Source: Methanosarcinaceae archaeon
GTDB lineage: Archaea; Halobacteriota; Methanosarcinia; Methanosarcinales; Methanosarcinaceae
Assembly: GCA_023544565.1 (NCBI GenBank)
Contig: JAMJFS010000017.1
Span: 1 to 35,819 of the forward strand
DNA: 35,819 nt
Direction: 5' to 3'
Shown: one piece after another, positions 1 through 35,819 of the stretch
Position numbering within the stretch: position 1 is the stretch's first letter
How the letters are laid out: each line of letters begins with the position of its first letter
Made by a program: the position numbers and the translations under genes
Notes under the pieces: model-generated
The model's input: only the letters and a program-made list of their open reading frames with translations
What the model was told of the DNA's origin: nothing
The model's database searches: none

Positions 1-408
1 ATTGCCTTATCAAAAGCCTTAATTGCATCCTCATATTTTTCAAGATCATAAAGTGTATGACCTTTAAAGAACCAATAACCTTCATTTTTTGGATCAAATT
101 CAATTGCCTTATCAAAAGCCTTAATTGCATCCTCATATTTTTCAAGATCATAAAGTGCATGACCTTTTAAGTTCCAATTAATTGCATCTTCTGGATCTAA
201 TTCAATTGCCTTATCAAAAGCCTTAATTGCTTCCTCATATTTTTCAAGATCATAAAGTGCATTACCTTTAAAATTCCAATTAAATGCATCCTTTGGGTCT
301 AATTCTATTGCCCTATCAAAAGCCTCAATTGCTTCCTCATATTTTTCAAGATCATAAAGTGCATGACCTTTCAAGCTCCAATTAGATGCTTTTTCAGGGT
401 ATAATCTA
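1..408 (-). repeat. Tandem 102-bp coding repeat (TPR units)
   Basis: Near-identical 102-bp units start at 1, 103, 205 and 307. The core, beginning attgccttatcaaaagcc and ending around tcaagatcataaagtg, differs by only a few bases between units. One unit equals one 34-residue TPR, so unit gain or loss keeps the frame. The repeat continues past the left edge. Confidence 0.9.
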
Positions 409-479
409 TCTCGTAATAATACATGGTTTTTTGACATATCTGTGAAATTATTAGCATTATCATGAGTAAATTTCTGCAT
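1..479 (-). CDS. TPR-repeat protein (partial, N-terminal part only)
   Basis: An open reading frame runs off the left window edge with no stop. Starting at the ATG at 477-479 it gives an N-terminal stretch of about 35 residues and then tandem 34-residue units of the tetratricopeptide type: each has W-(N/F)-x-K-G-x-(A/T)-L-Y-D-L-E-K-Y-E-(E/D)-A-I-(E/K)-A-F-(D)-(K/R)-A-I-E-(L/F)-D-P. At least three complete units and part of a fourth are present. TPR solenoids bind peptides and scaffold complexes; the partner cannot be told here. No Shine-Dalgarno site is obvious before the chosen ATG; an in-frame ATG at residue 15 is an alternative start. No signal peptide is seen, so a cytoplasmic protein is likely. 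The units are unusually alike at DNA level (see repeat entry), which implies recent unit duplication. Confidence 0.85.
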   Translation of the reverse strand, partial: MQKFTHDNANNFTDMSKNHVLLRDRLYPEKASNWSLKGHALYDLEKYEEAIEAFDRAIELDPKDAFNWNFKGNALYDLEKYEEAIKAFDKAIELDPEDAINWNLKGHALYDLEKYEDAIKAFDKAIEFDPKNEGYWFFKGHTLYDLEKYEDAIKAFDKA

Positions 480-717
480 ATTTGTATCTACCAATGGACA
501 TGCTTAAATATCATATGGCGACGTTTGCACGATTTATGGGGTATAGATATGGCCTGAATTAGATGCAACTGATGTAAAAATTAGATAAGTACTGATATTA
601 GGTATTCACAATTTTGTGTAAAATAATAGACCCTGTGTAATAAGTAAGGAGTCGGTGTAGAAAATTGGGGCACAATTCGACACAAAGCCTATGTAACCCA
701 ACGAATCCCCACTGAAT

Positions 718-1878
718 CTAAACATTCTTTCTGCGATTCAGCGCATACATCTGGACCTTCTTCATCCTTGCGAGATTTAACACTCGTTCCATCTCATTTT
801 CCTCTAAAGTTTTGGATTTGATATATCCACTATCCACTGCTTCGTTGAATATCTCATAACCAATGCCGGAACGGGCAAGTACCGTTGTCCAGCCCTGTGG
901 TGAACCTACACCACCAAAAGAAAGGTCTGAATTTTCGGCTGTCAGGTCTGTGCAGAATTTACATGAACTGCTGCGGTAGGCATCAAACTCATGGAGGGCA
1001 AAACTTTTTATATCATATTTTGTCTCAAACTCGAACTGCCCTTTGCGTATCTTCATAAACTCTATATCTTCAAGTTTCATATCCTTTCTTTCAACAAATT
1101 CTTTAATGCCGTCATGTGAAAAAGTATCCATGCAAAAAAGTCCCATCTTCAGGATATTTGCTCTCATGAACATGTGCAAAAAACCATAAGGGCTTTTTTG
1201 CATCTTGTGGACTGCATCGATATTACAACTTGGACCCACAAAAGCAATGCTTCGCATACCCTGCTGGATCGAACTCATCAGTGCTTCCATGGTCATACTG
1301 TGAGTATAGATACTGCCGGTAGACTGGATAATATCGTCATACGTTTTCGCAATGATCGGAATCGGTCTCCATGGATCATCTTCAGACTTTACAGTAACGA
1401 TCGCACAGTCGATCAACCCCTCTTCAAGAGCATATGCAAGCATTGAAGTTACCACTCCACCGTCCTGTCCCTTGAGATCACTGATCGCAGTTTTTGCACT
1501 GTAACCAAAACGTAAACGTCCGATCAACCCTTCTTCAGTGGTAATGGTTCTCGGACATTGATTATAGCAGATACCACAAGAAGTACACGGTCCTATCAAT
1601 TTCGGCTGATCATTAACGATAGATATGAACTCGCAGGTAGATGCACATGCACCGCATAGTGTACAAATACCGGGTTTGATGATCTCTTTCCTGAGTTTCC
1701 CAAACGATATACGTTCCTTCTCTTCCAGATTACGCTTAAGTCGGATCACGTTCTTTTCAAGTTCATCGAACTTTTTCTTACACTCGGGACCGCAGAAATG
1801 ATATTTTTTCCCGCCATAATCAGAGATAAATGGGGTGGTGGGCGGTACTATTTTTTTACAGATAGGGTCGATCGACAT
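718..1878 (-). CDS. FrhB-like F420-dependent oxidoreductase subunit with N-terminal YHS metal-binding domain
   Basis: 386 residues. Residues 1-40 resemble a YHS domain: DPICKK near the N-terminus and YHFCGPECKKKF at 26-37 (C7, C29, C33). Residues about 70-110 carry two [4Fe-4S] motifs, CTLCGACASTC (72-82) and CTSCGICYNQCP (98-109). The rest matches the FrhB/FdhB/FpoF beta-subunit fold, which in characterised members binds FAD and exchanges hydride with coenzyme F420. The protein probably passes electrons between F420 and an iron-sulfur partner; no partner subunit lies beside it. The YHS extension is not part of the textbook FrhB or FpoF architecture and suggests metal sensing or metal-dependent assembly. 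The start at 1878 is supported by the normal YHS N-terminus (M-S-I-D-P-I-C); no clear ribosome site precedes it. Exact substrate partner unknown. Confidence 0.85.
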   Translation of the reverse strand: MSIDPICKKIVPPTTPFISDYGGKKYHFCGPECKKKFDELEKNVIRLKRNLEEKERISFGKLRKEIIKPGICTLCGACASTCEFISIVNDQPKLIGPCTSCGICYNQCPRTITTEEGLIGRLRFGYSAKTAISDLKGQDGGVVTSMLAYALEEGLIDCAIVTVKSEDDPWRPIPIIAKTYDDIIQSTGSIYTHSMTMEALMSSIQQGMRSIAFVGPSCNIDAVHKMQKSPYGFLHMFMRANILKMGLFCMDTFSHDGIKEFVERKDMKLEDIEFMKIRKGQFEFETKYDIKSFALHEFDAYRSSSCKFCTDLTAENSDLSFGGVGSPQGWTTVLARSGIGYEIFNEAVDSGYIKSKTLEENEMERVLNLARMKKVQMYALNRRKNV

Positions 1879-1995
1879 GTAAATAATTTATATTTCGTAT
1901 TTGTTCAGCGATTTTTGATAGTATATATTTCACAAATATATATGCGAGTTAATCCAAGCATAGCGAGGATATTCTCGGATTCGTAAGTGATGTAG

Positions 1996-2016
1996 TATGC
2001 CGCCTGCGGCGGTTGT
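1996..2016. repeat. GC-rich short palindrome, copy 1
   Basis: The core ccgcc-tgc-ggcgg at 2000-2012 forms a 5-bp GC hairpin in AT-rich intergenic DNA downstream of the copper operon and upstream of the FrhB-like gene. The flanks (atg before, ttgtattcg after) resemble those of the copy at 8545. Confidence 0.7.
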
Positions 2017-2040
2017 ATTCGTTTTATTTTCAAATCATTA

Positions 2041-2181
2041 TCATATGAATAACCAAATTGCAACAATGACAATAATTCCTAACACTATCCAAATCTTCAG
2101 TCCGCAACCACTTTTACAGCCACAGCCGCAACTATGATTTTCTTCATTTTCACAATCATCTTCAGGTTTACAACAATCCAT
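2041..2181 (-). CDS. 46-residue Cys-rich single-pass membrane microprotein of the copper operon
   Basis: The ATG at 2179-2181 is preceded by GAGGT about 7 bases upstream, and the frame ends at TGA (2041-2043). The product has seven cysteines at 3, 4, 10, 18, 20, 22 and 26, including a CGCGC run, a short acidic spacer, then one hydrophobic segment (about 28-46) rich in I, V, L and W, ending at the C-terminus. A soluble thiol cluster on a tail anchor is a plausible soft-metal site. It begins 30 bases after the stop of the preceding membrane protein gene and is the last gene of the copper run, so a role in copper binding or hand-over is inferred from context only. I do not recognise a named family. 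Confidence 0.75.
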   Translation of the reverse strand: MDCCKPEDDCENEENHSCGCGCKSGCGLKIWIVLGIIVIVAIWLFI

Positions 2182-2211
2182 AATATTACCTCATTGATCT
2201 GTATTCTAATT

Positions 2212-2457
2212 TTAACTCTTATTCTTCAAGCGTTTTTCCACAATATTCGGCCATACAGATGCCGAGACTATCATACTCAATATGAATACAAAGACTGCAC
2301 CTGCTGTTATATCAACCTGTGTATAGAGCGGTGTCGCCATGCCACTTTTCTTCAGTATTGCCAGCAATACAAATACGACTGACAATACAATAGACGATAT
2401 AACGCTTGCGATAAGGCTGTACTTTCCAACCTTACCTTTCATGACTACTTCTTCCAT
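2212..2457 (-). CDS. Small two-helix membrane protein of the copper operon (unrecognised)
   Basis: 81 residues with two predicted transmembrane segments (about 14-36 and 48-69) and basic ends. The first ATG at 2457 has GAGGTGA about 6 bases upstream, so it is preferred over the in-frame ATG at residue 6. It begins 29 bases after the copA stop and is followed 30 bases later by the Cys-rich microprotein, making a tight copA-orf-orf run. There are no conserved Cys or His pairs, so it is unlikely to bind copper itself; a structural or accessory role in the membrane is possible. No family recognised. Confidence 0.8.
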   Translation of the reverse strand: MEEVVMKGKVGKYSLIASVISSIVLSVVFVLLAILKKSGMATPLYTQVDITAGAVFVFILSMIVSASVWPNIVEKRLKNKS

Positions 2458-2486
2458 ATCACTTCACCTCTGCCTGTCCAACAATG

Positions 2487-5282
2487 TCATTTTATCCTGC
2501 TCCTTTTCATGAAAAGTGAGTTCATAGTTACCGATACCGAACTCATTGCCATGAACGCGGCTGCAAGTGCGGGTGTAATCAATATCTTGTGCACGAATGG
2601 GTACAATATGCCGGCAGCGATCGGTATGCCGATGCTGTTGTAACCGAATGCCCAGAACAGGTTCTGTTTGATCTTCCGCATGGTGAGTTTGCTCAGGCGT
2701 ATCGATGAAACGACATCCTGAATGTCGTTCTTGATAAGCACGATCTGTGCCGACTCCATTGCAACATCGGTTCCTGCACCCATTGCGATCCCGATATCCG
2801 ACTGCATAAGGGCAGGTGCATCGTTAATTCCGTCCCCGACCATTGCCACGATCTTTCCTTCGTCCTGAAGTTTCTTAACCTCGGCTGCTTTGTCTTCCGG
2901 CAGGACTTCGGACAATACGCGATCAATTCCGACCTGCTGTGCAATGGCAGATGCAGTTCTTGCATTATCACCAGTCATCATAACAACTTCAATGCCGAGA
3001 TCATGAAGTTTCTCAACGGCTTCCTTTGAGTTCTCCTTAAGAGTGTCTGCAACTGCAACTATACCAATGGCTTCGTTGTCTAGTGCTATTAGCATGGCAG
3101 TCTTGCCTGAATGTTCAAGTGTTTCCATATCCTCACTAAGTTTCATGGCATCTATACCATTGTCAGCCATGAGTTTTCGCGTACCAAGAAGTATTCGCTT
3201 ACCTTCAAATTCAGCCTCGACACCATGCCCTGCAATTGATTTGAACGAACCGGCATTTCCGATCTCAATATTACGATCCGTTGCACCGTTGACAATAGCT
3301 TCTCCAAGCGGGTGTTCTGAACCTTTCTCAGCAATTGCAGCAATTTGCAGTACCTCATCATCGGTGTGGTGTGATGTTGATATGATGTCAGTAAGTTGTG
3401 GCTCGCCTTTTGTGAGTGTGCCTGTCTTGTCGAACACAATGGTGTTTAATTTGTGTGTCTGCTCCAGAGCCTCGCCGCCTTTTATCAGTATACCATTCTC
3501 GGCGCCTTTGCCTGTACCCACCATGATTGCGGCGGGTGTTGCAAGACCGACTGCGCAGGGGCAGGAGATAACAAGCACTGTGATGGAAATGAGTAGAGAG
3601 AACAGGAATGGGCTGACTCCTGCAAAGGTAGATGTGCTCGCAACACCAAACATCTCAAAGCCTATGAAGAACCAGAAGAAGAATGCAAGGAGCGATATTA
3701 CATGCACGGCAAGTATGAAATGTCCTGCCACGATGTCTGCAATTCGCTGGATGGGTGCTTTGGATGTCTGGGCATTCTCAACAAGTTCGATTATCTGTGC
3801 AAGAGCTGTGTCTGCACCGACCTTTGCAGCCCTAAACCTAAATGACCCCAATTTGTTGATCGTTGCACCAATTACTGTATCGTCAGGGTTCTTTTCAACA
3901 GGTATACTCTCGCCTGTGATCATTGATTCATCGACAGCCGATGAGCCTTCGATGACTATTCCATCAACAGGAAGTTTCTCACCCGGGCGCACTACTACAA
4001 TGTCGCCGACCGTCACTTCTTCAACAGGGACTTCTTTTTCCTCGCCGTCAATAAGTATCCGTGCGGTCTTTGCCTGCAAACCCATGAGTTTCCGAATGGC
4101 TTCGGAGGTCTTGCCTTTGGTCTTTGCTTCAAGATACCTGCCGAATATGATGAATGTGATGAGCATCACTGCAGTATCATAATACAGGTGCTCGTAACCT
4201 GGCCCAAGGTCAAGGAACGTTGCTGCAACACTGATGACGTAGGCAGCACCTGTTCCTGTAGCGATCAGTAGGTTCATATCGGTGACGCCGTGCTTTAATC
4301 CCTTATAGGTTCCTGTGAAGAATTGCCTGCCAGGAAAGAGCATTACTACAGTCGTCAGGGAAAAGAGCACGAAATGATCTTTTAAGAACTCGGGCACGAA
4401 CGAAAGCAGATTCGGGAACATCCCGGTCATGCTTCCAAGTGTAATGGGGATACCGAATACAACTGCAATTAGAAGATTGTTGCGCTGTTTTGTGATCTCT
4501 TCTTCACGCGCCTGACGCTCACGGTCTTCGCTATCTTTTTTATCAGCTTTGAGAGATGCTGTGTATCCTATTCCTTCAATGGCGGATATCATATCTGCCG
4601 GGGATACCCGAGATGAATCGTATTCCACCTGCGCTCTTTCAAGTGTGAGATTTACTGTTGCAGATCTAACACCATTGAGTTTACTGAGCACACGCTCAAT
4701 GTTCTGGACACATGCCGTACACGTCATCCCCTTGACGTCAAGTGTGACTTTATCCTTCACAATACCGTAACCGATACCTACAATGGCATCTTCCATCTGT
4801 TTGGGAGTGATAAGTGCAGGATCGTAAATCACTGATGCCTTTTCCATTGGCAGGTTGACAGATGCAGTTGCGACCCCTGGTTGTTTTTTAAGTATTCTTT
4901 CAACATTGGCAGAACATGATGCACATGTCATGCCAGATACTTTGAATTTGGCTTCGACTGTTGAGCCGAGTTCCGGTTTTACTGTTTCTTCATCCTCATC
5001 ATCTTCAATAATAATGGGGCATACCTCTCCTTCTTCAGGCTGATCGGATTCGGAGACCGATTCACTTTCAGCGGTTTTCCCTCCGACATCATAACCGGCA
5101 TCGACCACTGCCTGTTTTATTGCATCAAGGTTTGTGACCTTATCATCAAAAACTACAGTCGCGTTGTTGTCCTCAAGACTAACATCAACCGACTCGACGC
5201 CGTTTACTTCCGAAATGGCATCTGTCACTGTTTTGTGACAATGCATGCACGTCATTCCATTGACGTCAATTACGGCTTTCAT
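2487..5282 (-). CDS. copA: Copper-translocating P1B-type ATPase CopA
   Basis: 931 residues. Three N-terminal heavy-metal-associated domains have CxxC at 12-15 (CMHC), 120-123 (CASC) and 188-191 (CTAC). The core has TGES (456-459, actuator), the CPC metal site in the membrane (574-576), the phosphorylated DKTGT (618-622), SEHP (655-658, nucleotide-binding domain) and GDGINDAP (816-823). CPC with a C-terminal N-x-x-x-M-x-S-S region is typical of Cu(I) exporters (P1B-1). ATP hydrolysis would drive Cu(I) out of the cytoplasm. HMA1 is set apart from HMA2 and HMA3 by an acidic linker (about 70-105, with EDDEDEE) and resembles the neighbouring chaperone more than the other two HMAs. GGGAG precedes the ATG. 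A TATA-like stretch (AGATATATACTA, about 5320-5331) lies between this gene and the chaperone, so both read-through and a separate promoter are possible. Confidence 0.97.
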
Positions 5283-5340
5283 ACAACTCCCGCACTCATG
5301 TTGAAAATAATGTGTTGGTAGTATATATCTTTAGTTCAGG

Positions 5341-5544
5341 TTATGCTTTATATCCTGCTTCAACAACTGCTGCCTTGATCGCATCAGTGTTGGTCTTGCC
5401 TTCATCGTAATCTACAGTTGCCTTGCCATCTTTAAGATCTACATCTACCTTGGATACACCATCTACGCCTGAGATTGCTTTGTTTACAGCCATCTGGCAG
5501 TGTCCGCACGACATTCCTTCTACTTTGATCGTTTCTGTTGTCAT
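5341..5544 (-). CDS. copZ: CopZ-like copper chaperone (single HMA domain)
   Basis: 67 residues from the ATG at 5542-5544, which has GAGGT about 9 bases upstream; longer frames toward 5655 lack homology and a ribosome site. It forms one ferredoxin-like HMA domain with GMSCGHC at the metal loop and an AGYKA end. Such proteins carry Cu(I) in the cytoplasm and deliver it to the CopA HMA domains. It lies 58 bases upstream of copA on the same strand. The C-terminal half (DAIKAAVVEAGY) closely matches CopA HMA1 ([12 protein letters not shown]), consistent with HMA1 being a captured copy of this gene. No copper-responsive regulator gene is present in the window. Confidence 0.93.
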   Translation of the reverse strand: MTTETIKVEGMSCGHCQMAVNKAISGVDGVSKVDVDLKDGKATVDYDEGKTNTDAIKAAVVEAGYKA

Positions 5545-5594
5545 TGTTATAACCTCACAGTTTTTATGTTTACAGTAAGTGAATAGTTGGGTTT

Positions 5595-5609
5595 GTAAGT
5601 ATATAGAGT
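5595..5609 (-). promoter_or_regulatory. TATA-like promoter of the copper operon
   Basis: On the minus strand CTATATACTTAC lies about 55-60 bases before the chaperone ATG. This would place transcription start near 5575 and leave a short leader containing the GAGGT site. Inferred from spacing and composition only. Confidence 0.45.
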
Positions 5610-5727
5610 TTACGAAAATTAGTTCTGTAAAATATTTTGTCAGTGAAGTTTTCAAATGTTGAATTCACTTTACCGCGATGCGTCATTATTTGAATGTATT
5701 TGCGATTCATTTTCTGTATCGCCACTT

Positions 5728-5937
5728 TCAATCACGATCATCCGAATAGATCTCCTTAACTCTTCCAACCTGACCGTCTTTTAGCTTAACCTTTATTCCG
5801 TGTGGATGATTTGAAGATTTTGTCAATATCCTATCCACAACACCTTGAGTTATTTTCCCGCTCCTTTGATCTTGTTTTAAAACAATCCCAACACTCATGC
5901 TTTCTTTGATATTTGCTATATTAGTACCCTTATTCAT
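5728..5937 (-). CDS. ywbE: YwbE-family protein
   Basis: 69 residues from the ATG at 5935-5937. Landmarks of the YwbE family are visible: VGIVLKQDQRSGKITQG, then NHPHGIKVKLKDGQVGRV near the C-terminus. The family is a small basic beta-rich domain of unknown biochemical role found in bacteria and archaea. A start eight codons upstream (5961) is possible, but family members begin close to the chosen start; neither start has a good ribosome site. The gene is alone, between the copper operon and the MATE exporter. Confidence 0.85.
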   Translation of the reverse strand: MNKGTNIANIKESMSVGIVLKQDQRSGKITQGVVDRILTKSSNHPHGIKVKLKDGQVGRVKEIYSDDRD

Positions 5938-6023
5938 GATAATATCTAAATTCATGAACATATAACAAATACATTTCCATCAAATTTGACTGCGTTAGTT
6001 GAGCAAATTTAAAGATAACAAAA

Positions 6024-7382
6024 TTATTCTTTTGTAACCATGGACCCAACTTCCAAAACCCTCTTGAGCACGAAATGAGACGCAATTCCAGTCAACGAAT
6101 ATGCCAGCACTATTGCAAAGAATATCCCTTTCAATCCGAATAAATATGACCCCAGATAAGCCAGTGGAATATACAGCCCGAACATCTGTATCACCATGAG
6201 AACCGCAGCATGGCCCGGTTTGTGTAATACATTCAAAGTCATGGTCGATATCTGGAAAACACCAAATAGAGCATACCCGATAGGAACGATCCACAAATAA
6301 AGAATGGTTATGGATATGACCAGTGGATCATCATTGAACAACGAAGCGATCGGTCTGGCTGTAAGTGCAAGGATCGTAAACATTCCTATGCCCCATATCA
6401 GTGAAAAAACATTACTGTATTTAACTCCCATTTTTACCCTATCATACCGACCGGCTCCCAAATTCTGGCCTACAAATGGTCCGATAACCGTTGAAAGGGA
6501 AAAGATGACTGTTAGTGCAAAGAATTCAATGCGGGTGCCAACACCAAAAGCTGCAACTGCTTCATGTCCATACGAAGATACTAAAGCAATTATAACGCCC
6601 ATGGCAATGGGATAAAGGACTCTCGTTCCGGCAACCGGTAATCCAATGTAGAGGATACTTTTCCATGAATCAAGAACCGTTTTTACTGGAGGCAATTCAA
6701 ATGTTATCATTCTATCCCGATAGTAGAGCACCCATATAGCGACAACTAATGTAATTGCCCTTGCAACAACAGTGGCAATGGCTGCCCCGGCCATCCCAAG
6801 CATTGGGAACGGTCCAATACCGAATATCAATAAAGGATCAAGTATGATATTGACGATCACGGCCACAAGCATAATGGCACTCGGGGTTTTGGTATCACCC
6901 GTTGCACGTATAGCATTGTTACCTACCATCGGAATAATGAGAAAAAGAACCCCGGGATACCAGATCACCATGTATTCACTGATAAGGGAAATTATCTCCG
7001 GTGTAGCACCAAGGAGACTGAAAAAAGGTTCAATGGTCAGAAGCCCAAATATCACAAAAAATGTGACCAATAACATCGATAAGATCAGACTGTCTGTTGT
7101 CAGTCGCTTGACCCTATAATGGTCTCCCCTCCCAATTGCCAGTGAAATCACAGCAGAGGCACCGATACCAATCCCCATTGCAAGACTGCCAATCACCATT
7201 ACCACTGGGAAGGTATAGCTCAATGCTGCAAGTTCCTGTATACCAAGTTTCCCGACAAAGAATGTATCAACTAGATTAAATGTGACCATCCCGACCATTC
7301 CGACGATCATCGGCAATGTCATATTGAAAAGAGTTTTTGCGACAGGTCCTTCGATAAGTTGAGCTTTTTTGATATTATCCAT
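6024..7382 (-). CDS. MATE-family multidrug/cation antiporter
   Basis: 452 residues, almost wholly hydrophobic, with about 12 transmembrane segments in two related halves (the first half starts VAKTLFNMTLPMIVGMVGM, the second around residue 240). This is the NorM/DinF-type MATE fold, which exports organic cations or metabolites using Na+ or H+ gradients. The substrate cannot be inferred. The ATG at 7380-7382 is chosen because GAGGATG sits 6 bases upstream; a start six codons earlier would place that site inside the gene. A TATA-like tract (TATAATATATCC) lies about 30-40 bases upstream. Monocistronic by layout. Confidence 0.93.
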   Translation of the reverse strand: MDNIKKAQLIEGPVAKTLFNMTLPMIVGMVGMVTFNLVDTFFVGKLGIQELAALSYTFPVVMVIGSLAMGIGIGASAVISLAIGRGDHYRVKRLTTDSLILSMLLVTFFVIFGLLTIEPFFSLLGATPEIISLISEYMVIWYPGVLFLIIPMVGNNAIRATGDTKTPSAIMLVAVIVNIILDPLLIFGIGPFPMLGMAGAAIATVVARAITLVVAIWVLYYRDRMITFELPPVKTVLDSWKSILYIGLPVAGTRVLYPIAMGVIIALVSSYGHEAVAAFGVGTRIEFFALTVIFSLSTVIGPFVGQNLGAGRYDRVKMGVKYSNVFSLIWGIGMFTILALTARPIASLFNDDPLVISITILYLWIVPIGYALFGVFQISTMTLNVLHKPGHAAVLMVIQMFGLYIPLAYLGSYLFGLKGIFFAIVLAYSLTGIASHFVLKRVLEVGSMVTKE

Positions 7383-7568
7383 AAAACATCCTCGGCCCAA
7401 CTAACATCTGGATATATTATAATATTATTCCAATTTTCAAAAAAAATTAAGAGCGCTGTTATAGATCATTTCGTTGGTGTTAATGTTCTATGGCGTTACG
7501 ATTACTGCCTAACGGATATATAGGAACTGGTCGCAGAACATTCTTTTCAGCATAAACACACAATACAT

Positions 7569-7580
7569 CCTTATATCCTG
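7569..7580 (+). promoter_or_regulatory. TATA box giving a probably leaderless mRNA
   Basis: ccttatatcc is centred about 26 bases before the ATG at 7600 and no Shine-Dalgarno sequence precedes that ATG. This spacing is the usual archaeal TATA-to-start distance, so transcription probably begins at or next to the start codon. Confidence 0.55.
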
Positions 7581-7599
7581 CCAATCTATTATACACACA

Positions 7600-8379
7600 A
7601 TGGTAAGTTACAAGGCAATAGTAAGATCTGTCATTAAGAATGCCGACATTATCCTTGAGGTAGTAGATGCGCGGTTCCCTGACGAGACACGCAACAACGA
7701 AGTCGAGCAGAGTGTGTTCCGTGCAAAAAAACCATTGATCATAGTCCTGAACAAGTGCGACCTTGTATCAAAGAAAAACATTGAGGAAGCAAAAAAACGC
7801 TTCTCCAAAATTGCGCCTACAGTTTTTATATCGAGCAAAGACAAATCAGGAACAACAATGCTGAGATACAAGATCCTTGAACTTGCCAATGTCGAAAAAG
7901 GGAGTAATGTAATGGTGGGTAGTGTCGGTTATCCCAACACAGGCAAATCATCAGTGATAAATGCAGTAGTGGGCTCAAAAAAAGCCAGCACATCCTCAAT
8001 ATCAGGTCACACAAGAGGAGTGCAACACATAAATGCAGGATCCAGGATCAAGTTCATAGACACCCCTGGCGTGATCCCATTTGGCGATAACGATGAGTAT
8101 ATACAGGGAATGCTTGCGGTAAAAGACTCAACACACTTAGGTGATCCGATCGGTGTTGCCTTGAAAATAATAGAAAAGATGTGCGCTGAAAACAAAAGTG
8201 CTCTGGAATCTTTTTACAACTTCACAATAGAAGGGGATGGAGAAAGTAAGGATTCCTATGATATTCTTAAACTCATAGGCTTGAAAAGCAATTTTTTGAA
8301 ACAAAAAGGCGAAGTTGATGAGATGCGGACTGCTGTCAGGATAATTAATGACTGGCAGAATGGAAAACTTCTTCTCTAA
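7600..8379 (+). CDS. Circularly permuted GTPase (YlqF/YawG/MMR1-HSR1 type)
   Basis: 259 residues. The G motifs occur in permuted order: DARFP (23-27), G4 NKCD (51-54), G5-like SSK (78-80), then G1 GYPNTGKSS (110-118), G2 threonine in GHTRG, and G3 DTPG (154-157). This order defines the YlqF/YawG/Nog2 group, whose members act in ribosome assembly. The C-terminal part (about 165-259) is helical and would be the RNA- or ribosome-contacting region. It is transcribed alone, opposite to both neighbours. Function in ribosome biogenesis is inferred from the family. Confidence 0.92.
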   Translation: MVSYKAIVRSVIKNADIILEVVDARFPDETRNNEVEQSVFRAKKPLIIVLNKCDLVSKKNIEEAKKRFSKIAPTVFISSKDKSGTTMLRYKILELANVEKGSNVMVGSVGYPNTGKSSVINAVVGSKKASTSSISGHTRGVQHINAGSRIKFIDTPGVIPFGDNDEYIQGMLAVKDSTHLGDPIGVALKIIEKMCAENKSALESFYNFTIEGDGESKDSYDILKLIGLKSNFLKQKGEVDEMRTAVRIINDWQNGKLLL

Positions 8380-8440
8380 TGTAAATTGAAGTTGAATTTT
8401 GAATTAAAAATAGTAAGTTTAGTTCAAACTAAGACCAACA

Positions 8441-8460
8441 TGACCGCGCAGGCGGCATAT
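8441..8460. repeat. GC-rich short palindrome, copy 2 (inverted)
   Basis: accgcgcaggcggcat is close to the reverse complement of the 1997-2013 copy. It lies 60-80 bases after the GTPase stop, between two convergent genes. Confidence 0.6.
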
Positions 8461-8542
8461 TTCCACCATAAGCACAAATTGAAAATCTATGTGGAATGTA
8501 TAGGGGGCCGATGGAAGATATTCGTAGGTAATTGATGACGGA

Positions 8543-8568
8543 ATACGCCGCCTTCGGCGGTTTGTATC
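8543..8568. repeat. GC-rich short palindrome, copy 3
   Basis: ccgcc-ttc-ggcgg (8548-8560), followed by tttgtatcg, in the same convergent gap as copy 2. Together they could end transcription of both the GTPase and the nuclease gene. Confidence 0.65.
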
Positions 8569-8601
8569 GTTATCCAAAATATAGTGTCTGTCCTAAACCT
8601 A

Positions 8602-9630
8602 TTAACTAACCCGCACAGCATCCCCGATCGCCTTTTGCCACGCAACAGCATTATCAACCTCAATCTCGCGCTTGCGGAAATCATCTCCCGATTCCGAAAC
8701 AATGAGTTTCGCTTTTTTGAACATGCCACCTTTTACAATCTGTGACCCGATGATGCCCTTTACATTAATTTCCTCCCTCGATCCATCATGCATGTTAATG
8801 ATAGCCAACCGTTTATTTGTAAGTATTAAAAATTTCACACCCACTTGTGCCAATCTCAAAAGATACTCCCCTTTCAAATAATCTGCTCGCAGCCGTCCGA
8901 GCAGTTCGAGCACTCTTTCACGATTCTTTGGCTGGATATTGATGATCTCAATATTCTTTGCCCCCGTCAGAAGAAATATGTGTTTTGTTTCGGCGTGCAC
9001 ACCTATGATCTCATTTGTTCCGATGCGGCGGAATATCTCTGACTTATTAGAAAGCATTCCTCCGGTTCCTTTTTTAAAAAAGATGTTTTTGTTCGTAACG
9101 ATCATCGTAAGCCTATCTCTATCAATCACAACCGACTCGCTTGAAAGTATATTCTCGCCCCTTTTGAGGATCGCCCCATCGATTGCGGAATTCTTTTTAT
9201 CCGGCAATTCTGGGGTACTTGCTGCGGAGGGGAGTTGTGTCTGTGTATTCAGGCAATAATGGTTCAGCATTTCAACAAGCAAAGCGCCGCCGATGAGTTT
9301 CACATTATGCTCTGCAGCTTCACCCTCTGCTTCTTTTGTGAAACTGGATGTGGTTACAATTATCACCCCATCCACATTATCGCGGTATCGCAAACTGCTA
9401 TACTCGCGCACCTCTTTCACGCCAACGGCATCAGCATACCGTTTGACCTGAACAAGCCATCTGTGGGAAATACCAAAATGTTCAAGCGAAAGTTCGATAT
9501 CGACCCCGCCATCACGGGAATATTGGGTGACACTTGCTCTATACCTCATCTGTTTGAACAGATGCGCTACAAGGTTTTCAAGATCGCTAGGAGTTGTGCT
9601 CAAAAGATATTCGAGCGTCCATTTGGCCAT
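8602..9630 (-). CDS. Mrr-type restriction endonuclease-like protein with two PH-like C-terminal halves
   Basis: 342 residues. Residues about 10-125 match the Mrr catalytic fold: an N-terminal helix with E18, the RDGGVDI motif (39-45) and QVKR (61-64), i.e. the D...QxK active site of PD-(D/E)XK nucleases, followed by GVIIVTTSSFTKEA. After a linker, residues about 155-342 form two related beta-rich halves, each with a TNK(N/R)-hydrophobic turn (TNKNIFF and TNKRLAI), resembling bacterial PH/GRAM-like domains. Mrr nucleases usually cut modified or foreign DNA; the PH-like half suggests membrane or protein docking. The ATG at 9628-9630 has GGCGAGGA upstream, within the end of the zinc-ribbon gene; an upstream TTG at 9645 is less likely. 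No methyltransferase gene is adjacent. Confidence 0.85.
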   Translation of the reverse strand: MAKWTLEYLLSTTPSDLENLVAHLFKQMRYRASVTQYSRDGGVDIELSLEHFGISHRWLVQVKRYADAVGVKEVREYSSLRYRDNVDGVIIVTTSSFTKEAEGEAAEHNVKLIGGALLVEMLNHYCLNTQTQLPSAASTPELPDKKNSAIDGAILKRGENILSSESVVIDRDRLTMIVTNKNIFFKKGTGGMLSNKSEIFRRIGTNEIIGVHAETKHIFLLTGAKNIEIINIQPKNRERVLELLGRLRADYLKGEYLLRLAQVGVKFLILTNKRLAIINMHDGSREEINVKGIIGSQIVKGGMFKKAKLIVSESGDDFRKREIEVDNAVAWQKAIGDAVRVS

Positions 9631-9631
9631 A

Positions 9632-9808
9632 TCAGTCCTCGCCAACTGAGTATGAAAGACCGCATTCCTGGCAAGAATAAGTAATTGCTATGGCACCCTT
9701 TTTGCTCTTCTCTTCAGTGATTTTCATCCATGTGCCGCAGGTTATGCATTTTTGGTCGAAGATTGTGCGGTCCTTTGTAGACGATTTCGATTTATTTTTT
9801 TCTGCCAT
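9632..9808 (-). CDS. Small zinc-ribbon protein
   Basis: 58 residues from the ATG at 9806-9808, which has GGTG 6 bases upstream; the longer frame to 9871 has no ribosome site. A basic Lys/Ser-rich N-terminus is followed by two knuckles, CITC and CQEC, spaced 20 residues apart, forming a typical zinc ribbon. Its stop codon lies one base before the ATG of the Mrr-like gene, and its last codons supply that gene's ribosome site, so the two are translationally coupled. It probably binds nucleic acid or the nuclease; role inferred from coupling only. Confidence 0.8.
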   Translation of the reverse strand: MAEKNKSKSSTKDRTIFDQKCITCGTWMKITEEKSKKGAIAITYSCQECGLSYSVGED

Positions 9809-9961
9809 TTTTTCACCATTCACAATGCTGAAATGTATATAACTTATATCAATCATTTGAATACTTAACATTTATTGATTTCGCATGGTTGTGCGCGGTT
9901 GTGTGCTGTTCGTGCAAAATAGTTAAATCCATTAAGGACTAATAAGTGTGTGTGATAAATT

Positions 9962-10159
9962 ATGGCTGTAAAGATTAACAAAGATAAATGTGATAGTAAC
10001 CGGATGTGCGTCATTGTTTCAGCATGTCCCGTGGGTGCAATTAAACAAAGAAAGATTGGCCCTATCCTCGCAGATTATCCTGAAATTGATGAAGACAAAT
10101 GTGCGGAATGCGGAATCTGCATAAAGGAATGCCCACATGGTGCAGCGTATAAAGAATGA
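9962..10159 (+). CDS. Small ferredoxin with atypical first cluster motif
   Basis: 65 residues, 2x[4Fe-4S] ferredoxin-like. The second motif is canonical (CAECGICIKECP, C47, C50, C53, C57). The first is C-x5-C-x5-C-P (C10, C16, C22) instead of C-x2-C-x2-C-x3-C-P, so one of the usual eight ligands is absent; one site may hold a [3Fe-4S] or otherwise ligated cluster. It likely donates electrons within the cytoplasm. It opens a same-strand run with a second ferredoxin, a thioredoxin and marker protein 14. No strong Shine-Dalgarno site precedes the ATG; an A/T-rich tract (gttaaatcc) near 9923-9931 may be its promoter. Confidence 0.9.
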   Translation: MAVKINKDKCDSNRMCVIVSACPVGAIKQRKIGPILADYPEIDEDKCAECGICIKECPHGAAYKE

Positions 10160-10204
10160 TGGAACAATTGTTACAAGCTAAATATTGAGGGGGAGCGATA
10201 AAAA

Positions 10205-10522
10205 ATGACAAAGTCGACAAAATGTGAAATTGGTAAAGGTGTCAAAGAAGTCGCAAAATTAAAAATAAATCGATGTGATCGATCTCCTCTCTGTCCTGCC
10301 AAAAAAATATGCCCTCTGGATGCGATAACACAAAAAAGAAGGGGATTTTTGAACTTATTTGCCGATTATCCCGAGATCGATCAAAGTAAATGCATGGGAT
10401 GTGGAGTGTGCGTTGATGCTTGTCCCCGTGGTGCAATTTATATGAAACCGATCGACACGAAAAACAAAAACAAAAACAAAAACAACAACAACAACAATAA
10501 TAAGTCACATAAAAATAAGTAA
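10205..10522 (+). CDS. Second ferredoxin with Asn/Lys low-complexity tail
   Basis: 105 residues; GGGGGAG lies about 10 bases before the ATG. The core (about 18-82) parallels the preceding ferredoxin: first motif C-x5-C-x5-C-P at C24, C30, C36 and canonical second motif CMGCGVCVDACP (C63, C66, C69, C73). An extra cysteine is at residue 7. The last 20 residues are almost only N and K, encoded by a simple-sequence repeat, and are unlikely to fold. It is a paralogue of the gene 45 bases upstream and lies 27 bases before the thioredoxin start. Probably an electron carrier for the same process. Confidence 0.88.
   Translation: MTKSTKCEIGKGVKEVAKLKINRCDRSPLCPAKKICPLDAITQKRRGFLNLFADYPEIDQSKCMGCGVCVDACPRGAIYMKPIDTKNKNKNKNNNNNNNKSHKNK
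10460..10501 (+). repeat. In-frame microsatellite (aaaaac)4(aac)4(aat)2
   Basis: Four 6-bp aaaaac units (10460-10483), then four aac (10484-10495) and two aat triplets (10496-10501), all inside the ferredoxin reading frame. Unit changes would alter tail length without a frameshift. Confidence 0.9.
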
Positions 10523-10549
10523 TATCGTTATAAAATAAGGGTGAGTTCA

Positions 10550-10942
10550 ATGAACGAATTGGAAGCGATCAGGAAAAAGAAGATGGAACAAATTATCAAA
10601 AAAAAAGAACTTGAAGGTTATCCAGATAAGCCTGTCATTGTTACGGATGCAGATTTCAATATATTTATATCAAAATATCCATTGGTTGTAGTTGACTGCT
10701 GGGCAGAATGGTGTGGCCCATGTCGTATGCTTGCACCGACCGTTGATGAACTTGCCACTCAGTACAGGGGAAAGATAGTATTCGGAAAACTTGATACTGA
10801 CAATAATCGTGCAACTTCAATGCAATACAAGATATCAAGCATTCCTGCGATGCTTGTTTTCAAGAACGGGAATTTTGTAGGGCAAATAATCGGTGCAGTT
10901 CCAAAAGAGCAAATTGTCAAGCAATTGCAACCTCTTATGTGA
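10550..10942 (+). CDS. Thioredoxin with Lys-rich N-terminal extension
   Basis: 130 residues from the ATG at 10550; GGTGAG ends 4 bases before it, and the GTG at 10541 is part of that site. The active site WCGPC (54-58) and the cis-proline turn SSIP (P99) are present, with the usual DxDxN segment (DTDNN) between. A helical, lysine-rich extension of about 25 residues precedes the thioredoxin fold. It reduces protein disulfides in the cytoplasm. It sits 18 bases before the marker 14 gene, which suggests that it services that protein or its target. Confidence 0.95.
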   Translation: MNELEAIRKKKMEQIIKKKELEGYPDKPVIVTDADFNIFISKYPLVVVDCWAEWCGPCRMLAPTVDELATQYRGKIVFGKLDTDNNRATSMQYKISSIPAMLVFKNGNFVGQIIGAVPKEQIVKQLQPLM

Positions 10943-10960
10943 AAAATGGAAGTGAAATGA

Positions 10961-12385
10961 ATGTCAAAACCAAGAATTGCAGATAGTCCTACAGTACGTT
11001 TTATTGACCTTAAGTCAAAACCATATTTCATTGTCGCGTCCGTTGAGGTCGGAAACACTACTACAAAGTGCATCCTTACGGCCACAAATATGGAGGATGG
11101 AAAGACAAGACATGTGACAAAAGTCATAAAGATGACGAGGGATGTGCGCGATCCTTTGCCTGGTGAAGTGGTTTTTGGAAGGACATTGAATGGCATTGAA
11201 CTGACACGCGAGTCGGTTTCTGAACTTGTCCGCAATACCCTTGTTGAGGCTGTGAAAAAGGCAAATCTCGATATTAAGACTGATCTAAATTTCGTTGTAC
11301 GCTCAACAGGAGTAGTTGCAGGTTTTGATGTACCAGAAGAGGTGGGCGAGTTTATCAAAGCATTGGCTGATGGTTGTCTTTTGGCAGGCGTTCCTCCAAA
11401 GAATATGACTCCACCAATGACCATTGAGAATCTGCCTAAAAAGTTTCAAAAGTTCAGTAAGCTTAAACAGGTTGTATTTGACGGTGCAGTAGCAAGTGTC
11501 AACCCCCCGCTTGGTTCAACAGGGGTTGAGATAGTCGCAAATGAGATGGAAGGCGAACTTGCAACGGCGGGTATTAAGGAAGGTGCTAAATGGGCAAATG
11601 TTGATTTCAGGAATCCGTGCCTTTCAATTGATTTCGGAACTACGCTTGATGGTCGCATTACCAGCGATGACAGGCCTTATGCAAAGACGATTGGTAATTT
11701 CTGTGGTTATGCAGGTGCTATTCCTGATGCTATGATCAAAGGCACACACACAGTTGATGTGATCCTTGGGACTGTATTGGATGTTTTTGATGAAAAAAAG
11801 ACTGATATAATGACACTTAAACTAAATGGCAAGATTATCCGCGAGTATGCTGAAAAGATCCATGATCATATAATTATCGAAAAAGTACCAAAAAACCGTA
11901 CTCGATATGGAAGCGTGCCTGTAAATCCAGAGGCTGCCGATGAACTGGGAGTTGTTCTTATAGGCTGTGATGTTGGGGAGAACGGTTCTGACATGAGCAA
12001 ACTGTCAGAACTTGGCGGTGAGATCTATAAGAAACACGGGCTCAAGATATTATTTGCAGTGATCGATGAGGTCATGGCAAAAGTTGTCTACCGTCTTGTA
12101 AAGGTTGCACAGGATGTGGGACTTGTATTTGAAAATACATCAATAGGCATAACCGGAAGAGCAGGGATCAGCGGTAACAAGCCAAAACTTGCTTTGAAGT
12201 ATCTTGAAGATCTCAACATAAATCACAATATCGAGGAGCGCGTGGTTTTCGTGGATGATGGGCTTGCAAGAGGCGCAGCAGTCATGGCACGTTGCATGAA
12301 CTCACTTGGCACAACCCAAAACCCTCTTGGTGGCCATTCCGGCGGCAAATGTATTCTGGGGCAGAGAATTAAGTTGCAGAGTTAA
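10961..12385 (+). CDS. Methanogenesis marker protein 14 (ASKHA-like ATPase)
   Basis: 474 residues, matching the family defined as putative methanogenesis marker protein 14, which is found in genomes that encode methyl-CoM reductase. An ASKHA-type (actin/Hsp70/sugar kinase) nucleotide fold is suggested by SVEVGNTTTKC near residue 30 (phosphate-1 loop), LSIDFGTTLDG near 225 (phosphate-2 loop) and SIGITGRAGISG near 395. Related ASKHA proteins act as ATP-driven reductive activators of radical or corrinoid enzymes. Function of this family is not established as far as I know; an activating or repair role in methane metabolism is inferred. GGAAGTGA precedes the ATG. It is the last gene of the ferredoxin-ferredoxin-thioredoxin run. 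Confidence 0.92.
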   Translation: MSKPRIADSPTVRFIDLKSKPYFIVASVEVGNTTTKCILTATNMEDGKTRHVTKVIKMTRDVRDPLPGEVVFGRTLNGIELTRESVSELVRNTLVEAVKKANLDIKTDLNFVVRSTGVVAGFDVPEEVGEFIKALADGCLLAGVPPKNMTPPMTIENLPKKFQKFSKLKQVVFDGAVASVNPPLGSTGVEIVANEMEGELATAGIKEGAKWANVDFRNPCLSIDFGTTLDGRITSDDRPYAKTIGNFCGYAGAIPDAMIKGTHTVDVILGTVLDVFDEKKTDIMTLKLNGKIIREYAEKIHDHIIIEKVPKNRTRYGSVPVNPEAADELGVVLIGCDVGENGSDMSKLSELGGEIYKKHGLKILFAVIDEVMAKVVYRLVKVAQDVGLVFENTSIGITGRAGISGNKPKLALKYLEDLNINHNIEERVVFVDDGLARGAAVMARCMNSLGTTQNPLGGHSGGKCILGQRIKLQS

Positions 12386-12734
12386 GTTAATTTTAACTTT
12401 CATAGTTGTCAATTGGTATTTGACAAGTGCATATAAACACTTGTTAAATAGCAACGAAATGTATATATATGAAATTTACCCACTTTTTGTACCCAACATT
12501 TTTTACAAATCTGGCATTGAGCACTAATTGTATACAAAAAAGGTTTTTATTTACTGGTGGGGTGTTGTTGTGCAGGGTGTTTAATTAGTTCATGATAAAA
12601 ACGATTTACCTCACGCGCGTAGCGCGCATTGCTCTGCATAAATATCAAATTTTCAATCGCTATCTGCATATTCTACAACTTTTAATAAATATTTTGCTAA
12701 TTATTTAGTTAATTCAAATTGGCATGGATGGAAA

Positions 12735-12755
12735 GTGCCGCCTGCGGGCGGTCGC
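12735..12755. repeat. GC-rich short palindrome, copy 4
   Basis: tgccgcctgcgggcggtcg: ccgcc-tgcg-ggcgg stem-loop, same core as the copies at 1996, 8441 and 8543. Confidence 0.6.
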
Positions 12756-12834
12756 AATGTTTTTAATTTAAAATCAAATAATTTCATTTGCGAAATCATT
12801 TTAAAACAGATATACAAATACCAAAAAAGAATAG

Positions 12835-12858
12835 AAAAAAGGGTGATTATTCACCCTT
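12835..12858 (-). terminator. Hairpin plus T-run terminator of rps3ae
   Basis: On the minus strand the stem aagggtga/tcaccctt with a 4-base loop is followed at once by six T residues. It lies 22 bases after the rps3ae stop. Archaeal termination mainly needs the T-run; the hairpin is visible here as well. Confidence 0.7.
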
Positions 12859-12880
12859 AAAATAGTACGCAAAAAATGAT

Positions 12881-13642
12881 CTAAACGTCTACAGTTTCTT
12901 CTTCTACTGCTGGTGCGTCTACAGTTTCTTCTTCTACTGCTGGTGCGTCTACAGTTTCTTCTTCTACTGCTGGTGCGTCTACAGTTTCTTCTTCTACTGG
13001 GACATCTTCAAGTATTTCCACTGGTGCATCTTCAGGTTTTGATCTGGTTTCAACCATGTGTGCAGGTACGAACAAGACGCGAGTCTTTCTGATCTCAACC
13101 CTTCTAAGCGGATAGATATATTTTGTTTGCCTGTATATGTTTGCAGACAACTTCCCGATAATTGCTTCCTCAATGAACTGCTCATAATTCACTTCAGATG
13201 CCCGCTTTATAACGGTCTTGATCATCTCTTCCCTGATACCTTTGATCTGGCTTGTACGTGCTCTTTTAACTGTGAAGCATGTAGGTTTTACAGTAACCTT
13301 GTAGCCGTCTTTTGTTTTAACGTTAAGGTTTGCATCGATCCTTGAGGTCTGGCGCTTTACAATTGAACGAAGATAATCGGTAGTGAGCTCATGACCAAGG
13401 AATTTCGTGTGTGCAACATTGCCCACAACGTCATTGATCTCAAGTTTGAGTTTTGTGTTATGTTTTGAGAAATCGTTTGTGAGTTCACCAACAGTTGTCT
13501 CAACAACACGCCCGATCAAATTCTCCGGGTCATCAGTTGGAGTAAAACCGATCTGGTTACTTCCCATGAACTTTGGTATCTCAACAGAATACCATGTTTT
13601 TGATTTCCACTTATCTAATTTCCTCTGTACTTTCCGTGCCAT
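12881..13642 (-). CDS. rps3ae: 30S ribosomal protein S3Ae (eS1) with repetitive acidic tail
   Basis: 253 residues. The N-terminal 200 residues match archaeal S3Ae/eS1: [18 protein letters not shown], then [26 protein letters not shown] and KTRVLFVP. This small-subunit protein lies near the mRNA exit/platform region. GGAGG is 6 bases before the ATG. After about residue 203 the chain becomes an acidic, low-complexity tail with a 10-residue unit ([10 protein letters not shown]) repeated, which is longer than usual for the family. It is followed by a clear terminator. A TATA-like tract lies around 13815-13830, which would imply a long leader; other A/T tracts closer to the gene are possible promoters. 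Confidence 0.96.
12887..12999 (-). repeat. 30-bp in-frame tandem repeat in the S3Ae tail
   Basis: The unit gtctacagtttcttcttcta plus ctgctggtgc occurs at 12887-12916, 12917-12946 and 12947-12976 without mismatch, with a fourth partial copy at 12977-12999. Each unit encodes ten residues of the acidic C-terminal tail. The identity between units points to recent expansion. Confidence 0.95.
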
Positions 13643-13921
13643 AATAATCCTCCAGTGTTATTGTAATATGAATGATTCGTTAACTTTTGTTAACGTATCG
13701 TTAATGTATTGTAAATTTGATATGTTCAATAAAATCCATGCAGTGCTCAATATTCGGTCAAATTGACCTGTGAGCAGTTATATAATTAGCTATTAATTGG
13801 CGCTTTACAAACATCATATCTATATATAAGCGAATCGGTCGAATTGGATTTTGTGTTGAAAAATTAAATTATGGTCTAATTTTCCACGCAAAATCCATTA
13901 AAATCCCAAACCCCACATCAA

Positions 13922-15430
13922 TCAAAGGAACCGTATCCCTTTCGGCATCTCCCCAACCCTCTTCCTAAACTCCTCAGGCCAGTTCTCAGGATCAAGACCT
14001 TTCTGTGCCAAAAATGCAGATGCCCAGCGCTCAAGCCCGACACCTGAACAACCAGACCAAAGTTCCTCGCCGGACTGGCATTTCACATTGAAACCGGAAG
14101 GATACTTGTTCCCGTTTACGCTGACGTTCTGGAACTCAAGCCACTCTCCGCCTTCTCCACGATATGGCAGAGGTGCTTCATAATCAATAGTGCCGATCTC
14201 GCCCTGTTCCGAGATACCATCAAGACCTTCCTGGGCCATGAACCATGGTGTGACCCATGCCTTGCGCCATTCGAGGTCAAGGATGTCATTGAAAATATGC
14301 ATATACCTTTCCTGCAACTCTTTTGAATGCGCTACAACCTGTTCCGGAGTCCCCGTCCAGACGATCTCAACCCTGTGGAACTCATCCACGCGCTCCATAC
14401 CGTGAATGCCGCCACTCTCATACCTGTGTGACGTACCCGAGCGGTCGAAAACCTTGATCGGGAACTCATCTGTCGGTATGGTCTCGCCCTGAAGAAATGG
14501 CCAGAACGGTGGACATTGTGCATAACACATACCACCGATGGGATCACCGATCTTATCCTTGATCATTGCTGTCGGCACTTCATGTGTGACCTTGTAATAG
14601 TCAGAAACCTCTTCCCAGTATTTTGGGTCTCTTGTCTTTGGAGGGCATACATAATATATCTCAGGATACACACCCTTCGCGTGACCTGATTTCTCCCAGA
14701 CTTCCCATGTAACAAGTTTCGGGAAGATCATCTCATTGTAACCAAGCGGCTCAAGAAGTTCCTCGATAACGATCCTCTCAAAAGTCCTGAACAATCTCGT
14801 AGACTGCGCACCATGGATCCATTGCCCACGGCTTGAACCCCGCTTAAGCCAGCCCTGTTTAACCATTTCCTGTGTTGGATCCTGGGAAAAAGTGAACACC
14901 TTCTTATCGCTTTCCCACAAGATCTCCCAGTGCTCACCCTTTCCGCCATAACTCTGGGCCGCGATCTTATCCTCCATCAAAGTCAGTATTCGATCAGGCA
15001 CACGCTTTTCCAGTTCAGCTTCACCAACATCCAGTGTAAGTGTGATGACCCCCTCATCATAAACAATATTGCTGACATGAGGGATCTTAAGCTCACCAAG
15101 AGGTTTTTCAGATGGAATTTCAATGATATAAGACTCAACATCAATTCCACGAACTCCGATCTTAAACTCCTTACCAATTATTGAAGCAAGTGGTTTTCGA
15201 ATACGAAGCATAGCATCGTGCGCTCGCACATGCTTTCCAGACTCAACAATCAGGTTTATCCGATCTCCTGCAATGTCCCACTCAACAATACGGGCGCCTT
15301 CCCCTTCCGGTGCGCCCTTTGTGAGTATGGTCTCGTTCGCTTCAGTGAATAAAGCATCAATAACATCCTTAGCAGGGGATGCATCGGCACTTGTCTTAAA
15401 TGAACCTTTTAATGTGAAATGTAATTCCAT
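13922..15430 (-). CDS. serS: Seryl-tRNA synthetase, methanogen type (type 2)
   Basis: 502 residues, equal to the length of the Methanosarcina barkeri type 2 enzyme as I recall it. It charges tRNA-Ser with serine. Cysteines and glutamate at positions C306, E355 and C461 coincide with the zinc ligands described for that enzyme, and the class II core is visible ([17 protein letters not shown]; motif 3 near [10 protein letters not shown] at 460-469). The N-terminal ~160 residues form the idiosyncratic tRNA-binding domain of this type instead of the long coiled coil of the common SerRS. GAGG lies 8 bases before the ATG. This enzyme type is nearly confined to methanogens and relatives, so it supports the taxonomic call. 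Confidence 0.97.
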
Positions 15431-15556
15431 GTATTATTCCTCATGTAGTGTTAAAAATAAAGTTAAAGCCTAAAGTTTGATAATTTTATGTTAATAATGG
15501 TAGAGTTGATAATTGGCAATATGGATATATGACAAATATGAATCGCATCCAATCCA

Positions 15557-15787
15557 TCAGTCCAGTGATGAACAGACATCCTCCGCAATCTTTGCATTCA
15601 TAAGAAAATCATTCACAGTCGCAATAAGTGATGTGATCTTTTCGGTTGAAAAATGCACGATCGCAATATCATCACAAACATCGGTACGCATACTGGACAG
15701 ATTATCAGGTGCAAGCGCTGACGACACAGACCTTGCGATCTCGGGTGCGTCAGGACTCTTGAATTCAATGGTACCGCGTATCTTCAT
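15557..15787 (-). CDS. pcc1: KEOPS complex subunit Pcc1
   Basis: 76 residues with the Pcc1 pattern: a beta strand with IEFKSPDAPEIARSV, then SSALAPDNL, and a C-terminal helix with VNDFLMNAKIAEDV. Pcc1 is the dimerising subunit of KEOPS, which makes t6A at position 37 of ANN-decoding tRNAs with Kae1 and Bud32. GGAG is 9 bases before the ATG. The gene begins 24 bases after the RecJ-like stop, so the two are probably co-transcribed. Kae1/Bud32 are not in the window. Confidence 0.88.
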   Translation of the reverse strand: MKIRGTIEFKSPDAPEIARSVSSALAPDNLSSMRTDVCDDIAIVHFSTEKITSLIATVNDFLMNAKIAEDVCSSLD

Positions 15788-15811
15788 CAGTTATGACTCC
15801 TGGTTCTAGTC

Positions 15812-17179
15812 CTATTCCAGACTTGTTTTTAATTGTTCACCGATAATATCGTCTACAATACTTATAAATTCCTCTGACTTCCCTATTGGAATTGCGGCAC
15901 CTGACGCAATATTATGCCCTCCTCCGCTTCCGCCAACTGCTTTTGCACCCTCGCGCAAAGCATATGAGAGGTCAAGTCCTTTCGCGATCAGAGCACGGGT
16001 TCCGCGCGCGGATACCTTCACAATATCATCAACTTCATTGATCGCAATAAACGGCTGATCGGGATGAATATACCTGACGACCGTGCTTGCAATGATCCCT
16101 GTTGATTCCATATTTTTTGCATTGAGGTACCACATATTCTTGCCTTGCTGAAGCATCTTTTCAGCTTTTTTAATATCAGCAACAGTAGACTTCTGGTACT
16201 CAAGAGAAAGCGCGCGTGCCTCATCAACGACCGATGCATCCTTCATGCACAGCGAAAGCGCAACCCCTGCCTTATCCATCTTCCCGCATGTGTTTATTAT
16301 CGCAACAAGGTCGTATGAATTATGCACGATCTCACGATCAAGAACATATACATCCCCAATAGCAGCATCTACGGCTTCAGGACTCGCATTTTTTGCAAGT
16401 TTCAAAGCAACAGCAGATGTCAGTTTCTTCAGGTCACCGGCAGACATCGAACTGATCTCACCGTGTAAATTCAAAAAGTCTAAAAAAGCATCGATCTTTT
16501 TGCGGTCACCTGTAATATCAAGATATGGTTCACATGTGTATTCCAAAACATCAGCAATATCCCCGGAACCTACCTTCAGACCTTTCTTGATACTGATGAC
16601 ATTATTTTCCAGAGCCTCATCCAGAATTGAACGGTTCGCAGACTCGAATAATTGTTTATCGCCAACAGCACCGGCAATTGCCAATCCTGAAAGATCAACA
16701 TTTCCTTCACTCATCTGCCTGGCAACCATATATGTGGTGCCCGATGCAGAAAGGTGTATTGCGCCATCGATCCCAACAAAATGTGGATTGATGGCAGCCT
16801 TAATCTTACCATTTGTAGGCAATTCTCCAACAGGCTGATGATGGTCAATTATCACAACATCAAAAGACACCTTTTCAATAAGATCAGATTGTCCGGACCC
16901 CATGTCACAGAATAACACAAGGTCGCCTTCAGATGCCGTGTTGTTCACAATATCAATAACCGACTCATCCAGCCTGCTGACAATGGTAGCATGAAATTGT
17001 GTGTTGTTCCTGTGAAGTGCCTGACAGATAATCGCAGCAGATGTGATACCGTCTGCATCATTGTGTGAGATCACACGGACATGGCTGTATCCTGATATTA
17101 CATCAGTCATCTGTTTTGCAAGATCAGTCAATTTTTGAATTGCAGCCGTGTATTTATCGTTATTATCGTTTTCATTCAA
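15812..17179 (-). CDS. Archaeal RecJ-like DHH/DHHA1 phosphoesterase
   Basis: 455 residues. Motif I HNDADG (39-44), a CDMGSG motif (91-96), the DHH signature (112-114) in IIDHHQPVG, and a C-terminal DHHA1 module ending GGSGGGHNIASG are present. These mark the RecJ-like nuclease/phosphoesterase group, which uses Mn2+ to degrade single-stranded DNA or RNA; archaeal members act in replication or repair or on RNA. The start is a TTG at 17179, backed by GGTGA with a 6-base gap; the ATG at 17175 is out of frame. The gene is just upstream of pcc1. Confidence 0.92.
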   Translation of the reverse strand: MNENDNNDKYTAAIQKLTDLAKQMTDVISGYSHVRVISHNDADGITSAAIICQALHRNNTQFHATIVSRLDESVIDIVNNTASEGDLVLFCDMGSGQSDLIEKVSFDVVIIDHHQPVGELPTNGKIKAAINPHFVGIDGAIHLSASGTTYMVARQMSEGNVDLSGLAIAGAVGDKQLFESANRSILDEALENNVISIKKGLKVGSGDIADVLEYTCEPYLDITGDRKKIDAFLDFLNLHGEISSMSAGDLKKLTSAVALKLAKNASPEAVDAAIGDVYVLDREIVHNSYDLVAIINTCGKMDKAGVALSLCMKDASVVDEARALSLEYQKSTVADIKKAEKMLQQGKNMWYLNAKNMESTGIIASTVVRYIHPDQPFIAINEVDDIVKVSARGTRALIAKGLDLSYALREGAKAVGGSGGGHNIASGAAIPIGKSEEFISIVDDIIGEQLKTSLE

Positions 17180-17232
17180 ATAGAATCACCATACAATGTC
17201 ATTCATTGATCATTGTTAATTTATATGCATAA

Positions 17233-18423
17233 CTATCTGATAACTTCTCCGGGCTTAGTGGAACCGCCGCTCTTTATCACAGTCCCGACATTTATGCTGG
17301 TATTGATCGCAGTATGCACGTCATCACCCATGATGACCCCAAGTTTTCGTCGCCCGGAGTCAAGGAACTGGTATTCTAACGTAACCCTTATGCTCCTACC
17401 ATCATGCCGCAGATTTGCAACCTTCGTGCCTGCACCAAAATTACACCCCTGCCCGATTATGCTGTCACCAACATAACTCAGATGACCGACATGGGTATTG
17501 TCCATAATAATACTATTCTTAATCTCAACCGCATTTCCGATACGTACTCCGTTCCCGATCGAAGTTGAAGGACGGATGAAACAATTCGGACCTATGTCAC
17601 AATCATTTCCAATAACAACAGGACCAATTATATAAGAACCATTGCGAATAAGTGTCCCTTCCCCAACAACAACTTCACCGATCAGTGTCGCATTCGGTTC
17701 CACCAATCCATTACACTCTGCTTTTATGTTATCAAGTAAAAGTTCATTTGCATCCAGTAGATCCCAGGGTCGCCCCACATCCAACCAATCATGTTCAAGT
17801 ATCTCGTATCCAACATCTGCACCGCTATTGATCAACATCTGCAGGGAATCCGTAATTTCCAACTCTCCCCTTTCAGACAATGTAGTATTGTCAATAAGAT
17901 CGAATATAGAATCATTAAACAGGTATATTCCTGCATTTGCAAGGTCAGTTGGTGGAACTTCAGGCTTTTCAATGATCTTTGTGACCTTATCACCGGATAT
18001 CTCGATGACCCCAAAATCAGATGGATTCTCAACTTTCTTTACGGTAATTACTACATCCTCTTCTTTTGAAATGAGTTTTTTTAGATAATCGGAACTTATC
18101 AACACATCGCCATTGAGAGCAACAAACCGACCTGTCACAGACCCGCGTGCACAGCCAATAGCATCTGCCGTACCACGCTGCTGTTTCTGGTGCACATATT
18201 CTATTTTAGCACCCCATTTCGCCCCATCTTTGAAGTGATCTTTTATTGCATCCTCAAAATATCCCGTAATAAAGACAAACTCATTGATCCCTGCATCAAC
18301 TGCCGCATTCACAATATGCTCAAGTATAGGTTTATTGGCGATCGGAAGCATCACTTTTGGACGCGCGGATGTCAAAGGACGCATTCGGGTCCCTTCGCCT
18401 GCAACAAGTATTACTGCTTTCAT
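17233..18423 (-). CDS. glmU: Bifunctional GlmU-type enzyme (acetyl/uridylyltransferase), probably complete
   Basis: 396 residues. The N-terminal half is a nucleotidyltransferase ([11 protein letters not shown] at 7-17, K23, LNGD at 103-106, EKP at 152-154); the C-terminal half is a left-handed beta helix (about 240-396) with many IG repeats. By comparison with the Sulfolobus ST0452 enzyme, acetyltransferase residues seem present: H314 and Y317 in [10 protein letters not shown]337 in NLRHD, and the SGRRKLG loop (356-362). It should acetylate glucosamine-1-P and convert the product to UDP-GlcNAc. Its ATG overlaps the glmM stop by four bases (ATGA), so the two are translationally coupled. Confidence 0.93.
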
Positions 18424-19730
18424 GTAAGAGCCTCCTTTACGATATTCTCCCCGATCTCATATAGTTCATCCACACCTGTTCTTGCCTCTGCGGTTATGCG
18501 TATCTTTGGCTCTGTCCCGGATGGACGCACAAGCAACCACCCATCATCCATTTCAACGCGCACCCCATCGATATCAGTAACCATTCCAAGTGTTCCCATT
18601 TCAGATCGTACCATATTCATCACACCCTCTTTTCTCTCATTATTACAGATAACAGTACCGCGTTTTGTTGGATATTGTGGCAGTCTTCGCCTGAGTTCTG
18701 CAAGCCCAACGTCTTGAACGATCTCAATAATCCGTGCAGCAGCATAAATCCCATCAGGGCAATACGACACTTGCGGGAATATCCAGCTACCTGATGGCTC
18801 GCCTCCAAAATCTGCCTTTGTTCGTTTTATCTCTTCAGCAACATATACGTCACCCACCCTTGTTCGAACAACATTGGAATCCGGCAGCGCATCATCAACT
18901 ATCATGGATGTGTCAACAGGCACGACAAGTTTCCCGCCAGGTTTGCACTCATAACCTGCAAAAATGGCAAGCATCTCATCCCCGGTCACAAATACACCAT
19001 TCTCATCCACAGCCATCATCCTGTCTGCATCCCCATCCTGCGCAATTCCAAGATCAGCATCAAATTCTACTACAGCCTTTTTCAACAACCCTAAGTTCGC
19101 ATCATTGGGTTCAGGGTTACGTGCCGGAAAATAACCATCCGTCTGTGCATTGAGTGTTATGATATCACACCCCATCTCGCGAAGGAGATAGGGAGTGATT
19201 GTTCCGCCTGCACCGCAGCCGCAATCGAGTACAACACGCAATGACGCAGGTTTTATCGGTTTAACATGACTCATGATCATCTCGGAATGTTCGCGGACAG
19301 CATTACTATTTGTGGTAACATTTCCAATGTTGTTCCATTCAACATAAGTGGGGTCTCCTGCTGCAACCAATTCCTCGATCTCTTCCTGCTGCGCAGAATC
19401 AAAAGCCATCCCATCAGGATTCCATAATTTAATACCCACATATTCCGAAGGATTGTGGGATGCCGTAACCATTACACCACAATCAAAATTCCGTGTAGCA
19501 TGTGCAAGTGTAGGTGTCGTAACAAGTCCGATACGCACAACATCGCATCCGGCTGACACCATGCCAGATATCAGTGCATGTTCGATCATTTCACCTGCAA
19601 TTCGAGGGTCCCTGCCAATGACTGCACTTTTCTTTGAACTTCCAAGCGCGAGACCTACCTTAAGTGCAAGGTCAACCGTTACCTCTTTGTTTGTAATTCC
19701 CCGGATACCTGATGAACCAAATAATTTCAT
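18420..19730 (-). CDS. glmM: Phosphoglucosamine mutase GlmM
   Basis: 436 residues of the alpha-D-phosphohexomutase family. The phosphoserine loop TASHNP has S91; the metal loop DGDADR is at 232-237; the sugar loop GGEPSG is at 309-314; the phosphate loop [10 protein letters not shown] is near 402-411. It converts glucosamine-6-P to glucosamine-1-P; the assignment to glucosamine over mannose or glucose rests on the flanking glmS and glmU. GGAG lies 6 bases before the ATG. It begins 40 bases after the glmS stop. Confidence 0.94.
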
Positions 19731-19770
19731 GAAAATCTCCGTATTTCTGACTTCTGTGATATAATTAATA

Positions 19771-21615
19771 TCATTCCACAGTCACACTCTTTGCAAGATT
19801 TCGCGGCTTATCTATTGAACATCCACGCTCAAGTGCCGTATAATATGCAAGCAATTGCAGGACAACTGATGAAAGTATAGGAGATAGCAACTCATGTGTT
19901 CTCGGTATTCTCAGTACAACATCCACATATTTCTCGATCTCGGTATCATCCTTGTTAGCCACTGCTATTACAATAGCATCCCGCGCCTTTACCTCTTTTA
20001 TGTTGCTGAGCATTTTATCGTATGTATGTCCTTTAGTGGCGATCGCAACAACAGGCGTTTTATCTGTAAGCAATGCAAGAGGACCGTGTTTTAGTTCCCC
20101 GGCAGCATATCCTTCGGCATGTATGTATGATATCTCCTTGAGTTTAAGTGCACCTTCCAGTGCGATCGGATAATTTAAATGACGCCCGATAAAGAAATAA
20201 TCCTCTGCATCGGCAAATTGTCTGGCACATTCCTGTATGACCGCTTTATTGTTCAATATCTTCTGGATATCTGCAGGGATCTTTTTGAGTGCAACAAGAA
20301 GGTTCTTTGAATCCTCTGCGCTCATCTTGCCGCGTATCCTTGCAAACTTTAGGGCCAGCATGTAAAGTGTTATCAACTGGGTAGTGAAAGATTTTGTAGC
20401 CGCAACCCCGATCTCAGGACCTGCACGTGTATATAGAACACTGTCGATCTCGCGTGTGATAGTGCTTCCAACCACATTTGTAATGGCAATAGCCTGGCAA
20501 CCGTATGATCTTGCACCCCTCACTGCCGCAAGTGTATCTGCGGTCTCACCTGATTGTGTGATGGCAATAGTCAATACCTCGCCACATACGACGGGATACC
20601 CGTACCTGAATTCCGAACCCGTGTCAACATCAGTATGAATGCCTGCCAGTTGTTCGAACAGGTATTTACCAACAAGTCCGGCATTCCATGATGTTCCACA
20701 TGCAATTATCTCAATTCGGGACATATGACGGATCTGTTCATCCGATATGTTCAATTCATCCAGAATGACAGTACCTTCCATTTCGGAGATCTTGCCTGCG
20801 AACGTATCGTGCACAGAACTTGCCTGCTCATGGATCTCTTTAAGCATGAAATGTTCATATCCTGCCTTTTCTGCTGCTTCAATATCCCATTCTATTTTTG
20901 TCGTTTCTTTGGTTACCGGATTACCATCAGCATCAAAGAACTCGACACTGCCGTTTCTGATCAATGCAACCTCATTATCATCAACGAATACAACATTTCT
21001 TGTATGCTGCAAAAACGAAGTTACATCGGATGCCGCAAAGATCTCGCCGTCCCCAATACCCACAACAAGCGGACTGTCCTTTCGTGCAATGATCATAAGT
21101 CCCGGTTCACTGCCACAAAGCACAGCGATAGCATATGACCCCTCAAGCATGCGTAATGTCTTTTGAACAGCGGTTATGAGGTCGCACTTTTTGGACTGTC
21201 CGTCACTACCACCATATAGATGTGAATGTAACAAATGTGCAATAACCTCGGTATCGGTTTCGGATTTGAAAATATACCCATCTCCGATCAAATTCTCTTT
21301 AAGTTCAAGATAATTCTCAATAATACCATTGTGTACTACCGCAATATCCCTGGATAGGTGTGGATGGGAATTGACAGTGTTCGGTTTCCCATGTGTAGCC
21401 CATCTTGTGTGCCCAATGCCGATCGTTCCTTCAATGCCTTGTGGAAGTATTGATTCAAGATCAACGATCTTACCCGTGGTTTTATAGGTTTTTAATGAAT
21501 CATTCAAAACACAGATGCCTGCCGAGTCATACCCGCGATATTCAAGTTTCTTAAGAGAATCTATCAATATAGGTGCTGCAGGTTTCTCACCAACGTATCC
21601 GACAATTCCACACAT
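19771..21615 (-). CDS. glmS: Glutamine-fructose-6-phosphate aminotransferase GlmS
   Basis: 614 residues, full length. The N-terminal glutaminase starts MCGIVGYVG, with C2 as nucleophile, and has GHTRWATHG and HNGIIEN. Two SIS domains follow (first around [13 protein letters not shown] with SQSGETADT-like ITQSGETAD; second around [20 protein letters not shown]). The conserved C-terminus ends LAKSVTVE. It makes glucosamine-6-P from fructose-6-P and glutamine, the entry to UDP-GlcNAc. GGTG precedes the ATG. It lies 12 bases after the upstream GlmU-like gene. No glmS ribozyme-like structure is expected or seen in such a short gap. Confidence 0.97.
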
Positions 21616-21627
21616 TTTTCACACCCA

Positions 21628-22845
21628 TTATACAACTGTTGAATTTGGAGGCAGTTCTCTGGAAATAATATTCCCTGATTCAATATTGCAGCCGGCACCA
21701 ATTAAAACACCGGGTTTTATCAAAACCCTGTGACCAATTATAATATCGTCTCCAGTGATGACACCAAGCCGGTCAGCATGATGTAGTATGCCTATCATCT
21801 CAACTTTAATATTTTCTTTATCATCAGTAATGAAATGCGACCCGATCGTATTGTTGCTACCAATTACTGAATTTGAGATATAGGTGTGTGACTCGATCCT
21901 TGCATCGTTCATTATAATACTGTTCTTGATCTGTGAAAATGGTCCAATGGAAGCATTGTTTCCAATAGTTGTGGATGGTAATATCACCACATCAGGACCG
22001 ATCTCGCAATTATCCCCGATCATCGCAGGACCAACGATGTAACTCCCGGAACGGATAATTGTGTTCTTTCCAATTGACACATTGCCTTTGATAACAGCAC
22101 CTTCTTCGACAGTACCTTTTACAGTTAATGTATCATATTTGTCGAGTATAATGGAATTTGCTTTTAGCAGGTCCCATGAGTGTATGGCATCCAACCACCT
22201 GGATCGTGTTGTTACCATCGTGACTTTAAGTCTGTCCTCGATCATCTGCTGGAGAGAATCTGTTATTGCATATTCGCCATTATCTGATATTTGGGTGTTT
22301 TCAATATATTTGAATATTTTAGGGTTGAATAGATATATTCCGGTATTGACAAGGTGACTTATATCTACCCGCGGTTTTTCAACGATTTTTTTTACTTGTT
22401 TGTCTTCTGCAATGACCACACCGTAACCAATGGTATGTTCCATCTTGAATGTTACGATGGTTGCATCGCCCCCGCGCCCGTCGAGAAGGTCTGAAATTGT
22501 TTTGGGTTCTATGATGTTATCCCCATTTAAAACCAGAAAATCCTCCGCCTCAGGCTCGATCAATTTACGTGTCTGCTTGATAGCATGTGCTGTCCCGAGT
22601 TGTGCTTTTTGTTCGATATAAGTGATATTGACCCCAAAGTTCACCCCATCTTCAAAATAATCCATTATACGTTCTTTTTCATATCCGACAATTAGTACTA
22701 TATCCTTGATGCCGTTCTTAGCAAGCGAATATATGGCATGCTCCAAAATAGGTTTGTTCGCAACAGGAAGCATGACCTTTGAACGCGTAAGTGTCAGTGG
22801 TCTGCATCGTAATCCTTCACCGGCTGCAAGAATAACTGCTTTCAT
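21628..22845 (-). CDS. GlmU-like nucleotidyltransferase paralogue with altered beta-helix half
   Basis: 405 residues. The nucleotidyltransferase half is intact (AAGEGLRCRPLT, LNGDN, EKP). The C-terminal beta helix is kept, but residues tied to acetyl transfer in the paralogue at 17233 are changed: GHLSY becomes ESHTY, NLRHD becomes FITDD, and SGRRKLG becomes HHADRLG. It therefore probably lacks acetyltransferase activity and may make UDP-glucose, dTDP-glucose or another NDP-sugar, or regulate the pathway. It is the first gene of the glm operon. No ribosome site precedes the ATG, and a TATA box 28 bases upstream suggests a leaderless transcript. Confidence 0.88.
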   Translation of the reverse strand: MKAVILAAGEGLRCRPLTLTRSKVMLPVANKPILEHAIYSLAKNGIKDIVLIVGYEKERIMDYFEDGVNFGVNITYIEQKAQLGTAHAIKQTRKLIEPEAEDFLVLNGDNIIEPKTISDLLDGRGGDATIVTFKMEHTIGYGVVIAEDKQVKKIVEKPRVDISHLVNTGIYLFNPKIFKYIENTQISDNGEYAITDSLQQMIEDRLKVTMVTTRSRWLDAIHSWDLLKANSIILDKYDTLTVKGTVEEGAVIKGNVSIGKNTIIRSGSYIVGPAMIGDNCEIGPDVVILPSTTIGNNASIGPFSQIKNSIIMNDARIESHTYISNSVIGSNNTIGSHFITDDKENIKVEMIGILHHADRLGVITGDDIIIGHRVLIKPGVLIGAGCNIESGNIISRELPPNSTVV

Positions 22846-22867
22846 GGTATGTAGTGGTCTTTTTAAG

Positions 22868-22878
22868 AATTTATAAGT
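22868..22878 (-). promoter_or_regulatory. TATA box of the glm operon
   Basis: On the minus strand CTTATAAAT is centred about 28 bases before the GlmU-like ATG at 22845. Together with the missing Shine-Dalgarno site it points to a leaderless mRNA for the first gene of the operon. Confidence 0.6.
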
Positions 22879-22959
22879 TACCTTTTAATAATTAGATTGC
22901 AGGTGAGCAATATATATTAAATGAGCCGCAGGTATATCCACCTTTTACGGAATTTAGTG

Positions 22960-23045
22960 CTTGCTACGCCTATAGGGCGTGCAAGTCACATAAATGAGCA
23001 TGATGTTACCATCATGCTCGATTGACACACAAGGTTTAATGTGTC
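22960..23045. repeat. Three consecutive hairpins downstream of the surface protein gene
   Basis: First: cttgc-t-acgcc / ggcgt-gcaag (22960-22985, one bulged base). Second: perfect 10-bp stem gagcatgatg / catcatgctc with a 4-base loop (22996-23019). Third: gacaca / tgtgtc (23024-23029 and 23040-23045). They lie just after the surface protein stop at 23070 (read on the minus strand) and could end or stabilise its mRNA. No long T-run follows. Confidence 0.6.
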
Positions 23046-23069
23046 GCGAAACCAACAGATTTGACAACT

Positions 23070-26000
23070 CTATTTATTTAATTTAATATTTTGTCTTTCT
23101 TTAAGCAATCTTTGTTCTCTTTTAAGCGTATTGTGTTTTCTTTTAAGGATGATCAAAAATACAATGATCGATATTCCGATTAAGACTATGATCAAGACAA
23201 TAGTTAGATTTGAAAACTTTGTTTCATCATCTTCCAGAGATTCATCAATGGTTTCAACAATTGGTTCTTCAACAGTTTCAACAATTGGTGTCTCTACTTT
23301 TTCAATAATTGGTGCAGATCCTTTTACGACCATAGTTGATTTTTTATCACCGGTTATTGCAAACGGTGAAAATCCTGGTGATTCGGAACGGAAGTAAATG
23401 TAACTATTGTTTTCGCTAATTTTTGTGGTTGGTAGTGAACTCCATTTATCTGAATTATATCTATTCAGTTTAATTGTAGATCCATCGATACCGTTCTCAG
23501 ATATCCATGATTTCGCAATTTTAAATTCTATGACTGGATTTGCAATATTGGCATCTATCGCAAAACCACCCTTTCCAACCCAGATATTCATATACTTGTA
23601 AACTTCACCTTTGGGGTTAGATGAAACCAATGAAGACCTATTCTTCAATACCTCGACTGTTGCTGTTATATATCCACTATTTTTCTTTGAATCAAAAAAT
23701 ACAAAATCAATTGGGCTTTCATCCTCTTTGAACTCATATTTAATGTTTTTATCTATGCTAACATACACAAACACAACATCCTTTAGTGCAACATTCGCAT
23801 ACGGTTCAATGGCAGCTGCTCCGCCACTGCCGCCACCGCCACTACTGCTGGGGACTCTGTTGTCTACAGATACAGCAGAGACGTTGATTACCGACTTATT
23901 CTCATTACCTGCTGTATCATTGGCTGTAACGGCATAATAGAAAGTCGTTCCTGTAGTTGCACTTGTATCACTCCATGAATATGTTGAATTGACACTTATT
24001 GAATAGATGGGTGTCATACCAGATACATTAGTGATCTGGGCATTGTTCCTATATACCAAATAATTTTTGAAGTCTAATTCAGTGCTTGCATTCCACGTTA
24101 AAGTAATACTTCCACCACTATCACTTAGAGTGTCTACCGCACTAAGTCCAGTTATCTGGGCAGGAGGGGTATTATCCAATATAACAGGGATTGTCATAGT
24201 GTCATTCAAATTGGTTACATTATCCGATGCACGCACTGGAAGATATACAATACTGGTACTGCTGTTGTTCACAAGTACCGTGTATGTCCAATCATCGCCA
24301 CCGGCAGAATTCATTTGAGTAAATCCGTAAGTATCATTGACTAATGACAGATTCACCATGACACTTGATAGATTAAGTCCTGAAAGTCCACCCATATCTT
24401 TTGCCGTTATATTGATTGTAACATAATCACCGAACTTTGCTTTCTCTTGACCTGTTGCATAATCTGTATGTAGATTTGTTAGTACAGGTGCAGTTAAATC
24501 GACATAGACCGTCATGTTGATAGTATTGTTCACATTGCTAACATTATCATAAGCAGTGATCGTTAAATTGAAAACACCTTGGTTTGATGTTGCCACTATG
24601 AATGAATTATTGGTCCAGAATGATCCATCGAAATCAAGTTCAGCAACACCTGTAGCATTCAATGAAGATACATTTACACTCGCATTTTTCATGCCTGAGC
24701 CTATGTCAGTAATACTGGCATTGAGATCAATTGTCGAACCATTCTTAAGCCACTGTGACTGCATGATAGGCGAGATTGCAGTAACCGATGGAGGAATACC
24801 ATCTGCCGTATAGGATGTCCAATGGGTCACACCGAATGTTAAATTATGTCCACTTTGATCCCAAACTAAATTTGAAACTCCTGAACTACCGCTTGTTTGA
24901 CCACTGTCTACGATAGGCACACCATTCATCAATATACCTGGCTGGCTTGTAAACTGGGTAAGATTGTACATTGTCAGGTTCGCAGAAGTGTTCATAGATG
25001 CAAGTGCATCAGCAGCCGCATTTAGCGATATGTTCGCTGCAGCGAATTGCATATTGGTGCTAAGGTTCACCAATCCACTTATGGTGGTCATGTCACACAA
25101 GTTAATTGAACCTGTGAAATTTATCTTACCTAAATCCTCCTTCTCAAAAGTGAGACCTGTCACGTTTGTAAAATCATTTATGTCAGTTGTCCAATTTGTA
25201 GTTGAGCCGCCAAGAGTTTGATCGAACATCTCAGGAGTAATATTGATAATAGCTATGAAGGGGGCTGGACCGTTGAATGGACCGTCAGCATCTGACACAT
25301 TCATATTGGACGCATTATCATATGCAGTAATAATAACTGTTCTTACAAAACCTGAACTTGTATTACCGTTGCTTGAATTACCAATCGGATGCGTTACTGT
25401 ATATAAGTTCCCACTAGCTACACCATTGGCAAATGTATTGTTACCATCTACCTCAGTAAAGTTCGCTTGTACAGTAAGACCGCTTTGTGTCATATTGACC
25501 AATATTACAACATTAGTTGGGGTTGCCGTAGTGTTGTCATAGTAATAGTACATATTTTCAGGGTTCGCAGTTGCACTTCCATCCCAATGCATCGCCGTAA
25601 TTGGAATTGTACCGTTGAACATTGGAACTGTATTGATAAGTTCAACCTCAAATGATTGTGTATCGTTTACATTTGTAACATTATCATATACCTCAATATC
25701 AAGAGATACCGTTCCTGTATAATTCGAATTGCTTACAATCACATTTGTAGTCCATACACCACTTATCAGAGACATGTCTCTCCAGCCATCCCCTGAATCG
25801 TTGATCAATGTAACATTGACACTCACATTGGAGAAATTTATTCCAGAATCATTATCAATAGCACTGATATTCAAAATAAGTGTGTCATTAGCTTTTGCGG
25901 CTGTTTGTTGTATCGGATAAACAACTGGAAGTGGAGTCACATTTGGCTCTACATTGTCTACCCACATCGTAAAGTTGACCGTATTATTAAAGTTTGTAGC

Positions 26001-27062
26001 ATTGTCAGTCGCTGTGATCGTGAGATTTACCTGCCCTTGAGTTGCAGTATTGACTATTATTGAATTGTTAATCCAGTTGGTACCATCGTAAATTAAATCA
26101 ATAGAAGTAAGTGAACTGTTAATAGGTGTACACAACACTGTTGCATTCAATACGCCGGAACTGACGTCATCAATTGTTGCATTGAGATCAATTGTCGTAT
26201 CATTGTTGACCCATGTTTGTGGTGTTTCTTTAAATGTATTTACGGACACCACAGGGTTTGTGTTGTCAACTTTTATTGAAAAATTAACGGTATTGTTTAC
26301 CTGACTTGCATTATCATAAGTTGTAATCTGTAGATTGTGAATGCCATCAATAGCGTATATCAACAAAGAATTATTAAGCCAAAAATTGTTTGTGAAATCC
26401 AATATCGAGATACCGGTATCGTTTACTAATGATACATCTACAGTAGCATTCTTGACACCCGAACCGATGTCAGTAATCGTTGCATTTAGATAAAGTGGTG
26501 TTCCATTTTGTTGCCATTCAAATTGAGTGTTAGGATCTGTATTTGTGGTTACTGTCGGCTCGCCGCCAATTGTCAGGTTAATTTGTGAATTGGCTAAAGT
26601 ATTACTTGTATTTAACAAAAATACATATGTTCCATTTGGAATAGAAGTCCATGTAATATTTGTAATGTTAATTGAAAATTCATTGCCTGCAAACGCAAGG
26701 ATGGAAGAGCCGTTATAAATTGTTAGTATATTATTTGTAATTGAAATGTTTTCCCATGTACTATTTAAGCCAATCAGTGTGTAATTTGTAGAAGTGTTAT
26801 AAGGTAGTAATATTGGATCAGGGAACGTTAGATTTAAAAAAGTTATGTCGCCATTGTCTGCAGCGCTGAAATTTAAAAACGTACTCAGACCCAGATTGTT
26901 GTGTTCAATAATATTTGATCCAAACGTAGTGTTTATACCATTGCCACTTTGATCCCCTAATGTTATCGCAGCGTTTGCAGTCATGACTGCAACCAATGTC
27001 ATCAAAAGTGCTATACAAATAACAATAATGTTTTTCCATTCAAACGTTTCTTTTCTAATCAT
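23070..27062 (-). CDS. Large secreted/membrane-anchored surface protein with Ig-like repeats, FN3 and PGF-pre-PGF domains
   Basis: 1330 residues. A signal peptide (hydrophobic 12-27, cleavage likely after TANA at 28-31) leads into five or six related beta-sandwich modules, each ending in a (T/V)(Y/S)DN(A/V)(T/S)xxNxT strand and a V(D/L)xTxP junction. A fibronectin type III-like domain follows (starts near PPAQITGLSAVD). After a Ser/Gly-rich linker comes a PGF-pre-PGF domain ending in SPGFSPFAI. An acidic P/E/T-rich stalk, one transmembrane helix (about 1286-1306) and a 24-residue Lys/Arg-rich cytoplasmic tail end the protein; there is no PGF-CTERM sorting tail. NxT/NxS sequons are very frequent, so heavy N-glycosylation is likely. 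It may be an S-layer-associated adhesin. It lies directly upstream of the UDP-GlcNAc operon. Confidence 0.9.
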   Translation of the reverse strand: MIRKETFEWKNIIVICIALLMTLVAVMTANAAITLGDQSGNGINTTFGSNIIEHNNLGLSTFLNFSAADNGDITFLNLTFPDPILLPYNTSTNYTLIGLNSTWENISITNNILTIYNGSSILAFAGNEFSINITNITWTSIPNGTYVFLLNTSNTLANSQINLTIGGEPTVTTNTDPNTQFEWQQNGTPLYLNATITDIGSGVKNATVDVSLVNDTGISILDFTNNFWLNNSLLIYAIDGIHNLQITTYDNASQVNNTVNFSIKVDNTNPVVSVNTFKETPQTWVNNDTTIDLNATIDDVSSGVLNATVLCTPINSSLTSIDLIYDGTNWINNSIIVNTATQGQVNLTITATDNATNFNNTVNFTMWVDNVEPNVTPLPVVYPIQQTAAKANDTLILNISAIDNDSGINFSNVSVNVTLINDSGDGWRDMSLISGVWTTNVIVSNSNYTGTVSLDIEVYDNVTNVNDTQSFEVELINTVPMFNGTIPITAMHWDGSATANPENMYYYYDNTTATPTNVVILVNMTQSGLTVQANFTEVDGNNTFANGVASGNLYTVTHPIGNSSNGNTSSGFVRTVIITAYDNASNMNVSDADGPFNGPAPFIAIINITPEMFDQTLGGSTTNWTTDINDFTNVTGLTFEKEDLGKINFTGSINLCDMTTISGLVNLSTNMQFAAANISLNAAADALASMNTSANLTMYNLTQFTSQPGILMNGVPIVDSGQTSGSSGVSNLVWDQSGHNLTFGVTHWTSYTADGIPPSVTAISPIMQSQWLKNGSTIDLNASITDIGSGMKNASVNVSSLNATGVAELDFDGSFWTNNSFIVATSNQGVFNLTITAYDNVSNVNNTINMTVYVDLTAPVLTNLHTDYATGQEKAKFGDYVTINITAKDMGGLSGLNLSSVMVNLSLVNDTYGFTQMNSAGGDDWTYTVLVNNSSTSIVYLPVRASDNVTNLNDTMTIPVILDNTPPAQITGLSAVDTLSDSGGSITLTWNASTELDFKNYLVYRNNAQITNVSGMTPIYSISVNSTYSWSDTSATTGTTFYYAVTANDTAGNENKSVINVSAVSVDNRVPSSSGGGGSGGAAAIEPYANVALKDVVFVYVSIDKNIKYEFKEDESPIDFVFFDSKKNSGYITATVEVLKNRSSLVSSNPKGEVYKYMNIWVGKGGFAIDANIANPVIEFKIAKSWISENGIDGSTIKLNRYNSDKWSSLPTTKISENNSYIYFRSESPGFSPFAITGDKKSTMVVKGSAPIIEKVETPIVETVEEPIVETIDESLEDDETKFSNLTIVLIIVLIGISIIVFLIILKRKHNTLKREQRLLKERQNIKLNK

Positions 27063-27501
27063 ACATCATCAATCCCGGGTTAACAACTTATACTAAAAAA
27101 ATTTAAATAAATGTATAACAATGACTTTTTTATATCAATATTATAAATATTTAATATATACTAAGTTAACTAAAACAGTCGTAGCATAAATAAGATATGT
27201 TCCTGCCCATTTATCAATCATCCCCTATAATTAAGATTTAATCAATTTATTATTATATAAATTTACTCGTTTTTTGTTGTTTCACTGTTTTATAATACAT
27301 CTTGTTACAGTGAGAAGAAAGTATCAAATGTATGTAATTTACACGCTACCAGATATGGGGTTGGTGTATTGTACAAACCTTCGAAAAACAAAAGAAATTC
27401 GAAGCCTAAAGGCTCTTAAAAGAAAAACAAAAAAAATAGTAATATCGACCACCTAAAAAAAGGCAAAGTCGATATTTTAAATATTAATCAACATCAAGAG
27501 A
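27063..27501. other. AT-rich intergenic region upstream of the surface protein gene
   Basis: 439 bases. TTTAAAT-like tracts around 27095-27115 and further A/T tracts around 27125-27175 could serve as the surface protein promoter. The rps15 terminator lies at 27441-27476. A 60-codon plus-strand frame (27274-27456) has no ribosome site and biased composition and is not called. Confidence 0.5.
27425..27476 (-). terminator. Hairpin plus T-rich terminator of rps15
   Basis: The 9-bp inverted repeat aatatcgac / gtcgatatt (27441-27449 and 27468-27476) is followed on the minus strand by TATTTTTTTTGTTTTT. It starts 25 bases after the rps15 stop. Confidence 0.65.
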
Positions 27502-27960
27502 TTATCTTGAAATAAGCATCGCTGCTGTTTCCGGCTTGTATTTCCAAGTAGTTGGCAATACCTTTGTGGATTGATAATATTTGACCAGTCTTCTGATCTT
27601 AGCTTCAGCGGAATGAAGTGAACGCTTGTTGTGTACATCCTTTTTGTTCACATCAAGGTGTTTCCTGAGTCCGATAGCCTTTACAAGTAAGTTGTACAGG
27701 TCTTCCGGTAAGTCAGGTTCAACACCATTCTCCTTTAATATTGCTACAAGTTTCTTGCCTGTTGCAAGTTTTACATCAGGGACACCATGTCGGTCCCTCA
27801 AGGTCATTCCTATTTCACTTGTTGAATTGCCCTGTTTCCACATATCCAGAATAATAGTTGTGATCTCGTCTGCCGTCATTGTTGACCATGCAGGTGCTTC
27901 TGTTCTTACTGGTTTTGTGGGGCCGGATTTTCCCTTCTTCCGGGTATGCATTTTTGCCAT
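27502..27960 (-). CDS. rps15: 30S ribosomal protein S15 (uS15)
   Basis: 152 residues, the usual archaeal length, with the archaeal N-terminal extension ([17 protein letters not shown], then [11 protein letters not shown]) and the S15 core ([38 protein letters not shown]). It binds 16S rRNA helices in the platform. GGAGG lies 6 bases before the ATG. It is followed by its own terminator and then by the surface protein gene, so it is separated from the RecJ-like and pcc1 genes that it commonly neighbours in archaea. Confidence 0.97.
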
Positions 27961-28130
27961 TATATTCCTCCAAATAATTTGTGATTTACAATTTACGAAT
28001 TAAATTTTAGGTTGATCAAATTGAAACTTAAGATAATATTTCAATTTAAGTATACTGTAATCAAGTTAACAGGAACATATGGGAGTATATTCACTTGATA
28101 TCATAGTTAAATAGTCTATTTAAAATAATA

Positions 28131-28160
28131 GTCTATTGCGGCGAAGCGCTTCAAATAGAC
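28131..28160 (-). repeat. Inverted repeat after the pilin-like operon
   Basis: gtctatt (28131-28137) and aatagac (28154-28160) flank a palindromic gaagcgcttc core (28143-28152). It lies 37-66 bases after the stop of the gene at 28197 (minus) and may end that transcript. Confidence 0.5.
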
Positions 28161-28196
28161 CAACATCAAATATATAGGTTGTGATTGACCAGACAA

Positions 28197-29420
28197 TTAC
28201 TGCCAGAGCATCAGTTTAACATCAACACCGCCACTATTCACTCTCCTGTGAATATATCCTACCTGCACATCACGCAAATTTTGAGCATTGCCAAAATCAG
28301 TGCTATCAATGATGCCGTTTACAGTGCTGTTAATCTCATCTGCCATATCTGTTTTCAACTGAAAAGCGATCTTCTCCTGTATTGCATCGGTAAATTCCTG
28401 TTCAACCTTTGTCACCATCCCGGATAAAATAATGTCTACAGGTATTTCAATATCCAGGCCTGCGACCGTATTTGCAGTATGGTCCAGAAGATATATCGCG
28501 ATCAAGAAGTCAGGATCAAGTATATTAGCATTATCAGGAGTGGATATGATACCTAACTGGTCACTCTGCATGCCTGATCTGGTATTGTTGAGTGAGTTCA
28601 GATATTCTGATGGGAATATCGAATCCACGATCATCTCTGCTGACCCTCTTGCAGCCACATTAATACTGTCATTGAACCCATCATATAGTATCGCATGCAT
28701 TGTCTCGTTTGAAGAATTTCCAAGCGCATCTGCAAGTACGGAATCATTCACCATTTCAAAAATGTCATTCTTCGATGACACATAGGTAAACGGCAGTGTA
28801 AGTTTTGCACTCTGGCGTATCGCATCGGTTGGAGGTGTGTCTCCCACAACAATATCACTTCCAAGAGAAAAACCTGATACCGGATACCAATGCGCTTCAA
28901 ATCGGTAGTTATAGCGCCCTCCGATCTTAGCGTCAAGATATGACTGCATCATTGCAGTGGTAGCGGTCGAATGTTCATTTGCGATAGGATTCAGATACAC
29001 TCTGGAACCGTTGTTATCCATCATCAAATTGAGTGCCATACTCTCTGCCATAACATCCGAAAATGTCCTGTGATTCTGTTCTTTTCCAAAAAGTGTTTTC
29101 ATTGGACCCTGTGTAATAGAATTTGAGGGTATCGATATATTAACAACCGAAAGCGGTGCGATCTCGTATTCGAACTCATTTGAACTGCTGCTAAGTAGCG
29201 ATTCCAAAAGATGTGTGTCAAATTCCTGTATTGCAGTATATCCAGCAGCATCATACTGGTTTTCAGCCATGATGGAGGGCATCAGCATAACGGCTGCAAT
29301 TGATATCATCACAAGGAAGAACATTGCATCTATCGTGGATGAAAATGCCATCTGGTCCGTCAGGATTTTTTTGCTGTTCGCACGCAAGCGATCCTTATTG
29401 TGCTCAGATCCATTTGCCAT
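28197..29420 (-). CDS. Membrane-anchored pilin-like/secretion-associated protein (410-type), unrecognised
   Basis: 407 residues from the ATG at 29418-29420; GAGG lies 9 bases upstream, and this ATG overlaps the preceding stop by one base (TGATG). An upstream in-frame ATG at 29429 directly abuts the GAGG and is rejected. A charged N-terminus of about 25 residues is followed by one hydrophobic segment (about 29-50, FLVMISIAAVMLM) and a large, mostly extracellular domain with several NxT/NxS sites. This is the topology of archaeal pseudopilin-like proteins. It is the last of four adjacent genes with the same plan. Similar sets in other archaea sit with secretion ATPase and TadC-like genes, which are absent here. 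No enzymatic motif seen. Confidence 0.75.
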   Translation of the reverse strand: MANGSEHNKDRLRANSKKILTDQMAFSSTIDAMFFLVMISIAAVMLMPSIMAENQYDAAGYTAIQEFDTHLLESLLSSSSNEFEYEIAPLSVVNISIPSNSITQGPMKTLFGKEQNHRTFSDVMAESMALNLMMDNNGSRVYLNPIANEHSTATTAMMQSYLDAKIGGRYNYRFEAHWYPVSGFSLGSDIVVGDTPPTDAIRQSAKLTLPFTYVSSKNDIFEMVNDSVLADALGNSSNETMHAILYDGFNDSINVAARGSAEMIVDSIFPSEYLNSLNNTRSGMQSDQLGIISTPDNANILDPDFLIAIYLLDHTANTVAGLDIEIPVDIILSGMVTKVEQEFTDAIQEKIAFQLKTDMADEINSTVNGIIDSTDFGNAQNLRDVQVGYIHRRVNSGGVDVKLMLWQ

Positions 29421-29917
29421 CAAATCCATCCTCTTTTTATCATTTTGACTGTAAGAGTTCCGGCAACCGATTCTGCAGGATTCAATTCGATAACCACGGG
29501 AACCGATGCTGCAATTACATCATTGTTTGCCGTGCCGATAGGTCTTTGCTCGATCGCCCATTGGTATTTTTCATCATCGGTTACGACCTCTACCGAAAAC
29601 TCGAAATTACCTGAAAAACTGGAAAACAAGATCTCACGCATAGACGTACCACTTGCAGGATCACTGATATGGTCGAGCACTGATGCAGAGATGATGCCAG
29701 GACTTGTGGTGTGAAGCAACTCATCGGAGGCAACAGACTGTGCGATCCTTGAGGCTTCTTCGTAGTTCTCAAGAGCGAATGAGTGTTCATCGTATGTGAG
29801 GTATGTTTTGGACATGATAGCCGCAAATACCACAAATCCAATAACCAATAGTGCAGTTGCAAACAGGTCATTCTGTGGTTCAAGCAAGCCGCGCTCGTCA
29901 TTAATGAACAAGGACAT
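29420..29917 (-). CDS. Membrane-anchored pilin-like protein, unrecognised
   Basis: 165 residues from the ATG at 29915-29917; a TTG two codons upstream is less likely. The N-terminus has an acidic/Gly motif (NDERGLLEPQND) and then a hydrophobic helix (about 19-40), followed by a helical stretch and a beta-rich outer domain. A short charged N-terminus leading straight into one helix, plus a beta-rich C-terminus, is typical of type IV pilin-like subunits. It overlaps the preceding gene by 17 bases and the next by one, so the cassette is tightly coupled. Confidence 0.75.
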   Translation of the reverse strand: MSLFINDERGLLEPQNDLFATALLVIGFVVFAAIMSKTYLTYDEHSFALENYEEASRIAQSVASDELLHTTSPGIISASVLDHISDPASGTSMREILFSSFSGNFEFSVEVVTDDEKYQWAIEQRPIGTANNDVIAASVPVVIELNPAESVAGTLTVKMIKRGWI

Positions 29918-30533
29918 AATCAATTTTGTTTACTCCAGTGTCAATTATTGGTATTGTATAGATGAATGTTTTTTGGATGTAAACAGGCATGCTTGTATTT
30001 AAAATTATTTCATTTGCACTCATTTGTGACAGGAAGTCCACTATCATTGTGTAGTCGCTGGTAATTGGATCATCCACTGTACCGTCATGACCGAATCTAT
30101 CCACAAGTTCACTTCGGAGTGTGCTTTCATTGAATGGCAGCACCCTGAACGTGAGCGGCTTGATAGCATGTATGATTCTGCCATCATTTGCTGTGGCAGT
30201 CATTCTCACGTACTCACCGGAGATATATGCATTAATTTCAAAGCGATTGTCAAAACTGAATCTTTCCATGTCAAATGAATATGTTCGCACAACACCTGCG
30301 TCAAAGGTATCACTCCCCACATTGTCCACAGCAGACTTAAGATCCAGTGCGATAACCCCACCAAGTTCGTTTTCATATCCCATGTCTTTAAAATCTGCTG
30401 CCAATTGAAATACAGCAGCAATTATGATCACACTTGCAATTATCATTGCTATTTTTGAAAGGGTAAAATCGATCCAGCCGGACTGGTCGTAAAATATACT
30501 TTTTTGAGGTGTTTTCAACTTACTAACTCCCAT
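29901..30533 (-). CDS. Membrane-anchored pilin-like protein, unrecognised
   Basis: About 210 residues if started at the ATG at 30533. A TTG at 30518 has a better-spaced GGGAG (8 bases) and is an equally good start, giving 205 residues. The N-terminus carries DQSGWIDFTLSKIAMII, a short polar lead and then one hydrophobic helix rich in I and A, followed by a beta-rich domain (GGVIALDLKSAVDNVG onward) that probably faces outward. The motif style is shared with the other three genes. The gene begins inside the end of the preceding reading frame. No known family assigned. Confidence 0.72.
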   Translation of the reverse strand: MGVSKLKTPQKSIFYDQSGWIDFTLSKIAMIIASVIIIAAVFQLAADFKDMGYENELGGVIALDLKSAVDNVGSDTFDAGVVRTYSFDMERFSFDNRFEINAYISGEYVRMTATANDGRIIHAIKPLTFRVLPFNESTLRSELVDRFGHDGTVDDPITSDYTMIVDFLSQMSANEIILNTSMPVYIQKTFIYTIPIIDTGVNKIDYVLVH

Positions 30534-31023
30534 CATCATATCTCTCATAGACCAGAACAAATAATTTGCCGTGATCGGAATTGTACACACTTTCAAGTGT
30601 CAACCTGTGCGGACCCTCTGAGAGTTCAACCGCATCGTCCACCTCGATATTGGAAAACGCTGCATCCGTCTCGTAAACACTGCTTTTGCTGCCGGACTGA
30701 ATATAATAATTCTCAGCATCACGCGGCCATTCATCCCTATTTTTCGGCAACGCGCCGAGTATAACAGTGACGTCATTCGGGATGTCAATTTCAAGCGTGA
30801 CCACACTGCCAGCCCCGCGCACTGCCATTTGTTCGGCATTGGAGACTATCTTCGATATCTCGGTCTGTGCCTCATGTGTGCGCGCAGTTGACATCAGATC
30901 AAGAACTGACGATGCTACCAACAGCCCAATGATCGCAATTAGTATGGCAGCAACCGTGAACCTCATAGGAAGTGCATCGGCTGCGGTCTCATCAGTGATT
31001 AGTGATATTCGAGATGGTTTCAT
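30523..31023 (-). CDS. Membrane-anchored pilin-like protein, first gene of the cassette
   Basis: 166 residues. A 20-residue N-terminus (ITDETAADALPMR) precedes a transmembrane helix (about 21-43), a helical spine with polar residues (STARTHEAQTEISKIVSNAEQ) and a small beta domain. Helix plus spine plus beta domain resembles pilin architecture. It starts 33 bases after the hisS stop with no ribosome site visible, so it may be read through from hisS or use a promoter within that gene's end. Role in a surface filament or a secretion system is inferred from shape and clustering only. Confidence 0.75.
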   Translation of the reverse strand: MKPSRISLITDETAADALPMRFTVAAILIAIIGLLVASSVLDLMSTARTHEAQTEISKIVSNAEQMAVRGAGSVVTLEIDIPNDVTVILGALPKNRDEWPRDAENYYIQSGSKSSVYETDAAFSNIEVDDAVELSEGPHRLTLESVYNSDHGKLFVLVYERYDDGS

Positions 31024-31056
31024 GGCAAAATGTATACATTTAAAAAAATCAAAAGG

Positions 31057-32286
31057 TCAGGATAGCTTTTGGATCACTTCAACCACACTCAAAAGCGATT
31101 GTTCACCCGACACCATATCTTTGAACGTGATCTTCCCGGCCTCAATTTCGCGTTCACCCACGATCACTGTGTAATCAGCACCAATGTAATTTGCATAGGA
31201 CATTTGTGCCTTGAAGTTACGTTTCATAATATCAAGGTGGACAGGCACAACGCGTCTTAATTCGTTCGCAACCTTTATCGCATCAAGTCGGGTTGAATCG
31301 GTTGAGATGACAACAACCTTTTTTGTTTTATCGGCTTCCACATCGCATATCTCCATTATGCGGTCAAACCCGATCCCAAATCCGGTTGAAGGGACATCTC
31401 CGCCACCAAACAATTTAATCAGATTATATGACCCGCCGCCACATATCTGATTTTGTGCACCTAAGCCCTCGGCATATATCTCAAAGACCATACCTGTGTA
31501 GTAATCAAGCCCTCTGGCAATGCCGAAATCCACATTGTAGTCGATCCCGTAAGCATCAAGAAGTGTGAGCAGTTCTTTGAATATTTCAAGTTCGGGAATG
31601 TCGCCGATGACATCACGCGCTTTTTCGACAGCATCATTTCCGGCAAGGCAGATGAGTTCAAGAAGATTCCGCCGAAGGTCGGCAGGCGCATTGATCTGTT
31701 CCAGATAATCATCCAGCCCTGTGTCGTCCTTTTTGTCAACAAGCCGCATTATCTGGCTCTGCTGCTCGGTTTCCAGTACATTTAATATGTGACGTATTAT
31801 GCCAAGATGCCCGACATGCAGGTCGCCTTTTATTCCGGCTGATTCAAGCATGTTCGTAGCAAGCGCGATGACCTCTGCATCAGCATCCGACCTGCTGCTG
31901 CCAATTACTTCCACGCCAAACTGCCAGAATTCCCTGAAACGTCCTTTTTGTGGACGCTCATACCTGAAACAATTCTCAAAGTAGAACAACTTGATGGGTT
32001 TTTGGGTCGCCTGCATTTCATTTACATACATGCGCATAACAGGTGCGGTCAGTTCAGGACGAAGTGTCATCTCCCTGTCGCCTTTATCCGTAAAATTGTA
32101 CAATTCGCCGATAACACCCTCACCTGACTTGAGGGTGAATAGGTCCAGACTCTCAAAAGTTGGCGTAATGATCTCGCTGTATCCCCAGTTTTTGACCACG
32201 TCTCGCATCTTGCCTTCGACATGTCTTCTGCGTGCAGTGACTTCCGGTAAAAAGTCCCTGGTTCCTCTTGGTCTGTTGATCTTCAT
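31057..32286 (-). CDS. hisS: Histidyl-tRNA synthetase
   Basis: 409 residues, class II. The N-terminus [10 protein letters not shown], motif 2 with [16 protein letters not shown] (107-122), the histidine-binding ARGLDYYTG (257-265) and motif 3 with [10 protein letters not shown] are all present; the C-terminal ~90 residues form the anticodon-binding domain. It charges tRNA-His. It is the first gene of the long minus-strand series and is close to the pilin-like cassette (33 bases), but a functional link is not implied. Confidence 0.97.
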
Positions 32287-32682
32287 TTTAGGTCGTGTCC
32301 TGATGTGTGAATTTGTGATATATCCTGACAGTGAAGTTACTCCACAATGTAAGTGGGAATCTCAAATTGGATTTACTTTTCTGGTTGAATACTACTTAAG
32401 AGTGATATATTTTATTGTTTTAAATGGGGTTGTTGCGTAATCTTGATATAAAAAAATTCTAAACGACAACAACATTATATTTGCAAATTAAATTATCAGG
32501 GTGCGATAATTCATGATAATGAAAAGCACACAATCCATAACCAGATCAGGAGTGCAGCGAGATACACATGGTTGGATAGAAAAAATAATACAAATACAAT
32601 TTCCTAATTGGCACTAAACATAAATACATTTGACGATCTAAAATAATGTAAGAATTTATTGAATTGATCTGTAATAGGAGAA
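32287..32682. other. Divergent intergenic region between hisS and sufC
   Basis: About 400 bases that must hold promoters for both directions. A plus-strand frame of 34 codons (ATG 32513, TAA ending 32617) with a weak AGGGTG nine bases upstream could be a small gene or leader peptide for the Suf operon, but composition gives no support and I do not call it. A/T tracts around 32400-32440 may be the hisS promoter. Confidence 0.4.
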
Positions 32683-32697
32683 GGAGGTATCAATATC
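32683..32697 (+). promoter_or_regulatory. Strong ribosome site followed by a non-standard ATC start
   Basis: GGAGG (32683-32687) is followed 7 bases later by ATC (32695-32697) at the exact position where SufC homologues start. No ATG, GTG or TTG lies in this frame between the upstream stop (32665-32667) and the GTG at 32752, which would cut off the first beta strand. Confidence 0.65.
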
Positions 32698-33426
32698 CTA
32701 TCAGTAAAAGGAGTTAAACTCAAACGTGATGGAAAATATCTTCTGCGCGGCGTGGATATGGAAGTTGAGGAATGTGAGATACATAGTGTGATCGGACCAA
32801 ATGGTGCCGGAAAGAGCACGCTTGCTTATTTATTGATGGGGATTGGTGGATATGAACCACAAGAAGGCAGTGTTCACTTTAATGGCGAGGATGTCACGCA
32901 ATTTACCATCACACAACGTGCAAAACTCGGGATAACTCTTGCCTGGCAGGAGCCAGCGCGTTTTGAAGGTTTGACGGTCCGTGACTATCTTTCAATAGGT
33001 GCAGGAAGCACTGGCAAGGTATTGGAGAACACTCTTCGACATGCTCTTGAGATGGTGGATCTTTCACCTGAGAAGTATCTCTACCGTGAGGTTAGTGAAG
33101 CATTGAGTGGAGGGGAACGCAAGCGCATTGAGATGGCATCCATTCTTACAATGAAACCAAAACTTGCAATTCTTGACGAACCTGATTCTGGAATTGATGT
33201 AGTGTCATTGAAAGAGGTTATTGCACTAATACAGGATTTGAAGAAGAACGGTTCATCCGTGTTGGTCATAACTCACAGGGATGAGATCGCGGCAGCGTCC
33301 GATAAGGCTTCACTGATGTGTGACGGCATGATCGTAAAGACCGGAAGTCCTGCCGAGATCAGTGATTTCTTCAAGAAAAAATGCAAGCCCTGTGATGTAA
33401 AAGCATATGGTTCCAAGGGGGATTGA
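32695..33426 (+). CDS. sufC: SufC/SmsC Fe-S assembly ABC-type ATPase
   Basis: 243 residues if started at the ATC at 32695. The first residues read (I)-L-S-V-K-G-V and align with the start of Escherichia coli SufC (M-L-S-I-K). Walker A GPNGAGKST is at 34-42, the ABC signature LSGGERKRIEM is near 142-152, and Walker B LAILDEPDSGID follows. SufC hydrolyses ATP to drive conformational change in the SufB scaffold during Fe-S cluster assembly. The sufB-like gene begins 4 bases after its stop. The pair without SufD, SufS or SufE matches the minimal SUF (SMS) system described for archaea. A GTG start at 32752 would remove 19 conserved residues and has no ribosome site. Confidence 0.93.
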   Translation: MLSVKGVKLKRDGKYLLRGVDMEVEECEIHSVIGPNGAGKSTLAYLLMGIGGYEPQEGSVHFNGEDVTQFTITQRAKLGITLAWQEPARFEGLTVRDYLSIGAGSTGKVLENTLRHALEMVDLSPEKYLYREVSEALSGGERKRIEMASILTMKPKLAILDEPDSGIDVVSLKEVIALIQDLKKNGSSVLVITHRDEIAAASDKASLMCDGMIVKTGSPAEISDFFKKKCKPCDVKAYGSKGD

Positions 33427-33430
33427 GTGT

Positions 33431-34390
33431 ATGGATGTGATTGATCTGGATACATCCGCCGAATTTACGGCAATGGTTGATGCTTACGAGCAGTCTGGCG
33501 GTGATTCATCAGTTTTGAAGATGGCAGATGTCTCAAGTCTTGTGGTCAGCGGGAACAAGATACTGGGCGCAAACCAGACAGAAGGTGTTGTTCTTGATAA
33601 AAAATCTACAAAATCCGGTGTTGACATTGTACTTACCATCAAAAAAGGGTATCAGATACCAAATCCGATCCATCTGTGCTTTGGGGTTTTACCAAAAGAG
33701 GGACTCCAGCAGATCAATGTCACCATGATAGCAGAGGAGGATGCATCAGTCGAGTTGATCGCGCACTGCACTTTCCCCAACGCTGAACATGTGGTACACA
33801 AAATGGATGGAAAGATCATTATACACAAGAATGCGTCGTTGATATACAACGAGACACACTTTCATGGAATAAAGGGCGGTGTGGAAGTGATACCAAAAGT
33901 AAAGATAAAGATCGAAGAGGGTGGACGCTATAATACGGGATTTACCCTCGTATCAGGTAGAGTTGGTTTGCTTGATCTTGATTATGAGGTCGATGCAGGA
34001 AAAGATACTATCTGTGAACTTATTGCAAAAGTATATGGCAGGGGTGAGGATAAAATACTGATCAAAGAGAAGGTGCTTTTAAACGGTGAAAATGCAAGAA
34101 GTGTTATCAAGAGCAGGGTTGCAATCTCTGATGACGCTGTTGCGGAGTTTACAGGAGTGACAGAGGGACATGCCCCACACGCGCGCGGTCATGTGGATTG
34201 CGTTGAGGTCGTGCAGGGAAATGCAATTGCAAAGGCTGTTCCTATCGTGATGGTTGATAACCCGCTTGCAAAAGTAACCCATGAGGCTGCGATTGGAAGT
34301 GTGGACAAAAAACAGGTTGAAACCCTATGCGCGCGCGGGCTTGAGGAAAACGAAGCTGTTGATGCTATTGTGAAAGGCATGTTGAAGTAG
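33431..34390 (+). CDS. sufB: SufB/SmsB Fe-S scaffold protein (minimal form)
   Basis: 319 residues from the ATG at 33431; GGGGGAT lies 8 bases upstream across the sufC stop. It is much shorter than bacterial SufB (about 495) and is mainly the beta-helix plus the C-terminal SufC-binding region. C257 in HVDCVEVV aligns with the persulfide-accepting Cys of SufB, and H284-E285 in VTHEA align with the conserved His-Glu of the cluster site. The C-terminus VETLCARGLEENEAVDAIVKG matches the SufC-binding helix region. It builds Fe-S clusters with SufC; a single gene would form the homodimer of the SMS system. Confidence 0.93.
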   Translation: MDVIDLDTSAEFTAMVDAYEQSGGDSSVLKMADVSSLVVSGNKILGANQTEGVVLDKKSTKSGVDIVLTIKKGYQIPNPIHLCFGVLPKEGLQQINVTMIAEEDASVELIAHCTFPNAEHVVHKMDGKIIIHKNASLIYNETHFHGIKGGVEVIPKVKIKIEEGGRYNTGFTLVSGRVGLLDLDYEVDAGKDTICELIAKVYGRGEDKILIKEKVLLNGENARSVIKSRVAISDDAVAEFTGVTEGHAPHARGHVDCVEVVQGNAIAKAVPIVMVDNPLAKVTHEAAIGSVDKKQVETLCARGLEENEAVDAIVKGMLK

Positions 34391-34435
34391 GTATTGGGGA
34401 TTGGTACTAAATAACATTACATTTATTATAAATTA

Positions 34436-34450
34436 GGAGAGATCAACATA
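34436..34450 (+). promoter_or_regulatory. Ribosome site before an apparent ATA start
   Basis: GGAGAG (34436-34441) precedes ATA (34448-34450) by 6 bases. The frame is open from 34415 and holds no ATG, GTG or TTG before the TTG at 34487, which has no ribosome site. ATC at 34442 directly follows the site and is too close. Confidence 0.5.
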
Positions 34451-34813
34451 AACGGAAATGTCACGATAGATGGGAAAAAATACTCATTGGAGATACTTAA
34501 GCTTGTTTCAGGAAAACAAGACGGTGAGATCGAATTAGAGGATATGCCAAAAGAGTTGCAAATTCTGTGTGAGATCCTTAACGAGCCATATAAACTCCCT
34601 TATTTTTTGGAAACATATTACTCGATGAAGATTGGTGATGAGCAAGCGTTCCGTTTTTCGCTTTTGAGGGTACAGGTCGATTCTGATCTGAGGATGAATG
34701 AGGATATACAAAAACACCAGCAGAGAAGTTATGTGGCAAGAACGATAGAAAAGTTACTATATAGGGACTTGATGCTTGAAGTGGTGGAAGGAGCAGAATT
34801 TGATGTTGAATGA
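34448..34813 (+). CDS. Unrecognised small acidic protein downstream of sufCB
   Basis: 121 residues from the probable ATA start, or 108 from a TTG at 34487. The N-terminal section (NGNVTIDGKKYSLEILKLVSG) looks like a beta hairpin leading into a helical region (ELEDMPKELQILCEILNE, then LPYFLETYYSMKIG), with a basic helix (QQRSYVARTIEKLLYRDL) near the C-terminus and an acidic end. One cysteine only, so no metal-binding pattern. It follows sufB by 57 bases on the same strand, which may indicate a shared transcript, but no role is claimed. No family recognised. Confidence 0.65.
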   Translation: MNGNVTIDGKKYSLEILKLVSGKQDGEIELEDMPKELQILCEILNEPYKLPYFLETYYSMKIGDEQAFRFSLLRVQVDSDLRMNEDIQKHQQRSYVARTIEKLLYRDLMLEVVEGAEFDVE

Positions 34814-34948
34814 TAGTTAAGGAATGATTTTGTAACATGTCAAACTATCATGACTATGTATATATGCCATAAGTTTGAATTATTAATATGAGATTTGGGG
34901 CTCAACTTTAAATAATAAAATTTATAATATGTTTATCAGGTGATGAGA

Positions 34949-35677
34949 ATGACGGATGAATCAACACAACAAAGAGTAGATACGGGTATACCAGGATTGA
35001 ATGAAATGCTCAATGGCGGATTTTTTAGTGGGACTACAAATGTCGTTTCAGGTGAATCTGGCACTGGTAAAACTATTTTAGGATCGCAGTTTTTGTATGA
35101 GGGTGCAAAAAAAGGCGAAAAGACGATGTGCATTATAACATCAGAGGAGTCAAAATCAATTATCCGGGAAATGAAGACATCATTTGGATGGGATTTTGAT
35201 GAACTGATGGAAAAAGGGCTTCTTACATTTGTTGATATTACAGATCCAAGTCTTCGTTTGCAAAAAAGCGTGGAAATTGCACCATCAGAACTTATCAAGA
35301 GCTTTAAAAAATTGGTTGAAAGCAAGATCGAAGAGATTAAACCGACTCGTATTTTCATTGATTCTATTGAAGCATTGTTTTTGGCAATTGAATCCAACTA
35401 TAAATTGAGAACACTGATCGATGATGTGTTTGGTGTGTTCCGAAAACATAATGTCACATCTGTTATCACTGTGGGCGTGATGTACGAACTTGATAAAATG
35501 GTTGAATACGGTGCTGATTCTGTTGTAAAACTTGGACGGGTGATGACAGGTAACAATCTACAGCGCTCTGTGTATGTTATGAAAATGCGCGGATCTGCAA
35601 CCAGCAACGAAGTGCGTGTCCTGAGTATCAGTGATAACGGAATGGCTGTACTTAAACAGTCCCCATATCTGGAATAA
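34949..35677 (+). CDS. Single-domain KaiC/RAD55-like RecA-superfamily ATPase
   Basis: 242 residues from the ATG at 34949; AGGTGA ends 5 bases before it, while the GTG and ATG at 34940 and 34943 overlap that site. The N-terminus VDTGIPGLNEMLNGGF is the KaiC/GvpD/RAD55 lead-in. Walker A GESGTGKT is at 35-42, a paired catalytic EE at 66-67 (ITSEESKS), and Walker B RIFIDSIEAL at 134-143. Such archaeal proteins bind ATP and often act in signalling or motility, with FlaH as a cousin; the target is unknown. It stands alone with its own terminator and no neighbouring histidine kinase or arl genes. Confidence 0.92.
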   Translation: MTDESTQQRVDTGIPGLNEMLNGGFFSGTTNVVSGESGTGKTILGSQFLYEGAKKGEKTMCIITSEESKSIIREMKTSFGWDFDELMEKGLLTFVDITDPSLRLQKSVEIAPSELIKSFKKLVESKIEEIKPTRIFIDSIEALFLAIESNYKLRTLIDDVFGVFRKHNVTSVITVGVMYELDKMVEYGADSVVKLGRVMTGNNLQRSVYVMKMRGSATSNEVRVLSISDNGMAVLKQSPYLE

Positions 35678-35688
35678 ATAGTAATCAG

Positions 35689-35740
35689 AGTGACATCCGG
35701 ATAAAGTAGATTAAGAAATATCCGGATCGTCACTTTTTTC
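35689..35740 (+). terminator. Long hairpin plus T-run terminator of the KaiC-like gene
   Basis: agtgacatccggata (35689-35703) pairs with tatccggat-c-gtcact (35719-35734) with a single bulged base and a 15-base loop, followed by a run of T (35734-35739). It begins 11 bases after the stop codon. The remaining bases to 35819 show no further feature. Confidence 0.8.
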
Positions 35741-35819
35741 TTTTATGAATATTTTCTTGTAGTATATAGAGGCCGTCCTTTAATTAAATTTCGACATTTT
35801 ATCTAAACATCACACTTGA

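Follow-up and report, generated by a model that had tools for sequence, protein, structure and literature searches.

Introduction

Which enzyme of the methane pathway is served by methanogenesis marker 14 (Mmp14), and in what manner? The question is raised by a locus of a Methanosarcinaceae archaeon in which the gene for this protein closes a row of four, preceded by those of two ferredoxin-like proteins and a thioredoxin. The original prediction took the whole row as a candidate redox-driven operon for the reductive activation or repair of a methane-pathway enzyme, such as methyl-CoM reductase (Mcr) or a corrinoid methyltransferase. One such methyltransferase is the methyl-tetrahydromethanopterin:coenzyme M methyltransferase (Mtr), of which MtrA is the corrinoid subunit. 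In many methanogens, no step other than that of Mtr pumps sodium; in ANME archaea, Mtr runs in the opposite direction. Its cobalt must be in the Co(I) state for the methyl group to be accepted.

A link between marker 14 and Mtr has already been proposed by Borrel et al. 2014, who reported that marker 14 lies near mtr operons and is absent along with Mtr in Methanomassiliicoccales, and who suggested its involvement in the functioning of Mtr (PMC4153887). A structure paper of 2025 leaves the activator of Mtr open (PMC12774963).

The locus

The window, that is, the whole stretch of DNA analysed, is 35,819 nucleotides long. ORF calling places four open reading frames in a row on its plus strand, with intergenic gaps of 45, 27 and 18 bases, so that the head-to-tail arrangement originally described is borne out. 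The first two encode ferredoxin-like proteins with a Fer4 domain in the Pfam/NCBIfam scans, namely Fd1 (65 amino acids, 9962..10159) and Fd2 (105 amino acids, 10205..10522). They are followed at 10550..10942 by a thioredoxin (Trx), recognised by Pfam/NCBIfam, with a WCGPC site and the basic N-terminal extension MNELEAIRKKKMEQIIKKKE; its start is the ATG at 10550, and a GTG at 10541 is a possible alternative. The last gene, at 10961..12385, encodes Mmp14 (DUF2114, TIGR03285), identified by Pfam/NCBIfam and ASKHA-like by fold search.

On the left, two divergent genes of the minus strand encode an Mrr-like nuclease (8602-9645) and a small Zn-ribbon-like protein (9632-9871). The same two genes form the conserved left flank of Trx-Mmp14 across much of Methanosarcinaceae, and no part in the function discussed below is proposed for them. 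Downstream of mmp14 lie convergent genes, that of ribosomal protein S3ae and a long ORF, read from its sequence as a seryl-tRNA synthetase. Among named relatives, those nearest to the Mmp14 protein belong to Methanosarcinaceae bins, including HMMV ANME3_53 (88%), with the best match at 97%, and the window is read as ANME-3.

Mmp14 and its predicted fold

The window protein is a member of the methanogenesis marker 14 family (TIGR03285, DUF2114, arCOG04866). It matches the family over its full length and far above the cut-off, with no difference from it: DUF2114 gives 4.5e-230 and TIGR03285 gives 706.8 bits, where the cut-off is 274, covering profile positions 1-444 of 446. DUF2114 is the sole Pfam domain, with no PF14574 and, at E <= 0.001, no Pfam match to the BadF/BadG family domain of the HgdC/BadF-type activases. 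Further, no Fe-S domain was found in the chain by the Pfam and NCBIfam scans, no relatives by sequence in the PDB and none in viral contigs. An in-frame TGA inside mmp14 of the f16 genomes was considered as recoding and rejected, as it falls where the match ends on the C-terminal side (f1-f38, G and L numbers are working codes for families, genomes and loci).

Three blocks of the family are invariant, GNTTxK, DFGTTxxGR and TGR..DDGLARGA, and they look like the phosphate-1, phosphate-2 and adenosine motifs of nucleotide binding. In the window protein, the invariant residues E29-V-G-N-T-T-T-K36 (approximately 11048..11070, plus strand) and the conserved residues of NPCLSIDFGTTLDGR (C220, D224-R232; approximately 11618..11656, plus strand) would correspond to phosphate 1 and phosphate 2 of the ASKHA fold. 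Across 91 sequences, there is no, or almost no, variation at Cys139, Cys445 and Cys464, and almost none at Cys220 and Cys248.

An AlphaFold model built with 36 sequences has a mean pLDDT of 64.3, which is low confidence, and its fold matches have a TM of only about 0.3. When the PDB was searched with this model, all 50 matches listed were ASKHA proteins (best E 1.2e-5), including Kae1, Qri7 and hexokinases, and RACo (3zyy, 4c1n) stood at ranks 9, 14 and 18. Mmp14 is, therefore, predicted to be of the ASKHA fold class, and the earlier description as an ASKHA-like ATPase holds at the level of the fold, on a model of low confidence. Membership of the RACo/RamA or EutA families was rejected for want of profile support. 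Against 28 RamA/RACo-type sequences, the hhalign probability is 0.9%, with no relation at the profile level, and against E. coli EutA it is 0.7%, over 19 columns that cover the phosphate-1 motif only.

The conserved unit

The thioredoxin matches the Pfam Thioredoxin family at 2.8e-29 and TIGR01068 at 112.4 bits (cut-off 96.8). Its basic N-terminal extension, noticed in the original prediction, is real but not specific to this locus: as ELEAIRKKKMEQI, it is common to the orthologues in most families sampled and belongs to this type of thioredoxin in most relatives outside Methanosarcina. In the Methanosarcina genomes sampled, the extension is absent, and the best matches reached only about 1e-14. 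Among the Methanosarcinaceae genera read, most have the gene beside mmp14, but Methanosarcina does not; in 24 loci from genera of this family other than Methanosarcina, the distance from the Trx stop to the Mmp14 start is 5-42 bases. Beyond this family, Trx does not adjoin mmp14 in the loci read, and so the pair is conserved inside one family only. Since Methanosarcina lost Trx yet kept mmp14, the thioredoxin is also dispensable. Thus, the conserved unit is the Trx-Mmp14 pair, smaller than the four-gene set that was proposed.

The two ferredoxins were rightly called atypical. Fd1 carries the motifs C10-x5-C16-x5-C22-P and C47-x2-C50-x2-C53-x3-C57-P, and Fd2, about 44% identical to it, is of the same type and ends in an Asn/Lys-rich tail of low complexity. 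In both, the first motif is C-D-x4-C-x5-C-P (Cx5Cx5CP) and the second C-x2-C-x2-C-x3-C-P. The second motif (CxxCxxCxxxCP) and the dicluster Pfam matches are shared with the 2[4Fe-4S] ferredoxins, whereas the first has one Cys fewer. Because C-x5-C-x5-C-P replaces C-x2-C-x2-C-x3-C-P, the dicluster core has seven cysteines, and both proteins depart from the eight-cysteine dicluster pattern. The motif makes a [3Fe-4S] or an Asp-ligated cluster possible.

A protein search of 91 Methanosarcinaceae genomes returned relatives of Fd1 and Fd2 at E <= 1e-8 only from the window's own genus, and the ANME-3 loci L003 and L004 have Trx-Mmp14 with no ferredoxin in the 1.1 and 0.8 kb upstream. The ferredoxins are, therefore, a recent and facultative addition, found in ANME-3 only and in just a part of it, and a conserved four-gene operon was rejected. 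Co-occurrence in other genomes, set beforehand as the refuting test of the operon, was found for the Trx-Mmp14 pair, in one archaeal family only, and not for the two ferredoxins. A second pair of a Cx5Cx5CP ferredoxin and a thioredoxin exists in the same genome (L171), ahead of formylmethanofuran dehydrogenase genes.

Distribution of Mmp14 with Mtr and Mcr

For the distribution of the family, 394 genomes of the phylum were scored for Mmp14, MtrE, McrA and MtrA; of Methanobacteriota and the other phyla, the survey covers two named controls only, some of its genomes are incomplete, and each absence call rests on a single protein family. Genomes with at least 90% completeness and at most 5% contamination were taken as high-quality, and Mmp14 matches near E = 1e-4 to 1e-3 (G066, G119) as spurious. 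In the genomes sampled, Mmp14 accompanies Mtr in all but a few. Mmp14 and MtrA occur together in 194 high-quality genomes, Mmp14 alone in 3 and MtrA alone in 5; for Mmp14 and McrA, the corresponding numbers are 188, 9 and 8. The numbers were counted by hand and match the tallies of the searches. The agreement is high with McrA and with MtrA, and the informative genomes are those where McrA and MtrA differ.

Where the two disagree, mmp14 tracks MtrA in the high-quality genomes, with two exceptions. All eight such genomes with MtrA and without McrA carry Mmp14 (G006, G016, G026, G036, G044, G052, G301, G367), and in G301 and G367 mcrA is probably missing through assembly gaps. In the opposite situation, McrA without MtrA, none of the three clear cases has Mmp14 (G020, G209, G219), and the lower-quality Mcr-bearing, Mtr-less genomes G118, G156 and G303 likewise lack it. 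The exceptions are G368 and G082, which have McrA and Mmp14 without MtrA. As G368 has Mmp14 and MtrE, its MtrA is probably lost in an assembly gap; the match in G082 covers residues 281-446 only, a fragment cut by the edge of a contig, and shares about 60-65% identity with several lineages. G082 is the only Mtr-less genome of the alkane type with an Mmp14 match. MtrA or Mtr without Mmp14 is seen in G343, G362 and G062, and also in G025 and G147, where MtrA is divergent. These cases are not independent, as f10, f16 and f20 may form a single clade in which Mcr was lost once.

Neighbourhoods of mmp14

The ORFs around mmp14 were clustered in 93 loci. In L096 (mtrEDCBA..GH), mmp14 lies directly downstream, with an interval of about 160 bases from mtrH; in L102 it is near mtr genes, and in f13 the genes from mtrE to mtrH are followed by mmp14. 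A divergent mtrE stands beside it in f9 and in L115, L116, L118, L119 and L122, while in L120, L121 and L123, and in the families f10, f16 and f20, it is found together with mtrA-mtrH. Farther off, at 9-13 kb but still on the strand of mmp14, mtrE is found in f8 (G063, G127, G184) and in part of f5 (G048, G067, G079, G105, G115). The linkage to Mcr is not nil, since mcrA lies 13-30 kb from mmp14, also on the same strand, in Methanosarcina (g7, g8).

The best single case for the link between Mmp14 and MtrA is Ca. Serpentinarchaeum Met12 (G006). Its circular genome of 1,067,436 bases has been reported to be without Mcr and without the synthesis of CoM, CoB and F430, and MtrABCDEGH is given as absent (PMC11176372). 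In the genome survey it has no McrA and no MtrE, and its genes stand in the row mtrA - mtrH - mmp14 - methionine synthase - thyA. The mtrA gene matches PF04208 at 2.4e-58, and the mtrH adjoining it matches TIGR01114 at 420.8 bits (cut-off 271). The start of the methionine synthase (PRK00957, 328.6 bits, cut-off 258) and the stop of mmp14 share 4 bases, and the row ends with thyA, a thymidylate synthase of the methanogen type. Thus, mmp14 sits mid-row in an organism where both Mcr and the sodium pump are missing. The methyl group is likely to pass from methyl-H4MPT to MtrH, MtrA and finally methionine, and the methionine synthase appears to be of the MesA type. For MesA, a core methionine synthase, MtrA has been predicted to be the methyl donor (Price et al. 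2021, PMC7857596), a prediction to which this gene row lends independent support.

MtrA, and with it Mtr, is probably the client of Mmp14. Of the clients originally considered, the corrinoid methyltransferase is supported and can be named as Mtr, via MtrA; Mcr is not, as mmp14 is kept with mtrA-mtrH in Mcr-less genomes and is missing from Mcr-bearing, Mtr-less ones.

A proposed activator of MtrA

Mmp14 is predicted, with the balance about even, to be an ASKHA-fold, ATP-using (re)activator of MtrA. For its mode of action, ATP-driven reductive activation is the prediction, and it may equally well prove right or wrong. The analysis shows gene order, distribution across genomes and the class of fold. 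In the proposed mechanism, where the ATP use, the electron transfer and the parts of the redox proteins are what we infer, the cobalt of MtrA would leave the Co(I) state for Co(II) or Co(III), and Mmp14 would bind the protein in that condition. The binding or hydrolysis of ATP by Mmp14 would open the site of MtrA, at which an electron donor could then return the cobalt to Co(I). Methanosarcina apart, most Methanosarcinaceae have the thioredoxin co-transcribed with Mmp14, and it might hold the conserved cysteines of the latter (or of MtrA) in the reduced state. A part of ANME-3 has gained the two Cx5Cx5CP ferredoxins upstream, and these may act as a dedicated electron donor. The roles of guardian and donor are guessed from the order of the genes.

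No RACo/RamA protein (PF14574) occurs in the window's genome or in f2, f3, f4, f5, f10 and f20, and the M. jannaschii control has no PF14574 match, though Mtr and Mmp14 are present. Because RACo/RamA is missing from genomes that have Mtr and Mmp14, Mtr needs some other activator in them, and Mmp14 is the obvious candidate. It resembles RACo/RamA in the ASKHA fold class and in the proposed task, an ATP-driven reduction of Co(II) to Co(I) on a corrinoid methyl carrier. RACo acts on the corrinoid iron-sulfur protein and RamA on methylamine corrinoid proteins, whereas Mmp14 is proposed to act on MtrA. Unlike them, Mmp14 has no PF14574, no ferredoxin or Fe-S domain in its chain and no significant profile similarity, and it is present in genomes that lack PF14574 proteins altogether.

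Rather improbably, Mmp14 could act on MtrA as an assembly factor or cobamide-exchange reactivase, in the manner of EutA and the diol-dehydratase reactivase, and load or replace the cobamide or hold the base-off state. The linkage to MtrA fits such a role equally well. Reactivases of the EutA type belong to the ASKHA proteins and have no Fe-S, and Mmp14, too, is without an Fe-S domain; the two share the short phosphate-1 match (GxTTTKxI / GTTTTQVI), the only part at which E. coli EutA aligns, as well as a cobalamin-enzyme client, which for Mmp14 is a proposed one. However, no profile match is significant, the client of Mmp14 would be a methyl carrier and not an adenosylcobalamin radical enzyme, and redox chemistry is suggested by the three invariant cysteines (C139, C445, C464), by at least two more that are nearly so (C220, C248) and by the neighbouring thioredoxin.

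As for the partners in the proposed activation of MtrA, it is unlikely that the adjacency of Trx to Mmp14 and of Fd to Trx is neighbourly only, a matter of shared transcription or genome economy, with Trx a general thiol reductant and the ferredoxins serving other enzymes. The Trx-Mmp14 gaps of 5-42 bases are kept in 24 loci despite changing surrounding genes, which argues against it, even though the gene of the extended Trx lies apart from mmp14 in every other family sampled, Methanosarcina has mmp14 without an adjoining Trx, the ferredoxins are absent at L003 and L004, and the pair at L171 precedes formylmethanofuran dehydrogenase genes.

That Mmp14 serves the reductive activation or maturation of Mcr is very unlikely, and Mcr was rejected as its client on the genomes with only one of Mcr and Mtr: nearly all sampled Mcr-bearing genomes have Mmp14 (188 shared, high-quality) and mcrA is in its wider vicinity in Methanosarcina, but mmp14 is kept without Mcr in f10, f16 and f20, the six Mcr-bearing, Mtr-less genomes listed above lack it, Met12-like organisms argue against it, and the paper on the purified ATP-driven Mcr activation complex, whose ATPase is A2, does not mention Mmp14 (PMC12176620). 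That complex consists of McrC, Mmp7, Mmp17, Mmp3 and A2 (PMC12176620); it, too, contains methanogenesis-marker proteins and carries out ATP-driven reductive activation, but with other proteins and on another client.

Significance

No prior report was found of an Mcr-free mtrA-mtrH-mmp14 row or of the ASKHA link, nor of the Trx-Mmp14 pair or the ANME-3 ferredoxins; since subscription papers were outside the literature search, the priority of these findings is not certain. Mmp14 is now a named candidate for the activator of Mtr, present in nearly every Mtr-bearing genome sampled. In its widest form, which is held only tentatively, the proposal is that methane-metabolising archaea would have in Mmp14 the ATP-driven activator of MtrA that has been missing, near-universal among them and with no sequence relation to RACo/RamA. 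It would work outside methanogenesis as well, as where MtrA-MtrH supplies methyl groups for the methionine of Ca. Serpentinarchaeum, and the ANME-3 operon would carry a chain of its own, from the ferredoxins through Mmp14 to the cobalt, with the thioredoxin as a guard. If the proposal is true, one 'methanogenesis marker' marks MtrA and not methanogenesis, and this would bear on the marker-gene claims made about uncultured archaea.

Tails of Fd2 and ribosomal protein S3ae

The ferredoxin-like protein Fd2 ends in a C-terminal tail formed by a Lys/Asn-rich low-complexity run, KNKNKNKNNNNNNN (window 10457-10522), which lies outside the region that matches the relatives of Fd2. Further along, the repeated units at window 12881-13030 form the C-terminal tail of ribosomal protein S3ae, beyond its Pfam match.

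Ferredoxins and thioredoxins elsewhere

Contig C9 of the window's own genome (L171:3170-4236) carries, in a row, a second Cx5Cx5CP ferredoxin and another thioredoxin. This pair is located upstream of formylmethanofuran dehydrogenase genes, with an HdrA-like gene divergent from it. The N-terminally extended thioredoxin is present in most other families; it was not found in the sampled Methanosarcina genomes (g7, g8), where mmp14, the gene of methanogenesis marker 14, is retained.

Mtr subunits and Mmp14 in other lineages

Subunits A and H of Mtr have been reported to be absent from the genome of Ca. Serpentinarchaeum Met12 (PMC11176372). In contrast, clear mtrA and mtrH homologues were observed in Met12 (G006, L123:2417-7496), adjoining mmp14, methionine synthase and thymidylate synthase.

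Two genomes of the alkyl-CoM-reductase type (G025 and G147) encode divergent MtrA homologues, at about 1e-44 and 1e-41, respectively, without Mmp14; these may have a different activator or a different role. Within the window's own family, Mmp14 is far more diverged in three small genomes of genus g140 (G397, G403 and G409; 514-547 bits against about 700). These three are perhaps gut Methanosarcinaceae, a group whose Mtr is believed to have a purely anabolic function.
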